Source of the DNA: Defluviitaleaceae bacterium
Lineage (GTDB): Bacteria; Bacillota; Clostridia; Lachnospirales; WQUN01
Reading direction: 5' to 3'
NCBI GenBank assembly: GCA_009780585.1
Contig: WQZS01000001.1
Coordinates: 248,001 to 312,000, forward strand
DNA length: 64,000 nucleotides
In this document: in pieces, positions 1 through 64,000 of the stretch
Numbering within the stretch: position 1 is the first letter of the stretch
Layout: every line of letters starts with the position of its first letter
The notes under the pieces: generated by a model
Seen by the model: only the letters and a program-made list of their open reading frames with translations
Told to the model about the DNA's origin: nothing
Databases searched by the model: none
Translations under genes and position numbers: made by a program

Positions 1-636
1 GCCTTTTGCGGATAAAGCGTAGGTTCCCTTACCGGTTTTTTCGTACCAGCCGTAGAAATTCGTGCACAAAATAGTATAGGCGTCGCCTTCGCAACCGTGT
101 TCGCGGATGAGCGCGGGTGCGTTAAGCGGCGCGTGGATTTCGAGTACCGCGGCTATACGCACGCACCGTTCGCGGTACGCGGTATTCACCTTTTCCTGCG
201 TACCGCCCTTTGTATCGATGGTACGCCCGGCGATTTCACGTTTGACTTGGGCGGTCTTCTTATTCTTTTTCGCATCTTTGCCCGAAGGGAAGCTGATAAT
301 TTCCGCCAATCGGCCGGGGCTGTCCAAAGCGACGGTGATTAACCCGATATTCAATTTTTTAAGGATTTTCGAAAATTGCGTATAATGTTTATCCCGCGCG
401 TTTCGCGGGCGCGGGATGGCGACGAATACCCAATCGGTGGCTGTTTGCCGCTCTATCGCTTGGAAAAGGAGCTTCAAACTGGCGGAAAGTTTCATTTCGA
501 CGATCCACAACGCTTCATCCTTAACGGCGGCGATATCGCATCCCTTTACCTCGCCGCGCACGGTGAAGCCCTGCTCGGCGAGCAAGCGGCGGATGGGGTC
601 GTAGAGGTCGGTTTCCTTGTATGTAATCTTTTTCAT
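1..636 (-). CDS. DUF2161-like PD-(D/E)XK-type protein, C-terminus cut by window edge
   Basis: The frame is open from the left edge up to an ATG at 636 (212 codons), so the C-terminus lies outside the window. The protein begins MKKITYKETDLYDPI and carries a D...ExK pattern near residues 33-49 (CDIAA followed by VEMKL), the core of PD-(D/E)XK nuclease folds. The overall pattern matches DUF2161, a family predicted to be nuclease-like but without a demonstrated activity. A TATAAT at 644-649 on this strand sits only seven bases from the start codon and no Shine-Dalgarno is visible, so the message may be leaderless. It is divergent from the RCC1 operon at 746. Family call is from recalled sequence pattern, not a search. 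Confidence 0.72.
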   Translation of the reverse strand, partial: MKKITYKETDLYDPIRRLLAEQGFTVRGEVKGCDIAAVKDEALWIVEMKLSASLKLLFQAIERQTATDWVFVAIPRPRNARDKHYTQFSKILKKLNIGLITVALDSPGRLAEIISFPSGKDAKKNKKTAQVKREIAGRTIDTKGGTQEKVNTAYRERCVRIAAVLEIHAPLNAPALIREHGCEGDAYTILCTNFYGWYEKTGKGTYALSAKG

Positions 637-677
637 AAAATAAATTATACCATAATCCCGAACCGGCCCTGCATGAT

Positions 678-706
678 TTGCACGCATCATGCCGATAAAA
701 TATAAT
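678..706 (+). promoter_or_regulatory. sigma-A type promoter for the RCC1/TerY-P operon
   Basis: TTGCAC at 678-683 and a perfect TATAAT at 701-706 are separated by 17 bases. Transcription would start near 713, downstream of the ATG at 689, which is why the first gene is started at 746 instead. Confidence 0.7.
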
Positions 707-745
707 AGACCATACTATTTGGCTTCGGCCGAAGGGGTTGGCGGA

Positions 746-1948
746 ATGATGCTGCCCGTAATCACCCGTATCCTGACGGAATATGGGGAAGATATATTCA
801 AAAATACGCAACGCACCAATGCGATGCTCATGGATTTGGCGCCGGGCCAAAATAAGGAGCGTATCTTGGTGCGTAATTTTATTGAAGCGGACGGTTTTTC
901 CGCCTTGGCGGAAGCGGATGATTACGGCTTGGCGGAACGGCGGTTAACGCACCAATTGACGGAAACCTATTCGTTAAAGCGGGGCGCGGCATTGTGGGTG
1001 GTTCGCTTGTTCGCCGCCGCGCTGGGCCAAATACCCGAAAGCGAATGGAACGAAGACCCCGCGGATACAGTCCCTTCCTTTTCAATGCCGTATCTGCATG
1101 GGCAGGTTTCGATGGGCAAGACGCACGTCGTCGCGGTGGGCACCGATGGGACGGTTTTCGCGGGCGGTACGGACGACGCGTACCAATGCAATGTATCGGG
1201 TTGGCACGATGTGGTGGCCGTAGCCGCCGGGGAAGCGCATACGCTGGGCCTCAAAGCCGACGGAACGGTACTGGCCGCCGGATCGAACGCGTTTGACCAA
1301 TGCGATGTGGTGCATTTATCGGGGGTGAAGAACGTCTACGCCTTCGGCCACGACAGCGTCTTCGTATTTGGGGACGGTACGGCTGCTAGCGTGGGACGTT
1401 CGAAATGGGACTTGTCCGAATTTAAAGACATCGTCACGATCGCGCAGTATCCCGAAGGGGTAATCGGTATCCGCGGGGACGGGAGGCTTTCGCTCGCTTG
1501 CTACGCGGGGGAAGAGGACATGCAGCGCGAATGGGAATGGCTGCTTTCGCAAACCGATGTCGTGCAGGTCATTTCGACCTATATCAACGGGAGCATCGTA
1601 TTGAAGAAGGACGGGCGCCTGTATAAAAGCGGCGAACCCGATAACTATTTCGCTCAATGGCGTGACGTGGTTTCGATCGCCAACGTGACGGACGGGTTCG
1701 CCATCTTGTGCGCGGACGGGACCGTACGGATACTTTCCTACGATCGGGCAAAACCGCGCATTTCCTCCTACGCCGATAATTGGCAGAACGTAAAGGCCAT
1801 TTACGGCGGGTATCGCCGCGTGATCGGCTTGACGCACGAATCGCGTTTGCTGGCGGCAAGTACGAACCTGGGCTGGTTATGGCAAAATAAAGCCATGAAC
1901 ATAGATTACATCGCTGATTGGTACCCCGTGAGCGCGTACCATGGATAA
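746..1948 (+). CDS. RCC1-repeat protein A
   Basis: A 400-residue cytoplasmic protein. An ATG at 689 is in frame but lies upstream of the predicted transcription start; ATG 746 follows GAAGGGG at a usable distance. Residues 1-95 form a helical domain shared with the next protein (key residues LAPGQNKERI). The rest is made of RCC1-like propeller repeats, seen as recurring GTDGTVFAGG, LKADGTVLAAG and W.DVV.VAAG units. Such beta-propellers are protein-binding platforms; no enzyme motif is present. The stop overlaps the start of the next gene by 8 bases, so the pair is translationally coupled. Role inferred from context: a binding or sensing partner for the kinase/phosphatase pair downstream. Confidence 0.8.
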   Translation: MMLPVITRILTEYGEDIFKNTQRTNAMLMDLAPGQNKERILVRNFIEADGFSALAEADDYGLAERRLTHQLTETYSLKRGAALWVVRLFAAALGQIPESEWNEDPADTVPSFSMPYLHGQVSMGKTHVVAVGTDGTVFAGGTDDAYQCNVSGWHDVVAVAAGEAHTLGLKADGTVLAAGSNAFDQCDVVHLSGVKNVYAFGHDSVFVFGDGTAASVGRSKWDLSEFKDIVTIAQYPEGVIGIRGDGRLSLACYAGEEDMQREWEWLLSQTDVVQVISTYINGSIVLKKDGRLYKSGEPDNYFAQWRDVVSIANVTDGFAILCADGTVRILSYDRAKPRISSYADNWQNVKAIYGGYRRVIGLTHESRLLAASTNLGWLWQNKAMNIDYIADWYPVSAYHG

Positions 1949-3305
1949 CAGGATATTGGACGCGCTCGCTGCCATACGCGATACGTACGGCGACGCGGTA
2001 TACTACAACGCCACAACATCACGTAATTTACTGGCGGACTTAGCCCCCGACTTGCAAAAGGAACGTATTCAAATCACGCATTTTTTGGAAATGGGTGGCT
2101 TCTTCCCGCTCAAATACGCGGATAAGGACTATGAAGTCGTACGCTCGCGCTTAATCGAGCAATTTATTATAACTTTTTCGGTGCATGAAAATATCGCCGA
2201 ATGGGTACTCGACATCTTCAGCGAGCTGCTCGGTTTTCACTTGGACGCGGAAGGGGCCGTTTACACACCTCCGAAGGAGCCGACGGGAAAACCCCTGGTA
2301 GGGGACAAGTTGCCGAAGAAGAAAAAATCAATTCCGGCGGATCCCGCCGAATCCGTCGAACGCCCCACAACGGGTAAATTATCTGCAGAACCGGCGGTAA
2401 AGCGTTCGGCGGCGTTAAAGGAGCCCCGGCCGTCAAACGCAAGGATTCCCACAAGCGCTTCCAAGCTAACCGAGCCCGCCCTCCGCTTCTCCGCCGATTA
2501 CCACACGGTCGCCATCACCCGCGACGGCTTCGTCAAGGCCGCGGGATTAAACGAGGACGGCCAATGCAATACGATCACGTACGATTGGCGCGACATGGCG
2601 GCGGTATCGGCGGGAGCGTACTTTACCGTGGGACTGCGGACGGACGGTACGCTCGTGGGCACCGGACGGAATGATTTCGGCCAAAGGGATTTCCTCGGCT
2701 GGCGTGAAGTGGTGGGTATTTCCGCGGGCGTACGCCATACGGTGGCGCTGCGCGCGGATGGGACATGCCTTTCCGCCGGGCAAAACAAATACGGCGAATG
2801 TGACGTGCGCCATTGGCGCAACATCGTGAAAGTGGTCGCGGGCAACGCTTGTACCTTCGGGGTCAAAAAGGATGGCCGCGTGTTGGTCAGCGGCCAAAAC
2901 GATAAAGGTGACTTACAAGTTTCCCACCTTAACGGCGTGAAGGACATCGCGTACGGAGGCCCCGGTCGGGTAATCGCGCTCCTTTCCGACGGCCGCATCG
3001 CCCGTGTAGGGCAGGAAAACCACATGCGACGCAATTTTACATTATATAAGGATGTGAAGCAGATTTCCGCCGCACCGGATTATTTCGCGGGCTTGATGGC
3101 AAATGGCACGGTCAAGCTGCTCGCGTATTTTTGGACGGACTGCGGTACGGAAGCCGCCACCGCCGATTGGAAAGGGATCACCGCCATCGCGGCAGGACGT
3201 TACCATATATTGGGCTTGAAAAAGAACCGCTTGATCGGCGCCATGCTCCACCCGGATATATCGATGGACAGGGGTCAACTTAACGTGACCCGATGGGAAA
3301 TGTAA
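1941..3305 (+). CDS. RCC1-repeat protein B (paralogue of A)
   Basis: A 454-residue paralogue of the preceding protein. Residues 1-100 repeat the same helical domain (DLAPDLQKERIQI), then comes a linker of about 75 residues rich in Lys, Pro and Ala, then five or more RCC1-like repeats (ADGTCLSAGQNKYGECDVRHW is typical in form). No signal peptide or membrane segment is seen, so it should be cytoplasmic. It overlaps gene A by 8 bases and precedes the kinase by 18 bases. The shared N-terminal domain recurs only in these two proteins within the window; I cannot assign it a family name. Confidence 0.8.
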   Translation: MDNRILDALAAIRDTYGDAVYYNATTSRNLLADLAPDLQKERIQITHFLEMGGFFPLKYADKDYEVVRSRLIEQFIITFSVHENIAEWVLDIFSELLGFHLDAEGAVYTPPKEPTGKPLVGDKLPKKKKSIPADPAESVERPTTGKLSAEPAVKRSAALKEPRPSNARIPTSASKLTEPALRFSADYHTVAITRDGFVKAAGLNEDGQCNTITYDWRDMAAVSAGAYFTVGLRTDGTLVGTGRNDFGQRDFLGWREVVGISAGVRHTVALRADGTCLSAGQNKYGECDVRHWRNIVKVVAGNACTFGVKKDGRVLVSGQNDKGDLQVSHLNGVKDIAYGGPGRVIALLSDGRIARVGQENHMRRNFTLYKDVKQISAAPDYFAGLMANGTVKLLAYFWTDCGTEAATADWKGITAIAAGRYHILGLKKNRLIGAMLHPDISMDRGQLNVTRWEM

Positions 3306-3323
3306 AGGAAGGAAGAACGAACT

Positions 3324-4601
3324 ATGCTGTACGCGTTAAAAGACGGCGCGAAGTTGCTATCCAAGCACCGCATGACCTACACCGTAAAGCGGTTCATCGC
3401 CTCGGGCGGGCAGGGCGAAGTATACGAAGTCGAAGACAAAAAAGGCCGTGCCTACGCGCTTAAATGGTACTACCCCCACGCGGCTACGCCCTACCAGCAG
3501 AAACTTATCGAAAGGCTGATCGAGCGCGGCGCGCCCGACCCGCGCTTCCTGTGGCCGCTGGATATTATATTTAAGGACAACCTGTTCGGCTATGTCATGC
3601 GCTTGCGTACGCCCATGTATAAGAGCATCGTGGACCTGATGAAACGCCGCGCGGAACCCACCTTCAGCGCGTTGTGCATGGCGGGGATTAACTTAGCCGA
3701 CGGCTACCAGAGCTTACATTCGCAGGGCTTGTGCTACCGCGACATTTCCTTCGGCAACCTCTTCTTTAACCCCGCAGACGGCGATGTGCTGATCTGCGAC
3801 AACGACAACGTAACGGTCAACCAGGACGTGGAAAGCGGCACGTACGGCACGCCCCGCTTCATCGCGCCGGAAATTATCGCCCTTAAAAAATCACCGTCCA
3901 CGGAAACGGATTTATATTCCATGGCGGTGCTTTTGTTTTATATGTTCATGTTGCACCATCCGCTGGAGGGCGCAATTGAAGCCAACATCAAGTGCTTCGA
4001 CGCGAAGGCCATGGAAAAAATCTACGGGCATGACCCCGTTTTCATCTACGACCCGCACAACCAATCCAACCGCCCCATCCCCGGCTATCAAGACAACGCG
4101 ATCATTTTCTGGCACATGTACCCGCCGTACCTGCGCGATATGTTCACCAAGGCATTTACAAGCGGTTTGCGTAACGGCAACGCCCGCATCGTGGAGAAGG
4201 AATGGAAAGACGCGTTCGTCAAGTTGCGCAATTCCATTCTATACTGCCACGCTTGCGGCGCGGAGAATTTTTATAACAAAAAACCGGTATGCTGGAAATG
4301 CAAGGCATCCATCACACCCCCGCCCCGCTTGGAAATGGGCAAACAGCTCATCATGCTTAACCATAACTCGGCTGTTTACGGGCATCACCTCCACGGTAAC
4401 TTCGATTTTAACACCGTCATCGGCAAAGTCACCCAACACCCGCAACAGCCGGGGCGCTGGGGGCTTGCCAACCACGGCAAGGACAGTTGGACCTATACAA
4501 AAAAGAACGGCGACACAGCCATCATCGAACCGGGTAAGACCGCACCGCTGGCCGCGGGCGCGAAGATTAACTTTGGGCCCGCGGAAGGGGTTATTGAGTA
4601 G
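3324..4601 (+). CDS. Ser/Thr protein kinase with zinc ribbon and FHA-like tail (TerY-P triad kinase)
   Basis: A 425-residue kinase preceded by AAGGAAGG. The glycine loop is GGQGEVY (28-34), the ATP lysine is K47 in ALKW, the catalytic loop is YRDISFGN (D140, N145), and the magnesium loop reads D159-N160-D161 in place of DFG. The activation segment is GTPRFIAPE. Near residues 308-330 there is a CxxC...CxxC zinc ribbon, followed to the end by a beta-rich segment (LANHGKDSW, INFG) that resembles an FHA domain or a degenerate relative. A kinase next to a TerY-type vWA protein and a PP2C phosphatase is the TerY-P triad known from Ter stress-response loci. Substrate unknown; the RCC1 proteins are candidates. 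Confidence 0.85.
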   Translation: MLYALKDGAKLLSKHRMTYTVKRFIASGGQGEVYEVEDKKGRAYALKWYYPHAATPYQQKLIERLIERGAPDPRFLWPLDIIFKDNLFGYVMRLRTPMYKSIVDLMKRRAEPTFSALCMAGINLADGYQSLHSQGLCYRDISFGNLFFNPADGDVLICDNDNVTVNQDVESGTYGTPRFIAPEIIALKKSPSTETDLYSMAVLLFYMFMLHHPLEGAIEANIKCFDAKAMEKIYGHDPVFIYDPHNQSNRPIPGYQDNAIIFWHMYPPYLRDMFTKAFTSGLRNGNARIVEKEWKDAFVKLRNSILYCHACGAENFYNKKPVCWKCKASITPPPRLEMGKQLIMLNHNSAVYGHHLHGNFDFNTVIGKVTQHPQQPGRWGLANHGKDSWTYTKKNGDTAIIEPGKTAPLAAGAKINFGPAEGVIE

Positions 4602-4626
4602 ACTTCTGACCTACTAGGTCAGAAGT
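4602..4626. repeat. perfect 11-3-11 palindrome between kinase and vWA genes
   Basis: Two perfectly complementary 11-base arms (4602-4612 and 4616-4626) flank the loop ACT, starting one base after the kinase stop codon. No U-run follows, so it is a poor terminator; it may be a processing or attenuation hairpin. A close relative with the same CCTACTAGG core lies at 26078-26104. Confidence 0.75.
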
Positions 4627-4716
4627 TATTCAACGCCAACGACTTGCAAGAATAAATCGAATAATTTTCACGCTTTCCCGCAAAGTAACCCAATAATAAC
4701 CATATAAGGAGAATGT

Positions 4717-5394
4717 ATGATGAGCGAAAGAAACCTACCCGGAGGCGAAATGTCCTCCCGCAAGCTGGACTTTTTTTGGATAGCCGACTGCTCGGGCAGT
4801 ATGGACGGGGAAAAAATCCAAACCCTCAACTACGCCATACGGCAAACCATCCCCGACATGCGCAAGGAAGCCGATGCCAACCCCAACGCCGATATTTTGG
4901 TGCGGGCGGTCAAGTTTTCCGACGGCGCGGCGTGGCACGTAGCGGGCGCAACCCCCATCGAGCAGTTTAATTGGACGGACCTTTCCGCCGGCGGTGTGAC
5001 CGCCATGGGCATGGCGCTCGAACTGGTGGCGGGCGAATTGCGCCAGCTTCCGTCGGATACCAAACGCCTGCCGCCCGTGCTGGTACTTTTGACCGACGGC
5101 CAACCGACGGACGACTTCAAGGGCGGACTGGACGCGCTGATGTCCACACCGTGGGGCAAAAAAGCCGTGCGCATCGCCATCGCCATCGGTAAGGATGCCG
5201 ACACCTCCGTACTGGAACAATTCACCGGAAACAATGAGCTTGTGCTGGAAGCGAAAAACCCGCAACTGCTCGTTAAGTTCATCAAATGGGCCTCAACCGT
5301 CGTGAAGAACGTTTCCGCGCCCATGGCGGGGGCCGACCCCGTGGATACAAGCGCCATCCCGGTAGTAACGACGGACGACGATGAAATCTGGTAG
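4717..5394 (+). CDS. TerY-like von Willebrand factor A protein
   Basis: A 225-residue vWA protein. The MIDAS metal site is intact: DCSGS at residues 24-28, a threonine in GGVTAMG and an aspartate in LLTDGQPTDD. Length and motif order match the TerY branch. AAGGAG at 4706-4711 serves ATG 4717 (5 bases) or the adjacent ATG 4720 (8 bases); the difference is one residue. An overlapping ATG at 4713 opens another frame and is rejected. It ends inside the first codons of the PP2C gene (14-base overlap). In TerY-P triads the vWA protein is thought to be the scaffold or target of the kinase and phosphatase; that role is inferred here. Confidence 0.88.
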   Translation: MMSERNLPGGEMSSRKLDFFWIADCSGSMDGEKIQTLNYAIRQTIPDMRKEADANPNADILVRAVKFSDGAAWHVAGATPIEQFNWTDLSAGGVTAMGMALELVAGELRQLPSDTKRLPPVLVLLTDGQPTDDFKGGLDALMSTPWGKKAVRIAIAIGKDADTSVLEQFTGNNELVLEAKNPQLLVKFIKWASTVVKNVSAPMAGADPVDTSAIPVVTTDDDEIW

Positions 5395-6316
5395 TACCGA
5401 CCCCGCAAAATGGGTTTCCGCAGGCGCGGTGGTACAGGGCGCGACGCATATCAGGCAAAATAAAATCTGCCAGGACGCGCTGTACGTACACAAGGGCGAA
5501 GATAAACCCTTCGCCTTCGTATGCGTGGCGGACGGGCACGGCTCGGAGCGCTGCCCCTTCAGCGATGAAGGGGCGGCGGCAGCCGTGCGCGTTACGGCGG
5601 AAATCCTTTCGGAAATATTGGAAAGCGGCGACCCCAAGGGAACGTTGACCGCGCAAAAGGACATCCGTTTACCGAAGCTGTTAGAAAAGGAATGGAAAAA
5701 CGCGGTAAAAAAAATCCATGAAGGGAAAGTAAACGACGGGATTCATTCCGAAAAGGCACAACCCGGCGGAATACAACCCGACGAAGTACATCCTGACGGG
5801 GCAAATTCCGACGATGCGGACGATTCCGATACGCCCGACCCCGCGCCGCCACTCCCGCCTTTTTCGTATGAACTATACGGTTCGACCCTTCTCGCGCTTG
5901 CCGCCACACTCGATTTCGTATTCGCGCTGCAGCTCGGGGACGGGGATGCCGTTGCCATCGACCCCGACGGCTCCGCCCGCTGGCTGCTTCCCCCTTCCGA
6001 ACATGCGGGTAACGAAACGGAATCCCTGTGCATGGACGATTCGTGGAAGTATATCCGCACGCAGTTGATACCCCTCGACGGGAGCGCACCCGACAACGAG
6101 CCGACGATGCTGTTGATTTCCACCGACGGCTACGCCAACAGCTTCGTGACGGGCGCGGGCTTTTTAAAAGCGGGCGCGGACATATACCGCCTGTGGCGCG
6201 AAAACGGATGCGGATATATCGAGGAGAACCTTTCCGGCTGGCTGACCCACACCAGCGCAAACGGCAGCGGGGACGACATCGCCGCGGCGATTATTGCGAA
6301 GGATATGCGTTTATGA
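5381..6316 (+). CDS. PP2C-type protein phosphatase (TerY-P triad)
   Basis: A 311-residue phosphatase of the bacterial PP2C (PF13672-like) type. Metal-binding and catalytic motifs appear in order: VADGHGSE near residue 45, LGDGDAV near 185, LLISTDGYANSF near 245 and SGDDIAAAI near the C-terminus. Between the first and second motifs lies an Asp/Pro-rich insert (about residues 115-150) with short repeats of acidic residues, probably a flexible loop. The start overlaps the vWA gene by 14 bases and the stop overlaps the next ATG by ATGA, so all three are coupled. It should reverse the action of the upstream kinase. Confidence 0.88.
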   Translation: MKSGSTDPAKWVSAGAVVQGATHIRQNKICQDALYVHKGEDKPFAFVCVADGHGSERCPFSDEGAAAAVRVTAEILSEILESGDPKGTLTAQKDIRLPKLLEKEWKNAVKKIHEGKVNDGIHSEKAQPGGIQPDEVHPDGANSDDADDSDTPDPAPPLPPFSYELYGSTLLALAATLDFVFALQLGDGDAVAIDPDGSARWLLPPSEHAGNETESLCMDDSWKYIRTQLIPLDGSAPDNEPTMLLISTDGYANSFVTGAGFLKAGADIYRLWRENGCGYIEENLSGWLTHTSANGSGDDIAAAIIAKDMRL

Positions 6317-7698
6317 AAAAAAGGGCGTTTCTTTTTTTTATCCTTTTCCTATTATCCGCTTGCGGGCGAAGGGGCGGCGGCGATTCATCCTCCCTTTTTC
6401 CGCAGAATCCCGTCCTGCCTGCCGACTTTATGGAACAGGCAACCGATTTACCCGAGCCGATTCAACTGCCCGAACGTACGCCCGTTCCGCCCAAGACCGA
6501 ACCCGCACCCATCCCAACACCCGCGCCCCCTGTCCCCATGCCGGAAGGCGAACCGTCCCTTTCCTACTATTTTATTGTACCCGCCATTTATGCCGAAGCG
6601 TCTCCTTTTTCCGACGGTATCGCGCGCGTACGGACGGACGGCGATGAACAGATTTTCATCGACACAAGCGGTAATTTCATACATGTTTTACCGGACGAAG
6701 TGGACGCGGATGAATATATTTTTATAATGCCGTTTTCCGAGGGATATGCGCGTGTGTTGTATTTACCCGACGGGACGCGGGATGAAATGCGTTGGGGCAT
6801 CATCGATATCGACGGCAACGAAATTATCGAGCCGAAGTACGACTTTGTCGGGGAGGTTTCCGACGGCGTCGTCCCCGTAGCGATGCGTACGCAAAATTTA
6901 GCCTTGGAATATAAATTGCTGGATATACACGGCAACGAAATCGTACCCTTCGGCGTGTATAGGGACATCCAATCCTTTAGCGGCGCGTTGGCGCGGGTGC
7001 GGGGTATGAACCGCCCGCATGGTAATCGTCACGGTTTTATCAACACCCTGGGCGAAATCGTAATCCCCCTTATCTATAACTACGCGCATGGATTTTCGGA
7101 GGGGCTTGCGGCGGTATCAACGGGGACGATGGGGATGTTCGGGGTCACGCGTGAAATCGAATTCGAAGGGGTGACGCATATCTTCACCACGGAAGCCTCC
7201 TTCGGCAGCGAATGGGGCTTTATCGACGGTACGGGTAATGTTGTCGTTCCCCTGATATATAATGAAGTCCGCAACTTTTCCGACGGGATGGCAGCCGCCG
7301 CAAGGGAAGCGGATACGGGCGGCGGACAAACGCAAGTGCTTTGGGGCTTTGTTAATACCGCGGGGAAAGAGGTTGTTCCGCCCATCTACCATTGGGTGAG
7401 CGATTTTGTTGACGGTTATGCCATCGTTAACGCGGGCGCGTTGGTGACACGCGGCAAGGATGAGCAAGTCGGGAACATAATATGGCTGGGCGAGGAAATG
7501 GTCATCGGTGGTACTTATATGATCATCGACCGCTGGGGGCGGGAGCTTCTTACGTTGGACTACGATGCTGTGGGGATGTTTTCCGAAGGGATTCTTGCCG
7601 TCAATTTCGGACGGCGGTACCGGCGCGAAGCCGGGGAATGGGGCAGGCTGCAGGACGGGTTGTGGGGTTATATCCGTTTTTATCCTACCGGCAATTGA
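6313..7698 (+). CDS. WG-repeat lipoprotein
   Basis: A 461-residue exported lipoprotein. ATG 6313 overlaps the PP2C stop (ATGA); the frame is open further upstream, but the signal peptide fixes this start. Residues 1-16 form a signal peptide ending in the lipobox LSAC (Cys17). A Pro/Glu-rich spacer follows, then six or more WG (KWG) repeats such as GIIDIDGNEIIEPKYD and WGFIDGTGNVVVPLIYN with F.DG.A.V partners. WG repeats are beta-rich, probably binding modules of unknown ligand. It places an outward-facing component at the end of the kinase/vWA/phosphatase operon. No enzyme motif seen. Confidence 0.85.
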   Translation: MKKRAFLFFILFLLSACGRRGGGDSSSLFPQNPVLPADFMEQATDLPEPIQLPERTPVPPKTEPAPIPTPAPPVPMPEGEPSLSYYFIVPAIYAEASPFSDGIARVRTDGDEQIFIDTSGNFIHVLPDEVDADEYIFIMPFSEGYARVLYLPDGTRDEMRWGIIDIDGNEIIEPKYDFVGEVSDGVVPVAMRTQNLALEYKLLDIHGNEIVPFGVYRDIQSFSGALARVRGMNRPHGNRHGFINTLGEIVIPLIYNYAHGFSEGLAAVSTGTMGMFGVTREIEFEGVTHIFTTEASFGSEWGFIDGTGNVVVPLIYNEVRNFSDGMAAAAREADTGGGQTQVLWGFVNTAGKEVVPPIYHWVSDFVDGYAIVNAGALVTRGKDEQVGNIIWLGEEMVIGGTYMIIDRWGRELLTLDYDAVGMFSEGILAVNFGRRYRREAGEWGRLQDGLWGYIRFYPTGN

Positions 7699-7754
7699 CA
7701 ATCTTTACCCTTGACCATACACTAGCCCAAACCCGTTAGCGAAAGAAGGATTCC

Positions 7755-8486
7755 ATGCGCTACGTATTGGGGTATGCCGCCGCGCTTTTATTGTTGGTGT
7801 TGATTGTGTGCCAAAGCATAATCATCCCCACTTTTTTTATGCCTTTTTTCCGCTACCAATACACGAAAAATGAAATCGCGCGGCACATGCAAATGGAATT
7901 CGGCGAACTGATGCACGTAACGGGTGAGTTGTTGGATTACATGCGCGGGCGGCGGGATAACCTGCAAGGCATCCGCGCAACCGTCGCGGGCGAGGAACGC
8001 GGCCCCGCCGAGGAAGGTCTGCGCGAGTTTTTCGATTGCCGCGAAGAAGTCATCCACATGGAGGACGTACGCGTGCTGTATGACCGCCTATATATCGTAC
8101 GGAACACGGCGTTTTGGGGCTTGCTCGCGTTGTTCCTGGCGATGGTTTTATTACGGTACCGCGCGCTGTACCTATTGGCGCGTTGTTCGCGGGAAGTGAT
8201 GGCGGGTTTTTTAGGGCTTGGGTTGATCTTCGTGGGTATCGTTGCGTTGGATTTCGACCGCGCTTTCGAAGTATTCCATTTGATTCTCTTTGATAATGAC
8301 TATTGGGTTCTAAACCCTTCGCAATCCCTTTTGATTAACATGGTACCGATCGAATTCTTTATGGATATCGCGGTCTTTATCGGCGCGTTAATGGCACTTG
8401 TCCCGCTTGCGGTTATCGCCGCGGCTTCGGTCTTTTTGCGGCGGGATAAATTACGAAACCCTTTAAACTTCGGCGGCATAGTATGA
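7755..8486 (+). CDS. DUF1461 (TIGR01906) integral membrane protein
   Basis: A 243-residue membrane protein with about four transmembrane segments: one at the N-terminus (residues 5-28), then after an extracytoplasmic loop of about 90 residues three more. The loop carries HMEDVRVLYD, the hallmark of the TIGR01906/DUF1461 family. The function of the family is unknown. GAAAGAAGG precedes the ATG. The stop overlaps the next ATG by four bases, so it is coupled to the DUF2953 gene. Confidence 0.8.
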   Translation: MRYVLGYAAALLLLVLIVCQSIIIPTFFMPFFRYQYTKNEIARHMQMEFGELMHVTGELLDYMRGRRDNLQGIRATVAGEERGPAEEGLREFFDCREEVIHMEDVRVLYDRLYIVRNTAFWGLLALFLAMVLLRYRALYLLARCSREVMAGFLGLGLIFVGIVALDFDRAFEVFHLILFDNDYWVLNPSQSLLINMVPIEFFMDIAVFIGALMALVPLAVIAAASVFLRRDKLRNPLNFGGIV

Positions 8487-9262
8487 AGGTGATTAAAAAA
8501 GTATTGCTGTGGCTTTTGTGTTTCATCGTTTTTATATTATTGTCACCGATAATTTTGTTGTTGCTTTTTGCCCCGTTCCGTTATGCCGTCGTCGCCCGGC
8601 GCTTAAACGGCAAAACGACGGTACGCGTAAAGGCGAGTTATTTGTTCCGGCTGATTACGGCGCATTATGTATATAAAGAAGGAAAAAGCCTCTCCCATAT
8701 ACGCATCGCGGGATTTTTGATCGGGAGCGGAAAGAAAAAACCGCCGGAAGACATAAAAAGCAAAGAACCCGCGCCCCTCCCCGCGGAACCGCTTACCGAC
8801 GTGGAATCGGTTACCGACGCGGAACCGGCGGTCAACGCCGAACCGTCGCCCGACCCCGAACCGCTCCGCCAAGGAAGTGAACCCTCCCCCCCGCAACGGG
8901 AATCGGGGCGGAATTTGCGAAGCATCTTGACATACCCCGAGCTTAAAACTATCATTAGACTAACCCTGTTATGTATGAAGAAAACCGTGAAGGCGTTATT
9001 ACCCAAACGGTTGGACATTTCCGGCGCGCTGGGTTTTGATGACCCTGCCGCCACGGCTATGTTTATCGGGTATTATGAAGCCGCGGCCTCGTTTTTAAAC
9101 CTGCGGGAAAAGGTGCGCATATCCGCCGACTTCGCCGAATCCGGCATAAGGTACAAGGTTTCCGCCGCGGGCCGCTTTAGCATGGCGGGCTTGTCGCGCC
9201 CCGTGTTACGGCTTTTATTAAAGAAGCCGATACGCAAATTCATCGGATTTTTGAGAGGATGA
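8483..9262 (+). CDS. DUF2953 protein
   Basis: A 259-residue protein with one N-terminal membrane segment (residues 7-30), a variable Pro/Glu-rich middle (residues 90-135) and a C-terminal part typical of DUF2953 (LDISGALGFDDPAATA, followed by FAESGIRYKVSAAGRFSM). In spore-forming Clostridia this family usually sits directly before ytfJ/gerW, as here, so a role at the spore envelope is inferred, not shown. The ATG overlaps the DUF1461 stop and its own stop overlaps an ATG at 9259. Confidence 0.82.
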   Translation: MKVIKKVLLWLLCFIVFILLSPIILLLLFAPFRYAVVARRLNGKTTVRVKASYLFRLITAHYVYKEGKSLSHIRIAGFLIGSGKKKPPEDIKSKEPAPLPAEPLTDVESVTDAEPAVNAEPSPDPEPLRQGSEPSPPQRESGRNLRSILTYPELKTIIRLTLLCMKKTVKALLPKRLDISGALGFDDPAATAMFIGYYEAAASFLNLREKVRISADFAESGIRYKVSAAGRFSMAGLSRPVLRLLLKKPIRKFIGFLRG

Positions 9263-9267
9263 TCTAT

Positions 9268-9678
9268 ATGAGCAGCAATATCAAAGAAAACTTACATTCG
9301 TTGTTTGCCAAGATGGAGGATTTCGTATCCACCAAGACCGTCGTGGGCGAACCCGTCGTCGTAGGCGACGTGATCCTTATACCGCTGGTGGACGTTTCCT
9401 TCGGTATGGCCACGGGCTTGATGGCCGCCAACGAAGACGCCAAGGGCCGTGACGGCGGCGGCGGCGGCATGGGCGCGAAGATGACCCCCTCCGCCGTAGT
9501 AGTCGTGGTTAACGGCACGGCGCAATTGGTCAATATAAAAAACCAGGAAAGCACTTCCAAGCTCATCGACATGATCCCCGGCATCCTCGCGAAGCTGCCT
9601 TTTTTGGCGAACTTCTTCGATAAAAAGGGTGAACCCTCGGACGAAGCGACACCCGCACCGGAAACCGTAGGCTTGTAG
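9268..9678 (+). CDS. ytfJ: GerW family sporulation protein (YtfJ-like)
   Basis: A 136-residue cytoplasmic protein of the GerW/YtfJ family, needed for normal germination in some Bacillus strains. Visible family features are the early VVGEPVVVGDVILIPLVDVSFG, shown here only in part as VGEP..GD..LIP, a glycine run (residues 65-72) and ITPSAVVVV-like MTPSAVVVVVNG. ATG 9268 is chosen because GAGAGG at 9253-9258 is nine bases upstream; ATG 9259 would overlap the ribosome site. Coupled to DUF2953 and followed four bases later by cheX. It is the strongest evidence in the window for endospore formation. Confidence 0.88.
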   Translation: MSSNIKENLHSLFAKMEDFVSTKTVVGEPVVVGDVILIPLVDVSFGMATGLMAANEDAKGRDGGGGGMGAKMTPSAVVVVVNGTAQLVNIKNQESTSKLIDMIPGILAKLPFLANFFDKKGEPSDEATPAPETVGL

Positions 9679-9681
9679 GAA

Positions 9682-10152
9682 ATGAACGTTGCCTATGTAA
9701 ACCCATTCGTACAAGGCGCACAGAACGTCTTGAACATGTTGTGCGCGGAAACGCCCGCGTTGGGGCAGGTACATGTCAAAAGCGCGCCCTATTCCCCCGC
9801 GACGGTGAGCATTTCCGTTGACATCCACGGCGACTTTGCCGGCGAAGTGGTGTTTAACATGGAGGAAGCCGTCGGGTGCTTCATCGCGTCCAAGATGATG
9901 ATGGGGATGCCCGTGCCCGCGCTTGATGCCATGTCCGAAAGCGCGTTGTCCGAGCTGGCCAACATGATTTCGGGCAACGTGGCGACGCTTTTTTCCGGCA
10001 AGGGCATTATCGTGGACATTAAACCGCCCGCCTTCCGACGCAACGCCACCGGTTCGGATTTCCCCCTTTCGGCCAAAACACCGAAGATCGTATGCGTACC
10101 GCTAAAGTTCGCCGAAGGGCATGTGTTTTCGGTGGATGTAATGATACCGTAA
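9682..10152 (+). CDS. CheX/CheC-like chemotaxis phosphatase
   Basis: A 156-residue protein of the CheX family, which removes phosphate from CheY-type regulators. The conserved ExxN active-site helix is present (MSESALSELANMISGN, with E and N of ELAN), as is the second family block IVDIKPP. No chemotaxis gene lies nearby, so it may serve another receiver-domain protein. It starts three bases after ytfJ and belongs to the same transcript. Confidence 0.82.
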   Translation: MNVAYVNPFVQGAQNVLNMLCAETPALGQVHVKSAPYSPATVSISVDIHGDFAGEVVFNMEEAVGCFIASKMMMGMPVPALDAMSESALSELANMISGNVATLFSGKGIIVDIKPPAFRRNATGSDFPLSAKTPKIVCVPLKFAEGHVFSVDVMIP

Positions 10153-10179
10153 TCATACAACGGAAAAAGAGGCTTTCCG

Positions 10180-10695
10180 ATGAAAACGAAAAGGCAAATA
10201 GAATTGGTAAATACGTTCTTATCATCCTTCGGGGACGGATTGGAAGCCCCATACCGCGCAATTGCGGAATATTTATCCGAACTGGGTTATAACCCGAAAA
10301 AAGAGGGTTCCAACCTATCGTTTAAACATGATTTACATAACAAACAAATGGTGAAAATGGGGCGAAGAAACGATAAAAACCGTTCGCCCTTTTTTTCTTT
10401 ACGTTTTTCGGCTTGCAAAAGCTATTCGCAACGCTTTGCCGAAATTGTCATTACAAATATCAATAAATACCCGCAAAAATCCGCGGGTTGCTTAACCAAC
10501 ACTTGCAATTATTGCGCGGGGGAACCCGGCACGTATGTCTACACGCATACCTTCCCCGACGGGGAAAGCAAATCCCATTGCGGCGCGTATGTACTTGAAA
10601 TACCGCAGGTTACCGAAGGTGATGTGGAAGAAATTAAAGGGCTTATCAGGGAAGAACATGAATACTTAATGAAACATGAAGCAGGCGGGGAATAA
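10180..10695 (+). CDS. hypothetical protein, cysteine-containing
   Basis: A 171-residue soluble protein I do not recognise by name. The first 45 residues are helical; the middle carries FSLRFSACKSYSQRF, then a CNYC pair near residue 108 and a SHCGAYVLEIP stretch, which together could bind a metal. No membrane segment. It has an A-rich ribosome site (AAAGAGGC) and stops three bases before the nuclease-like gene, with which it is probably co-transcribed. Base composition is AT-richer than the genes to the left, marking the start of an accessory stretch. Confidence 0.7.
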   Translation: MKTKRQIELVNTFLSSFGDGLEAPYRAIAEYLSELGYNPKKEGSNLSFKHDLHNKQMVKMGRRNDKNRSPFFSLRFSACKSYSQRFAEIVITNINKYPQKSAGCLTNTCNYCAGEPGTYVYTHTFPDGESKSHCGAYVLEIPQVTEGDVEEIKGLIREEHEYLMKHEAGGE

Positions 10696-10698
10696 ATT

Positions 10699-11820
10699 AT
10701 GGCAGGAAAAATTTTTACCCTTCGTAACGGTGATGAATTAACTGAATTAACACCTACACAATTTTCCAATGAAAACCATTTTCAAGGGTTGATAGAGAAG
10801 CACCCGGAAATTCTCGCAGGTGATCAAATCAACCCGGACAACCCCCGTAAGTGGTTGTTTATTTCCCGCGAAATGGGCGTTCCCGCCGAACAAGACGGCG
10901 GTACACAATGGTATCTTGACCATCTTTTTATTGATCAAGATGCGATTCCTACTTTTGTCGAAGTCAAACGCAGCACGGATACACGAATCCGGCGCGAAGT
11001 CGTGGCGCAGATGTTGGACTACGCGGCAAACGCGGTTCAATATTGGCCGATTGAAACCATCCGAAATAAATATGAACAAAACATAAGCGATACAAATTCA
11101 TTACCGGCAATAGGTATAGTTCCCGGAAACGAAGATATTTTTTGGCAATCCGTCAGCGTAAATTTACGCGCGGGGAGAATCCGCATGATGTTCGTAGCGG
11201 ATACAATCCCATCACCGTTACAAAGAATTATTGAATTTTTGAATACACAAATGGTTGATTCCGAAGTATTGGGGCTTGAAATAAAACAATTTCTGTCCGC
11301 AAACGGTATGACAACCTTAGTCCCTCACCTTATAGGCAGAACCGCCGCTGCTGTTCAAACAAAACGGGGTGAATCACGCAAGTGGGATGAACAGAGCTTT
11401 TTGGAACAAGCGGTTCAAGTAAGCGGAAACGAAATCGCCGCTGTATGTGAAAAATTGCTGCGCCTTTTTGAATCCCTCGGTTGCTATATTTGGTGGGGGG
11501 AAGGAAAAGACCGAGGCGGTTTTGTTCCCGTTTATATAGGAAAACAACGGCATCAGTTATGTTCAGTCTATAACTGGTACAAGAAATCACTTGTGGAAAT
11601 ATATTTCCAGTACATGAAAGAGCCATTTACTTCCACAGAATACAGGATGGAATTGAAGAATAATTTGGAACGTATCCCGGGTGTTTATATTCCCGATGAA
11701 AGAATAGAAAAAAGACCGAGTTTTGAAACGGGATTATTAAATGACAGCAATAATTTCGACCTCTTCGCTGATGCAATGACTTCGTATATAGAAGACATTA
11801 AAGCGCATGAAACAACCTAA
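10699..11820 (+). CDS. PD-(D/E)XK nuclease-like protein
   Basis: A 373-residue protein. The N-terminal 130 residues contain YLDHLFIDQ, then PTFVEVKRS, then a conserved R.EVVAQMLDYA helix: the D...ExK plus Q-containing helix of a PD-(D/E)XK nuclease domain of the NucS/DUF91-like kind. Residues 200-225 (FLSANGM..LVPHLIGRTAAA) are a recurrent middle segment, and the C-terminal third (ESLGCYIWWGEGKDRGGF) resembles DNA-end or substrate-recognition domains found beside such nucleases. Function unproven; defence or repair is plausible. It converges with yoeB. Confidence 0.75.
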   Translation: MAGKIFTLRNGDELTELTPTQFSNENHFQGLIEKHPEILAGDQINPDNPRKWLFISREMGVPAEQDGGTQWYLDHLFIDQDAIPTFVEVKRSTDTRIRREVVAQMLDYAANAVQYWPIETIRNKYEQNISDTNSLPAIGIVPGNEDIFWQSVSVNLRAGRIRMMFVADTIPSPLQRIIEFLNTQMVDSEVLGLEIKQFLSANGMTTLVPHLIGRTAAAVQTKRGESRKWDEQSFLEQAVQVSGNEIAAVCEKLLRLFESLGCYIWWGEGKDRGGFVPVYIGKQRHQLCSVYNWYKKSLVEIYFQYMKEPFTSTEYRMELKNNLERIPGVYIPDERIEKRPSFETGLLNDSNNFDLFADAMTSYIEDIKAHETT

Positions 11821-11885
11821 TGAAAAATTTTTAACCATCATTATCGTTGTCATTTCAAGCGGAATAAAAATTGCCCATAACTTTA

Positions 11886-12152
11886 CTAGCGGTCATCATA
11901 ATGGTCTTTGCATTGTAATATCTCTATGATGTTGCCTGTTGATTTGTAGACAATCCTGTTTTTATCGTCAATTTCTCTACTCCACCAACCTTGCAATTCG
12001 TGTTTGAGCGGTTCGGGGTGTCCTATTCCATTGAAGGGGTTTCTTTTTATGTCACGAATAAGATTATTTACTTTTTTCAATGTCTTTTTATCTTGGGTCT
12101 GCCAGTATTCGTAATCTTCCCAAGCCTGCTCATGGAAGCTCGTTTTAATCAT
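11886..12152 (-). CDS. yoeB: YoeB/Txe family mRNA interferase toxin
   Basis: An 88-residue toxin of the YoeB family, a ribosome-dependent endoribonuclease. Diagnostic stretches are WEDYEYWQ, LIRDIKRNPF, GIGHPEPLKHEL, WWSREID and the C-terminal HYDD. ATG 12152 lies inside the antitoxin gene (8-base overlap), the usual coupling for this pair; a longer upstream reading is not needed. The histidine and arginine of the catalytic set (HPEPL, WSREI, CKDHY) are kept, so it is probably active. Confidence 0.93.
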   Translation of the reverse strand: MIKTSFHEQAWEDYEYWQTQDKKTLKKVNNLIRDIKRNPFNGIGHPEPLKHELQGWWSREIDDKNRIVYKSTGNIIEILQCKDHYDDR

Positions 12153-12426
12153 CTTCCATAGCCTCCAACTCCTCAAAGGATTTTGTAATCATGTTTTTTC
12201 CTTGCTCTGCGTCTTTTACTGCTCTAAGCAGTCTTTTTTTGTTTACTTTGCTGTGAAATGGGTCATACCCGCTCGTAATTTCAAAAGGAATTTTTCTTTC
12301 CCTCAAGGTAGCCTTGATAAACATATTTACGGCAACGGAAGGATTAAGACCCACGTTTTCACAAAAGCTGTCAAAACGATGCTTCGTCTCATCTTCAACG
12401 CGAACGCTTAAAATGCTTTGCGCCAT
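12145..12426 (-). CDS. RelB/DinJ family antitoxin
   Basis: A 93-residue antitoxin with an N-terminal ribbon-helix-helix of the RelB/DinJ type (ILSVRVEDETKHRFDSFCENVGL, key residues SVRVED and FDSFC; then AVNMFIKATLRE). Its C-terminal half should wrap the YoeB toxin. AGAGGTGA precedes the ATG. RelB/DinJ proteins repress their own operon, but I see no clear operator palindrome. Pairing a RelB/DinJ-type antitoxin with a YoeB toxin is common in Bacillota. Confidence 0.9.
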   Translation of the reverse strand: MAQSILSVRVEDETKHRFDSFCENVGLNPSVAVNMFIKATLRERKIPFEITSGYDPFHSKVNKKRLLRAVKDAEQGKNMITKSFEELEAMEDD

Positions 12427-12546
12427 TCAAATCACCTCTGTTTTTATTATGTGTTACATTGTATGATTCATGTATTACTGTGTCAATGTATTTATTATTT
12501 CCGCAGCGACGGTTTCATTTTGTATATTAAAAATAAACACACACGT

Positions 12547-12589
12547 CTTCACAGGCTCGTCCGTCCAAGCGGACTTGATATAAGGAAAA
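12547..12589. repeat. intergenic repeat, copy 1 (12.5-14.4 kb family)
   Basis: About 43 bases running from CTTCACAGGCTCGTCC to GATATAAGGAAAA. It matches 13662-13707 closely and 14317-14350 partly. It contains GTCCG/CGGAC arms around TCCAAG. On the minus strand all three copies keep one reading frame spelling ..IK..W...PVK. The rest of 12427-12665 holds this repeat and the terminator at 12601 but no gene. Confidence 0.75.
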
Positions 12590-12600
12590 CTATTTACAAC

Positions 12601-12639
12601 ATAAAATCGCCCATGCCGTGAAAAGGCAGCGAGGCGATT
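12601..12639 (-). terminator. intrinsic terminator after the AraC gene
   Basis: On the minus strand AATCGCC and GGCGATT pair, with an inner TGCC/GGCA pair, and the stem runs into TTTTAT. It lies about 27 bases past the AraC-type gene. Confidence 0.65.
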
Positions 12640-12665
12640 GTGTTACTGATGATGAACAGTAATGA

Positions 12666-13571
12666 TTATTTTTTTATAACAGGAGCGTATGCCTGCATGA
12701 TTGACTGCTCATTTTCCCAACCTTTGGGATACACTTCGATGGCGGGATACTTGCGGAATGCGTCGAGCAAGTCGTTGTGTTCCTCGTGGATTGCATATCC
12801 CGACTCCGGCAGCCACTTGGCGTAAAATGTACGCCAAAACTTACCCGTAAAGATAATTTCCAACGTAGTATCGAATACGGCGTATTCACTTGCTTCAAAC
12901 TTGCGCCCCACTAACCCGACAGGAAGATTGTCGAGCGTGCTTACTTCGACACCCACAAAATATTTTGCCTTGCTGTCGGTAGTTTCGCTGTGTGTCATAC
13001 CGTAGACAACACCTTGCGATACTTGGTCGGGGATGAGTTCGGCAACTTTTTCGCCGCTCCACGTTTCCCATAAACCGGCTATGGGGGCTGTACCATCATC
13101 GCTGTTATAGTGGATGTCAACCTCCATACCCACTACATAAAACGCCTTCTTGTGCATGAACCGCACATTTTCAAAGCATTGCATTAATTCCATGCTCGGC
13201 TTCCTCCATTTCGTCCATAAATTTTCCGGGGGGAAGGGATTAACAAACGGACGTTGCAATCGGAATTGTGCCGGCGTAATTCCGTACATTTGCGAAAAAC
13301 TCCTTGTAAAAGCCTGTTGGGATGAAAAGCCGTGTACATAGGCAATCTCAACCAATTGCTTATTGCTGTCATGCAAGTCCATCGCCGCCCGGTACAAGCG
13401 GTATCGGTTTAAATAATTCTTCACCGTATAACCTGTAAAGGTGCGGAACATAAATGAAAAGTACGACGGTGACAGGTATGCTTCCGCCGCTATATCTGCA
13501 ACGGTTATCGGCTCGGCATACGCGCTGTGGATGTACAAAGTCGATTCGCAGATGTTTTGCTCAATGTCCAC
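12666..13571 (-). CDS. AraC-type regulator with GyrI-like effector-binding domain
   Basis: A 301-residue regulator. Residues 1-105 hold the two helix-turn-helix motifs of AraC/XylS proteins (ITVADIAAEAYLSPSYFSFMF and VEIAYVHGFSSQQAFTRSF are the two helices; YGITPAQFR ends the domain). Residues 140-295 form a GyrI-like/integron-associated effector-binding domain (VVGMEVDIHYN, GKFWRTFYAKWLPESGY), which binds small amphipathic ligands or drugs. The start is a GTG with GAGGGGG eight bases upstream. Target genes are not evident nearby; it is flanked on both sides by copies of the intergenic repeat. Confidence 0.9.
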   Translation of the reverse strand: MDIEQNICESTLYIHSAYAEPITVADIAAEAYLSPSYFSFMFRTFTGYTVKNYLNRYRLYRAAMDLHDSNKQLVEIAYVHGFSSQQAFTRSFSQMYGITPAQFRLQRPFVNPFPPENLWTKWRKPSMELMQCFENVRFMHKKAFYVVGMEVDIHYNSDDGTAPIAGLWETWSGEKVAELIPDQVSQGVVYGMTHSETTDSKAKYFVGVEVSTLDNLPVGLVGRKFEASEYAVFDTTLEIIFTGKFWRTFYAKWLPESGYAIHEEHNDLLDAFRKYPAIEVYPKGWENEQSIMQAYAPVIKK

Positions 13572-13661
13572 TTATCCAACCCCCTCTCGGATGAAATGAT
13601 TGTAGCATGGTTGTTTGGGGGTGTATTATCGAAAACAACTTTGTTTGACAGTATGTGTCAT

Positions 13662-13707
13662 ACCTTCACAGGCTTATTCTTCCAAGCGAACTTGATATAA
13701 GGGAAAA
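13662..13707. repeat. intergenic repeat, copy 2
   Basis: Same element as at 12547, from ACCTTCACAGGCTTATTC to ATATAAGGGAAAA. Differences from copy 1 are mostly C/T and G/A changes that keep part of the inverted arms and keep the minus-strand reading frame (PYIKFAWKNKPVKV then stop). Confidence 0.75.
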
Positions 13708-13733
13708 ATTGTGCGGAAGTTTATAAAAACAGT

Positions 13734-14264
13734 TTATACCCTACGGCTAAACCATTCTGCAGCCAATATGCCATATTCATATGTATCTTGCCATATTGGG
13801 CATCCGTTATTATCTTTTTTGAAGTAAATATTTTGGATTAAATGCCCCTCCCGGCGCATACCCAACCGTTCAAGCAATTTCCATGACGATTTGTTTAAGG
13901 GGTTGCACATAGCAATTATGCGGCGAGCGTTTTTGTTTCTGAACGCAGCATCAATTATCGCTTGCGCCGCTTCGGTAGCGTATCCCATTCCTTGATAATT
14001 TGCATTGAAAACATAACCTAACGACCATGTGTCAAACTCTTGTTTAGCTAAATATATGTTACCGATTACTTTACCGTTATCTTTTAAACATACCGCCCAG
14101 AAACTATCGTTTCCCGCTCGTTTTGCCGCTTCCTGTTTACCGGCATCTTCGGAAAAAACTTCGTAAGGCTCATATTTGACAACAGCTTCCTGCGAAAGAT
14201 ATTCATATAAATCTCGCCAATCGTCAGGTGTAAATCTTCGTAATAATAAACGTTCGGTTTCCAT
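13734..14264 (-). CDS. GNAT acetyltransferase, RimJ/RimL type
   Basis: A 176-residue N-acetyltransferase. It opens METERLLLRRFTPDDW, typical of the RimJ/RimL (Acetyltransf_3) branch, and has the acetyl-CoA loop QGMGYATEA near residue 110 and the late NKSSWKLLERLGMR motif. Substrates in this branch include ribosomal protein N-termini, amino sugars and antibiotics; the sequence does not say which. It stands alone between two copies of the intergenic repeat. Confidence 0.88.
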   Translation of the reverse strand: METERLLLRRFTPDDWRDLYEYLSQEAVVKYEPYEVFSEDAGKQEAAKRAGNDSFWAVCLKDNGKVIGNIYLAKQEFDTWSLGYVFNANYQGMGYATEAAQAIIDAAFRNKNARRIIAMCNPLNKSSWKLLERLGMRREGHLIQNIYFKKDNNGCPIWQDTYEYGILAAEWFSRRV

Positions 14265-14316
14265 GTGTACGCTCCAAAAAAATAAATGTTGTTTGCTTGC
14301 CTTATTAAACTATAAC

Positions 14317-14350
14317 ATACCTTCACAGGCTTGTCCTTCCATGTTAACTT
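14317..14350. repeat. intergenic repeat, copy 3 (partial)
   Basis: ATACCTTCACAGGCTTGTCC to TTAACTT; shares the CCTTCACAGGCTT end with copy 2, then diverges after TTCCA. It lies between the LD-carboxypeptidase and GNAT genes, 53 bases before the GNAT start. Confidence 0.65.
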
Positions 14351-14385
14351 CCCCGCGCGGGTGGTAGTGGTAATGTAGTGTAATT

Positions 14386-15252
14386 TCACCCAATCACAAT
14401 CTCCGTACCCAACGTCAAAGTAAGCGTAGGCGAAGTATGCCCGCAGGGAAGATTAACAACCGTCGGTACATTCAAAGGCAGCAAAATATCATTTACGGAT
14501 TGTGCTAATGTTTCCACCGTCTGCGGGGAAAAGTCCCCGAGGACGATACCCGCCGCCGCCGCGAGCTTGCCCGCGTATTTAAGCTGTAGAAGCATACGGT
14601 CGATTTTATAAGGTTCTTCGTTGGTTTCCTCCAAGAAAAGGATGCGCCTTCGGGTATCGATTTCGTAAGGTGTGCCGAGGGAGGAAGCGACGAGGGAAAG
14701 GTTACCCCCGGTGAGTATACCCGCCGCACGCCCGGGGACGAAAACAGTGTAAGGGTACGCCGTTGGTAGAATTTCGCGTGTTTTTCCCGCGAACAACGTT
14801 TCCCGAAAGGAGCGCAGCGTTTCCGGATGGATGTCCCCTCCCCCGAAGTCCGACGCGGGCATGGGTGCGTGAAAGGTCACCAGTTTACATAATTGATTGA
14901 ATACAATGTGCAACGCCGTCACATCGCTGTAACCCGCGAATACTTTGGGGTTATTTTTAATGAGCGCGTAATCGATGTACGGCAAAAGCCGTTGCGCGCC
15001 ATATCCCCCGCGCGCACAAATAACCCCGCGGATTTCGGGCGATGAAAAGGATTCGTGCAGATCACGCAAACGGAGCGCGTCCGGCCCGGCGAGGAATCCT
15101 TCGCGGGCGCGGCAGCTATCGGTTACACGGCAACGCAAACCCATGGATTCCAGTACCCTTACGCCCGAAGCGAGGCGGTTTGGGTCACAAGGGCCGGATA
15201 AGGCGACGACGGCGACGGTATCGCCGGGTTGTAACAAAGGAGGGAAGGTCAT
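14386..15252 (-). CDS. ldcA: LD-carboxypeptidase (peptidase S66)
   Basis: A 288-residue S66 serine peptidase, related to LdcA, which trims the terminal D-Ala from muropeptide tetrapeptides, and to MccF. The GGYGAQRLL turn and the nucleophile motif GYSD (Ser near residue 104) are present, together with LEETNEEP (glutamate of the triad) and the C-terminal histidine in PCGHTSP. Length is normal. Cytoplasmic, no signal peptide. Either cell-wall recycling or immunity to a peptide-nucleotide antibiotic is possible; LdcA is the likelier reading. Confidence 0.9.
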   Translation of the reverse strand: MTFPPLLQPGDTVAVVALSGPCDPNRLASGVRVLESMGLRCRVTDSCRAREGFLAGPDALRLRDLHESFSSPEIRGVICARGGYGAQRLLPYIDYALIKNNPKVFAGYSDVTALHIVFNQLCKLVTFHAPMPASDFGGGDIHPETLRSFRETLFAGKTREILPTAYPYTVFVPGRAAGILTGGNLSLVASSLGTPYEIDTRRRILFLEETNEEPYKIDRMLLQLKYAGKLAAAAGIVLGDFSPQTVETLAQSVNDILLPLNVPTVVNLPCGHTSPTLTLTLGTEIVIG

Positions 15253-15299
15253 AAATCATTTTATTAATAAATTATACGAATCATTCTGAAATGCCCCAT

Positions 15300-17693
15300 T
15301 TATGTAATTCTTCTCCGCAGCCAAACCGCGCCCAACTCGATTAGGTACATCGCGGCGAATATCACGACGATGGTCGTCGTCAGATTCGGGAAGTTGACCT
15401 GCCGTACCGCGCGGCTGATGAGCATCCCCACCCCGCCCGCACCCACGATGCCCAGCGACACCGAATCGGCGATGTTGGATTCCAACCGGATGGCCACCCA
15501 CGCCACAAAAGCGGTGAACACCCCGGGCAGCACACCCTTACATATTATTTGCATCCGCCCCGCCCCCGTCGCCCGCATGGCGTTTATTGCGTCGGTTCCC
15601 TGTTCCTCGATTGTGCCGATGAAGGCCCGCGTCAGGTATCCCACCGTGGGGAAAAGCAACCCCACAACGGCGGCGGTCGGGCCGAAGCCCAAGCTCTTCA
15701 CCACCATTAGGATTAACACGAGGGACGGTATTGCCCGAATCAAGCTAACCATCCCTTTTATGCCGTAACCAAGCGGTTTAAACGGCGTTATGTTTTCCGC
15801 CGCGAGGAACGCCAGCACCAGCGCGACAACACAACCCACCGCCAACGCGCAAACGCCGATAGCCGCCGACACCATAAGCTGGCGCAATATCTCAGGCAAT
15901 GCGGAAGGGTTAAACGCCCAAAAACGCGAAAACACATGCCCCGCGTTTTGCAAGCGCGATATAAATTGCGGGAGGTTCAAATCCAAGCGGTGCGCCGACG
16001 CGAAGAACACAACGATCGCGGTTACCGGCATTAACCATTTGGAAAGTATATTTCCTTTATAGCGACCTTGTTTCGCCAAGCGTTTGCGCAACAGGTTCGT
16101 AACGATTTCCGTCGCCAGTACCATCGCCATAAGGATCAACACCAACGCCATCGCCCGCCGGAATCCGCGTAAATCGAGGTTCGTGTTGATCAAAAACCCC
16201 AATCCGCCCGCGCCCACCATACCCAATACCGCCGATGCCCGCACGTTGATCTCGAACGAAAACAACGTCCAGTTGATCCACGCGGGGATAAACGCGGGTA
16301 CCAACCCATGGAATAAAACCTGCCAATAACCCGCCCCCGTGGAGCGCAACGCCTCCAACCGCGTACCCGCGATTTCATCCATCGATTCCGTATATGAGCG
16401 TGCCAAAAAGCCAAGCGTCGCTAACACCAATGCCATTACGCCCACCATCGGGCCGATGCCGAAGATAAACATCATCACCGTCGCCCATATCAAAAGCGGC
16501 ACGTTACGTAAAAACGATACGACCAAGCGCACCGCCGCCCGTACGGGCAGCAACGGATTCATTTCCTTGGACATTAATATCCCCAGCAAAAAAGCAAGCA
16601 ACGCCGATATGTACGTACCGACCACCGCAAACAACAGCGTATCCAATACCCGCGCCCACACAAGCGAAAAATTGCCGCCCACGTATTCCACGTTGGGCGG
16701 CAGGAAATTGGCGGTAAAAAACCTTGCGAAGTTGGGGAACCCCGCGAATACGTCAAGGACGTTGACGTTGATGTAGCGGAAGGAGAAGAAGACTAATAAA
16801 AAAGCGGCGATATACGGCAAAAATCTTGCAACATTACCCCAAGCTCCGCGGGTTTCTAAAAATGCTTGATCAACGTTTCTATTTTGCTTCACGCACCGCG
16901 CGGGGGCATTTTTATTGCTTTCGGTCGTTTTATGATTGTCGCCATAAATATATCCGATGATTTCATCCGTCAGTTCCTCGGGCGGGCCGTCGAAAACGAC
17001 CCTGCCTTCCTTTAAGCCGACGATACGCGCCGCGTATTCCCGCGCGAACGAAACCTGATGCAAGTTTACGATGCAGGTAAGATTCCGTTCCTTGACCATT
17101 TGGCGGAGGCAATCCATGACCGCTGCGGCGGAAGCGGGATCGAGTGAAGCGATCGGTTCGTCCGCGAGCAATAATTTGGGCCGCTGCATCAATGCGCGGC
17201 AAATACCCACGCGCTGCATTTGCCCGCCGGAAAGCGTTTCCGCCCGTTGTTGCGCTTGTTCGGTGAGGCCGACGGTTTCCAGCAGGGTTAGGGCTTCTTT
17301 TTTGTCCGCGTGATCGTATGCGCCGAAAAGGCTTTTGTACAGCGGTGTTCCGCCCAAGCTGCCGTGCAGTACGTTTGTACAAACGGGCGTACGCGCAATC
17401 AAGTTGTGGTGCTGGAAAACCATGCCAATCTTCGTACGCGCCGCCCTTAGGGCAGGCTTGCACAAGCCCGTGATTAATTCACCATCGAATGTAATATTAC
17501 CTTCCGTCGGCTCCGTTAAGCGGTTGACGCACCGTACCAGCGTGGACTTTCCCGCGCCCGAGGGCCCGATAACCGCCACGAATTCACCCGCATTAACATC
17601 AAGGTCAACGCCATCAAGCGCATATGCTTTATGGTCGTAGGTCTTGCGTAAGCCGCGGACGCTCAACAAAGGGCTATTGTTCGGAAAGATCAA
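15300..17693 (-). CDS. fused PhnC-PhnE-PhnE type ABC transporter (ATPase plus two permeases)
   Basis: A single 797-residue polypeptide. Residues 1-255 are a complete ABC ATPase (Walker A GPSGAGKST, signature LSGGQMQR, Walker B LLLADEP) of the PhnC type. Two PhnE-type permease domains follow, each with about six membrane segments and an EAA loop: LRSTGAGYWQVLFHGLVP and MRATGAGRMQIICKGVLP, each ending in VGAGG. These parts are normally separate proteins. The start is TTG 17693 with GGAGG nine bases upstream, inside the end of the binding-protein gene (20-base overlap). Because a TPP riboswitch controls the operon, the cargo is more likely a thiamine-related phosphate than a phosphonate. Confidence 0.9.
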   Translation of the reverse strand: MIFPNNSPLLSVRGLRKTYDHKAYALDGVDLDVNAGEFVAVIGPSGAGKSTLVRCVNRLTEPTEGNITFDGELITGLCKPALRAARTKIGMVFQHHNLIARTPVCTNVLHGSLGGTPLYKSLFGAYDHADKKEALTLLETVGLTEQAQQRAETLSGGQMQRVGICRALMQRPKLLLADEPIASLDPASAAAVMDCLRQMVKERNLTCIVNLHQVSFAREYAARIVGLKEGRVVFDGPPEELTDEIIGYIYGDNHKTTESNKNAPARCVKQNRNVDQAFLETRGAWGNVARFLPYIAAFLLVFFSFRYINVNVLDVFAGFPNFARFFTANFLPPNVEYVGGNFSLVWARVLDTLLFAVVGTYISALLAFLLGILMSKEMNPLLPVRAAVRLVVSFLRNVPLLIWATVMMFIFGIGPMVGVMALVLATLGFLARSYTESMDEIAGTRLEALRSTGAGYWQVLFHGLVPAFIPAWINWTLFSFEINVRASAVLGMVGAGGLGFLINTNLDLRGFRRAMALVLILMAMVLATEIVTNLLRKRLAKQGRYKGNILSKWLMPVTAIVVFFASAHRLDLNLPQFISRLQNAGHVFSRFWAFNPSALPEILRQLMVSAAIGVCALAVGCVVALVLAFLAAENITPFKPLGYGIKGMVSLIRAIPSLVLILMVVKSLGFGPTAAVVGLLFPTVGYLTRAFIGTIEEQGTDAINAMRATGAGRMQIICKGVLPGVFTAFVAWVAIRLESNIADSVSLGIVGAGGVGMLISRAVRQVNFPNLTTTIVVIFAAMYLIELGAVWLRRRIT

Positions 17694-18567
17694 TCTCCAA
17701 TACCTCCGCCATCATACGAAGATGCTGTATTTGTTCGTCATTGGGTAAAACGAAGCGCGTGTCGGGCGTACCGAAGCGTGTGCCGAAGTATTCCTCGTTA
17801 TCGTACGCCAGCAGGAACCCGCGCACCTTTTCCACCAGGTCACGCGGTAAATGCCCCGCCGCGATATACCCCGGGAACGGGATGATCGACGTTGATCCGA
17901 TGATCCGCACATCTTCCTCGTTAATCACGCCCGAAGCGATCATGTTGCCGAGGTTTAAATTCCCCACCGCCGCCGCGTCGAAATCGCCGTGCGTCACGCC
18001 CATGATGCTGGCTGTTTGGCTGCCCGAATGTGCCACCGTGCCGAAGAACCCCCCGGCCTCCACTTCCATACGCGTCAGGTTAAATACGTTCATCAAATGA
18101 TACAGGGGATAAAAAAAGCCCGAGGTCGAGGAAGGGCTGATAAACGCGAAGCTCCGCCCGCGCAAGTCCTCAAGGGTATGAATATCATCGTGCGAGGTGA
18201 TAAAGACCGTCTTATTGATCGACGCGGGGTTGTCCGTCACGACCAACCGCTCAACGTCCATCACTTCCCGCGCCAATAAGTACACGAAGGGCGAACCCCA
18301 CATGATGTCCAAATTGCCCGCACGCATGGCTTCGATGCCGACAAGGTGCGTAGCGTCCTCGATGATGCGTACCGGCATCCCGACATGCGCTTCCAGCCTT
18401 TCACGGAAGTCCCCAAACACCGCCACCGACTGCGGGTTGCCGTCGTCGATCAGAAGCGCGATGCGCAGTTCGGTCATTTCGTCCGAATCCCCGCCGCGCC
18501 CGCACGCCGTAAACACGACCGCGCATACCGCCAATACCGCGCACAACAACAGAATTACCTTTTTCAT
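17674..18567 (-). CDS. PhnD-like substrate-binding lipoprotein
   Basis: A 297-residue lipoprotein of the phosphate/phosphonate binding-protein family (PF12974). The start at 18567 is chosen because AAGGAG lies seven bases upstream; the in-frame ATG at 18573 is too close to it. Residues 1-22 are a signal peptide ending FTAC (lipobox). Binding-pocket elements of the family are GNLDIMWGSPFVYLLA and ISPSSTSGFFYPL, the latter a phosphate-contact Ser/Thr loop. It should feed the fused transporter encoded just downstream. TPP-riboswitch control suggests a thiamine-related ligand; that is inference. Confidence 0.9.
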   Translation of the reverse strand: MKKVILLLCAVLAVCAVVFTACGRGGDSDEMTELRIALLIDDGNPQSVAVFGDFRERLEAHVGMPVRIIEDATHLVGIEAMRAGNLDIMWGSPFVYLLAREVMDVERLVVTDNPASINKTVFITSHDDIHTLEDLRGRSFAFISPSSTSGFFYPLYHLMNVFNLTRMEVEAGGFFGTVAHSGSQTASIMGVTHGDFDAAAVGNLNLGNMIASGVINEEDVRIIGSTSIIPFPGYIAAGHLPRDLVEKVRGFLLAYDNEEYFGTRFGTPDTRFVLPNDEQIQHLRMMAEVLEIDLSEQ

Positions 18568-18596
18568 TTCCATTCTCCTTTTTGCGGGAGGGCTTC

Positions 18597-18626
18597 GAAA
18601 AATAAATAACCGCCCGTTGGGGCGGC
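18597..18626 (-). terminator. riboswitch-controlled intrinsic terminator
   Basis: On the minus strand CCGCCC and GGGCGG pair around CAAC and run into TTATTTATTTTT. It lies between the TPP aptamer and the binding-protein gene, so the switch probably acts by premature termination when TPP is bound. Confidence 0.85.
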
Positions 18627-18642
18627 ATAATTAAACCTCAGC

Positions 18643-18748
18643 CATTGCTCCCTACGCTAGAATTAACTAACAGGTTCTAAGGGTCAGGTTTTAACCTTCT
18701 CAGCCCGCGCGAACCCCGAAGGACGCATACGCAAGCTCCCCTGCAATT
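18643..18748 (-). promoter_or_regulatory. TPP (thiamine pyrophosphate) riboswitch
   Basis: Read on the minus strand, the conserved THI-box blocks occur in order: GGGGAGC, GGCTGAGA, GACCCTTAGAACCTG, TTAAT and GCGTAGGGA. The closing stem P1 is ATTGC (18743-18747) with GCAAT (18644-18648). Spacing fits the family. The next gene downstream is the PhnD-like binding protein, so the transporter operon is placed in the thiamine regulon. Confidence 0.95.
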
Positions 18749-18828
18749 GTCATGGAATTGTAACACGCGGCGGTTAGCGCGTCAAATGCGGCTTATCTAA
18801 CAATACGGTTCATCTAATCGCGGTTCAC

Positions 18829-20358
18829 CTAACCGATTTTATTTTTTATGATCATATTCACCATTTGCGGGTTCGCCTTCCCTTTCGATGCCTTCATGCA
18901 TTGTCCGACCAAATAGGTGAAAGCGTTCTTTTTGCCGTTTTGATAATCCGTTATCGATTGCGCGTTAGCGGCCAGCACCTCATCCACCATCGCTTCGAGC
19001 AAAGCCTCGTCACTCACTTGCTCGAGGGATAGCCGAGCGATGATTTGATCGGGTGTTTCTTTTTTCGAAGATGCTTTCGAATCTGTTCTCGAAGGTTCTT
19101 CCGAATTTACCTCCGAATTTGTTCCCGTATCAACTTCCGAATCTGCTTCCGAATCTTTTCCCGAAGCCATAAACATCTCCTCCAGCACGCGCTTTCCGGC
19201 ATCGATGTTGATGCGCCCTTTTTCGATCATCCTCAATACATCGCATAAATTTTGTGGTGTGATCGGCGATACTTCAAAGGGCAAACCGAATCTATTATGC
19301 AGAGCCGACACCGCGCCGAAGAGCCAATGGGCTATACCGCGCGGTTCCGCACCCCCGATTGCGGCGCACGCATCCAGGAAGGCCGCCCGCTCCGGTTGGG
19401 CGGTCAGCATTTCCGCTTCGGCGGCGGCTATGCCCATGTTTATATAACGTTCGTATTTCGGTACCGGCAATTCCGGCAGGGCCGATTTGATTTCATTGAT
19501 CCAAGCGTCGTCCAATACGATCGGAGGCAGGTCGGGATCGGGGAACATTCGGTAATCGGCGGCGTCCCCTTTCGAGCGCATGGGTTGGGTTTCGGCTTTT
19601 TGCTCGTCCCAGCGGCGCGTTTCCTGGGTGTAGGTTTCGCCGCGTTCAAGCATTTCCGCTTGACGCTTCGATTCATACGCCGCCGCCTGCGCCGCGCCCG
19701 AAAAGGTGTTTACGTTTTTCATTTCGATACGTGGGTTATGTTTTTCCTGCCCAAGCGGGCGCACGGAAACATTTACATCGCAGCGCATCACGCCTTCCTG
19801 CATACGGCCGCTTGAAATACCCAGCGTGACCAGCAGCGTACGCACCGCTTCCAGGAAATCCCGTACTTCATCGGGGCCGCGCAGATCCGGTTCGGTCACG
19901 ATTTCCAACAGCGGCACGCCGCAACGGTTAAAATCAAGTAATGTCCCTTTAAAGGCATCATCGTGGAGCAGCTTCGCCGTGTCTTCCTCTATGTGGATAC
20001 GGTTGATGCGCACCGCCCGTTTTTCGCCCCGGTGAAAAAACTCGATCCTGCCGATTTGGCAAATGGGGCGTTCCCCTTGGGTGATTTGATATCCCTTGGG
20101 CAAATCGGGGTAGAAATAATGCTTGCGGAAAAAAGTGTTGACCCGATTGACCGTGCAATCGGCCGCCAATCCCAAGCGTATCGCGTATTCCACAACAGAT
20201 TTATTTAATACGGGCGAGGCTTCCGGCCAACCCAAGCAGGTGGGGCAGCATTGGGTATTCACCTCCGCGCCGAAGCGGTAGCCGCACGCGCAGAAAGCCT
20301 TGGTCTTGGTGGAAAGCTCGGCGTGTATCTCCAAGCCGATTACGGTTTCGTACGTCAC
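18829..20358 (-). CDS. gatB: Asp/Glu-tRNA amidotransferase subunit B
   Basis: A 509-residue GatB, which presents mischarged Glu-tRNA(Gln) or Asp-tRNA(Asn) for amidation. The N-terminal signature GLEIHAELSTKTKAFC is followed by the zinc-site cysteines (CACGYRF, CCPTCLG), the EMKNVNTF block and the C-terminal YqeY-like tail ending PQMVNMIIKNKIG. It is about 30 residues longer than usual because of a Ser/Asp/Glu-rich insert (DNA about 19057-19165). GTG start, GGGAGGT six bases upstream, overlapping the stop of the gatA remnant (GTGA). Its partner GatA is not complete at this locus. Confidence 0.95.
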   Translation of the reverse strand: MTYETVIGLEIHAELSTKTKAFCACGYRFGAEVNTQCCPTCLGWPEASPVLNKSVVEYAIRLGLAADCTVNRVNTFFRKHYFYPDLPKGYQITQGERPICQIGRIEFFHRGEKRAVRINRIHIEEDTAKLLHDDAFKGTLLDFNRCGVPLLEIVTEPDLRGPDEVRDFLEAVRTLLVTLGISSGRMQEGVMRCDVNVSVRPLGQEKHNPRIEMKNVNTFSGAAQAAAYESKRQAEMLERGETYTQETRRWDEQKAETQPMRSKGDAADYRMFPDPDLPPIVLDDAWINEIKSALPELPVPKYERYINMGIAAAEAEMLTAQPERAAFLDACAAIGGAEPRGIAHWLFGAVSALHNRFGLPFEVSPITPQNLCDVLRMIEKGRINIDAGKRVLEEMFMASGKDSEADSEVDTGTNSEVNSEEPSRTDSKASSKKETPDQIIARLSLEQVSDEALLEAMVDEVLAANAQSITDYQNGKKNAFTYLVGQCMKASKGKANPQMVNMIIKNKIG

Positions 20359-20711
20359 TCCCGCACCTCCCGCTCAAAGATACGGGCGTATTCATCGGGG
20401 AAATCGTCCTTTATTTTTTGACGGACGATCACCGCTTTTTTGTAATACGTATCGATATTACCTGCCGAAAGCAAAAACGTACCCAGCAGAATGCGTTTCT
20501 TTGTTTCGTCGCCGAATATTTCCGTACGGCTGTTGATATAGAGGCTCTCCAAGTTCGCGGCGTTTTCCGAACGGTGACCGAAGCGTACCCCGTCATACCG
20601 CGCGAAGCCGGACGCTTCCTCCGCCAGCGTTATGACATGTTGGGCTGGGAGCGCGTACTTCTTATTAATTTTGGGGGAATCCCCCAAAATTTCGGTTTCC
20701 GTTTTGTTCAT
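20355..20711 (-). pseudogene. gatA: truncated gatA: internal fragment of amidotransferase subunit A
   Basis: A 118-codon frame with ATG 20711 and GGGAGG upstream. From KYALPAQHV to FEREV it matches the interior of GatA: KYALP, EASGFARYDGVRFGHR, NSRTEIFGDETKKRI, GTFLLSAGN, YYKKAVIVR. In full GatA (about 485 residues) this block lies around residues 290-395. Missing are the whole N-terminal amidase core with the Ser-cisSer-Lys triad and the C-terminal part. The homology begins right after a perfect palindrome (20667-20691). It could be a decayed gene, a retained fragment with a new role, or an assembly collapse. A complete gatA elsewhere would be needed for function. Confidence 0.85.
20667..20691. 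repeat. perfect 11-3-11 palindrome at the gatA junction
   Basis: Arms 20667-20677 and 20681-20691 are perfectly complementary (AATTTTGGGGG type) around AAT. It is inside the gatA remnant, exactly before the point where similarity to GatA starts, so it may mark a deletion hot spot. Confidence 0.85.
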
Positions 20712-20722
20712 GCCCTGCCTCC

Positions 20723-21016
20723 CTAGCCTACGTTCATTTTGGGTACGCTGATGCATCCCGCTTCGATGGCCGCGGCGGGTGCTTTCGCAAGCACTTCTTC
20801 CCGGGGAAGCGACGGGCGCACAATATCTTCGCGGAAGAAGTTCACCTTTAACGTATCTACGGGGTAAGGCTCGTCCGTAATCGGCAATTCCGCCAGCAAA
20901 TCCAATCGCATTTCCTTCATCATCCCGTTAATATCGCGCAAGTATTCTTCCGCGTACGCGGAAATATCCAGCTTGGCGGCAGCGGCGGCTTGTAACAAGT
21001 CCCGCATGGTCATCAT
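20723..21016 (-). CDS. gatC: Asp/Glu-tRNA amidotransferase subunit C
   Basis: A 97-residue GatC, the small subunit that clamps GatA and GatB together. The family pattern is clear: MRDLLQAAAAAKLDIS at the start, VNFFREDIVRPSLPREEVLAKAP in the middle (REDIVRPSLPRE being the hallmark) and ISVPKMN at the end. Length is normal and the gene looks intact. Three closely spaced ATGs (21016, 21013, 21007) are possible starts. It overlaps the end of gltX and runs into the gatA fragment. Confidence 0.92.
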   Translation of the reverse strand: MMTMRDLLQAAAAAKLDISAYAEEYLRDINGMMKEMRLDLLAELPITDEPYPVDTLKVNFFREDIVRPSLPREEVLAKAPAAAIEAGCISVPKMNVG

Positions 21017-22455
21017 TTTAACTTACCTAACGCATGGCTGATACGCGCCAGCGTTTCTCCTTTGCCCAGGATCACGGCGATTTCGATGCCGCCGCCGGGG
21101 GTTTGCGCCTTGCCCGATAACGCCACGCGCAACGGCCATAGGATTTGCCCGTTTTTGCAACCCAATCGCTCGACCAACGCCATCAACGTCTCGTGGATCG
21201 CTTCCTGGCGCCAATCGTCTAAACGTTCCAACACGGGGAAGATTTCCGCCAGCATTTGCCCAGCACTTTCCGCGTTGGTTTTCATCTTCTTATGGGTGTA
21301 TAGTTCCAGGGAGTAATCGGGCAACGCGTCGATAAAGTCCAATTGTTCGGGGATTTCGGTCAGCCGTTCGACGCGGTCCTTCATTAATTTCGCGACCATC
21401 CGCGTATCGATGTCCCGTTTAACGCCTTCCTTTATATAAGGCAACGCCTTATCGTGGAATTCTTCGCCGTCCATCGCGCGCAGGTATTCCCCGTTGAGCC
21501 AGTCCAACTTTTTGATATCAAAAATGGCGGGTGATTTGGAAATGCCTTCAATATCGAACGCCTCAACTAATTCCGCCAGCGAAAACTTTTCTTTTTCCCC
21601 GCCCGGACTCCAACCCAAGAGCGCGATGTAATTGACGATCGCCTCTTTCAGATACCCCTTCGCGATAAAATCGCCGAAATACGCGTCCCCGTCACGTTTG
21701 GACAGCTTTTTATCGGCGGTACGCATGATGGTCGGTACGTGGATATACACGGGCGGTTCCCAACCGAAGCCTTCGTAAAGCAATACATGCTTGGGCGTGG
21801 AGGAAAGGAACTCGTTGCCGCGTATTACGTGCGTGACACCCATCAGCCTGTCGTCCACCACGTTTGCGAAATTGTAAGTGGGGAAGCCGTCCGACTTTAA
21901 TATAATCTGGTCTTCGAGCGTATTTTTTTCGACCTCGATGCGTCCGTACACGCAGTCATTGAAGAATACCTTGCCTTCTTCCGGGACGTTTTGACGGATG
22001 ACACAGGGCGTACCTTCGGATAGCTTACGCGTGATTTCCTCCGAGGAAAGGTTAGCGCAATGCTTGTTATACTTGTGCGAAACGCGGCTGGCATGGTGGA
22101 TAAGCCTTTGTTCGTCCAATTCTTCTTTGCCGCAGAAGCAATAATAAGCATGTCCGCGCTTGACCAACATTTCCGCGTGTTCCCGATAGATTTCCATACG
22201 CTCGCTTTGCACGTACGGCCCGTACGGCCCGCCGACATCGGGGCCCTCGTCGTACGTAAGCCCCACTTCCGCGAGGGTTTCGTATATGATTTCGGCCGTA
22301 CCCTCTACCTGGCGCTCCCGGTCGGTGTCCTCGATGCGCAGGATGAAAACACCATTATTCTTTTTCGCGAAAAGGTAGGCGTACAACGCCGTCCGCAGCC
22401 CGCCGAGGTGCATGTACCCCGTGGGGCTGGGCGCGAATCGTGTCCTGTATTGCAT
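21013..22455 (-). CDS. gltX: glutamyl-tRNA synthetase
   Basis: A 480-residue class I synthetase that charges tRNA with glutamate. ATG 22455 is chosen because AGGAGG lies four bases upstream and MQYRTRFAPSPTGYMHLGG is the normal N-terminus; the frame continues upstream without meaning. The HIGH motif reads HLGG, the KMSKS motif reads KLSKRDG. If the organism lacks glutaminyl-tRNA synthetase, this enzyme must be non-discriminating and depends on GatCAB, which makes the broken gatA next door striking. Confidence 0.95.
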   Translation of the reverse strand: MQYRTRFAPSPTGYMHLGGLRTALYAYLFAKKNNGVFILRIEDTDRERQVEGTAEIIYETLAEVGLTYDEGPDVGGPYGPYVQSERMEIYREHAEMLVKRGHAYYCFCGKEELDEQRLIHHASRVSHKYNKHCANLSSEEITRKLSEGTPCVIRQNVPEEGKVFFNDCVYGRIEVEKNTLEDQIILKSDGFPTYNFANVVDDRLMGVTHVIRGNEFLSSTPKHVLLYEGFGWEPPVYIHVPTIMRTADKKLSKRDGDAYFGDFIAKGYLKEAIVNYIALLGWSPGGEKEKFSLAELVEAFDIEGISKSPAIFDIKKLDWLNGEYLRAMDGEEFHDKALPYIKEGVKRDIDTRMVAKLMKDRVERLTEIPEQLDFIDALPDYSLELYTHKKMKTNAESAGQMLAEIFPVLERLDDWRQEAIHETLMALVERLGCKNGQILWPLRVALSGKAQTPGGGIEIAVILGKGETLARISHALGKLK

Positions 22456-22499
22456 GATGCCTCCTATTAAATGATGACGTTTTAAAGTGATGTTTTTGC

Positions 22500-23420
22500 T
22501 TACGGCAGTACGTTGCCCGCGGCGCGGTACACGGCGTACCATTCCGGTCGGGTCATTTCGACGGAATACGCCCCGCAAATGCCCTTTAACCGCGCAACGT
22601 TGGTCGTGCCAGGTATGGCTTGTATATTCGCCGGGTGCCTCAATATCCACGCGATAACGACCGCTTCCTGCGTGACGTTATATTTCTCCGCCAGCGTATT
22701 GATTTCGGCGTTCAGCTTGGGGTATTTTTCACTCCCGAGGAACACCCCTTCGAAGAAACCGTATTGGAACGGCGACCACGCCTGTATCGTTATATCGCTG
22801 ATACGGCAGAACTCCAGCACTGCGCCGTCCCTATCCACGGCGGGCGGGTTTTCCATGTTCACGTTTAACCCCGAATTAACCATGCCCGTGTTGGTAGGGG
22901 AGAATTGCAATTGGTTGATAATGATCTTCAACTCGTCCGGTAGGTATTTATTCAACAGAAGGATTTGCGCGGGATTGTGGTTGCTCACACCGAAGTGCCG
23001 CACCTTGCCCGCTTTGTGCAGTTGGGTGAACGCTTCCGCTACTTCCTCCGGTTCCATCAGCGTATCGGGGCGGTGCAGGAGGAAGAAATCCGCGTATTCC
23101 ATGCCCAGCCGTTCCAATGCCTTTTCCGCCGACGTAATGATATGCTCCTTCGAAAAATCGAAAAACCCGTTGCGGATGCCGCATTTGGTTTGTACCAGCA
23201 TTTTATCGCGGGGGATACCCATTTCCTTCACGGCCTTGCCGAACACGCGCTCACATTCGCCGCCGCCGTAAATGTCCGCGTGGTCGAAGAAGTGCGCGCC
23301 GTTTTCCATGGCGGTGCCGATCAAATCATGCAAATGCTTCGTTTCCAAGCCGCCGATACGCATACAGCCGAGCGCGATGGCGGGCGCGGGGATCTTCCCG
23401 CCGATTTTTATGGATTTCAT
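22500..23420 (-). CDS. aldo/keto reductase (YdhF-like)
   Basis: A 306-residue NAD(P)H-dependent reductase with a TIM-barrel pattern. The catalytic tetrad is visible: Asp and Tyr in HADIYGG, Lys in QTKCG and His in LLHRPD. GVSNHN and the cofactor-phosphate region IPGTTNVARL are also present. This subgroup acts on sugar aldehydes and other carbonyls; the substrate is unknown. AAAGGAAA precedes the ATG. It is divergent from the GPH transporter gene, sharing a 71-base intergenic region. Confidence 0.9.
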   Translation of the reverse strand: MKSIKIGGKIPAPAIALGCMRIGGLETKHLHDLIGTAMENGAHFFDHADIYGGGECERVFGKAVKEMGIPRDKMLVQTKCGIRNGFFDFSKEHIITSAEKALERLGMEYADFFLLHRPDTLMEPEEVAEAFTQLHKAGKVRHFGVSNHNPAQILLLNKYLPDELKIIINQLQFSPTNTGMVNSGLNVNMENPPAVDRDGAVLEFCRISDITIQAWSPFQYGFFEGVFLGSEKYPKLNAEINTLAEKYNVTQEAVVIAWILRHPANIQAIPGTTNVARLKGICGAYSVEMTRPEWYAVYRAAGNVLP

Positions 23421-23491
23421 TTAATACTATTTCCTTTCTCAAAGGGATTTTATGTATTATACTATATTTACCAAGTTCGGGAGGGTATATT

Positions 23492-24772
23492 ATGCGAGAA
23501 ACAAAACCCGCGTGGTACGCGGTCGGGATGTTCGGCACTTCCTTACCCATCAATTTGTTCCGCACGTTCGGTATGGCCTTTTACGTACACCATATGGGGC
23601 TGCCGCTCACGTCATGGGCGTTGATCATACTCGTTTATACGTTCATAGACGCGCTCGACAATCCCGTATACGCTTATTTCTCCGACAGGACGCGTACCCG
23701 CTGGGGCCGCAGACGGCCTTGGATCATACCGGGCGCGATCCTCTACGTGCTTTTCTTCATCGCTTTCTTCCACCCGCCGCAAGCGATGGCAGCCACTATG
23801 CTTATGCCCTTCGCGATGGTGACGTACATCATGACGGGTACGGCGGACGCGTTGGTGGGGACCAACTACGGTTCGCTCTTCCCCGATTTGTTCCGCTCGG
23901 CAAACAGCCGCGCCGCGACCAACATGTACAGGCAAATCTTCCAATTCATCGCGATGGCGATCGGCATCGCTCTAACCCCCATCATCGCCGAACAAATCGG
24001 TTACCAAACCACCGCGCTTATCTACGGCGCGTTAGGCGCGGCGGTGATTATTCTTTCAAACCTTAACTGCCACGAACGTATTGAAGAAATCAAAACGCTG
24101 GAAAAGCCCAAATTCCTGCCCGCGCTCCTCGCCATTATCAAAAACGAAAAGTTTTGGATCGCGGGGATGACGGGCGCGTTCTATACCTCCGCCGTCGCGT
24201 TGTTAATGGCTTCGATGGTCTTCTTCGCCAATTACAGGCTGGGGCTTACCGGCGCGCAAACGACGATCGTATTCGCCACGGTATTGGTCGTGGCGCTGGG
24301 CAGCGTCCCCGTATGGACGTATTTTATTAAGAAGCATGGACCGCTCCCTGTATGGCGGATGGCTTTAATCGGCGTCGGCATCGCGTTTATCCCGTTGATA
24401 TTTGTGTTTAATTTAATTACGGCGGTGATCGCGTGCGTTTTCTTCGGCTTCGTGTATTCGGGCGTAACATGTACCTTCGATTTGATCGGCGCGAAGATTA
24501 TAGACGACGACCGCGTGCGTTCGGGCGGTATCAGACGTGAAGGTATTTTTAGCAGCATGTCGAGCTTTTTGGGGCGGTTGCACGGCTTGATGATGTCGCT
24601 GGGATTATTTTTGGCCAGCGTTATCTACGGCTATGTTTCGGGTGACGAACCCGGCGAACGCCCTGGCGAAGCCGCGCGCTTTATGATGGCGGTTTTCCCG
24701 CTGTGTATGATGGTCATAAGCTGTACGATTTCACGCTTTTTAAAATTACCCGAAAGCCAGGAGGATAAGTAA
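23492..24772 (+). CDS. GPH-family sugar:cation symporter
   Basis: A 426-residue membrane protein with about twelve transmembrane segments. The early loop SDRTRTRWGRRRPW is the signature of the glycoside-pentoside-hexuronide family (MelB-like), which brings in oligosaccharides or glycosides with Na+ or H+. A second MFS-like half follows a cytoplasmic loop near residues 195-205 (RIEEIKTLEKP). GGGAGG precedes the ATG. It is directly followed by the PHP-domain gene on the same transcript, and plant-fibre genes lie 10 kb away. Confidence 0.88.
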   Translation: MRETKPAWYAVGMFGTSLPINLFRTFGMAFYVHHMGLPLTSWALIILVYTFIDALDNPVYAYFSDRTRTRWGRRRPWIIPGAILYVLFFIAFFHPPQAMAATMLMPFAMVTYIMTGTADALVGTNYGSLFPDLFRSANSRAATNMYRQIFQFIAMAIGIALTPIIAEQIGYQTTALIYGALGAAVIILSNLNCHERIEEIKTLEKPKFLPALLAIIKNEKFWIAGMTGAFYTSAVALLMASMVFFANYRLGLTGAQTTIVFATVLVVALGSVPVWTYFIKKHGPLPVWRMALIGVGIAFIPLIFVFNLITAVIACVFFGFVYSGVTCTFDLIGAKIIDDDRVRSGGIRREGIFSSMSSFLGRLHGLMMSLGLFLASVIYGYVSGDEPGERPGEAARFMMAVFPLCMMVISCTISRFLKLPESQEDK

Positions 24773-26023
24773 ATGAAATTCCACTTTAACAAGGAACAAG
24801 AAAAGCAATACGTTAAAATCCCCTTCGACGTGCCGGAAAATACCGAAAGCATCGACGTGGTGTGCCTGTACGACAAAACGGGCGGCGCGGTCATCGATTT
24901 GGCGTTGTTGGGGCCGGGCGATCGGTTGCTGGGCGCGTCGGGCGCGGCGCGCAACCATATTTGGGTATCGGCTTTGGGCAGTTATACGGGTTACGAAACC
25001 CTCGACCCGCCGCCGGGCGAGTGGAATATTTTGGCGGGGCTGTACAAGCTCACCCCCGAAGGCGCGGAAGCGGAGTACGGCATCAAGCTCACTCCCAAAA
25101 GCCGCCGCTTGTTTAAGGGCGACCCCCACATCCACACGACGGCCTCCGACGGCAAGGCGGACTTCAGCAGCATTATTTCGCTGGCGTGGGAACAGCGGCT
25201 GGACTTCATCTTCCTAACGGACCACAACACCACGGCGCAGAATAAACTGGCCGGTCCGTTTGAGAACCTGACCGTCATCCCCGGCGTGGAATGGACGCAT
25301 TACAACGGCCACGCGTTGTTTTTGGGCGCGGAGAACCCGCTGGAGGACAACTACGGCATCACCGATTTCGAAGAAGGTAAAAAGCTCATCAAAAAAGCGA
25401 AAAACGCCGGCGCGTTTACGGCTATCGCCCATCCTTTGTGCCACTATCTTTCGTGGCAATGGGGACTGGACGAAGATACGCTTTCGCTCTTCGACGGGCT
25501 CGAGGTTTGGAACGGCATCATGCACGAACGCAACGAACGCGCGATCGCCTTTTGGCATAAGCTCCTGTGCGAAGGCAAAAAAATCCCGGCTACCTGCGGC
25601 AGCGACTACCACGGGCCGGGCTTGTTCGGCAGCGTGGGGATGCCGTGCCTTAACGTATACGCACTGTCGCGCAGCCCGAGCGATATCATGGCGGCGATAC
25701 GTAAGGGGAACAGTTTCATCTCCTACACACCCGACGGGCCGGAGGTGGATATCATATGCGAAGGCAACGGCGCAATCGGCGAAACCGCCGTACCCGGAGC
25801 GGCATTGACGTTCTACTTCGCCAACCTTTCCCCCGGGGATGAAATCGCGCTCATTACCGAAAGTGAAACGGAAAAGATTCCCGCCAACGTCAACGGCCGC
25901 TTGATTTTGGAGCGCGTATACCGCGATTGTAAATTCGTCCGCGCGGAGGTATACCGCAGCTACGCCCCCGGCCTGCCGCCGATGAAGGCGATGCTTTCGA
26001 ATCCGGTATATTTCAGCCCTTGA
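24773..26023 (+). CDS. CehA/McbA-like PHP-domain metal-dependent hydrolase
   Basis: A 416-residue protein starting on the base after the transporter stop, with AGGAGG in the transporter's last codons. Residues 1-105 are a beta-sandwich-like N-terminal domain. The PHP domain follows with its metal ligands: GDPHIHTTASDG (near residue 120), LTDHN, AHPLCHY and CGSDYHGPG. This CehA/McbA group hydrolyses phosphate or carbamate esters; the true substrate is unknown. Its coupling to a glycoside importer suggests a sugar-linked substrate, which is inference. Confidence 0.85.
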   Translation: MKFHFNKEQEKQYVKIPFDVPENTESIDVVCLYDKTGGAVIDLALLGPGDRLLGASGAARNHIWVSALGSYTGYETLDPPPGEWNILAGLYKLTPEGAEAEYGIKLTPKSRRLFKGDPHIHTTASDGKADFSSIISLAWEQRLDFIFLTDHNTTAQNKLAGPFENLTVIPGVEWTHYNGHALFLGAENPLEDNYGITDFEEGKKLIKKAKNAGAFTAIAHPLCHYLSWQWGLDEDTLSLFDGLEVWNGIMHERNERAIAFWHKLLCEGKKIPATCGSDYHGPGLFGSVGMPCLNVYALSRSPSDIMAAIRKGNSFISYTPDGPEVDIICEGNGAIGETAVPGAALTFYFANLSPGDEIALITESETEKIPANVNGRLILERVYRDCKFVRAEVYRSYAPGLPPMKAMLSNPVYFSP

Positions 26024-26048
26024 CTTTAACGTAACGGAATACGCTACA

Positions 26049-26077
26049 ATGCCTTCGGACGGTCCGAAGGCATTTTT
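26049..26077 (+). terminator. intrinsic terminator after the PHP gene
   Basis: ATGCCTTCGGAC pairs with GTCCGAAGGCAT and is followed by TTTTT. It closes the GPH/PHP operon. Confidence 0.9.
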
Positions 26078-26104
26078 AACTTGTCCCCTACTAGGGTACA
26101 AGTT
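26078..26104. repeat. palindrome with CCTACTAGG core upstream of merR gene
   Basis: AACTTGT at 26078-26084 pairs with ACAAGTT at 26098-26104, with CCCTACTAGGG between them. Nineteen of 25 aligned bases match the palindrome at 4602, and two of the three paired differences are compensatory. It may be an operator for the MerR protein or a dispersed repeat. Confidence 0.7.
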
Positions 26105-26121
26105 GCATGGAGTGGAGGAAA

Positions 26122-26856
26122 ATGGAAAACAGCGGGCGGCGGTTGGGTATCACCGAGGTTTCCGCGATGTACGGCATTTCGCCGCGCACCTTGCGTTACT
26201 ACGAGGAGGAAAACATCCTTTCCAGCCATCGGAAGGACGATTCCCGCTACCGCGAATACGACCGAACGCAATGCGAACGGCTGGAGGTCATACTTCTGCT
26301 GCGCCGTTTATCCTTCACCGTGAAGGAAATAACGGAACTGCTGCACGGCGGTGAAGCCCGCTTCCTAACCCTGCTCAATGAAAAAATCGCTTCCAGCGGC
26401 AAGCAACTGCTGGAAGCGAAGGAAACGGACAATTTACTCAAAGACCTGATGCGTACGCTCGCAACCAAACCCGTAACCGAGCTTAAGGTTGACGAACTGT
26501 TGGGCCGGTACATCTACCTCACACAAAAAACCGAAAGGATGGTAAAAATGAACGACGAAGCGAAATATTGGATTCTGATCAGTTATAAATTGATCCCCGT
26601 TGCGGGTACTACGGAAGATGACCCGAATACGTTGATCGGAAAGATCACACGCCTGCGAGAGGAATTGGCGGAGGAATCGATCTCCTTCCCCCTCGTGCGC
26701 ATCAAGGACGATATTAACCTAAAACCCTACGAGGCCGTCATCCTATACGAAGAAAAGGAACTTTGGCGCGATGCACACCAAGGCAACGACGACGACCTCG
26801 AAAAATTCGCCGACGAAATCGTTGGGCGATTGAAACAAGACGTGTTGAATAAATAA
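26122..26856 (+). CDS. MerR-family regulator with FlhA-like C-terminal segment
   Basis: A 244-residue regulator. ATG 26122 is preferred over ATG 26107 because the purine-rich TGGAGTGGAGG sits between them. Residues 8-75 are the MerR winged helix (ITEVSAMYGISPRTLRYYEEENI). A helical linker follows. Residues about 165-225 read ITRLREELAEE, FPLVRIKDDINLKPYEAVI, which strongly recalls the FlhA/type III export gate C-terminal block (VRIRDN.QLKPNEYVI). That domain in a MerR protein is unusual and its role is unknown. The upstream palindrome could be its operator. Confidence 0.8.
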   Translation: MENSGRRLGITEVSAMYGISPRTLRYYEEENILSSHRKDDSRYREYDRTQCERLEVILLLRRLSFTVKEITELLHGGEARFLTLLNEKIASSGKQLLEAKETDNLLKDLMRTLATKPVTELKVDELLGRYIYLTQKTERMVKMNDEAKYWILISYKLIPVAGTTEDDPNTLIGKITRLREELAEESISFPLVRIKDDINLKPYEAVILYEEKELWRDAHQGNDDDLEKFADEIVGRLKQDVLNK

Positions 26857-26929
26857 CGTATTATTCAGCGGTCATGCAAATTGACGCGTCGGCTTCCCAC
26901 CGTGGTGTGAAAATAATCTCTCCTATAAA

Positions 26930-26970
26930 ACCGCCCGACGTATCCCAATGGATTGCCGGGCGATTTTATT
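26930..26970. terminator. hairpin between convergent merR and hicB genes
   Basis: CGCCCG (26932-26937) pairs with CGGGCG (26957-26962), followed on the plus strand by ATTTTATT. It probably stops transcription of the MerR gene and may work in both directions. Confidence 0.5.
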
Positions 26971-27343
26971 GGGCGAGTTTGTATAATGCGTATTGATTAA
27001 GGGACACACCTTCACGCTTGGCATCCAATGATAATTGGTGGTGTAGGGACTTTGGCAAACGCAAGGTAAATTTTCCGCTGGCATTGCTTTCGGTTACCGG
27101 CTCGGGAATGTCAAAGCCATTTTCCAATTTTGTTTCAATCCAACCCTCCATTGCCTCGCGAAGGTTTATCAAAGCCTCTTCACGGGTTGCGCCATCGGTC
27201 ATGCAACCATCTAATTCCAATATTTTTCCAATATAATAATATTCATCCTCATCCTTATAGGGCTGGATGATGAAGGTATAAGGGAGCTGCATATAATACG
27301 CCAATTTTTTTTCCATGATATTAGGCAAGCTGTTTCGATTCAT
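26966..27343 (-). CDS. hicB: HicB-type antitoxin
   Basis: A 125-residue antitoxin. The partial RNase-H-like HicB fold is seen in YYYIGKILELDGCMTDGATREEAL (key block ELDGC..DG.T.EEA) and ends with a ribbon-helix-helix-like DNA-binding tail (FTLRLPKSLHHQL, GVSLNQYALYKLA). It neutralises HicA and represses the operon. The start overlaps the hicA stop by four bases; an internal ATG at residue 10 is an alternative start. Confidence 0.9.
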   Translation of the reverse strand: MNRNSLPNIMEKKLAYYMQLPYTFIIQPYKDEDEYYYIGKILELDGCMTDGATREEALINLREAMEGWIETKLENGFDIPEPVTESNASGKFTLRLPKSLHHQLSLDAKREGVSLNQYALYKLAQ

Positions 27344-27561
27344 ATTCGATTAAGGATTTCCTTTACATAGAATGATTTAATGGTAGGTTTACGTTCAACG
27401 ATTGTTAAAACATCGCCGTTATTATTAATATATTGCCGATGCGAACCCTTTTGACGGTCGAATCTGTAACCGGAATGTGTTAATACGGTGTCGGCTTCCT
27501 CCATTCTTATACCGTTAGGTTGACGCTTCATCTTATCAACTATTTTGGTCACGCTTGCCAT
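27340..27561 (-). CDS. hicA: HicA-type mRNA interferase toxin
   Basis: A 73-residue toxin with the double-stranded-RNA-binding-like fold of HicA. The catalytic histidine lies in GSHRQYIN, preceded by the GYRFDRQKG strand. GGAGG is nine bases upstream of the ATG. As usual for hicAB the toxin gene comes first, with a palindrome upstream that may bind HicB. Confidence 0.9.
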   Translation of the reverse strand: MASVTKIVDKMKRQPNGIRMEEADTVLTHSGYRFDRQKGSHRQYINNNGDVLTIVERKPTIKSFYVKEILNRI

Positions 27562-27584
27562 TTTTCACCTCCTGGTATGATGGT

Positions 27585-27596
27585 ACCATATATGGT
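27585..27596. promoter_or_regulatory. candidate HicB operator
   Basis: ACCATATATGGT is a perfect 12-base palindrome 24 bases before the hicA start, overlapping a second palindrome ATGGTACCAT (27580-27589). Position fits autorepression by HicB; binding is not shown. Confidence 0.5.
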
Positions 27597-27661
27597 GACA
27601 CAGCACAAGATTAGCGTGACATAAAAAACATGAAAACCCTTTCTGACCCTTCTTTATTATC

Positions 27662-29416
27662 CTACGTCAATTCAAATATCTCTATCGCGCCCTTACCCTT
27701 CATCGTAATTTCACCCAGCGATTGCGCTGATATGCGCCCTTCCAACGTTTCGTAGACTTCCTTGCTGATCAGCACTTGGGAGGGCTTGGCGTTTGATTCG
27801 AGGCGGGCGGCGGTATTTACCGTGTCGCCGATGGCGGTATAGTCCTTGCGGAAGTGCGGCCCGATGTTGCCCACCACGGCGTAGCCGCAATGCACGCCCA
27901 CGCCGAAGCCTACGGTAAAACCGTGTTCGGCCAGGATTTTTTCGTTGAGCGCGGCCGCGCCGTCCACGATATCCTGCGCCGCTTTTACGGCTTTGTACAC
28001 GTAATCGTCCAGCGGGGTAAAGCCGTTGAAAAGTGCCATCGTCGCGTCGCCGATGAATTTGTCCACGCTGCCGCCGTTGTTAAAGACGCACGACGCTGTA
28101 AGCTCGAGGTAGTCGTTAAGGATATGCACGATGGTTTCGGGGCTGTCGGCCAATTTTTCACTCATGGGGGTAAAGCCGCGCACATCCACGAACATGACGG
28201 CGAAGTGTTTCTTGCGCCCGATGCGCCCGTCGGCCATATCCGAGGAATCGATCATTTGGTCCACGAGCTTGGGATCAACGTATTTCTTGAACATGTCCTT
28301 GATTTTCGCCTTCTCGCGCCGTTCGGTGATGTAGTTGTACGCCACGCCGAAAACGTATAAGACAATAACCGAAGCCGGCGGATACAAAAGCGTCACGATA
28401 TAACCGTTGTTAAATAATTGAAGGTTTAGGAAGACGTATCCCACCGTATATACCACCAATACCGCCGTGGTAATACGCACGTCAAACCGCATGAACACGA
28501 AGCCCGTAACCAACAGCGATATAATCAAAACCATCCAGTTGACCCAATCGGCCGCGTACGCCTTAAACGTACGGTCGATCATCATTTGCAGGACATTCGC
28601 GTGGATTTCCACGCCGTTCATCTTCTCCGACGTGCTTACGGGCGTGAAGTACATGTCCATCATGCCCGCCGCGTACGGCCCGATGAAGATGATCGAATCG
28701 GCGTACCACGCGGGGTCGAAATCGGGGCTGAAAATATCGCGGAAGGATGTCCCCAACCCCATCGCGCCGTAGAAATCGCCGACATTCCCCGCGTAATTGA
28801 TAAACATGGGGGACGTGATGTTTTTCGGCAGCGCGAACGGGGACCTCCCCCAAAACTCCGCGTACATATCGTAAATAACGGCGGTGAACGACGGCTGCCA
28901 AATGCCGTCCACCATTATACCCGTGACGGCGCGGCGCACCACGCCGTGGTCGGTGATCGCGTTAAGCGTGCCGTAGCGCGAAACGGCCCGAAGCGATTCG
29001 AAGGGACGCTCGAAGGCGATGACCTCGTCGGCCCAGTTAAACGAGGCGGCCGCGCCGAAGACGACATTGCCCACTTCCGCCGCGGCTTCGACCAAGGCTG
29101 CGTCCGATTCGGGGCAATTGGAATAACCCGAATAGAGTACGTCCACCGCGATGACGGCGGGCTCCCATCCGGGTTCGGAGTTTAATATACGGATCGCCTC
29201 CGCCATGATACTGCGCGGCCAAAACTGGAACGGCCCGAACTCGATCAGCGTTTCTTCATCGATGCCGAACACGAAAATATTCGGGTAGATAATATCGGGC
29301 TGCGTAAACAAGCGGTCCTTCAATTGCTGCTCGACGCGGTCAAACAAATGTAGGCCGAAGGTCAAAAGCATTACGGCGGACAGTAACGCGGCGTAAATAT
29401 ATTTTTTAGACTTCAT
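27662..29416 (-). CDS. CHASE2-domain class III adenylate cyclase
   Basis: A 584-residue membrane cyclase. ATG 29416 (MKSKKYIYAAL) starts at the first membrane helix; the frame reaches a TTG at 29449 without support. Residues 25-320 are an extracytoplasmic CHASE2 sensor, then three membrane helices (about 325-395). The catalytic domain has both metal aspartates (FVDVRGFT, FIGDATMA), the adenine-selecting lysine in VDKFIGD and Asp in AIGDTVNTAARLE, with the transition-state Asn and Arg. It should make cAMP in response to an outside signal. It overlaps the HD-GYP gene by 11 bases. Confidence 0.92.
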   Translation of the reverse strand: MKSKKYIYAALLSAVMLLTFGLHLFDRVEQQLKDRLFTQPDIIYPNIFVFGIDEETLIEFGPFQFWPRSIMAEAIRILNSEPGWEPAVIAVDVLYSGYSNCPESDAALVEAAAEVGNVVFGAAASFNWADEVIAFERPFESLRAVSRYGTLNAITDHGVVRRAVTGIMVDGIWQPSFTAVIYDMYAEFWGRSPFALPKNITSPMFINYAGNVGDFYGAMGLGTSFRDIFSPDFDPAWYADSIIFIGPYAAGMMDMYFTPVSTSEKMNGVEIHANVLQMMIDRTFKAYAADWVNWMVLIISLLVTGFVFMRFDVRITTAVLVVYTVGYVFLNLQLFNNGYIVTLLYPPASVIVLYVFGVAYNYITERREKAKIKDMFKKYVDPKLVDQMIDSSDMADGRIGRKKHFAVMFVDVRGFTPMSEKLADSPETIVHILNDYLELTASCVFNNGGSVDKFIGDATMALFNGFTPLDDYVYKAVKAAQDIVDGAAALNEKILAEHGFTVGFGVGVHCGYAVVGNIGPHFRKDYTAIGDTVNTAARLESNAKPSQVLISKEVYETLEGRISAQSLGEITMKGKGAIEIFELT

Positions 29417-30809
29417 CGTTCCAAGCCCCGCTTTCTTTGAATAACGCAAGCAAGCCCGCGTCTAATTGCCCTTGCGCGGCCATGCCACCCAATATTTCAA
29501 ACGCTTTTTCGTCGGGCAAGCCGCGCTTGTACGGACGGTCATGGGCTGTCAACGCGTCGTAGATATCCAGTATCGTCGCGATCCTTACCTCGGTGGGGAT
29601 TTCATCCGCGGTCAATTGATTCGGATAACCCTTGCCGTTTAAAAATTCGTGGTGCGCCGCCGCCCATACGGGTACCATGCGGTAATTCTTGGGGAAGCGC
29701 ACTTCGGAGAGGATACGCGTGGTCATGTCCACATGGCCCTCCATGACGGTGCGTTCCTCGTCGGTCAGCGTGCCGCGCCTTACCAGCAGGCAGCGCTGTT
29801 CTTCCGGCGTAAGGAAGCCTTCCTTTTGACACAACTTTTGCAATTCCGCCAGCATATCATCGGGGATGAAGCCGGACGCGTTGGCCTTTTCCACCAAAGC
29901 CCTTGCGTTGCCCGCTTCTTCGGCTTTTACTTTATATTCGGCTTCGCTTATGTTGCCGCGCAGGTAATCGATTTCCGCCTGCATACGAAGGGTTTCGAAA
30001 CGGGTCAGCACCGTACCCAAGCGCGGGCCCAGGCGCGTTTCCTTGTCCATGACTTCAAGCGGGACCACCAGCTTGCCGATGTCGTGCAGGAGCAAGCTCA
30101 TTAAAAATTTATTCTCGCGTTCGGTATCGAAGCGTTCGCCGCCGTTTTGGTTAAGCCAATGGATAAACCTTTTGCCGTACCTGGCCATATTGCGCGAATG
30201 GTTGGCATTGTACGGACTGCGCGCGTCGATGGCGGCGGACATGGCGATGACGAACGAATCCAGCAAACTCATCACCTCGGCGGCATACTTGCGGTTGGTC
30301 AGGCAAATGGCCGCTTGCGACGCGATGCTTAACAGCACCTTTTCATATTCATGCGCGAAGGGGATGACTTCGTTATCCTCGTCCAACGCGTTAATCAATT
30401 GCAATACGCCGATCACGTCGCCGTGGTCATCCTCCATCGGCACGGTCAGCATCGACCGGGTTCGGTACCCCATCAACGCGTCCACCTTGCGCGAGCCCGC
30501 GAAGTTGAAGTCCGAATTTTCGTACACGTCGTCGATATTGATCAAGCGTTTTTCCAGCGCGGCGCGGGCGCACATATTTTCACGGTTTAATTGCATGGGC
30601 GGCGGCATTTCGTCGCCCGCGTTTTTCCTAAACCCCAACGATTGGGTGATCATGATTTTAAAATGCAGCGCGTTTTCTTCCAATAAGTACAGCGTACCGC
30701 CATCGCAGCGCACCAATTCCATCACCGAATCGATGATGATTTCGATCAGTTTATCCGTATCCTTTTCCTTCGATAACGCGATCCCGATATTAAGTAATGT
30801 ATCGACCAT
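29406..30809 (-). CDS. GAF and HD-GYP domain protein
   Basis: A 467-residue cytoplasmic protein. ATG 30809 has GGGG six bases upstream; ATG 30815 is a second option. Residues 1-165 form a GAF sensor domain (DGGTLYLLEENALHF, MLTVPMEDDHGDVIGVLQLIN in part). The HD-GYP phosphodiesterase follows: LLLHDIGKLVVP, then an unusually long insert of about 85 residues, then AAAHHEFLNGKGYP and ILDIYDALTAHDRPYK. The family hydrolyses cyclic di-GMP; the HHExxDGxGYP motif here has Asn for Asp, so activity may differ. It is in one operon with the cyclase and the MBL protein. Confidence 0.88.
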   Translation of the reverse strand: MVDTLLNIGIALSKEKDTDKLIEIIIDSVMELVRCDGGTLYLLEENALHFKIMITQSLGFRKNAGDEMPPPMQLNRENMCARAALEKRLINIDDVYENSDFNFAGSRKVDALMGYRTRSMLTVPMEDDHGDVIGVLQLINALDEDNEVIPFAHEYEKVLLSIASQAAICLTNRKYAAEVMSLLDSFVIAMSAAIDARSPYNANHSRNMARYGKRFIHWLNQNGGERFDTERENKFLMSLLLHDIGKLVVPLEVMDKETRLGPRLGTVLTRFETLRMQAEIDYLRGNISEAEYKVKAEEAGNARALVEKANASGFIPDDMLAELQKLCQKEGFLTPEEQRCLLVRRGTLTDEERTVMEGHVDMTTRILSEVRFPKNYRMVPVWAAAHHEFLNGKGYPNQLTADEIPTEVRIATILDIYDALTAHDRPYKRGLPDEKAFEILGGMAAQGQLDAGLLALFKESGAWNDEV

Positions 30810-30825
30810 TACCATCCCCCCATGG

Positions 30826-31647
30826 TTAAAGTGAAATAACCAAACCGTCCGTCGGAGCGAACGCGCAAGGGAATTCCCTCTTCGCAACCGCTTCCATTTC
30901 ATCTATGTCATCGTCGGTATAGGTATGCTTGTAATGGTATAAGGCCAAGCGTTTCGCGTTCGCGTCCCGCGCCAGCTTCGCACATTCATATACCGACGAA
31001 TGTCCCCACCCTTTTATACATTCACCCGTGCCGAAGAACGCGTCGTTGATCAGCAAATCCGTACCGCGGACGAAATCCGCCAGCGTATTGTCCCTGTGAT
31101 TATCGAGCGCAACGTCCGTGATGTAACACATCGATTTTCCTTCGAAGTCCACACGGTAGCCCAAGCCCCCGTCGGGGTGGCTTAACCCGACCGTACGCAC
31201 GGTAACGCCGCCCTCCAATAAAAAAGCCGCCCCGCAAGCGGCATCGGAAAAGGAAATGTCCGCCTTGGCCGCGGCCAACCCCGCGGGATAAAACGGCCCG
31301 CGCAGATAATGGTCGAGTGTTTCGCGCACGCCGCCGTGTATGGTACGTATCCCGGTGATTTGTATACGCTTACCCGCGTCAAAGAACACATCCCAAAACA
31401 AAAGCCCGCGGATATGGTCGGCGTGGTAATGCGTCAGGAACAAACGGACCGTTTCATTATCATATAACGGCAGCGCGCTAAGGCCGCATATCCCGTTGCC
31501 CGCGTCGAATACAAGCGTATGCCGAGGGTTGTCTCCCACCCGTACCGCGGCGCAGGGGGTGTTGGTGCCGTACTTCGCGCGCTTGCCGTTGTTGTAACCG
31601 CAAGAGCCGCCCGTCCCCAGGAAAGTGATTTCGAATATGTTGTTCAC
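30826..31647 (-). CDS. metallo-beta-lactamase-fold hydrolase
   Basis: A 273-residue MBL-fold protein. The metal motif HYHADH lies near residue 74, with further ligands in LSHPDGG, ITDVALD and the final HYKHT. The opening FLGTGGSCGYNNGKRAKYG.NTPCAAV resembles the cyclic-phosphodiesterase/RNase Z-like branch. A role in breaking a cyclic nucleotide or nucleic acid is possible given the cyclase and HD-GYP genes downstream in the same operon, but the substrate is not shown. The start is a GTG. Confidence 0.85.
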   Translation of the reverse strand: MNNIFEITFLGTGGSCGYNNGKRAKYGTNTPCAAVRVGDNPRHTLVFDAGNGICGLSALPLYDNETVRLFLTHYHADHIRGLLFWDVFFDAGKRIQITGIRTIHGGVRETLDHYLRGPFYPAGLAAAKADISFSDAACGAAFLLEGGVTVRTVGLSHPDGGLGYRVDFEGKSMCYITDVALDNHRDNTLADFVRGTDLLINDAFFGTGECIKGWGHSSVYECAKLARDANAKRLALYHYKHTYTDDDIDEMEAVAKREFPCAFAPTDGLVISL

Positions 31648-31694
31648 ACCCCATTCAATAAAGGTTTTTATTGGTAATTTGTTGATTTATAAAA

Positions 31695-31890
31695 GGTTGG
31701 CCAACCGAGTCCGCAGTTGTATACATTATTGGGTACCCCCTGCAAAAATCGCATCGTACCAAGCCTCATGAAAAACAACCGCATAAACGAAGGAAGGGCA
31801 CGCGGCAGCCGTAATGAGCTCCGGCCTCCCCGTTCTTTCCGTACCTAACCACAAACCTCGCGCGGGTTGTTTCCGCGCGGGGTTTTTAAT
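31695..31890 (+). ncRNA. candidate structured RNA between the MBL and FecR genes
   Basis: The gap 31648-32086 has no protein gene. On the plus strand it contains the palindrome GGTTGGCCAACC (31695-31706), a long-range stem TTGGGTAC (31729-31736) with GTACCTAA (31841-31848), an inner stem CTCAT (31765-31769) with ATGAG (31814-31818), a CCGC/GCGG pair inside that, and a strong terminator at the end. No plus-strand gene explains that terminator. I cannot assign a family; 6S RNA was considered and not confirmed. Boundaries are approximate. Confidence 0.35.
31853..31890 (+). terminator. strong intrinsic terminator on the plus strand
   Basis: AACC...CGCGCGG pairs with CCGCGCG...GGTT and is followed by TTTTTAATTTAAT. 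On the minus strand the tail is not U-rich, so it faces plus. Confidence 0.85.
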
Positions 31891-32086
31891 TTAATATTAC
31901 GACGCCATATCCAAATAATCCACGCGTTTTGTTTAAAAAGATAACTGGATTGCCCCCGTATAATTGCAATTTAGTTCAAACATTTCGGGTGCTGCCATTC
32001 GCACCCTTTCAATTAACGTTATTCTTACTTCATTTGTATTAGGAAAAACGATGGGGGCTTCGGTATTAGTGAAAGGTTCCCACTTA

Positions 32087-33613
32087 TCAAGGGGAAAGAT
32101 CCCACTCAACACCATTCCATATAAATTTACCGCTTATAGGAAGTCCGGTTCCTAAATTGGGGTCGCTTATATTTAATGCTTCAATTGTTGCACCTGTCGT
32201 CATACCTGTAAATTGCGCACCGGAAATACCATGTATTGTTGTAAGCCCTGTTATCAATATAATTCCACCTATTTCCGTGGGAGTGGGATTCATCCCAAAC
32301 AAGGAGCCGTTATTTAAATGTATCGTTCCGTTATTAAACACCACGCTATCTTCGGTAATTCTTAATGATCCTTGTATAATCATAGTTGCGTTATTTTCTA
32401 TTGTTATCATTGCACCATACATAATAAGTTCCGAATCCGATAGCATCGTCATCGTTGCATCCCGTATAATAAGTTCCGAACCCGATAGCATCGTCATCGT
32501 CATATCACTTCCTAAGGTAATTTCATCATCTTCTAACATAATTTCGATATCTTCAAAAATCACAATCGGTAACTTTTGGTCTAAATGAAATGCATCCATA
32601 AATTGTTCGGGATATTCTACATTAAATTCTGTCGGCACGCTTGGCGGGGTCGCCGAGGGTGAGGGTGACGGCGATGGCTCTGGTGTACCATTCGGCGGTG
32701 TAGTATCGCTACCATTTCCCGAACCGTTCGATGAATCATTCGTCGGCTCGGGTGTCGGTTCCGGTGTAGGCGTGGGTTCGGGTGTAGGCGACGGTTCTGG
32801 TTCTTCTTCGTCTCCCTCTTCCCCGTCCCCTTCTTCTTCCTCGTCCTCATCTCCGTCCAACGATCTTTCAAGGTTATCCAATGCTTCCTGCCGTTCTTGT
32901 TCCAATTGTTCCGCTTCTTCTTCCAATTCTTCGATCAAGTCATTGATGATTTCGATGTCGTCTTCCGCAATAATGCCGATTTCAACCAGCATTTCGATGT
33001 TGTCGCGGATGATTTCCAGCGTAAAAAGGTCGAGTTGGTTGAGTTGGAGCGGTTGTACTTCGGTCGATTCTTCGCTGTCCGATGTACGGGGGGATACGGT
33101 CATCACATTGCCCGCGTACAATGTGTAGTCGCCGTCGGGGGTTTGACATTCGAGTATGCCCTCCAGCAGGGCTACGCGCAGTTCCCCCTCGACGAATACC
33201 ATCGTAAAGAGCGTGCCGCGTACGCCCATGACGGAGTTGCCCGCACGCACGCGGGTATTCCTGCCCGCGGCTTGGGGCGCGGCGTTGACGCTGACGGAAC
33301 CCGTAACGATCGTGATCTCCATGTTGTTGCCCGCACGGCTGATATCGACGGTGGTAGATTCCCCGATGGTGATTTTGGAGTTGTCATCCAGCAATAAAAC
33401 GGCGGAGGAGCCGACACCCGTTGAAAGGGTATTGCCCACGGCAAGGCGTGTCCCCGCCGTGGCGGCGAAGGTCCTGGCCGTGCCGCGGGTCATGTTGACC
33501 GTGCCGCTTATGCTTTCGATAACGATCGTGCGCGAAACCGTGGCGTAAATCGTAATCGCGAAGAATAACGACGCACTAATGGCAAACATGGCGATGGCGA
33601 TATATTTTTTCAT
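32087..33613 (-). CDS. exported FecR-domain protein with acidic coiled coil and repeat tail
   Basis: A 508-residue exported protein. Residues 1-24 are a signal peptide without lipobox. Residues 30-160 are a FecR domain (GSSAVLLLDDNSKITIGEST, then NSVMGVRGTLFTM), which in other bacteria senses or anchors at the cell surface. Then come an acidic coiled coil (about 200-265), a Pro/Thr/Glu linker with PTPEP repeats, and a C-terminal segment of short beta-strand repeats (TMTMLSGSELI, TMTMLSDSELI) likely to form a beta-helix. It is four bases downstream of the NHL gene, so both are made together. Confidence 0.82.
   Translation of the reverse strand: MKKYIAIAMFAISASLFFAITIYATVSRTIVIESISGTVNMTRGTARTFAATAGTRLAVGNTLSTGVGSSAVLLLDDNSKITIGESTTVDISRAGNNMEITIVTGSVSVNAAPQAAGRNTRVRAGNSVMGVRGTLFTMVFVEGELRVALLEGILECQTPDGDYTLYAGNVMTVSPRTSDSEESTEVQPLQLNQLDLFTLEIIRDNIEMLVEIGIIAEDDIEIINDLIEELEEEAEQLEQERQEALDNLERSLDGDEDEEEEGDGEEGDEEEPEPSPTPEPTPTPEPTPEPTNDSSNGSGNGSDTTPPNGTPEPSPSPSPSATPPSVPTEFNVEYPEQFMDAFHLDQKLPIVIFEDIEIMLEDDEITLGSDMTMTMLSGSELIIRDATMTMLSDSELIMYGAMITIENNATMIIQGSLRITEDSVVFNNGTIHLNNGSLFGMNPTPTEIGGIILITGLTTIHGISGAQFTGMTTGATIEALNISDPNLGTGLPISGKFIWNGVEWDLSP
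32421..32505. repeat. 45-base tandem duplication inside the FecR gene
   Basis: 32421-32460 and 32466-32505 are nearly identical (ATAATAAGTTCCGAAYCCGA.. pattern). It is in frame and creates the doubled TMTMLS.SELI units of the protein. Confidence 0.8.
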
Positions 33614-33616
33614 GAT

Positions 33617-34957
33617 TTACCCCCCAATGACCTCAATAATTTGGATCGTGTGGTTTAACGAATCCGCTACATACAAAAGCCCTTCATGATACGCGACGGC
33701 CAACGGTTGGTTGAACGCGTCCGGTTCGCCGTTGCCCGCCAATGTATGCACGATGCCGCCGTACATCATACGTACGGCATGGTTGCCCGCGTCGGCGATG
33801 AATAAAATCCCGTCATGGTAGAAAATCCCGCGCGGAAAATTGAACTGCGCGGTATCCGCCGGGCCATCGGCGAAGCCGCCCTGCCGATAATCCCCGTCGT
33901 GTTCGGTGATAAATCCGGCAACGGTTGTTACATAACCGCCGGATATCTTGCGTATTACTTGGTTGCCCGTATCGGCGATAAAGATGTCGCCGTCGGGAGT
34001 GACGGCGATACCCGTAGGTTCGAGGAATAATGCTTGGTCCGCTTCGCCGTCACGGTAGCCGTGTTCGCCGGGGATGCCCGCGAGGGTCAGCATTTCGCCG
34101 TCGGGGGTAAGCAGTCGGACGGCGTGGTTTAGCGTATCGGTGATGAGTATGTTGCCGTCCGCGTCAAGGGCGATGCCCGTCGGATGGTTAAACTCCGCGT
34201 CCCCCGCTATCGTCGTTACGGTACCGCCGCTGATTTTACGGATGGCGTTGTTGCCGCTGTCCGCAATTAAAAGGCCGCCGTCGGGGGTAATAACACCCGC
34301 CGAAGGGCGGCCGAAGAGCGCGTTTTCAATTGTCCCATCCCTATGGAAGGCGGCGGTAAAACCGAAGTCGTCACGTATACCCGAGCCTGTGACGAGTGTT
34401 TCCGCTTGCCCGCCGCGGATGGTTCGGATACTTGCGTTAAAGGTGTCGAAAACGATTAGGCTTCCGTCATTGTCGATGACCAAACCCGAAGGGATAGCGA
34501 AGCGGGCTTCGTTTGCGTCGCCGTCCGCGTGACCGATAATGCCCGTGCCGAATCGGGTAATATCGCCCGCGGACGGAAACAGGTCAATTGGGTACGTAAT
34601 GATCGGTTGCGTTTCGGTCGGGAGGTTCGACAGGTAATCCAAATGCCTTTTATCGATGAGGCTGATTTCATGGTAGGTGATGACCCTGTCGGGTGCTAAC
34701 ATGCCGCCGCCTACGCCAAACACGATGTTGATTTCGGCTGCCCATTGGATGGCTGGAAAATGGGGGTCGTCAACCGGAACATCCAAAAACCGTTGGTTTT
34801 CGTCAAGCGGCGGGGGGCTTCCCATATCCAGCCACAAGGCATGGATATATTCGGCGCGGGTCATGCTTGGGGCTGTATTCTCATTTGCGCTTGTGTATAC
34901 GGTAACGGCGAACAACGACGCAAAAAATAATAAAAACAAAAATCTACTTTTACGCAT
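33617..34957 (-). CDS. exported NHL-repeat protein with SLH-like N-terminus
   Basis: A 446-residue secreted protein. Residues 1-24 are a signal peptide. Residues 30-100 resemble a single S-layer homology domain (TRAEYIHALWLDMG, FLDVPVDDPHFPAIQWA). The remainder is an NHL beta-propeller with five or six repeats of the form NPTGIALDADGNILITDTLNHAVR. NHL propellers bind proteins or ligands. TAGGAGAG precedes the ATG and a TATAAT lies about 40 bases upstream. It is coupled to the FecR-domain gene, suggesting a cell-surface pair. Confidence 0.85.
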   Translation of the reverse strand: MRKSRFLFLLFFASLFAVTVYTSANENTAPSMTRAEYIHALWLDMGSPPPLDENQRFLDVPVDDPHFPAIQWAAEINIVFGVGGGMLAPDRVITYHEISLIDKRHLDYLSNLPTETQPIITYPIDLFPSAGDITRFGTGIIGHADGDANEARFAIPSGLVIDNDGSLIVFDTFNASIRTIRGGQAETLVTGSGIRDDFGFTAAFHRDGTIENALFGRPSAGVITPDGGLLIADSGNNAIRKISGGTVTTIAGDAEFNHPTGIALDADGNILITDTLNHAVRLLTPDGEMLTLAGIPGEHGYRDGEADQALFLEPTGIAVTPDGDIFIADTGNQVIRKISGGYVTTVAGFITEHDGDYRQGGFADGPADTAQFNFPRGIFYHDGILFIADAGNHAVRMMYGGIVHTLAGNGEPDAFNQPLAVAYHEGLLYVADSLNHTIQIIEVIGG

Positions 34958-35003
34958 ATTTTACTCTCCTACGATTTCTTCACGTTATTATATTTATTAT
35001 ACA

Positions 35004-35040
35004 CAAAAAAAGCCCCTCTACAACAAAGATCGGGGCTTTT
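35004..35040 (-). terminator. terminator after the cellobiose phosphorylase gene
   Basis: AAAAGCCCC pairs with GGGGCTTTT around a 15-base loop; on the minus strand it continues TTTTTTTGTG. It sits 22 bases past the GH94 stop. Confidence 0.9.
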
Positions 35041-35062
35041 GAAGCGTTCCGTTCATTACATT

Positions 35063-37501
35063 TTATCCCATAATGATAATAATTTCATGTTCCTTGCCGC
35101 TTTCCAGTATCGGCAGCAGCGTGCCTTCGATTTTGCTTCCGTTCATCGTAATTTCCTTTACGCCTTTTTCCGCGCCGCTTGGGTTTTCCACGGTGATGTT
35201 ATACCGTGCGCCGCGGAACACGCGTGAAACGTTGAAGCCCTTCATGTCGGCGGGGATGCACGGGTCCACGCGCAAGCCGTCATGCTCGGGGCGGATACCT
35301 AAGATATATTGCGTAATGGACACATACGTCCACGCCGCCGTACCCGTGAGCCAGGAATTTTTGCCTTCGCCGTGGCGCACCGCGTCCTTGCCCGCGATCA
35401 TTTGGCAATAGACATAAGGCTCCATACGGCGCAGTTGGCTGTCGTCCTCGCGGTAGGCAGGGCAGATTTTTTTGTACGTATCAAAGGCGCGGGTGCCGCG
35501 TCCCAGCATCGTTTCGGCGATCGTCACCCACGGGTTGTTGTGACAGAAGATACCCGCGTTTTCTTTATACCCCGGCGGGTAGGAGGAAATTTCGCCCAAT
35601 TCGAGGTGGTACTCCTCGTACGCGGGCTGTTGGAGTACGATGCCGTAGGGCGTGTCGAGGTGCTTTTCCACGGCTTGCATCGCTTGCAGGGCACGCCCGT
35701 CTTCCAAACCGATCCCCGCCATTACCGCGAAGCCGTTGGATTCGATGAATATTTTGCCGTGTTCACATTCGTTTGAGCCGATTTTCTTGCCGTAGGCGTC
35801 GTACGCGCGGATGAACCATTCGCCGTCCCAGCCGTGCTTGCCGACGGTTTCGATCATATCAGCCACGGCTTTGTCGGCGCGTTCCGCTTCCTCCGTACGG
35901 CCCGTGCGGCGGCAAAGTTCCGCGTATTCCGGCCCGGCGAAAGCGAAGATCGCCGCGATCAGCACCGATTCCGCTACACCGCTTTCATAGTTGGCCGTCG
36001 TTTGGAAGGATTCGCCCGGTGTCTTGGAAAAACAGTTGAGGTTAAGGCAATCGTTCCAATCGGCGCGGCCGATGAGGGGTAACCCGTTGGGGCCTTTGTT
36101 TTCCAGCGGATGGTTGAAGGATTTTTGCAAGTGGACGAACAATGTATCCGCCAGCTTTTCGTCGTTGTCAAACGGCACTTTTTCGTCGAGGATGCCGTAA
36201 TCGCCCGTTTCCTTTATATAAGCCGCCACGCCCAGGATCAGCCACAGCGGGTCGTCGTTAAAGCCGGAGCCGATTTCGTTGTTACCGCGCTTGGTAAGGG
36301 GTTGGTATTGGTGGTACGCGCTGCCGTCGGGGAACTGCGTCGCCGCGATGTCGAGGATACGCGCCCGCGCCCGTTCGGGTACGAGATGCACGAAGCCCAG
36401 CAAATCCTGGTTGGAATCGCGGAAGCCCATACCCCGCCCGATGCCCGATTCAAAATACGACGCGCTGCGCGACATATTAAAGGTAACCATGCATTGGTAT
36501 TGGTTCCATACGCCCGCCATCCGCGCCATCTTCTTGTCCTCCGCTTCCACGGTGAACTTGCCGAGTAGGTTGGTCCAGTAAGCGCACAGCGTTTCGAGGG
36601 CTGCGTCCACTTTTTCCGACGTATCGTATTTGGCAAGCAACGTATCGGCGGGTTTTTTATTGATGACGTGTTGCTTTTCCCATTTATCGTCCTCGGGGTT
36701 TTCGCAATAACCCAGCACGAATACGTAATCCTTTGATTCGCCGGGGGCCAATTCAACCTGCAAGTGGTGCGAACCGATGGGTGCCCAGCCATGCGCGACG
36801 GAATTCTTCGATTTGCCCGTGGAAGGCAGTATGTGCGGGGAACCGAAGCCGTTGTACAAGCCCAGGAACGTTTCCCGGTCGGTATCGAAGCCCGCGATTT
36901 CGGCGTTGACCGCCCACACGGCGTAATGGTTGCGGCGTTCGCGGTATTCGGTCTTGTGGTAAATGCGCGAACCGTGGATTTCGACTTCGCCGATGGAAAA
37001 ATTCCGTTGGAAGTTGGTCATGTCGTCGTGGGCGTTCCACAGGCAAAACTCGACGAAGGAAAACATGTTCACCTTTTTCGCTTCGGCGGATTCGTTCTTC
37101 AATGTAACTTTATGGATTTCGCAGGTGTCGCCCATCGGCACGAAGGATAATTGCGAAAAAGCCAAGCCGTTACGCGCCGAGCTGATCTTCGAATACCCCA
37201 GCCCGTGGCGGCATTCGTAGCGGTCGAGCTTCGACTGCATGGGCATCCACGCGGGGGTCCATAAATCGTCCCCGTCCTTTAAGTAAAAATAACGCCCGCC
37301 CGCGTCGGCGGGGGCGTTGTTATAGCGGTAGCGGGTCAGGCGCAGCATACGCGCGTCCCGATAAAAGCAATACCCGCCGGAAGTGTTGGAAAAGAGCCCG
37401 TAAAAATCCTCGCATCCCAAATAATTGATCCACGGGTAGGGCGTGTCGGGTCGGGTGATGACGTATTCGCGGTTAAAATCGTCGAAATAACCGTAAGACA
37501 T
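35063..37501 (-). CDS. cellobiose phosphorylase (GH94)
   Basis: An 812-residue GH94 enzyme that splits cellobiose with phosphate into glucose 1-phosphate and glucose, saving ATP. It begins [15 protein letters not shown], has the substrate region [15 protein letters not shown], the catalytic acid in [12 protein letters not shown], and phosphate-site residues near [10 protein letters not shown]. Full length, no signal peptide, so it acts in the cytoplasm on imported cellobiose. AGGAGGTC precedes the ATG. It is divergent from the xylanase gene; a sequence resembling a catabolite-response site lies in the 93-base gap but is imperfect. Confidence 0.95.
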
Positions 37502-37594
37502 GGCTTGACCTCCTGTTTAATGGTAATTTTATATGAAAACAATTATATGTTTTGTGGTAAAATTGTGCAAGAAATTAAACGAGGAGGTACGTCC

Positions 37595-38764
37595 ATGACC
37601 CATCGCCAAGCGGCAACCGTTTTGCGTCTCCCCGATCACCCCAATACAAGCGTCACCATAAAGCAATCAAAGCACAAATTCCTGTTCGGCTGCGCGGAAT
37701 TTTCAGTCCTGCCCTACGTTAGCGGGGAAATGAAGCCCGATACCGCCGCCGCCGCGGAAAAACGCTACAGCCACATGGCGGAAATCTTTAACCAAGTCAC
37801 CCTTCCCTTCTATTGGGGCAGGTACGAACCAAAACGCGGCGAGCCCGACTTCGCGCGGACGCAAAAAGCCGCCAAATGGCTGGCGCAACGCGGCATCACC
37901 CTCAAAGGGCATCCGCTGTGCTGGCATACCGTGTGCGCTGATTGGCTGATGGACTTGACCAACGATGAAATCTACGACACGCAAATGGCACGCGTAACAA
38001 GGGATATAGTCGCTTTCCGCGGGCTGATCGACGCATGGGACGTGATCAACGAAGCGGTGATCATGCCCATCTTCGACAAATACGACAACGGCGTCACGCG
38101 CATTTGCAAGGAACACGGGCGGTTTAAGCTGATCAAAGATTTGTTCAAAACCGCGCGCGAAGCGAACCCGAACGCGACGCTGTTGATCAACGACTTCGAT
38201 ATGTCTGAATCCTACGACATCCTCGTGGAAGGATTGCTGGAAGCGGGTGTAAAAATCGACGCCATCGGCTTGCAGTCGCACATGCACCAAGGCTGTTGGC
38301 CGAAGGAAAAATTATTAGAAGTGTTGGACCGCTTTTCACGGTTTAAGCTGCCGCTGCACTTTACCGAGATTTCGCTGGTTTCGGGCGAAATCATGCCCAA
38401 GGAAATCATGGACCTTAACGACCACAAGGTGGACAAATGGCCCTCCACGCCCGAAGGAGAGGCACGCCAAGCACGCGAAATCAAATGGTTCTACGAAACG
38501 CTCTACGCCCATCCTTTGGTGGAAGCCGTCACCTATTGGTCGTTTATGGACGGCTTATGGCTCAACGCGCCTTCGGGTTTGTTAAGCCTGTCGAGCGACC
38601 CCAAACCCGCGTACGATGTACTCCGCCGATTGATCAAGGAAGACTGGTGGACACCCGAGCAAAAGCTGACCACGGACGAAAACGGCAAGGTATCCGTCAC
38701 CGGCACAAAGGGCGAATACATCGCGTACCGCGGCGATGACGAAATACGCTTTACCATCGGTTAA
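37595..38764 (+). CDS. endo-1,4-beta-xylanase, GH10, intracellular
   Basis: A 389-residue GH10 enzyme. ATG 37595 has GAGGAGG eight bases upstream; the frame is open to 37505 without support. Catalytic acid/base E153 lies in WDVINEA and nucleophile E258 in HFTEIS; LKGHPLCWH and SHMHQG line the subsites. The C-terminal 50 residues form a short beta-rich extension. No signal peptide, so it probably trims imported xylo-oligosaccharides rather than polymer. It precedes the KDPG aldolase by 51 bases. Confidence 0.93.
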   Translation: MTHRQAATVLRLPDHPNTSVTIKQSKHKFLFGCAEFSVLPYVSGEMKPDTAAAAEKRYSHMAEIFNQVTLPFYWGRYEPKRGEPDFARTQKAAKWLAQRGITLKGHPLCWHTVCADWLMDLTNDEIYDTQMARVTRDIVAFRGLIDAWDVINEAVIMPIFDKYDNGVTRICKEHGRFKLIKDLFKTAREANPNATLLINDFDMSESYDILVEGLLEAGVKIDAIGLQSHMHQGCWPKEKLLEVLDRFSRFKLPLHFTEISLVSGEIMPKEIMDLNDHKVDKWPSTPEGEARQAREIKWFYETLYAHPLVEAVTYWSFMDGLWLNAPSGLLSLSSDPKPAYDVLRRLIKEDWWTPEQKLTTDENGKVSVTGTKGEYIAYRGDDEIRFTIG

Positions 38765-38768
38765 CTTC

Positions 38769-38783
38769 GTCTCAATTTGAGAC
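38769..38783. repeat. short perfect hairpin between xylanase and aldolase genes
   Basis: GTCTCAA and TTGAGAC pair around one base, five bases after the xylanase stop. No U-run, so at most it dampens read-through or marks processing. Confidence 0.4.
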
Positions 38784-38815
38784 AAAGTCATACAATAAAA
38801 AAGGAGATAATAAAC

Positions 38816-39433
38816 ATGGACGGAATCTTTGAAAAGCTCACCCAATTAAAAATCGTACCCGTCATTACGCTACACGACGCGTCGAAGGCCGTACCCCTGG
38901 CCCAAGCCTTGATCGACGGGGGCTTACCCTGCGCCGAGGTCACCTTCCGCACCGCCGCCGCCGCCGAGGGGATCAAGAACATGTCCGCCGCTTTTCCCGA
39001 TTTGGTTTTGGGCGCGGGTACGGTATTGACCCCCGCCCAGGCCGACGCGGCCGTGGCCGCCGGGGCGAAATACATCGTGGCCCCCGGCCTTAACCCCGAC
39101 GTGGTGCGCCATTGCCAAAAGATCGGCGTCCCCGTACTCCCCGGCGTTATGACCCCTTCGGAAATCGAATTGGGGCTGTCGCTGGGCCTTACGCATTTGA
39201 AATTCTTCCCCGCGGAAACCGCCGGCGGCGTTCCCATGCTCCGCGCGCTCTCCGCGCCGTACGGAGCGGTGCGCTTCCTGCCGACGGGTGGTATCAACAA
39301 AGCCAACCTGCAGGATTACCTTTCCTTAAAGTCCGTCTTCGCCTGCGGGGGCAGTTGGATGGTAAAGGATGATTTGATCGCGGATAACCGATTCGACGAA
39401 ATAACGCGCCTCACGCGCGAGGCTTATATGTAA
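38816..39433 (+). CDS. eda: KDPG/KHG aldolase
   Basis: A 205-residue class I aldolase that cleaves 2-keto-3-deoxy-6-phosphogluconate (or 4-hydroxy-2-oxoglutarate) to pyruvate and a second product. The Schiff-base lysine is K129 in HLKFFPAE; the catalytic glutamate is in AEVTFRT; GAGTVLT and LPTGGIN form the phosphate site. AAGGAG is nine bases upstream of the ATG. It lies after the xylanase and would process hexuronate or related sugar acids released from hemicellulose; no kdgK is seen here. Confidence 0.92.
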   Translation: MDGIFEKLTQLKIVPVITLHDASKAVPLAQALIDGGLPCAEVTFRTAAAAEGIKNMSAAFPDLVLGAGTVLTPAQADAAVAAGAKYIVAPGLNPDVVRHCQKIGVPVLPGVMTPSEIELGLSLGLTHLKFFPAETAGGVPMLRALSAPYGAVRFLPTGGINKANLQDYLSLKSVFACGGSWMVKDDLIADNRFDEITRLTREAYM

Positions 39434-39526
39434 AACTGTCACCCTTTCCCGCATACCCCATAAAATGATACGAGCAATAAATCGAGCGGAATCGCATGGC
39501 GATTATGCGAAATATGGAGGTATGGC

Positions 39527-42064
39527 ATGGGAACAGGCTTTTTGGAAGTCGTCACTTCCACGGGATTCGGCGCGTTACCCGTACCCCACGCACAGATAAC
39601 CGTATCCCAAAACGGTAATGTACTCCACGAATTCCAAACCGACGAAAGCGGTATCGGTAATTCCATAACCTTAGATGCCCCCGATATCGGGCTTACGCTG
39701 GATTACGACTTCATGGGTGTTCCCTACGGGCTGTACGACGTGAAGGCCGAAGCCCCGGGATTTACACCCGCGGTCCGTCACGGTTTGGAGATACTGGACA
39801 CCGAAACCAGCATCCTGCCGATCAGTATGGTCCCCTTGGTGGAGGAAGGCCAAGTAAGCGATCTCGAAATCGGCTACCACAACCTCACTTCGACCGAGGG
39901 GCGCAGTATGGAACGCCCCGGCCCCTTTATGCCGCGCGTCCTTTCCGAGGTGATCATCCCCGAATTCATCACCGTGCACCTCGGCAGGCCCGACCGCCCG
40001 GCACGCAACGTTCGCGTCCCCTTCCCCTACTATATCAAGAACGTTTGCAGCCACGAAATCTACGCCACCTGGCCGCCCGCTTCGCTGGAAGCGAATATCT
40101 ATTGCCAGATTTCGCTTACGCTTAACCGTATCTTTACCGAATGGTACCGCGTGCGCGGACACAGCTTCGACATTACGAATTCGACCCAATTTGACCAAAT
40201 GTTCGTCGAAGGCGGGCAAATCTTCCGTACGATCGACGCGATGGTGGACAGGATTATCAACCGTTTCATCCGGCGCGAAGGGCACCTTGAGCCTTTCTTC
40301 GCGGAATACTGCGACGGACGGCGCTCGACCTGCCCCGGCTTGTGGCAATGGTCAACGGTAACGCTCGCCAACCAAGGGCGCAACGCGTTGCAAATTTTGC
40401 GCAACTTCTACCCGAACGACGTGCAAATCGTGGAGACCGATAACATCGGCTGGGTAAGCGAATCCTTCCCCGGCTACGCGCTGCGTCCCGGTATGTCGGG
40501 CCCCGCGGTGCGTACGGTGCAGAATTGGCTTAACCGCATACGCGTCAACTTCCCCATCATCCCGCCGATCACCAACGTTTCCGGCGTTTACGGCCCGCAA
40601 ACCGAAGCGGCGGTACGCGCGTTCCAAAGCATCCGCGAACTGGGGATGATGACCCCCAACGGCATCGTCGACCGCAATACGTGGCTGCGCATGAGCTTTA
40701 CCTTGTCCGCGGTGCAGCGATTGGGTGAGCTTACAAGCGAAGGCATCATCATGGGTATCGGGCGCACGCCGCCCACGGACATCATCCGCGAAGGCGCGCG
40801 CGGCCGCTTGGTTGCGCAAGCGCAATATATCATGAATTTTATCGCCCAATTCTACCCCGCGGTACCCATGGTTACGCAAAACTCCAGCTTTACACGCGAC
40901 TTCGCCAACGCTGTGCGTGAATTCCAACGCGCGTTCGGGTTAAACGCCGACGGCGTCATCGGGCCCAATACGTGGCGTATGCTCTACTCCGTATATTGGC
41001 GCATCCGCGATAACGTCAGCCTTCCGCCTTGGGAAGGCGGCGAAGTACCGCCCCTTCCGCCGGGCCCGCCCACGCCGCCACCCCCGCCACCGGGAGGTAT
41101 TCCCCCCTACCCCGGGCAACTGATACGCGTCGGCTCGCGCGGCGCGGATGTGGAACGCATCCAACGCTGCTTAAATTCCGTACGCCAACAAAATCCTTCC
41201 ATCGGCCAACTCACCGTTGACGGCATTTTCGGCCCGATTACGCAAGCAAGTGTAATGGCTTTCCAGCGTATCGCCAATTTGAACCCCGACGGCATCGTGG
41301 GCCCGCTTACTTGGAACGCGCTTATGCCCCGTTGCTACGGCCGCCCCATGCCCCCATACCCCGGCTATCTGATGCGTGTGGGCGTACGCGGCGAAAACGT
41401 GCGGCAAGTGCAGTCCTGCCTAAACACCGTAAACAACGCCGGACTCGCAACCGACGGTGTCTTCGGCCCCCTTACGCAAGCGGCGGTGATCAATTACCAA
41501 CGGGCGAACGGCTTAAACCCCGACGGAATCGTCGGCCCGATAACGTGGGATCATTTGATGCGGCGGTGCGGTTTTACCCCGGCCGGGGTTACCGCGCGGG
41601 AAGGGGTTTTGGGGGAATCCCTCGAGGTTTTACCCGAGCTTCCGCCGTCGGAAGGCATCGCGTGGAACGGCAACCCGCCGGGGACGCCGTTGCCGGAAGG
41701 ATACGGCGGGGATTGCGCCTGCGAAGAAAACAAATGGATGCCGCCGGAGGAAATCATGCCGGAGGAAGGTCCCATGTTTACCATGGCGGCACATCCCGTC
41801 ATGCCGCTGCCCGTACCAATCGAACCCGCCCAACCCGTTGAACCCATTGTGCCTATCTTACCCATTGTGCCCATCGTACCCATCGAGCCGATGCCATTAC
41901 CCGCTCCCGTACCGCTTGAGGAACCGCCATCCATGCCGCCGCAGATAACGATAAACCCGACGTTGAATACCGGATTCGAATTGAACTGGGGCGGTCTAAA
42001 TTTGCCGGATATCGACCTTGATGAACTGCTTAAAATGTATCTGTTGAGCAAAATGCGGAAATAG
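39527..42064 (+). CDS. multi-domain peptidoglycan-binding protein
   Basis: An 845-residue protein. Residues 1-110 look like a carboxypeptidase-regulatory-like beta-sandwich (YDVKAEAPGFTPA). Residues 120-300 are unassigned. Then four PG_binding_1 repeats occur, with the recurring ..G..G..V..VQ..LN...DGIFGP.TQ..V..FQ...GL..DGIVGP.TW pattern, followed by a Pro/Glu/Val-rich tail of about 150 residues with PIVPI repeats. TATGGAGG precedes the ATG. There is no signal peptide, which is odd for a wall binder; spore coat or cortex deposition from the mother cell would explain it, but that is inference. Confidence 0.82.
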   Translation: MGTGFLEVVTSTGFGALPVPHAQITVSQNGNVLHEFQTDESGIGNSITLDAPDIGLTLDYDFMGVPYGLYDVKAEAPGFTPAVRHGLEILDTETSILPISMVPLVEEGQVSDLEIGYHNLTSTEGRSMERPGPFMPRVLSEVIIPEFITVHLGRPDRPARNVRVPFPYYIKNVCSHEIYATWPPASLEANIYCQISLTLNRIFTEWYRVRGHSFDITNSTQFDQMFVEGGQIFRTIDAMVDRIINRFIRREGHLEPFFAEYCDGRRSTCPGLWQWSTVTLANQGRNALQILRNFYPNDVQIVETDNIGWVSESFPGYALRPGMSGPAVRTVQNWLNRIRVNFPIIPPITNVSGVYGPQTEAAVRAFQSIRELGMMTPNGIVDRNTWLRMSFTLSAVQRLGELTSEGIIMGIGRTPPTDIIREGARGRLVAQAQYIMNFIAQFYPAVPMVTQNSSFTRDFANAVREFQRAFGLNADGVIGPNTWRMLYSVYWRIRDNVSLPPWEGGEVPPLPPGPPTPPPPPPGGIPPYPGQLIRVGSRGADVERIQRCLNSVRQQNPSIGQLTVDGIFGPITQASVMAFQRIANLNPDGIVGPLTWNALMPRCYGRPMPPYPGYLMRVGVRGENVRQVQSCLNTVNNAGLATDGVFGPLTQAAVINYQRANGLNPDGIVGPITWDHLMRRCGFTPAGVTAREGVLGESLEVLPELPPSEGIAWNGNPPGTPLPEGYGGDCACEENKWMPPEEIMPEEGPMFTMAAHPVMPLPVPIEPAQPVEPIVPILPIVPIVPIEPMPLPAPVPLEEPPSMPPQITINPTLNTGFELNWGGLNLPDIDLDELLKMYLLSKMRK

Positions 42065-42087
42065 TTTATTTCAAATTATCTGAACAG

Positions 42088-42129
42088 AGCGGGCATATAA
42101 CCTATCACGGTTGTATGCCCGCTTTTTTG
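42088..42129 (+). terminator. intrinsic terminator after the peptidoglycan-binding gene
   Basis: A 15-base arm AGCGGGCATATAACC pairs with GGTTGTATGCCCGCT and is followed by TTTTTTG. Confidence 0.95.
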
Positions 42130-42233
42130 TTCCATGGTGCTTGCTTAGGGATATTTATTTATAATGGTTTGGCATGTTGGTAACGCCGTTTTATGCCCGA
42201 TTCCGTCATGGTATTTGTGCGGTTGGGGTTTTA

Positions 42234-42908
42234 TTATGGCAAAAACGGTTTGCGTCCCAAGGCTTCGTATTTATCCATGCCCAATCGATGGAAGGGAAGC
42301 CGCTCCACGCCTTGTACGCCCGGGTATAGGGCGGGCAAACCGTTGAGATAGGCTTCGTATTCCGCGCTTTCGTGGATACCGGGGACGACCGGGCAACGCA
42401 GGATCACTTCCGCGCCGTTTTCAAGCAGCGTGCGGAGTGATTTTTTTACGGGTTCGAAACCGCTGCCCGTGAGCCGTATATAATCTTCGGGTATGCCCTT
42501 GATGTCGAACAGCCATAAATCCGTATACGGCACAAGCGGCGCAACGTCCCCGAAGCCGCTTGTCTCTACGCAGGTATGGAAGCCGCTTGCCTTCGCTTCC
42601 TTTAACAATACCCGCGCGAAATCGGGTTGCGCCAGCGGTTCGCCGCCGGAAAGGGTTAAACCGCCACCCGTGGCCTTGTAATGGCCCGCGTCCAACGAAA
42701 CGATGTCCATAATTTCGGCAACGGTGGCTTCGCGGCCGACGGTTTCGTGTTTGCCGCGGCGTTTTATGGGTTCGGGCTTGGGGTTTTGCGTTTCGGGATT
42801 GTGGCACCACAAGCAGCGTAAGGGACAGCCCTTGAAGAACACCACCGTACGTACACCCGGCCCGTCGTCCAAGGCGGCGCGGTGGATTTCAGTAATCATA
42901 CCCTTCAT
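42234..42908 (-). CDS. glycyl radical enzyme activating enzyme (PflA family)
   Basis: A 224-residue radical SAM protein. The [4Fe-4S] motif is CPLRCLWC near residue 28 (CxxxCxxC), with GPGVRTVVFFKGC before it and the SAM-contact block TLSGGEPLAQPDF after it. It lacks the two-cluster ferredoxin insert found in many GRE activases, so it belongs to the short PflA-like kind. It installs the glycyl radical on the enzyme encoded just upstream, whose stop it overlaps (ATGA). Confidence 0.92.
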   Translation of the reverse strand: MKGMITEIHRAALDDGPGVRTVVFFKGCPLRCLWCHNPETQNPKPEPIKRRGKHETVGREATVAEIMDIVSLDAGHYKATGGGLTLSGGEPLAQPDFARVLLKEAKASGFHTCVETSGFGDVAPLVPYTDLWLFDIKGIPEDYIRLTGSGFEPVKKSLRTLLENGAEVILRCPVVPGIHESAEYEAYLNGLPALYPGVQGVERLPFHRLGMDKYEALGRKPFLP

Positions 42909-45109
42909 GCCGTGTATTCCGCGCGGACGATGATTTCATCCTGCAAGGTTTTTGATAAACGCGTAAAATAATCGGAATAGCCGCCCACGCGCACGATCAG
43001 GTCAGGGTATTGTTCGGGGTTCTTTTGCGCGGCCCTAAGCTGTTCGGAATCGCATACATTGATTTGTAATTGCGTCCCGCCTTGGGTAAAAAAGCCGCTT
43101 AGTAACGCCTGTATACCTTTGCGTGTACGCGGGTTGTTAAACGTATCGGGCAGAAAGCGCATGTTGAGCGCAACGCTTGTCAGCAAATAATCCGCCGCGG
43201 GGAGCTTAAGGACGGAATTCATGAGGGCGGTGGGGCCCTCGCGGGACGCGCCCGACGTGGCCCCCGCCGAATCCGCCAATACCTCCCCCGCGCTGCGCCC
43301 GTCGGGCGTAGCTCCCGTAGCCGCGCCGCAATGGTCGTGCGCGGTAAAGATGACCTCCCCCGGCACGTAAAAACCACCGAAAGGCCCGGGCGAATCGTTA
43401 AATCGTTTATACAAATAGGAAGTGATTCCCGCGCGGATGTCATCGGCTTCGGCGTGTCCGTTACCGAATTTGGGCAAGGCGCGGAAATAATCCTGTAATT
43501 CCTTTTCGCCTTCCCAATCCGCTTGCAATACGCCGACCAATTCGCCGTAGGTTAGTTTTTTATCTTCGAACACGGCCTTTTTTAGCGCGTACAGGCAGTC
43601 CGCCGCGTTGGTGATGCCGATCATTTCCAATTGCACATGGTTATGATTCGCGCCGCCTTGGTAGAAACCGCGGCCCGTTTCCATGCATCCCCGCGTAAAC
43701 ATGCTGCGCAAAGCGAAGCCATCCACGCGCCCGCGTTCGGGCAAATCCTTGTTATGGATCGTCGTTTGCAATTCGCATCCGTATTCCAACTGCGTCATGA
43801 ACGCGTTATAAAAATCTTCATAACACGAAAAGTCGTCGGGGGTACGCGGGCCGATTTGCTTCCCGCGTTTGGGGTCGAAGCCGCCGTACAGCGTCAACTC
43901 CATGATCTTACCCACGTTAAGCATACCGATGTCGTTGGCGAAGTTGCATTGCCCGGGGATCATGATCTGACTGCATCCGGCGAAGCAATAATTTTCCGCT
44001 GTAGCGGGATCGACGCCCGTACGCATAAGGTTACGCGTATATACCCCGTCGTTATACAGCGCGGGCAAACCCAGCCCCGACCCGATGCAATCGAGCGCTG
44101 CCGTCCAAATATCTTCGGGCATGTCGGGTGTGACGCGCAGGCACAGGTTGGGTCCTTTAAAGCCCAATTCCCGCGTCACTTCCAAACACAGGCGCGTTAA
44201 TCCGCTGTATTCGCCACCGATGGTCATGTTTTGGATTTCTTCCACTTGCTCGATTTTGCACCAAAAATCGGCGAGTAAATCTGCTATGTTGTCCTTGTCA
44301 GCCTTTTTTTCGTAAAAGCGGCGTAAATAATAATCGAACCGCCCAAAGGAATCATTGTTGTCCAAATAATGCAGCACCCATACGAGTTGCAAGGCTTGGT
44401 GGAAGGTTTCGGGCGGGTGGTTTGCGATGTGCGTTAGGACCGCGGCGGTTTCGGGGTTGGATAATTCCGCCAAGCGGCGGATGAAAACGGATATGCCGTC
44501 CAAAACCGTTTCAAGCGCGAGGTAGAAATCCGAGGACGACAAGTCCGAGGACGCGACCCTCTCGGGGGATGGGTTTCCGCTTGCTCCGTGAAAATCGCCG
44601 TTGCGGGAACCCATCCCCCTGCGGGCCGTTTCCGACGCATACCGCGTGATTTCGTTTTTATACCCGTCCAGCCCGATCTCCAGCACACGCTCGTAGTCCA
44701 AGACCCCGTGCCCCGCGAACCACGTCGTGGTGGAGGCATGGGCCTCGATGGAGTTCAGCTCCGCTTCGGTCAGCACAATCGGGTTATAATATTTATATAT
44801 CCGTTCGCGGGCGGCGTTGGCGGCTTCGCTTTCGCCGTTCACCCACGTACCCACGCCGTAATGGAAGCCCGCCGATTCGTACGCGTTAATGATGCCCACG
44901 ATACGTTCCTCGGGGTGGACGGAAAGCGCCGCGTTCGACCAAAAGGCGTGTAAGGCACGGGCTTCGCGCAGAATTGGGGCTTCATCTATATTTTCGTGAT
45001 AAGCGGTCAAGTAAAAATCGGACGGGACGGCGGGGACTTTTTCCGCGCGGCGCCGCAAGAATTGCGCTTTGCGGTTTTGGATGACGGTCGTTCCCCGTAC
45101 GGGTATCAC
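42905..45109 (-). CDS. glycyl radical enzyme of unassigned substrate
   Basis: A 734-residue pyruvate-formate-lyase-like enzyme. GTG 45109 is chosen: GAGGGG lies eight bases upstream and the codon overlaps the glycosidase stop (GTGA). The C-terminal radical motif RVGGYSDYF is intact (Gly710). The active-site cysteine is C379 in FAGCSQIMIPG. Most dehydratase-type GREs have GCVE here and PFL has CCVS, so Gln in place of the usual acid sets it apart. HDHCGAATGATPDGR and LQINVCD match the general GRE barrel. The substrate is unknown; the operon partner suggests something released from a glycoside. Confidence 0.88.
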   Translation of the reverse strand: MIPVRGTTVIQNRKAQFLRRRAEKVPAVPSDFYLTAYHENIDEAPILREARALHAFWSNAALSVHPEERIVGIINAYESAGFHYGVGTWVNGESEAANAARERIYKYYNPIVLTEAELNSIEAHASTTTWFAGHGVLDYERVLEIGLDGYKNEITRYASETARRGMGSRNGDFHGASGNPSPERVASSDLSSSDFYLALETVLDGISVFIRRLAELSNPETAAVLTHIANHPPETFHQALQLVWVLHYLDNNDSFGRFDYYLRRFYEKKADKDNIADLLADFWCKIEQVEEIQNMTIGGEYSGLTRLCLEVTRELGFKGPNLCLRVTPDMPEDIWTAALDCIGSGLGLPALYNDGVYTRNLMRTGVDPATAENYCFAGCSQIMIPGQCNFANDIGMLNVGKIMELTLYGGFDPKRGKQIGPRTPDDFSCYEDFYNAFMTQLEYGCELQTTIHNKDLPERGRVDGFALRSMFTRGCMETGRGFYQGGANHNHVQLEMIGITNAADCLYALKKAVFEDKKLTYGELVGVLQADWEGEKELQDYFRALPKFGNGHAEADDIRAGITSYLYKRFNDSPGPFGGFYVPGEVIFTAHDHCGAATGATPDGRSAGEVLADSAGATSGASREGPTALMNSVLKLPAADYLLTSVALNMRFLPDTFNNPRTRKGIQALLSGFFTQGGTQLQINVCDSEQLRAAQKNPEQYPDLIVRVGGYSDYFTRLSKTLQDEIIVRAEYTA

Positions 45110-47076
45110 GAGCAATACCCCTCATTCGGCACGATAACGGGCCTGCGGTCGGTCGGTTTTATTTTACCCATGCGGATGTCCATGACCCTCGCGTTCGTTT
45201 CGATGATTTTATTAATCATTTCGTAATGGGGTTTGCCGCACACGTCAATCATGCCTACGTTGCAATTTTCGCCGTCACCGCGCCCCAGCAGGGGTTGGTC
45301 GTTGTATTGGAAGTAGTGCGCGCCGATAAGAGCGGGGATGGTTGCGCCGTTTTCCACGTAATAACTGTAATGCGCGCCGCGTTCCTCCTGGCTGGCCGAG
45401 GAGCAAATGCCGTTGGTGGGTAGGCCCGCGTCCAGCGCACCCGTGTGGAATTCGCCGATAATGACGGGTTTGCCGCCCGCTTTTTGCGAAATCTCCGCGA
45501 TGCGCGCGGGGTCAAGGCTTTCGGTGTAGCTGTTGAGCGAAAATACGTCGATAAACTCCGAACCGCCGTAGAAGAATTCATTGGCGATGAACGCCCAGCG
45601 CAAACCCAAGTTCAAATGGTGGGGCGCAACCGCGCGGAAGGCTTTTGCGGGGACCTCGATGTACTTGCTTACCAACTTGCGGTTAAAGGCTTCGCTGTCT
45701 TTTTCCGCTTCCGGCGTCAGTTTAACGTCCCACGGCCAAGGGGTCTTAACGGCGTTGAAATCGGTAAAATCCGTCCCCCACGCCGCGTTAAACGCTTCGA
45801 TGCCGCCGTATTTTTCCTGCATATCCTTAATGAATTCCCGCTTGCTGTATGAATCGAAATCGCTCTTGAGCATATACAGCGTCAAATTGTAATCGCCGAA
45901 GGCGAAGCTCGGCTCGTTGCGCATAAAATAACCGATTAGGTTGCGGTCGTTTTTATACGGCTCCAGCGTTTTCGCGTGTTCGATATTATTCGCTTCATAT
46001 TCCGGCGAAAAAACATCCGGCAAATCGCGGAAGATATTACGCTCCGTTTCCGCCACCCACGGTTCGATTACGTAGGGCAAGCCGCTTTCCTTGCGGAACC
46101 TTTCGTCCGCCCAATTCGCCACGGTATTAAAGCCCCACGCCTTCATGCGGTGCGCGGTGAGCTTGATCCAATCGGAATACCACGTTTCGCCGAAGGCTTT
46201 AATTAAGTTGGCTTTCAAAAAATCCACATTGACGGGGCCGCCGTTCTTCTTTCCATGACTCCAACACGCGGCGAACAAGCTGTCCTTGGGCGGCAGTTCC
46301 TCGATCATCTTCTCCAACCCGCCGATGGGACCGCCGGAGCTTGGATACATGCAATCCGGCCCCACGGAGAAGAACGGCTGCCCGTCGGGGTCAATCAAAT
46401 GGTGCACCACGCCGCGCACCTCCAAGCGGAAGAACCCCGCGCTGTTGCGGTACCCTTCACCCGGCGCGTCCGCTTCCGCCAGCCACTTGCGGTAATTGGC
46501 GGTCATTTCCGATTCGCTTGCGGTCTTGCCCTTCCATTCCTTTAACGCCCATTGCCCCAAGCGATCCACGTACACGCCGTCGTACAGCGGCTGGACGGGT
46601 GGTGCGTCGGCAAGATACGGTTCGCCCATGTAAAACGCGTACTCCGTCGCCGACTTGGGTATCGTAATCACCAGAGCGTCCAACTCCCCGGGGCGCGTAG
46701 GCGTGTTCGTATACATAAACGTCAAACTGCCCGGTACCCGCGGCTGGCCCGAAACGGTCATGTCTAATATCCGCAAGTCGATCGTGACGTAATGCAGAAA
46801 ATGCGGGAGCAAGCCGTAGGCAATCTTCGAATGTACCTCGCCCGCTTGCCCAAAATTTTCATAAAACCGCATGATCAGGTTCACGCAATGGAGCTCGTCG
46901 AAGAACACGGGGATGACGAGGTATTTGCCCTTAGCAAAAACGGCGTCCCCAAAGACGCCGCTCTTCCCCGTAAAGGTAATATCCTGTTGGTTTTTGCCCG
47001 TGACCTTCATCGCCGGCGTAACGCCGTCGGGCATCGTGTAATCGTAGTTGAATAATGGATTCGTTAACTTTTCCAT
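45106..47076 (-). CDS. clan GH-A-type glycoside hydrolase, agarase-like N-terminus
   Basis: A 656-residue protein without a signal peptide. Residues 1-215 are beta-rich. The phrase HHLIDPDGQPFFSVGPDC (near residue 225) is the entry block seen in GH50/agarase-like and related GH-A enzymes. Candidate catalytic residues are E388 in RNEPSF (acid/base) and E542 in IGEFHTG (nucleophile), the order and spacing of clan GH-A. The bond cleaved cannot be read from the sequence; beta-galactoside is a guess. It is the first gene of a coupled operon with the glycyl radical enzyme and its activase. Confidence 0.75.
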   Translation of the reverse strand: MEKLTNPLFNYDYTMPDGVTPAMKVTGKNQQDITFTGKSGVFGDAVFAKGKYLVIPVFFDELHCVNLIMRFYENFGQAGEVHSKIAYGLLPHFLHYVTIDLRILDMTVSGQPRVPGSLTFMYTNTPTRPGELDALVITIPKSATEYAFYMGEPYLADAPPVQPLYDGVYVDRLGQWALKEWKGKTASESEMTANYRKWLAEADAPGEGYRNSAGFFRLEVRGVVHHLIDPDGQPFFSVGPDCMYPSSGGPIGGLEKMIEELPPKDSLFAACWSHGKKNGGPVNVDFLKANLIKAFGETWYSDWIKLTAHRMKAWGFNTVANWADERFRKESGLPYVIEPWVAETERNIFRDLPDVFSPEYEANNIEHAKTLEPYKNDRNLIGYFMRNEPSFAFGDYNLTLYMLKSDFDSYSKREFIKDMQEKYGGIEAFNAAWGTDFTDFNAVKTPWPWDVKLTPEAEKDSEAFNRKLVSKYIEVPAKAFRAVAPHHLNLGLRWAFIANEFFYGGSEFIDVFSLNSYTESLDPARIAEISQKAGGKPVIIGEFHTGALDAGLPTNGICSSASQEERGAHYSYYVENGATIPALIGAHYFQYNDQPLLGRGDGENCNVGMIDVCGKPHYEMINKIIETNARVMDIRMGKIKPTDRRPVIVPNEGYCS

Positions 47077-47135
47077 GATATCCCCCTTTAAATTTATTTT
47101 ATATTATTTTTAAATTCATTTATTTTATGGTAATT

Positions 47136-47612
47136 TTAACCTTGCGGGCGATGTATTATGTTTGCGTTTGGCTTTTCGTAAACTCCTTCCAACATTTTTA
47201 CAAACGCCGCTTCAAACCGGGCATCGTCCTCTTTTGTCCGTTTGGTCGCACCCTTTGTACGGCCTCCGCTACGGCGTACCTTCGCGCTGATGTGCCGCTC
47301 TATTAACAACTTATCCATATTATCATCTGTGAAGATAAGGCCGTTTTGATTGACGGCTTTCGCACCCTTGCCGATTACCATCGCGGCGAGGCCGTAATCC
47401 TGCGTAACCACAATATCCTCACGGGAAAGTAAACCCATCAAAGCGAAATCCACGCTGTCGGCCTCTTTGTCCACGGTGATAACGGTGCTGTAGCCGTCGT
47501 CCAACACATGGGAGGTATCTATCAGCATCGTAACGGGGATTTTATGTTGTTTCGCCAGCCGGACGATGATTTGCTTCACCGGGCAGGCGTCGGCATCAAC
47601 TAATATTTGCAT
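47136..47612 (-). CDS. YaiI/YqxD family protein (DUF188, UPF0178)
   Basis: A 158-residue cytoplasmic protein with the PIN-like N-terminus MQILVDADACPVKQII, the block VTQDYGLAAMVIGKGA and the basic RRSGGRTKG..KRTKEDD typical of UPF0178. A nuclease role is suspected from the fold, but none is shown. Its ATG directly follows the stop of an acetyltransferase remnant. Confidence 0.9.
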   Translation of the reverse strand: MQILVDADACPVKQIIVRLAKQHKIPVTMLIDTSHVLDDGYSTVITVDKEADSVDFALMGLLSREDIVVTQDYGLAAMVIGKGAKAVNQNGLIFTDDNMDKLLIERHISAKVRRSGGRTKGATKRTKEDDARFEAAFVKMLEGVYEKPNANIIHRPQG

Positions 47613-47736
47613 TTATATTTCCGCTTCCCATTTCATTATAATGCGACCGCCGAAACCCTGTAACCGCGCCATAAGGTCTAACTTGGTTTTAATTACCCTA
47701 AATCCCATTCTTTCGTAAAATTTTTTGCTTTCGGAT
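47613..47736 (-). pseudogene. 3' remnant of a GNAT acetyltransferase
   Basis: About 41 codons read KSESKKFYERMGFRV and end ..GGRIIMKWEAEI before a TAA at 47613. SKKFYERMGF is the motif B helix of GNAT enzymes (compare A.KFYEKLGF). No start codon or N-terminal acetyl-CoA domain precedes it; the HD gene stop is five bases away. It is the leftover end of a deleted gene. Confidence 0.7.
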
Positions 47737-47741
47737 TTTTG

Positions 47742-48218
47742 TCATTTTCCTTGTAATGAAAACTCTTTTACTAACTTTGTGAACCTCTCTTTTTCATGAT
47801 CCATTATCGGCGCGGAATAATTATATAAAACGTGTTGCATCACATCCGCGTCTATCAACACCTCATCAAATGCGGAAAAATGCTCGTTCTTCGAACTGTG
47901 GTTATGAATGGCAGAACATATCATGTCCGTTTCATTTGAGTCGGTAATTTGCAATTCTCCAAGTACCTCACGCGCAAGCAACGCACCCAATACCGCATGG
48001 TTATTGTGGTTACCCACTTTGTAGGTATGCAAGTCATGCAACATTCCTGCCATTGTTGCCAACTCGACATTTTCGCCGCGTTTTAAGGCGATCAACGCAC
48101 AGGCTTGCGAAACACCGTAAAGATGAAGATATGCACAACGACGATTTTCAGTATCGTCCATGTTAAGCAATATTTCATCAATGTATTTTCTTAATATTTC
48201 CACCCTGTTTTCGTTCAT
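47742..48218 (-). CDS. HD-domain hydrolase
   Basis: A 158-residue protein of the HD superfamily. LATMAGMLHDLHTYK supplies the HD pair, with AICSAIHNHSSK-like SAIHNHSS and IDADVMQH giving the remaining metal ligands. Such small HD proteins act on nucleotides or other phosphoesters; the substrate is unknown. The start overlaps the end of the next gene upstream by four bases. Confidence 0.85.
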   Translation of the reverse strand: MNENRVEILRKYIDEILLNMDDTENRRCAYLHLYGVSQACALIALKRGENVELATMAGMLHDLHTYKVGNHNNHAVLGALLAREVLGELQITDSNETDMICSAIHNHSSKNEHFSAFDEVLIDADVMQHVLYNYSAPIMDHEKERFTKLVKEFSLQGK

Positions 48219-48865
48219 AATAATTCCATCCTCTCACATGTTTCCCCAAGCGGGCATTTATCGCACAACGGTTTGTTTTTGCGGCAATGGTCTTTACAGT
48301 TTATCACAACCGCGGCGTGATAATTATTATAAATATCCACGCTTCGCGGCAAATTCGCTTCAAAATGCACCTTGATTGCATCGTAACTTTTTCCGGCATT
48401 TATTGGGTATCGTTCACAAAGCCGCACGGTGTAAGCATCCACCACAAAAGTCGGAAATCCGAACGCGTACAGCAAAATCGAATCGGCGGTTTCCTTACCG
48501 ATGCCTTTTACCGAAAGTAATTCCGGTCGGATCTTCTCCGGCGGTTCACGCCGAACGGTCTGCACATCGAAGTCATATTTCGCATACCACGCTGTTACCG
48601 CTTTCAAATATGTCGCTTTTTGATTGAAGAATCCGGCGGAGCGGATAATATCGGCAAGCTCCGCGATGTCCGAATCAAGTACAAACCTCGGTGTGAGCCT
48701 TTCACCGAAATTGGCGATTGCCTTTTCCACATTGCTCCACGCGGTATTTTGCGTCAGTACCGCGCCGACCATCACTTCATACGGCGATTTCGCCGGCCAC
48801 CACTTCAAATCGCCATAATGCGCGTTGAGTTTTTCGTATATCGCTGATACTGCGTCGTTCATCAT
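48215..48865 (-). CDS. endonuclease III-like DNA glycosylase
   Basis: A 216-residue HhH-GPD base-excision repair enzyme. GGAG is six bases before ATG 48865; the frame extends to a GTG at 48877. VLTQNTAWSNVEKAI, the helix-hairpin-helix LLSVKGIGKETADSIL (with the catalytic-region lysine) and FVVDAYTVRL (catalytic Asp) are clear. The C-terminal CKDHCRKNKPLCDKCPLGETC region gives the [4Fe-4S] cysteines. It may be the 3-methyladenine-type (MagIII-like) branch rather than classical Nth. Confidence 0.9.
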   Translation of the reverse strand: MMNDAVSAIYEKLNAHYGDLKWWPAKSPYEVMVGAVLTQNTAWSNVEKAIANFGERLTPRFVLDSDIAELADIIRSAGFFNQKATYLKAVTAWYAKYDFDVQTVRREPPEKIRPELLSVKGIGKETADSILLYAFGFPTFVVDAYTVRLCERYPINAGKSYDAIKVHFEANLPRSVDIYNNYHAAVVINCKDHCRKNKPLCDKCPLGETCERMELL

Positions 48866-48934
48866 TTCAAACTCCACCCGTGGTCATTGTGATATATCAT
48901 TAAACGGCTCATGCCGCCGGCACACAGCACCCGG

Positions 48935-49681
48935 TCAATTACTTTTTTTCGCCGCCATAACAACCAAAGCAAGGTCGTTATTTGTGTCGGCTTCCAATAG
49001 TTTAAAATCCGCGTCCCCTGGCTCGCCATCATTGAACACCCGCTCGAAGTTCTCCACACTCCAATCCGCCCAATCTTGCCATAACTTCTTCGAATCTTCC
49101 ATCGGATAACTTGCCGTGATTTTACAAAGCCCGGTTTTTTCCCAAAGGGTACGCCACCATTTATCGCTGTGGAACGCGTAAAACTCGGGAATCCACAGTT
49201 TTTCCAACGTGTCAGGATACCCTTTTTCAAATTCGCGTTTAAGTCCGGGAATGACAATGCCGAACTGCCCGCCCGGTTTAACGAGCTTGGAAAATACATC
49301 GACAAAATAATTTTCACCCGCGCCGAAATAATGGTAGCAATCAACAGCGATCGCCGCGTCGAAAAAACCGTTTGCGTAAGGCAATGCATGGGCTTCGGCG
49401 TGAATTGGGTAAACTTTATCGGCAACATCCGCTTGCTCGAACCGCCGCAGATTTTCGGTAGCGTCAATCCATAAATCGTTGGCGAACACGGTAACGCCGT
49501 ATTCCTTTGCAAGAAAAATCGAGGTCAACCCTTTTCCGCAGCCCATGTCAAGGACTTTCAAGCCCGGTTTTAAATCGAGGTGTTCACATAATTCCTCAAG
49601 CAGAATGAGCGGATTCGGCCCCATCCAGTTTTCTTGAATCCAGTTGTTATCGTATTTTTCGGTTTTGGGATATCTTTTCAC
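48935..49681 (-). CDS. class I SAM-dependent methyltransferase
   Basis: A 248-residue methyltransferase. The SAM-binding motif I is VLDMGCGKGLTS near residue 45, followed by the acidic end of strand 2 (FANDLW), AEAHALPYANGFFDAAIAVD (motif II/III) and LVKPGGQFGIV. The start is a GTG at 49681; conserved MGPNPL follows at residue 20. Substrate unknown; small-molecule methylation is likely. Part of the minus-strand train. Confidence 0.88.
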   Translation of the reverse strand: MKRYPKTEKYDNNWIQENWMGPNPLILLEELCEHLDLKPGLKVLDMGCGKGLTSIFLAKEYGVTVFANDLWIDATENLRRFEQADVADKVYPIHAEAHALPYANGFFDAAIAVDCYHYFGAGENYFVDVFSKLVKPGGQFGIVIPGLKREFEKGYPDTLEKLWIPEFYAFHSDKWWRTLWEKTGLCKITASYPMEDSKKLWQDWADWSVENFERVFNDGEPGDADFKLLEADTNNDLALVVMAAKKSN

Positions 49682-49709
49682 GGTTTGCCGCGTCCCTTCA
49701 CTTTTGAAA

Positions 49710-49991
49710 TTAAGCCCCCTCTATTTCAACGGCTGTCAATTCCGCATCGGCGTGGGCTTCCATGAAACGGATTATTTCGTCGATAGAGTTATGCCTGTGC
49801 GCGGCATCACCGGACACAACGGCTATACCGATGGTCAGCGTTTGCAATATATCCTGCGTGTCAATTTCCGCAATCGACGCGTTAAATTTTTGGCGCGTCT
49901 TCTCGATAAGACTGCGGCGTACTTGACGCTTGTCTTTCAACGAGGTCGCTTGCGGAATGTAAAAAGTCAGTTCTGCCGATAATGTGAACAT
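49710..49991 (-). CDS. DUF503 family protein (YlxP-like)
   Basis: A 93-residue protein with the DUF503 pattern: an opening beta-strand, then ATSLKDKRQVRRSLIEKTRQKFNASIAEID in part (SLKDKR..R.S...K...KFN.S.AE.D) and a VSGDA segment. Members are often near rbfA and truB in Bacillota, but not here. Function unknown. GGAGGG precedes the ATG. Confidence 0.88.
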   Translation of the reverse strand: MFTLSAELTFYIPQATSLKDKRQVRRSLIEKTRQKFNASIAEIDTQDILQTLTIGIAVVSGDAAHRHNSIDEIIRFMEAHADAELTAVEIEGA

Positions 49992-50009
49992 TAAACCCTC
50001 CGTTAAACC

Positions 50010-50519
50010 TTAAACCGTATCAATGTTGCCGGAAATACCATTTAACGCACCATCATATAATTCACGCACCATACTCCATTTCGCTGACGCGTCCGACTTA
50101 TGGAATATATTGTATTGATAGGACGGAGCGAATCCCAATTTGCGGTAAAAATCCGGATTCCCGCACAGAAATACCGCGCTATACCCCATGCTTTTTGCCC
50201 GTGACAAGGCTTCCTCGGTCATAGCGCGGGCAATGCCTTGCTTGAAATAATTCGGATGAATCGAAATCGGCGAAAGCAACAACTCGGTGCGGTTACCCTG
50301 CGGTGTGGTTATATCGGTTTTGTATAAAACAATCTGCCCGATTATCGTGCCGTCTTTTTCGGCAACCAATGACAGTTCGGGGATGAATACATCCGACTTA
50401 CGTAGTTCGTTTAAATAATCGGGTACTGTCCCGTCGGTACTTTCGTTGGATTCAAACGAAATTTTTACAAGCCGGTATACCTCATCGTAATCAGCCGGGG
50501 TTTCTTGGCGAATGTGCAT
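50010..50519 (-). CDS. GNAT acetyltransferase (YhbS-like)
   Basis: A 169-residue N-acetyltransferase. ATG 50519 overlaps the nitroreductase stop (TGATG). SPISIHPNYFKQGIARAMTEEAL holds the acetyl-CoA loop (QGIARAM), and FYRKLGFAPS is the closing motif, with GNPDFY typical of COG3153. Substrate unknown. Confidence 0.88.
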   Translation of the reverse strand: MHIRQETPADYDEVYRLVKISFESNESTDGTVPDYLNELRKSDVFIPELSLVAEKDGTIIGQIVLYKTDITTPQGNRTELLLSPISIHPNYFKQGIARAMTEEALSRAKSMGYSAVFLCGNPDFYRKLGFAPSYQYNIFHKSDASAKWSMVRELYDGALNGISGNIDTV

Positions 50520-51214
50520 CACAACACCGTCCCCGCATAAATATAGCCTTTTCGTGTGGGTGCATCGTCCGCTTTAACAAAAGAAAAATCCTCGGTTTCT
50601 GTTTCTATATGGCAAATAGCGATGCCCATGTCCACGCGCACCATTTTGTCGTAAATAAGCCCAAGCAAAGGATTTAATTTTTTATAATAACAATGGATTT
50701 TTCCGTTGTCTGCGATAAAAAACCAATTCTGCATGTTCATTGCGCTGGGGGCAAGCCGCGCCGCTTCCAAGCGCGGGTCACTACCTTCAGAAATTGCCGT
50801 CAACGGCTTGCGTTTGAACGCCGAAAGCTCCCGATGCAGCGGCGCAGCGGGTTTACCGAAAGCCATCGCGATTACATGCGGCAAATTTGATTCCAACTTT
50901 TCGCCAGATTTTGACGCGCCCAACCAGCACGCGCCAAGCCCGTTTGCGGAGAAGAACAAATCCAACTGTTGGCCGATGAATCCGATGTTTTCAAGGCAGC
51001 CGTCCTTTACATCACTTGTGAAAATCAGATAATGCGGGGCTTTTATACCGAACAAGCCCTTCGATTTGCTCACAATTTCGATGGAATATTTTATGTCGGG
51101 GTACAGCGGCTTTACTTTACCGATTTCCGCGCGGACGGTTTCAAGCGTTGCGGCATCCAAGGACGTAAGGTCGTATTTCCTTACGGATTTTCGCTTGCGG
51201 ATTAGTTCGTTCAT
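50519..51214 (-). CDS. nitroreductase-family flavoprotein
   Basis: A 231-residue FMN protein of the nitroreductase superfamily. RKRKSVRKYD at the start binds the FMN phosphate; IGFIGQQLDLFFSANGLGACWLG forms the dimer-interface helix and flavin contact; APSAMNMQNWFF is the late SxxNxQPW-like motif. The motif order is circularly shifted relative to classical NfsB, as in the TM1586-like branch. Electron acceptor unknown. Translationally coupled to the GNAT gene. Confidence 0.85.
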   Translation of the reverse strand: MNELIRKRKSVRKYDLTSLDAATLETVRAEIGKVKPLYPDIKYSIEIVSKSKGLFGIKAPHYLIFTSDVKDGCLENIGFIGQQLDLFFSANGLGACWLGASKSGEKLESNLPHVIAMAFGKPAAPLHRELSAFKRKPLTAISEGSDPRLEAARLAPSAMNMQNWFFIADNGKIHCYYKKLNPLLGLIYDKMVRVDMGIAICHIETETEDFSFVKADDAPTRKGYIYAGTVL

Positions 51215-51231
51215 GGATTTATCCCTCCATT

Positions 51232-51633
51232 TTATTCAGCTTTCACCATCAACTGCCAATTCACACCAAATCGGTCAACCACAGAGCCGTAAAGCGTTGA
51301 CCAAAACGTGGTGGATAACGGTTCTTCCACTTCGCCGCCTTCTGCCAATTTTTCAAAGGCTGCTGTTACTTCTTTTTCCGTGTCATAAATTATCATGAAC
51401 GAAAAATTTCCGATTTTGGGCGGGGCTTCCGCGCCGTCCGTCAAAGATAATTTTGTGCCGCAGATGATTACCTCCGAATACATGACAAAATTTGGCGGCA
51501 ATTCATCCATACCGCTGCCGGGCGGCGCGTCTTTGGCGTAGTTTATTTCCTTAACCTCCGCCGCCAATGCGTCCTTGTAAAAAGCGATGGCTTTATCGCA
51601 ATTTCCGTTAAAATGAATCGTTGGGATAATCAT
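51232..51633 (-). CDS. VOC-superfamily protein (PhnB-like)
   Basis: A 133-residue protein with the paired beta-alpha-beta-beta-beta fold of glyoxalase/PhnB-like proteins: IHFNGNCDKAIAFYKDALAAEV at the N-terminus and FWSTLYGSVVDRFGVNWQL at the C-terminus. The FWG..YG...D.FG..W pattern is typical of COG2764. Usual metal positions are only partly kept, so enzymatic activity is uncertain. Confidence 0.88.
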   Translation of the reverse strand: MIIPTIHFNGNCDKAIAFYKDALAAEVKEINYAKDAPPGSGMDELPPNFVMYSEVIICGTKLSLTDGAEAPPKIGNFSFMIIYDTEKEVTAAFEKLAEGGEVEEPLSTTFWSTLYGSVVDRFGVNWQLMVKAE

Positions 51634-51649
51634 AAACGCTCTCCTTTAC

Positions 51650-52129
51650 CTAAATTCGTAATAAATGTGCGAGATAGTACCACTCGATTTTACAATGATC
51701 ATCGAGCGCGTTTTGGAATGACTTGTTAAAATATAACCGTATAAACGGGTCAAGGATTCTACCAAACCCGGAATATCCAATTCGCAATTCGTGTTTTAAT
51801 ATAATCCCATCCGGTGAATCTTTAAGTTCCAATGTAACGAACGCGGGAAAGCGCACCCCGGTTTTTTTCATTTGCCATGTAATTTTGTTCGGGTGTTCAG
51901 CCACCGTTACAACCGCATAAAAAACCAATCGGTGGTTTTTACCCAAGTATTCATCCATAAACACGACATCACCGAGGTGATTTTCCGCGCCGCGCTTTAC
52001 GATATGAAATCGCGAATGTTCCCCCGGCCACCATGCGCTGTAGCGCTCATCGGTCGGGTTTATCATAAAATCATAGAACTGTTCTGCGCGTGCGTTTGGC
52101 ACAATTAATTCGACGGTGTGCGTTATCAT
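51650..52129 (-). CDS. SRPBCC/START-like lipid- or ligand-binding protein
   Basis: A 159-residue protein with the helix-grip pattern: an opening strand HTVELIVPNARAEQFYDF, a series of antiparallel strands, and a long C-terminal helix (FIRLYFNKSFQNALDDHCKIE in part). No signal peptide. The ligand is not known. It is two bases from yjbQ and co-transcribed. Confidence 0.75.
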   Translation of the reverse strand: MITHTVELIVPNARAEQFYDFMINPTDERYSAWWPGEHSRFHIVKRGAENHLGDVVFMDEYLGKNHRLVFYAVVTVAEHPNKITWQMKKTGVRFPAFVTLELKDSPDGIILKHELRIGYSGFGRILDPFIRLYFNKSFQNALDDHCKIEWYYLAHLLRI

Positions 52130-52130
52130 G

Positions 52131-52526
52131 TCAACTGCTCATTATTTTTACATAAAATTTCCTGTTTCTGGGCGGGTCAAATTCCGTGAAATATATCCCC
52201 TGCCATGTACCTAAAACGAGTTTGCCGTTTTCGATAATGATTGTCGCGCTTGAACCCACCGCCGAGGCTTTAAGATGCGCCGCGCTGTTGCCCTCGCCGT
52301 GCGTGAAACCCGCATGAACGGGGAAGGCTTTTCGTAAACCAAGCAATAAATCATACACAACGTCCGGGTCGGCGTTTTCATTAATGGTAATTCCTGCCGT
52401 TGTATGGGGACAGTACACTACAGCGATGCCATCGGTTACACCGCTTTTTGACACGGCTTCGCGCACTTGGGAAGTTATGTTGTAAAAATCCTCGCGTTGT
52501 GCGGATAAATTGTATTCGTATAACAT
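52131..52526 (-). CDS. yjbQ: YjbQ family (UPF0047) protein
   Basis: A 131-residue protein with the family signature VVYCPHTTAGITINENADPDV (CPHTTAG..NE.AD), HGEGNSAAHLKAS and LGTWQGIYFTEFD. Three conserved histidines and a glutamate form the likely metal site. Members can substitute weakly for thiamine phosphate synthase in vivo, but the natural role is unsettled. AAGGAG precedes the ATG. Confidence 0.93.
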   Translation of the reverse strand: MLYEYNLSAQREDFYNITSQVREAVSKSGVTDGIAVVYCPHTTAGITINENADPDVVYDLLLGLRKAFPVHAGFTHGEGNSAAHLKASAVGSSATIIIENGKLVLGTWQGIYFTEFDPPRNRKFYVKIMSS

Positions 52527-52765
52527 GGCTCACTCCTTATAAATTGTTCTGCCGGCCGCCGTTGTTCAAGCGTGACGGCGGCCAACTGTACACCGCGCGT
52601 ATCAAAAATAAGTGAAGATTTGCCGTCCCAAATTTCATCCGCTACATAGAAAAAACGTATATGCCCAAGCGTTTTGAAAAACGCGGGGAACGTATCTTTT
52701 AACAACGGCTTTAATTCCTTTGGCGGGGTTAATATCCTCCCATCGTCTGCATGGAAACTAAACAT
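52475..52765 (-). CDS. hypothetical small protein
   Basis: A 96-residue frame beginning MFSFHADDGRILTPPKEL with AAAGGA nine bases upstream. It contains FFKTLGHIRFFYVADEIWDG and no motif I recognise. Its last 17 codons overlap yjbQ in another frame. The ribosome site and codon use favour a real gene, but a frameshifted longer gene cannot be excluded. Confidence 0.55.
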   Translation of the reverse strand: MFSFHADDGRILTPPKELKPLLKDTFPAFFKTLGHIRFFYVADEIWDGKSSLIFDTRGVQLAAVTLEQRRPAEQFIRSEPCYTNTIYPHNARIFTT

Positions 52766-52769
52766 ATTT

Positions 52770-53051
52770 TCAAATCCTTTCTTGTACGGTAACGTGAACG
52801 TTATCGCCCGCTTGTTTGCCGATTTTCGCACGGATATCCTTGCGGATGCCGATGATATAACAAACCGAACCGTCCGGATTCTTAACGCCCATGTTTACGA
52901 TGCTGCCGCTGTAAGGTTCACCGTCAAAGGTTGCGTGGACGGGTAGCCGCCCCTTGCCGAATTCGGTTTTTATATCGAAGGGAACGGCGATGTATGCGCC
53001 GTCTTGGTCGGGGACTTTTTGTATGATCGCGTCAAATTCGTATATTTTCAT
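52770..53051 (-). CDS. DUF1905 domain protein
   Basis: A 93-residue beta-barrel protein: [45 protein letters not shown] in part, and [21 protein letters not shown]. This matches DUF1905, a small domain of unknown function that often stands alone or with a YdeI-like domain. It starts one base after the metallopeptidase-like gene ends. Confidence 0.88.
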
Positions 53052-53723
53052 TTATCCCCAATCCTCACCGTTTAGGCGGTTTTGCAATTCCTTTAGCTTT
53101 CGTTTGCGTTCGCGGAAATCGGGCAGGACGCTTTCAACAATCATCCAAAACCGCGACGAGTGATTCATTTCTTTTATGTGCGCCAGTTCGTGGACAACAA
53201 CGTAGTCAATAACGGCATCATCAGCCATTATCAACCGCCACGAAAAATTCAAACTCTTTTGTGCCGAACAACTGCCCCATCGTTTCATCGCGCTGTTGAT
53301 TTTTACGGTTGTCGGCGTGACTTTTATTTGCGAAGCGAAAAAGTCCGCGCGTTTTAATATGTGCGACCGCGCAAGGATCTTGTACAGCCGGACACATGTG
53401 GATTTTATCTGCTCCGGCGATAAATCCGGCGGCATATAAAATTCAAAATCATCGAACCCGGCGTGTGTTCCGACGCGTTGTGTGATTGGATATGGTTTCC
53501 CACGTAAAAAAACAGAGCTTCCGTAATCAATCACGAATTTTTCTTTTCGTTTTATTTGCGCTTGCTGTTTCGCAAGGCTTTTCAAAATCCAATATTCTTT
53601 TTCCGACACAAAGCGGTCAATTTCACGTTTTGGCATCCGAAGCGGGGCGCGGACTTCCACTTCACCGTTACGGACATAAATGGCGGCGGTTTTCCTGCGG
53701 GAACGCGTTAGGCTGTAACGCAT
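53052..53723 (-). CDS. YgjP-like metal-dependent hydrolase (DUF45)
   Basis: A 223-residue protein with the zinc motif HELAH (in VVVHELAHIKEMNHSSRFW) and the preceding RWGSCS block, both typical of the YgjP/DUF45 family. The third ligand is the histidine in MNHS. Some members are reported as UTP pyrophosphatases; others resemble M48 peptidases. Cytoplasmic. The start overlaps the DUF2200 gene by 16 bases. Confidence 0.92.
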   Translation of the reverse strand: MRYSLTRSRRKTAAIYVRNGEVEVRAPLRMPKREIDRFVSEKEYWILKSLAKQQAQIKRKEKFVIDYGSSVFLRGKPYPITQRVGTHAGFDDFEFYMPPDLSPEQIKSTCVRLYKILARSHILKRADFFASQIKVTPTTVKINSAMKRWGSCSAQKSLNFSWRLIMADDAVIDYVVVHELAHIKEMNHSSRFWMIVESVLPDFRERKRKLKELQNRLNGEDWG

Positions 53724-54061
53724 ATTTTATTCATCGCCTTGCCCTTCGCCAATTCATCCACGAGTTTATCCATCCAACGGATTTTTTGCATGAGCGGGTC
53801 TTTAATCTCCTCCACGCGAACGCCGCAAATCACGCCCTTGATGAGGGGCGCGTTTGTATGGATTTCCGGCGCGTCGGCGAAGAAGGCTTCGAGGGTGGCT
53901 TCATTTTCGATTTGCGCCGTAAGCCCTGTCTCGTCATACCCGGTCAGCCAACAAATGACCGCATCCACTTCGGATTTTGTACGGCCTTTACGCTCTGCTT
54001 TTTGGATATACAGCGGATAAACGGCAGCAAAGGTCATTGAAAAAATCTTTTCGTTCTTCAT
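53708..54061 (-). CDS. DUF2200 family protein
   Basis: A 117-residue protein matching DUF2200: MTFAAVYPLYIQKAERKGRT, VICWLTGYDE, ICGVRVEEIKDPLMQKIRWMDKLVDELAKGK in part. Function unknown. It overlaps the PC4-like gene by four bases and belongs to the same minus-strand train. Confidence 0.9.
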   Translation of the reverse strand: MKNEKIFSMTFAAVYPLYIQKAERKGRTKSEVDAVICWLTGYDETGLTAQIENEATLEAFFADAPEIHTNAPLIKGVICGVRVEEIKDPLMQKIRWMDKLVDELAKGKAMNKICVTA

Positions 54062-54276
54062 TCAATTTCACCTAACAGCTTTTTTAGTTCCGTGATTTCC
54101 GCGGCCGAAAGCGTTACGCCTTTGCCCATTTTGGCGCGTTCCGGTGACCAATCGCGGATATCGTACTTGGGTTCACGGTCGTTCCAACTTACGAGGTTGA
54201 GTTCCTTTTGCCAGCCCTTTGAGCCTTCGGACAAAACGCCGATGTGCTTTGTGACCTCGAATTTGATGTCTGCCAT
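54058..54276 (-). CDS. YdbC-like PC4-family ssDNA-binding protein
   Basis: A 72-residue protein. The ATG at 54276 is chosen over an in-frame TTG at 54282. It shows the PC4/YdbC pattern: IKFEVTKHIGVLSEG, WQKELNLVSWNDREPKYDIRDW and MGKGVTLSAAEI. Relatives bind single-stranded DNA or RNA as dimers and may modulate transcription. Confidence 0.9.
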   Translation of the reverse strand: MADIKFEVTKHIGVLSEGSKGWQKELNLVSWNDREPKYDIRDWSPERAKMGKGVTLSAAEITELKKLLGEIE

Positions 54277-54331
54277 TTGCAATTCAATCCTTTCCTTTGA
54301 TTGGTGGAAACGTCAGTAACATGGTGTACCA

Positions 54332-54775
54332 TTATTTAATTACTTTATCTGTAAACAATATCCCGTCGAGGTGATCGATTTCATGGCAAAACGTAGCCGC
54401 TAGAAAACCCTTTCCCGTTACCGTTATCGGGTTGCCGTGCCTGTCAAGCGCGGAAACGGTTACTTTGTCGGGGCGTTCCACATATCCGCGAGGCGAATCG
54501 GGCGCGATTGAGCCTTCCGGCACACGCTCCGTTTTTGTGCTTGTTTCCGAAACGATCGGATTTATGAGTTCGATTACGCCGTTATTATCCAACACAACCA
54601 CCACGCGCCGTAAAATGCCCACATGAACAGCGGCGCACCCATAGCCCTTCACCCGTTCGAGGGTGTCGCGCATATCGTCCAACAAAGTCCACAAACGGTC
54701 ATCGAATTTGGTGACGGGCTTGCCGGTTTTGCGGAAGATGGGGTCGTTCCAATTCGTGAGGTTTCGAATCGCCAT
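54332..54775 (-). CDS. peptide deformylase-like protein lacking the metal cysteine
   Basis: A 147-residue member of the peptide deformylase fold. Motif 1 is GYGCAAVH (44-51), with His where GxGxAAxQ has Gln. Motif 2, normally EGCLS, reads EGSIA (87-91), so the metal-binding Cys is Ser89, followed by a longer loop before GYVERP. Motif 3 HEIDH (131-135) is intact, with the catalytic Glu132. Without the cysteine ligand it is probably not a standard N-formyl-methionine deformylase. A true def gene should exist elsewhere. Confidence 0.88.
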   Translation of the reverse strand: MAIRNLTNWNDPIFRKTGKPVTKFDDRLWTLLDDMRDTLERVKGYGCAAVHVGILRRVVVVLDNNGVIELINPIVSETSTKTERVPEGSIAPDSPRGYVERPDKVTVSALDRHGNPITVTGKGFLAATFCHEIDHLDGILFTDKVIK

Positions 54776-54792
54776 TCAAAAGCTCTCCAAAA

Positions 54793-55416
54793 TTACGATA
54801 AATTCTTGGGATCAAAAATCCAGCGGTCTTCTTCGCCTTCATAACCGCATTCACCCATACGAGGCGAATTGACAACGAGCAAAAGTACGCTTTCATCCGC
54901 TTCTTCGGCGCATTCTTCGCAATATGCCACACCTTCCCAAGCGTCAACGTATACGGCAGGGGATTGGCATGTTTCACAAAATTCGGCAATGGGTTCGTTA
55001 CGCGCAAGCAGAAGGACTTTTTCACGTTGCTTCGGCCTGGAAATTTTGTCAACAACCGTCAGCAATATTTCCGTTGTCGAGCCGAAGTCATACTCGTAGA
55101 GCAGTTTATCGCCTACACCCAGCGCGGATACCTTCCGTGCCTTACCAAATTCGCTCCCGCCTTTACGGAACGCACTCAAATGGCCGCAACATTCGCACCA
55201 TATTTGCCGTAAAAATTTATCCACCGCCGTAAGAGCGGCATCAAGCGGGACAGCGAAAAACAGCCAATAATCCTTGTTGTACGCGCCTTCGGCCTTGATA
55301 AGGAGGCAGGGTTCATCGCCGCTGTCGTGGTCTTTGCAAATGTGATTTTTCATGGCGGTTTTCGCGGCGGTTTTGCCGCACATGAAGCAATTTCCGTTTA
55401 GTGTTTGCTTGGGCAT
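54793..55416 (-). CDS. pRiA4b ORF-3-like protein with zinc-binding segments
   Basis: A 207-residue protein. ATG 55416 is nine bases after AAGGAG; an upstream ATG at 55422 is too close. Residues 1-30 have CFMCG and a later CKDH. CECCGH follows near residue 75, then LLYEYDFGSTTEILLTVV, the hallmark of the pRiA4b ORF-3 family, and a final CETC...CEEC pair. So at least two zinc sites are likely. Function unknown. Confidence 0.78.
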   Translation of the reverse strand: MPKQTLNGNCFMCGKTAAKTAMKNHICKDHDSGDEPCLLIKAEGAYNKDYWLFFAVPLDAALTAVDKFLRQIWCECCGHLSAFRKGGSEFGKARKVSALGVGDKLLYEYDFGSTTEILLTVVDKISRPKQREKVLLLARNEPIAEFCETCQSPAVYVDAWEGVAYCEECAEEADESVLLLVVNSPRMGECGYEGEEDRWIFDPKNLS

Positions 55417-55480
55417 GTTCATTCTCTCCTTGGAATTTTTATTTTTGATACATTTTATCAATATACGAATACCGCGTTAA

Positions 55481-55699
55481 TTATTTTGCGTGGGGGCAAG
55501 CCGCGCCGCAGGCACTGCGTTGTGGGCAAGGGGGTGTACTCATGCCTTTTACAAACGCAGGTGCGGTTTTGAATACGGTTTCCAATTCAAATGAACCGCA
55601 GTTCGGGCAAGAAATTTGTTTTTCGGATTTTTCCTTCATGCTTGCACGGATGTTATGTTCGGTGTTGCAATCTATGCAACGCAAGTCATAATTCGGCAT
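55481..55699 (-). CDS. FmdB-like zinc-ribbon protein
   Basis: A 72-residue protein starting MPNYDLRCIDCN with GAGGTG nine bases upstream. The CxxC pair near residue 8 and CPNCGSFELETVFKTAP form a zinc ribbon of the FmdB/regulatory-protein type. The C-terminal stretch PPCPQRSACGAACPHAK adds more cysteines. Probable nucleic-acid or protein-binding role. Confidence 0.85.
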   Translation of the reverse strand: MPNYDLRCIDCNTEHNIRASMKEKSEKQISCPNCGSFELETVFKTAPAFVKGMSTPPCPQRSACGAACPHAK

Positions 55700-55843
55700 T
55701 TGAATACACCTCAATAGATTTGTTTATCGGAAGACTTTTCTATAATGACGTCAGACAAAAATATGTAAAAATATAATGTTCCATTGGATTTGGCAAAGTA
55801 ACATAAAAAGGATTGCCCGATTGAGCATCCTTCATTATACCTC

Positions 55844-57358
55844 TTACGGAGATGGGTTCGCCATATAAGAACACCTACCACCCCCGCTACCTCCTTTGCT
55901 TTCGCCTTTTTCTAGGTTTTCAATTTCGTCTAATAATTCATAATCCACTTCCACGGGTCGGTCACTTGCGTTAAATATGATTCTAACTCGTCCGTCATCA
56001 TATAGATAAATGGCGGATATGAATACGGCGATTAATGCCCGTCGGTATTCTATGTCTTGTATGTTACCGTTTTTCAATTGGTGGAGAAAAAATTTTACTT
56101 CTTTTTCGTCTATTACTGTATGCTCCATTTGTTCAATCGCGAGAAGTTTTTCAAGGTGGGCTTTTTCTTTTTCTCGCTTTGTAATTTTATCGGATAACAA
56201 GTCTATGTGTTTGCCATTTTCAAGAGCGTTTAATAAGTTATCAATCGCTTTTGTGATTTCCCTTAGTTTGCGCTTTAAATCAGTTATTACATGGGTTTTG
56301 TTTTCTCGATGTGACATCTCAATTACGGATTTTGTTATAAGTTCAATATTTTCATCGGTTAATTGTTCAAGTGCTTTTGATATAATGAAATTTTCAATGT
56401 GTTCTTTACTTATCTTCTTTTTATCGCACGTTTTTCGGTGGATTGTGTTACGACAACCGTAATAATGGTAGACACGCCCGCTTCGACTTGTTCCACCAGT
56501 CCCAATCATCATATCTCGACAATGCCCGCAAAATAACGTTGTTGTTAAAATATATTCTTCATTAGCCCTAGCCGTCGCGGGGGCTTTTTTCTTTTTATTG
56601 CGCATGATTTTTACCTTTTCAAATAATTCATCGGATACGATTCGTGGGATTGCATTGGGTATATGGGTTGCACCGCGAGTATAAGTGCCGACGTAATTTA
56701 CATTATCAAGAATTTTACCTACATAGTTGTAAATATTGCCGAATTTTATATCAAATTTATCTTTTATAGCGATTCCTACTTCTTTTAAACTGTACCCTGC
56801 GGCATATAATTCATACATTTTTTGAACAATGGGTGCGGTTATCGGGTCGATTTCATATTGTTTATCTTCCGTAAGTTTGTAACCAAGGGGAACAATGCCC
56901 GAAATATGGCGGCGTTTTTCTATGCTTATAGCCTGCCCCCGCCGTATCTTTTGGCTTAACTCATTACTATAATATTCTGCCATTCCTTCCAGTAGCGTTT
57001 CCATTAGCTTGCCGCTTGCGTCATCGGAAAGGTTCTCTCTGGCGGACACCACCCGAACGCCGCTCTTCTTTAGCCTCATTTTATATGTAGCGTTATCGTA
57101 TTGGTTGCGTGAAAAGCGGTCGAGCTGGTAAACAAGCACGATTTGAAATTGTCCGCGTGTGCTGGCGGTTATCATCTTTTGGAATTGCGGGCGGTTTTCT
57201 GCTTCCGTTCCCGACTTGGCACGGTCAATGTATTCCTTGATTACATTATAACCCTCTCGTTGTGCGAAAGCGTAGCATACTTTTAGCTGTCCTTCGATAG
57301 ATAGTTCCGATTGGTTTCGGCTACTGTAACGTGCGTAAATAACGGCATTCATGTTCAT
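55844..57358 (-). CDS. large serine recombinase (integrase of a mobile element)
   Basis: A 504-residue site-specific recombinase. Residues 1-145 are the resolvase domain with the catalytic serine in IYARYSSRNQ and the arginine region YQLDRFSRN. A recombinase domain follows (SGIVPLGY.L, NYVGTYTRGATHIPNAIPRIVS in part), then a zinc ribbon (CGHC near residue 280, paired with later cysteines in YYGCRN and TCDKK), a coiled coil and a short tail. It resembles integrases of phages and conjugative elements. It leads an AT-rich segment reaching about 60.1 kb that looks acquired. Confidence 0.93.
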   Translation of the reverse strand: MNMNAVIYARYSSRNQSELSIEGQLKVCYAFAQREGYNVIKEYIDRAKSGTEAENRPQFQKMITASTRGQFQIVLVYQLDRFSRNQYDNATYKMRLKKSGVRVVSARENLSDDASGKLMETLLEGMAEYYSNELSQKIRRGQAISIEKRRHISGIVPLGYKLTEDKQYEIDPITAPIVQKMYELYAAGYSLKEVGIAIKDKFDIKFGNIYNYVGKILDNVNYVGTYTRGATHIPNAIPRIVSDELFEKVKIMRNKKKKAPATARANEEYILTTTLFCGHCRDMMIGTGGTSRSGRVYHYYGCRNTIHRKTCDKKKISKEHIENFIISKALEQLTDENIELITKSVIEMSHRENKTHVITDLKRKLREITKAIDNLLNALENGKHIDLLSDKITKREKEKAHLEKLLAIEQMEHTVIDEKEVKFFLHQLKNGNIQDIEYRRALIAVFISAIYLYDDGRVRIIFNASDRPVEVDYELLDEIENLEKGESKGGSGGGRCSYMANPSP

Positions 57359-57538
57359 GTCACCCCAAAAGTCGTGTTTATTTGTGTGTAACGTCTATAT
57401 TATATCAAAATTGGAGTGTTTCTGTCTGCGGGATTTTTTGGATTCTCTAAAGTGCTAAATGTTTTTAGTTATATCGTTTTTTTACCTTAAAGATTTCTTT
57501 ATCTTCCTTCGATTATAAGCGAAGGGAGGCATTATGCA

Positions 57539-57745
57539 ATGAAAATGGGGTCAGGGGAGGTGATAATCTTATCTAGTTTAATAGTCCGCGATGTGAAGGA
57601 CTATATCACCCGCAATAGTGAAGCGTACGCCGCATATGTAGCGGGTGAAGATGAAAAAAGTAACAATTTTCAAAAAACCGTATTTACAGTACAAAAAACC
57701 TATACTATCAAGGAGGCTGAAAAAAATGCTTGTTTTCAAGTTTAG
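57539..57745 (+). CDS. small hypothetical protein of the mobile segment
   Basis: A 68-residue frame with GGGAGG nine bases before the ATG. It reads MKMGSGEVIILSSLIVRDVKDYI, then NSEAYAAYVAGEDEKS. Small proteins with a similar VRDVKDYI..N..AY form occur beside recombinases, but I cannot name a family. It overlaps the next gene by 20 bases, suggesting coupling. Confidence 0.5.
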   Translation: MKMGSGEVIILSSLIVRDVKDYITRNSEAYAAYVAGEDEKSNNFQKTVFTVQKTYTIKEAEKNACFQV

Positions 57746-58178
57746 CAATGCGGGCGTTGATTGGAATTTGTCGTCAAGTTCAAACAACGTAGATATCGAG
57801 CGTAAAAACAACCTTAAACTCATCGAGTTATTTCATGAGGTTAGATTCATTTCAAGGTTGTATTGCGATTGGTCGTGTGATAGGTTGTGTGACGGGTCGG
57901 AAAACGGGTTGTGTGACGGGTCGTGTAACTCTATTTTTGCTTCTAACAAAAATCATGTTATAGGTAGCAAAAAATTATTATTAAATGGTGAAAAGCGGAT
58001 AAAATCATTTTGCCATTTTAAGTTAATGTACGACGACACCCAATGGGAATTAATTGCAGTCATTAACGATGAAAGTTTTGTTTGCAAAAAAAACGGCACA
58101 CTTGATGAATGTTTCGCTACAATACTAACTGTATTATTTATTCTGTATGATAAGTTTAATACAGTTTCAAAAAGCTAA
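57726..58178 (+). CDS. hypothetical protein with cysteine-rich repeat
   Basis: A 150-residue protein. ATG 57726 follows AAGGAGG. Residues 48-75 contain a Cys/Asp/Gly repeat (CDWSCDRLCDGSE, NGLCDGSC) encoded by short direct repeats TGTGACGGGTCG. The C-terminal half (FCHFKLMYDDTQWELIAVINDESFVCKKNG) looks globular. No family recognised. AT-rich, within the mobile segment, followed by a terminator. Confidence 0.65.
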   Translation: MLVFKFSNAGVDWNLSSSSNNVDIERKNNLKLIELFHEVRFISRLYCDWSCDRLCDGSENGLCDGSCNSIFASNKNHVIGSKKLLLNGEKRIKSFCHFKLMYDDTQWELIAVINDESFVCKKNGTLDECFATILTVLFILYDKFNTVSKS

Positions 58179-58212
58179 GTATTTAAGTTTCATTTGTACT
58201 ATGTAAAAATAC

Positions 58213-58246
58213 AGCCCACCCTGTTATGGGGTGGGTTAGTTTTTTG
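58213..58246 (+). terminator. intrinsic terminator
   Basis: CCCACCC (58215-58221) pairs with GGGTGGG (58229-58235), followed by TTAGTTTTTT. It closes the small-gene pair. Confidence 0.88.
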
Positions 58247-58378
58247 CTTCATTTGTTACACGTTAATAATATTATTTTGGGTTGGGGGCTGATTCCGCCG
58301 TTTTTACCTTATTTTAGTCAATTTGAACATACCATTTTTAAAAATATTTCATGGGGCTAACAACGCAAAAATTGCAGT

Positions 58379-58669
58379 CTATTTTCTACTTCTTAAAGCA
58401 ACGGCAAGGTCGATTAAAATTTTCCTTTCATTGTCGGGCAGGTCAGATATATCTAAACTATATTTTGCATTATTTATATCTAACAAACAGTCGGCAGTAA
58501 CACGAAATATTTCCACCATTTTAACCACATGGTCAATATGGGGTTTGCTTAACCCCATTTCCCATGCGTTTACCGCACTTCTGCTTATGCCAAGGTGTTT
58601 GGCAAGGGCAGATTGTGACATATCGCGTTCTTTTCGTAGCTTTTCTATATTCATATGGATATTTGCCAT
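58379..58669 (-). CDS. XRE-family HTH regulator
   Basis: A 96-residue repressor-like protein. ATG 58669 has GAGGTG five bases upstream; the frame opens further at 58720. The Cro/C1 helix-turn-helix is MSQSALAKHLGISRSAVNAWEMGLSKPHIDHVV (DMSQSALAKHLG, SRSAVNAWE). The C-terminal NERKILIDLAVALRSRK is a short helix. It is divergent from the PH-like membrane gene and probably regulates the mobile segment. Confidence 0.9.
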   Translation of the reverse strand: MANIHMNIEKLRKERDMSQSALAKHLGISRSAVNAWEMGLSKPHIDHVVKMVEIFRVTADCLLDINNAKYSLDISDLPDNERKILIDLAVALRSRK

Positions 58670-58823
58670 TGTTGCACCTCTTAGTAAATTATACATAAAG
58701 CGGCGCGTGGCACTTATCACACATGATTAATTATCTTGACACTATTTTCATTTGCTTGTATTCTTTGTTCTGAAAAGAGGCGTTATTCTTAATATCGCCC
58801 ATTATAGTGTGGAGGTAACGGTT

Positions 58824-59609
58824 ATGTATCAAAGTGAAAAAAAGTTCAAAGCGATGTTCATTGACCCAAACGAAACGTTTATTTGTGCTGTGGGCAACGT
58901 AGCTGCGGAAAGTTTTATCAGTACGGGAAAGCTCAAGGAAGCATACGGGGTACTTACAAACAAGCGTGTGTATTATAGGGGACGCGAATTAACTACTTCC
59001 GCTGCGAAACTTCGATTTGGCGAAGCGTCACATATCGTTGATATTAAAGATGTCACAGGAACAGGGTATGTAACGTTAAAACCGATAGGGTTACTTTTCA
59101 CAGGAATAGTGGCATTTATATGTGCTTTAATTATTGGCATTGCTGTATCTTTTGTTGAACCTGCATTTGGGCAACCACAAGATTTTTTAGAAAGAGCTAA
59201 CGCCGCTCCATTTATTTTTGTCGGTCTATTAATACTTGGGATTTTTATTATGTTCTATATTATTTCACGCCGTACTTACTTAGAAATTAAATATGCGGGG
59301 GGTGCGATTGGTCTTGATGTTGTTATATCAGCACAACATGAAGTCGTTGCATTTCAACGTAATTTGATACTAATGAAGGATAAATTAAACAATGCCATTG
59401 TTACACAGGATTTTAATGGAAAAATAAATGCGGAAAGCACAACCATTCAAACAGAAAAAAATGAAATGCCATTAACAGGAATGGCTGATTCTATTGTTAA
59501 ACCACCCGCAAACAAAAACATAAATGTATGTATTGAATGTGGGCATGATGACATAAATAAATTTAATGGTATATGTAAAAAATGCGGTAAATTAAATAAA
59601 AACTCATAA
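58824..59609 (+). CDS. membrane protein with PH-like domain and zinc ribbon
   Basis: A 261-residue protein. ATG 58824 has GGAGG 9 bases upstream. Residues 5-85 are PH-like (bacterial PH fold; AYGVLTNKRVYYRGREL is the usual strand pair). Two membrane helices follow (about 92-115 and 133-155), then a second beta segment (TYLEIKYAGGAIGLDVVI). The C-terminus has a CIECGHDD...CKKCGK zinc ribbon. Function unknown; it shares layout with the next protein. Confidence 0.75.
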   Translation: MYQSEKKFKAMFIDPNETFICAVGNVAAESFISTGKLKEAYGVLTNKRVYYRGRELTTSAAKLRFGEASHIVDIKDVTGTGYVTLKPIGLLFTGIVAFICALIIGIAVSFVEPAFGQPQDFLERANAAPFIFVGLLILGIFIMFYIISRRTYLEIKYAGGAIGLDVVISAQHEVVAFQRNLILMKDKLNNAIVTQDFNGKINAESTTIQTEKNEMPLTGMADSIVKPPANKNINVCIECGHDDINKFNGICKKCGKLNKNS

Positions 59610-59614
59610 CGCTT

Positions 59615-60049
59615 ATGGAATTTCATAATGATAATGTTGAAATCAACGGTATCTATTATACTGTTGTAAACGGTTATACTAAGCGAACGCAGGGCAAGCT
59701 ACATATTCGTTACGGTAGCTTGCTTTCTGTGTGTTATGTAAAGCGAAGATTGAAAAACGTCTTGTTTGTTTTTATCCTTGTTGGTTCGGTTTTGTCGATT
59801 ATTACATCATATCTAATGTCGAAAATGAAATTGCTTCGCTTTATTAATGAAATAGGCGCATCAAACACTTTACAAACCTTGCTAACCGTGATTGCTGTGT
59901 TTTTTCTCTTTTGTATGTTTGCTCTTTTTTTCTCCAAACAACCCTATATTGAAATTTCATATATTGGTGGGGTTGTGCGTATTCCTTGTTTTCGTATGGG
60001 GAAATTAGAAGCAATGGAATTAATTGCAATAATACGAAGTAAAATATAA
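59615..60049 (+). CDS. two-helix membrane protein, relative of the preceding one
   Basis: A 144-residue protein. A short beta-rich N-terminus (residues 5-40), two membrane helices (about 48-68 and 84-106), then PYIEISYIGGVVRIPCFRMGKLEAMEL, which lines up with TYLEIKYAGGAIGLDVV of the preceding protein. It lacks the zinc ribbon. Six bases separate the genes. A paired role in the membrane is likely; nothing more can be said. Confidence 0.7.
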   Translation: MEFHNDNVEINGIYYTVVNGYTKRTQGKLHIRYGSLLSVCYVKRRLKNVLFVFILVGSVLSIITSYLMSKMKLLRFINEIGASNTLQTLLTVIAVFFLFCMFALFFSKQPYIEISYIGGVVRIPCFRMGKLEAMELIAIIRSKI

Positions 60050-60076
60050 TTTTAGATACATTATGTATATAAACGA

Positions 60077-60117
60077 AAAACCGCATGGGGTTTGTTCCAT
60101 GCGGTTTTGTTTTGGTT
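60077..60117 (+). terminator. intrinsic terminator at the end of the mobile segment
   Basis: AAAACCGCATGG pairs with CCATGCGGTTTT, followed by GTTTTGG. It stops the membrane-protein genes before the tRNA on the other strand. Confidence 0.88.
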
Positions 60118-60184
60118 ATTTAAGATACACCAATACGGAAAACCCGCCGTTAAAAACGATAGTGTTCTTATAATAACTTAGTTC

Positions 60185-60272
60185 CGGAGATGAGAGGATT
60201 TGAACCTCCGCGCCGCGTTAACGGCCTACTCCCTTAGCAGGGGAGCCTCTTGAGCCACTTGAGTACATCTCC
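60185..60272 (-). tRNA. tRNA-Ser (anticodon GCT)
   Basis: Eighty-eight bases with acceptor GGAGATG/CATCTCC and discriminator G. The anticodon stem CTCCC/GGGAG encloses CTGCTAA, giving anticodon GCT. The long variable arm of serine tRNAs is present, and the T-loop reads GGTTCAAATCC. CCA is not encoded. It lies just beyond the AT-rich mobile segment. Confidence 0.95.
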
Positions 60273-60287
60273 AATTATATTATTAGT

Positions 60288-60646
60288 GAGCAAGCCTGTA
60301 AGCCGAGTTCTGTTTCCGCGGGTTGCGGATGACAGCCATCTATCTAGGGCGTTCGTTGCCGATACGCCTCCTGCGACGCTACCAAAGCATTCGAACGGGC
60401 CGTTCGCGCAGGGGGCTGCGCTGCTTTATTTGGTCTTGCACCGGGTGGGGTTTACATAGCCAACGCCGTCGCCGGCGTTGCGGTGCGCTCTTACCGCACC
60501 TTTCCATCCTTACCAAGTGGGTCTTGGCGGTTTATTTCTGTTGCACTTTCCCTGGAGTCGCCTCCGCCGGGCGTTACCCGGCACCCTTGCCCTGCGGTGC
60601 TCGGACTTTCCTCACATCTTACGACGCGCGGCTGTCCGGCTTACTC
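60288..60646 (-). ncRNA. rnpB: RNase P RNA
   Basis: The catalytic RNA that matures tRNA 5' ends. The conserved GAGGAAAGTCCGAGC, ACAGAAATA and final ACAGAACTCGGCTTACA blocks are present on the minus strand. The terminal stem P1 is GAGTAAGCC (60638-60646) with GGCTTGCTC (60288-60296). The layout fits class A, as in Clostridia, not the class B of Bacilli. Its 5' end shares GAGTAA with the last codons of rpsA. Confidence 0.95.
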
Positions 60647-61915
60647 AATATCTTCTTCGGCGGATGCTTCCGCGGTTGCTTCTTCTACGATCGGTTCTTC
60701 TTCAATGGTCGGTTCCGCTTCAATGGTTGCGTCTTCTTCAACGGCCGGCTCTTCTTCGGCGGTTATTTCCTCTTCAACAGACGGTTCCGCTTCGGTGGGG
60801 TCTTCGTCGTATTCCTCTTGAACTTCGGCCAACTGCTCGTCCGCTTGCTTTTTCGACAGGCTGATCTTTTGGTTTTGCACATCTACGGCGGTGATCAGCA
60901 CGTTTACCTTTTGCCCTACGGTCAGTTCATCGTCGGGCTTGGTGATATGGCGCGCGGCGATTTGGGAAATATGGACGAGGCCGTCGATGCCTTCCTCCAG
61001 CTTGATGAACGCGCCGAACGGTGTAAGGCGTACGACCGTACCTTCCACGATGGCGTCAACGGGATAGCGGTCTGCGATGCCGTTCCACGGATTGGCGTCC
61101 GCGTCCTTCATCGAAAGGGATATCTTCCCTTTTTCCGGGTCCACGGCGATGACGTTTACCGTAACGGAATCGCCCACCTTCAAGATGTCGGCGGCCCGAC
61201 GTACACGCTTCCAGGAAAGTTCGGAAACATGGACAAGCCCGTCAACCCCGCCTAAATCAATAAACGCGCCGAAGTCCACCAGGCGGCTGACCGTACCCTG
61301 TACCTTCGTGCCGACCTCAATCGAGCCGAAGACCGCCTCGCGTTTTTCCTTGGCTTCTCGTATCGCCAGCTCCTTACGGCCGGCTACGATACGGCGCTTG
61401 CGGCGGTCGAGCTCCAATATTTGAAAATTGAATTCGCGTCCCTTAAATTGGTTTAAATCCTCCACAAAGCGCTCCGCTATCTGCGACGAAGGCACAAACG
61501 CCTTGCAGCCTTGGATATTGGCGATTAAGCCGCCACGGATAATGTCGGTCACCTTGCCCAGCAGAGGCGTCTTATCTTCCAAAGCCTGTTCCAATACCTT
61601 GTAGTTGACTTGGTTGTCCAGCTTCTTCTTGGATACCAATACGTTACCGTCGCCGTCGTTCACGCGGATGATGAATACGTCGAACTCGTCGCCGGGCTTA
61701 ACCAAATCCTTTAGGTTGGCTTGGTTGTCGTCGGTAAACTCGCTGCGGGTGACGATGCCGTCCGATTTATAACCCAAGTCCACGATGACTTCGGTATTGG
61801 TCACGCGAAGAACCGTCCCTTTCACGATATTGCCATTATGTATCGTGGCAAAGGATTCGGCGAGCAATTCTTCAAACGTTGTTTCCTCGACCTTGGGTGT
61901 GTTTAAAGCGTCCAT
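60641..61915 (-). CDS. rpsA: S1 RNA-binding domain protein (30S ribosomal protein S1 type)
   Basis: A 424-residue protein with four S1 domains (KGTVLRVTNTEVIVDLGYKSDG; LGKVTDIIRGGLIANIQG; QGTVSRLVDFGAFIDLGGVDGLVHVSELSW in part; EGTVVRLTPFGAFIKLEEGIDGLVHISQ in part). Domains 3 and 4 are the best conserved. The last 60 residues are very acidic (EEE, PTIEEEP repeats). It helps mRNA binding or RNA handling at the ribosome. Its stop codon overlaps rnpB. It follows plsC as in many Clostridia. Confidence 0.92.
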   Translation of the reverse strand: MDALNTPKVEETTFEELLAESFATIHNGNIVKGTVLRVTNTEVIVDLGYKSDGIVTRSEFTDDNQANLKDLVKPGDEFDVFIIRVNDGDGNVLVSKKKLDNQVNYKVLEQALEDKTPLLGKVTDIIRGGLIANIQGCKAFVPSSQIAERFVEDLNQFKGREFNFQILELDRRKRRIVAGRKELAIREAKEKREAVFGSIEVGTKVQGTVSRLVDFGAFIDLGGVDGLVHVSELSWKRVRRAADILKVGDSVTVNVIAVDPEKGKISLSMKDADANPWNGIADRYPVDAIVEGTVVRLTPFGAFIKLEEGIDGLVHISQIAARHITKPDDELTVGQKVNVLITAVDVQNQKISLSKKQADEQLAEVQEEYDEDPTEAEPSVEEEITAEEEPAVEEDATIEAEPTIEEEPIVEEATAEASAEEDIE

Positions 61916-62014
61916 AAATCAGTAGCCTCCCGAGCAAGTGCTGCAAATAATTGATTCCATTGTTCATTCTACCACCAGTAAGTGAATTTTGCAATGTCCT
62001 TTTTGGTTATTTTG

Positions 62015-62599
62015 TCATATGCCCTTCGTTAAAGCGGAAACGGCGGGAATCACGACGCTCATCACTTCGTCCAGCAGCTCGGACTTAACCCTGCGCCCCG
62101 CGTAAGGCTCCATCGAAATCGGTTCGCCGAAAGTAATATAAACACGCGAAAATATCCTGTAAGAACCGCTGATACCCACGGGAACGATCGGCGCGCCCGA
62201 CTTAAGCGCGAACATAGCCACGCCCGACTTCGCGTTCTCAAAGTCCTTCATGCGCGTACCCTGGGAAAAAATCAAAACCCCCTTACCGCCGGACAACGCC
62301 CCCATCGTGTGCCGGTAAGCCTCCAAATCCGTCGCCTTACGGTCCACGGGAAAAACCCCCGCCGCGCGGAAAACCATCGCGAAGAACCGCTTACGGAAAA
62401 GCTCCTTCTTCGCCATCAACGAAAGCCTGCGCGTCGAAAACGCCAGCATCGCAGGCCCGTCAAACAAATGGATATGATTCCCGCACAACAAAAACGCGCC
62501 TTCTTTGGGGATATTCTTATGCCCCTTTATGCGCATACGGAAAATCAAACGGAACAAAAACCACAAAACACCCTTAGCGAACCAATAGAACATGTGCAT
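62015..62599 (-). CDS. plsC: 1-acyl-sn-glycerol-3-phosphate acyltransferase
   Basis: A 194-residue membrane-associated acyltransferase that makes phosphatidic acid. Motif I is NHIHLFD near residue 38; motif III reads SQGTR in place of EGTR; PVGISGSY is a late conserved block. One N-terminal membrane segment (residues 5-22). Gln for Glu in motif III occurs in some homologues and may affect acyl acceptor binding. It lies between the pyrophosphatase-like gene and rpsA. Confidence 0.9.
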   Translation of the reverse strand: MHMFYWFAKGVLWFLFRLIFRMRIKGHKNIPKEGAFLLCGNHIHLFDGPAMLAFSTRRLSLMAKKELFRKRFFAMVFRAAGVFPVDRKATDLEAYRHTMGALSGGKGVLIFSQGTRMKDFENAKSGVAMFALKSGAPIVPVGISGSYRIFSRVYITFGEPISMEPYAGRRVKSELLDEVMSVVIPAVSALTKGI

Positions 62600-62617
62600 C
62601 AGTCCTCATAAAATATA

Positions 62618-63058
62618 TTATCGTACCCTTCCGTTTTCCATAAAATCCGTAATAACAATTTTTGCCGCATCCGCTCCGAACCAACCCTCCCCCTCGTCAA
62701 CGAAGGGGTATAACATATGCAAATCATTTATTTCACATTCGGGCAACTGCGAAAAATCCATTTCCTCCCGTTCGGGCGAAATACCTATCAACTTATGGTC
62801 ACCGTCTTTCTTCCTAAAAACACCGACAACCCTAACCGGCAATTCATCACCCGGAAAACACTCACCTCCCGAAAGCAGAAAAACATCAAGATGCTCCCCC
62901 GGCGGCGTACCCGACCCCCTTAACCAACCATAAGGGTGCGTAAAACCCCTATACAAAAACATACAATCATGTTCCGCTTCATTAAACGTATTCGTATTAG
63001 GGTCATATATCATCCGTTTTTTATAATCCTTAGTTTGCTCTACAACAATATAGTCCAT
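62618..63058 (-). CDS. inorganic pyrophosphatase-like protein, degenerate metal site
   Basis: A 146-residue protein related to family I pyrophosphatases. PGEHLDVFLLSGGECFPGDELPVRVVGVF corresponds to DGDPxDVLV..PG..I..RxIGV, and KKDGDHKLIGI to the following D..KI block. The first two aspartates of DGDPxD are replaced (PGEHLD), leaving the third, so hydrolysis of pyrophosphate is doubtful. It sits between cmk and plsC, an unusual insertion. ATG preceded by GAGAAGGG. Confidence 0.72.
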   Translation of the reverse strand: MDYIVVEQTKDYKKRMIYDPNTNTFNEAEHDCMFLYRGFTHPYGWLRGSGTPPGEHLDVFLLSGGECFPGDELPVRVVGVFRKKDGDHKLIGISPEREEMDFSQLPECEINDLHMLYPFVDEGEGWFGADAAKIVITDFMENGRVR

Positions 63059-63141
63059 TCTTTTTCCCTTCTCTTTTTTTTATGTTCCTTGCTCATTAAA
63101 GCACCCCTACGCTGCTGAAGCGAAACCCTTCCGCAGCCCAG

Positions 63142-63344
63142 CCGCGGATTGGCGGCGCAAGCGGCGGCGGATATGTGCAAGCGCGACTCGCGAAGCCGCA
63201 CGATTAGCGGCGAACGCGAAGGTTAGTGATGCCGTTTGGCTCGCGTGCGAGACAAACGGCATCACTTCCTGAGCGGAGCCGATCATCGTGCGGCGAGTGC
63301 AAGCGCGGCACATATCCGCCGCCGCTTGCGCCGCCAATCCGCGG
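63142..63344. repeat. nested 203-base palindrome (multi-stem cruciform)
   Basis: Outer arms 63142-63178 and 63308-63344 are perfectly complementary over 37 bases. Inside are further perfect arms: 63195-63204 with 63285-63294 (10 bases) and 63225-63238 with 63253-63266 (14 bases), whose loop holds CTCGC/GCGAG. It starts seven bases past the cmk stop and fills the gap before the pyrophosphatase-like gene. It could be a very strong transcription stop, an RNA, or a short mobile repeat. No gene is seen in the rest of 63059-63350. Confidence 0.92.
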
Positions 63345-63350
63345 CGGACG

Positions 63351-64000
63351 TCACACATAAAGCCTTCCCTTCACATACCGCGTAATCTCAGCAACCATCT
63401 CATCCAAATCCATATGCGATGTATCAATATAAATCGCATCATCCGTCCGCACAAGCGGCGCGTGTACACGATTCTTATCACGTTCATCCCGTATAAGCGT
63501 CTCTTCCCACACGCGGGCGTATTCGGCGGGCTGCCCCTTAGCCTGGAGCTCCCGCAAACGGCGTTCGGCGCGGATACGCGGGTCCGCGTCAAGGTATATC
63601 TTCACCTGCGCCCACGGCAATACCTGGGAAGCGATATCACGCCCATCCATTATCACATGACCGTTTTCAGCCAAGCGGCGTTGCTGCTGCGTCAATTTTG
63701 CGCGGACGGGTTCGTAAGCGGCGATCATGGAAGTGTAATCGGCGATCGCCTGGCTGCGGATATCGGCGGATACGTCCTCGCCGTTAAGTAAAATACCGTT
63801 CGCGGGGGTAAAGGCGATTTCGATATCGGACAGGGAAGCGGCGACCGCCTCGGCGTCTTTTTTGTCCGTACCCCTGCGCATATTATATAAAGCCACGGCG
63901 CGGTACATCGCGCCCGTGTCGATGTAAAGCATCCCAAGATCGCCCGCCAACCGCTTGGCGGCGGAGCTTTTGCCCACGCCGACGGGGCCGTCAATGGCCA
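63351..64000 (-). CDS. cmk: cytidylate kinase, N-terminus cut by window edge
   Basis: The frame runs to the right edge; only a few N-terminal residues are missing. The P-loop is GPVGVGKSSAAKRLA, then LGMLYIDTGAMYRAVAL, HVIMDGRDIASQVLP and the arginines of RIRAERRLRELQ, which bind CMP. It phosphorylates CMP and dCMP. cmk before plsC and an S1 protein is a common Clostridial order; here a pyrophosphatase-like gene and a large palindrome intervene. Confidence 0.95.
   Translation of the reverse strand, partial: AIDGPVGVGKSSAAKRLAGDLGMLYIDTGAMYRAVALYNMRRGTDKKDAEAVAASLSDIEIAFTPANGILLNGEDVSADIRSQAIADYTSMIAAYEPVRAKLTQQQRRLAENGHVIMDGRDIASQVLPWAQVKIYLDADPRIRAERRLRELQAKGQPAEYARVWEETLIRDERDKNRVHAPLVRTDDAIYIDTSHMDLDEMVAEITRYVKGRLYV

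Follow-up and report, generated by a model that had tools for sequence, protein, structure and literature searches.

The window, a 64,000-nucleotide stretch of DNA from a Defluviitaleaceae bacterium, carries on its reverse strand an operon that probably encodes an ABC importer that takes up a thiamine compound intact, with TPP or TMP the likeliest ligands and thiamine a possible further one. Read in the direction of transcription, the locus comprises a sigma-70-type promoter (TTGACG-17-TACAAT, 18757-18785), a TPP riboswitch aptamer (RF00059, 18632-18752), an intrinsic terminator hairpin as the expression platform (GCCGCCC-CAAC-GGGCGGT followed by TTATTTATTTTT, 18609-18626), the gene for a 299-residue PhnD-type substrate-binding lipoprotein (17674-18573), and a gene for a 797-residue chain in which an ATPase and two permeases are fused (15300-17693). 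The last of these frames begins with a TTG codon and overlaps the lipoprotein gene by 20 nt. An LD-carboxypeptidase (Peptidase_S66) gene lies 47 bp downstream of the operon on the same strand (14386-15252) and is possibly part of the same transcript; a functional link is not evident. A similar gene is found nearby in three related genomes (G001, G003, and G004), its adjacency to the operon not being constant.

The aptamer scores 65.0 bits against its covariance model in the 64-kb window (gathering score 54.3, E 1.7e-10) and is full length, covering model positions 1-105 of 105. At the homologous loci L023, L026, and L027 the TPP aptamer scores 65.5, 55.7, and 68.0 bits, respectively. The preliminary description had reported a TPP riboswitch with its own terminator in this leader; both are present, but the interval given for the locus ends 4 nt short of the aptamer's end at 18752. 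Promoter and terminator scans did not by themselves give results above chance; both features recur in homologous leaders, and all five genomes of the genus have a leader with a 17-bp spaced promoter and a hairpin followed by a T run. In G001, G003, and G004 the sequence of the terminator stem differs while the hairpin is kept, which is the pattern expected of a selected terminator. A clear antiterminator was not found when the leader was folded alone (z -1.05). Judged from this arrangement of sequence elements, the operon is presumably TPP-repressed through an OFF-type switch: in a TPP-replete cell, TPP would bind the leader RNA, the terminator would form, and the operon would be turned off. 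Elsewhere in the window, a class A RNase P RNA is encoded on the reverse strand (60185-60647), with a tRNA gene directly after it on the same strand.

The window genome (G000) and four relatives (G001 to G004) belong to one genus of the Defluviitaleaceae. All are MAGs, 94-100% complete, which we take, judging by their isolate labels, to be termite-gut genomes. Riboswitch, lipoprotein gene, and fusion occur in the same order in four of the five (G000, G001, G003, and G004), and the lipoproteins of the latter three are 76-80% identical to that of the window. G002 has a near-identical leader with a TPP riboswitch that ends 49 bp before the end of its contig, which has probably truncated the operon. 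The fused frames of G001, G003, and G004 are 780, 953, and 813 aa long, the start of the 953-aa frame probably having been called too far upstream, and the fusion linkers vary in length and sequence between genomes. An assembly error as the source of the fusion can be ruled out, since the gene order, riboswitch, and fusion recur in three more genomes with different linkers. In a search for further PhnCDE-like loci under TPP riboswitches, as suggested in the preliminary description, none of the 20 related loci scanned outside the genus, with short flanks, has a TPP riboswitch (nine loci were left out of the scan). Of the 391 class genomes, 40 contain PhnD-like relatives, and the nearest one from beyond the genus shares 31% identity. 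PhnD-type domains also lie in frames of 626-641 aa in other class genomes (L063:1489-3366 on the reverse strand, L065, L066, L067, L070, L072, and L074). In L063, the only one of these frames to be scanned, the domain is C-terminal to an MCP signalling domain, and by its sequence the frame resembles a chemoreceptor whose sensor domain is of the phosphonate type.

That the ATPase and both permeases form a single 797-residue chain is confirmed by profile matches above the respective cut-offs. The PhnC model TIGR02315 matches residues 9-251 with 323.9 bits (cut-off 266), and the PhnE model TIGR01097 matches two stretches with 398 bits (cut-off 217); BPD_transp_1 likewise matches two stretches. 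The chain consists of PhnC (approximately residues 9-251), a disordered linker (254-285), and two PhnE domains (approximately 290-539 and 560-797). On reading the sequence, the ATPase motifs GPSGAGKST, LSGGQ, and LLLADEP are intact, as are both permease coupling loops. The AlphaFold2 model (pLDDT 88.1) has a confident ATPase domain, two helical permease domains, and a linker with values below 50, and the top Foldseek matches all fall to the ATPase domain. ABC importers have two ATPase and two permease domains (PMC8276074), so that a chain with both permeases but a single ATPase is odd. Candidates for the second ATPase are the free PhnC, about 58% identical, from a paralogous system in the same genomes (system B, see below), another copy of the chain, or a processed product. 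Inspection of the linker by eye revealed no evident slippery site or internal start as a route to free PhnC. No other ATPase-permease-permease fusion was found in the 391 class genomes, no other frame among the PhnE matches listed being longer than 555 aa. In the proposed mechanism, the lipoprotein would capture the ligand outside the membrane and pass it to the channel of the two PhnE domains. Transport, presumably inward, would be powered by ATP hydrolysis at the fused PhnC and at a second ATPase supplied by another chain or by the free paralogue.

The partner of this chain is, as had been proposed, a PhnD-like lipoprotein. It carries a lipobox (...TAC) and matches Phosphonate-bd (PF12974, 144.7 bits) and the broad subfamily model TIGR01098 (131.2 bits, cut-off 112.05), whereas its 117.2 bits against the PhnD equivalog TIGR03431 fall below the cut-off of 261.1. 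The best fold matches of its AlphaFold2 model (pLDDT 88.9) are PtxB, GpxB, ArrX, and PhnD (Z 27-29), as expected of a type II fold. PtxB (Z 29.0 over 260 residues, rmsd 2.4) is also the nearest solved relative by sequence. GpxB, too, belongs with the nearest relatives of solved structure (E 5.8e-15; Z 28.5). An ordinary importer of phosphonate, phosphite, or phosphate, with an incidental TPP riboswitch, would accord with this kinship to PtxB, with PhnC and PhnE matches above cut-off, and with the gene reading like a phosphonatase that adjoins the distant relatives L006 and L007. We consider it very unlikely, given the equivalog score, the conservation of the riboswitch in the genus, and the replacement of canonical pocket residues described below; among the neighbouring genes, moreover, none reads as a C-P lyase or phosphonatase.

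Ligand contacts are known for PhnD1 (Y44, S124-T125-S126, H156, D203, and the capping Y204; PMC10284923) and for GpxB (Tyr138, Ser168-Asn169-Ser170, and His199, with Arg223 and Thr247 at the tail; PMC12718374), which binds glycerol phosphates through an STS-type loop (PMC12718374) and so provides a precedent in the family for phosphate-ester ligands. In an alignment, the window lipoprotein and its three counterparts (group A) all keep the STS phosphate-binding motif as S149-T150-S151. All four have His76 at the position of PhnD1 Y44, Gln186 in place of the canonical His, and Phe233 in place of Asp/Asn; of the canonical PhnCDE set (Tyr, S-T-S, His, Asp/Asn), only STS is retained. In the window lipoprotein the position of the capping tyrosine is taken by Pro234 and that of the hinge tyrosine by Asn120, the latter change being common to the paralogue of system B. 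Without the capping tyrosine, large ligands would not be kept out of the predicted pocket. Loss of the cap and the aromatic Phe by the tail site fit a large ring-bearing ligand, and the retained STS loop fits a phosphate group on it. The changes in the predicted pocket are consistent with TPP or TMP, proving neither. A phosphorylated ligand is not certain, because His76 and Gln186, at positions that contact the phosphate head in relatives, and the hinge Asn120 are changed.

System B is present in all five members of the genus (L022:6912-10786 on contig 8 of G000; homologous loci L024, L028, L029, and L030) and comprises a TetR-type regulator gene, a PhnD-type lipoprotein, a separate PhnC, and a fused PhnE-PhnE. 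The PhnE-PhnE fusion is common to both systems, and their PhnD proteins are 40% and their PhnC domains 54-59% identical. Unlike the window operon, system B has no riboswitch but a TetR-type regulator, its ATPase is separate, and in the alignment its lipoproteins still have the canonical Tyr, His, and Asp/Asn. Group A and the system B lipoproteins are sisters in a phylogenetic tree, each well supported (100/99). Since Tyr, His, and Asp/Asn are changed in group A and kept in its sister, the two groups likely bind different ligands.

Profile searches found no ThiC, ThiE, or ThiM in any of the five genus genomes, and thiamine pyrophosphokinase (TPK) was found in G000, the one genome searched for it. 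On this evidence, members of the genus seem to be thiamine auxotrophs that could make no use of HMP or thiazole. Import of HMP phosphate, thiazole phosphate, or a similar thiamine precursor would account for both the TPP riboswitch and the phosphate-type binding loop. With ThiE, ThiM, and ThiC missing from five genomes that are 94-100% complete, however, the cell would have no way to assemble thiamine from such precursors, which makes this the least probable of the readings and an extremely unlikely one. The HMP-phosphate or other precursor ligand that the preliminary description had entertained is thereby contradicted, while its proposal of an importer for a thiamine-related compound is well supported by the conserved riboswitch, the absence of the biosynthesis genes searched and of ThiT throughout the genus, and the TPK of G000.

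ThiT (PF09515, Thia_YuaJ), the usual transporter, gave no match in the five genus genomes, yet each of the family's eight other genera has it, with a TPP riboswitch immediately before the gene in the loci read; the PhnD-type locus fits the role of a ThiT replacement. G003 has neither ThiT nor YkoE, and its sole TPP riboswitch precedes the PhnD-type operon. That the operon is the only TPP-controlled candidate for thiamine entry in this genome is the strongest functional argument for import of a thiamine compound. In three genus genomes, YkoFEDC stands behind a second TPP riboswitch. That of G000 (L008:7000-10871, contig 7) precedes YkoF, YkoE, a double ATPase, and a CbiQ-like gene. G004, a genome without ThiE, has two copies of a locus (L054 and L056) in which a TPP riboswitch precedes genes for a Thiamine_BP protein, a permease, and a binding protein resembling NMT1, probably a ThiXYZ-like system for thiamine itself. 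Because three members have YkoFEDC and a fourth a ThiXYZ-like system, these may already serve to bring in free thiamine. Among the candidate ligands, TMP would be less convenient than TPP or thiamine, because no ThiL was found over the cut-off in any of 21 relatives. The weak ThiL matches in the genus (61-74 bits) are probably other members of the superfamily, one of which, in G001, seems to read like SelD.

Mycoplasma hyorhinis Cypl (p37) binds ThDP and MG289 binds thiamine, both being likewise lipoproteins of ABC importers (PMC6609329); in principle, then, ABC import of thiamine compounds by way of a lipoprotein has precedents. An importer of free thiamine only, whose PhnD fold would no longer need a phosphate, as reported for MG289, has the further attractions that TPK, present in G000, makes TPP from thiamine in one step and that two phosphate-contacting residues are changed in the lipoprotein. 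The STS loop is nevertheless wholly kept in all four copies and YkoFEDC already exists in three genus members, and we regard free thiamine as the sole ligand as rather unlikely, preferring a system that takes up TPP or TMP and possibly also thiamine. Cypl and MG289 were not among the matches listed from our sequence and fold searches, and kinship may still exist. PF06646, which we take to be the Cypl family and to differ from that of the window lipoprotein, gave no match to the latter at E 10, a result in which HMMER filters could hide kinship. The Cypl and MG289 systems are encoded in operons of three genes, among them those for a PhnC-like ATPase and a single large permease. Their ATPase is separate, whereas that of the window locus is fused, and we know of no TPP riboswitch for either system.

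Other known importers share some of these features. GpxB, of the PhnT family, has the same fold and family as the window lipoprotein, a phosphate ester ligand, an S-x-S loop, and no capping tyrosine. It differs in keeping His (H199) where the window lipoprotein has Gln186 and in its tail contacts, and vitamin regulation has not been reported for it. PhnCDE and PtxABC have PhnC, PhnE, and PhnD-type parts in common with the window locus, which is set apart by its one-chain fusion, its TPP riboswitch, and three changed canonical pocket residues. ThiBPQ is an importer of thiamine compounds, as are ThiT-ECF, YkoFEDC, and ThiXYZ, three systems that relatives carry under TPP riboswitches; the binding components of all four are unrelated and none belongs to the PhnD family. 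An orphan TPP-regulated ABC operon has been described in C. difficile (PMC11477304). Among open-licence papers, we found none that connects TPP riboswitches to transporters of the PhnD type. As far as we have found, control of a PhnD-type importer by a TPP riboswitch is new, as is the fusion of all three parts, and an earlier mention is possible.

More tentatively, a single gut lineage may, on one occasion, have co-opted a PhnD-family system for uptake of intact TPP as the main or sole source of B1, the system replacing ThiT and operating as a single-chain importer with a borrowed or second ATPase; we hold this scenario to be possible rather than probable. How an ABC importer assembles from a chain with one ATPase and two permeases is a puzzle open to experiment. 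If the proposed function is correct, the operon would represent a B1 uptake route that is found outside the mycoplasmas and uses the scaffold of a phosphonate transporter, and would offer a clean test of how a PhnD pocket that held small phosphonates came to accept a large coenzyme. It would also caution against labelling all PhnD, PhnC, and PhnE genes as phosphonate importers.
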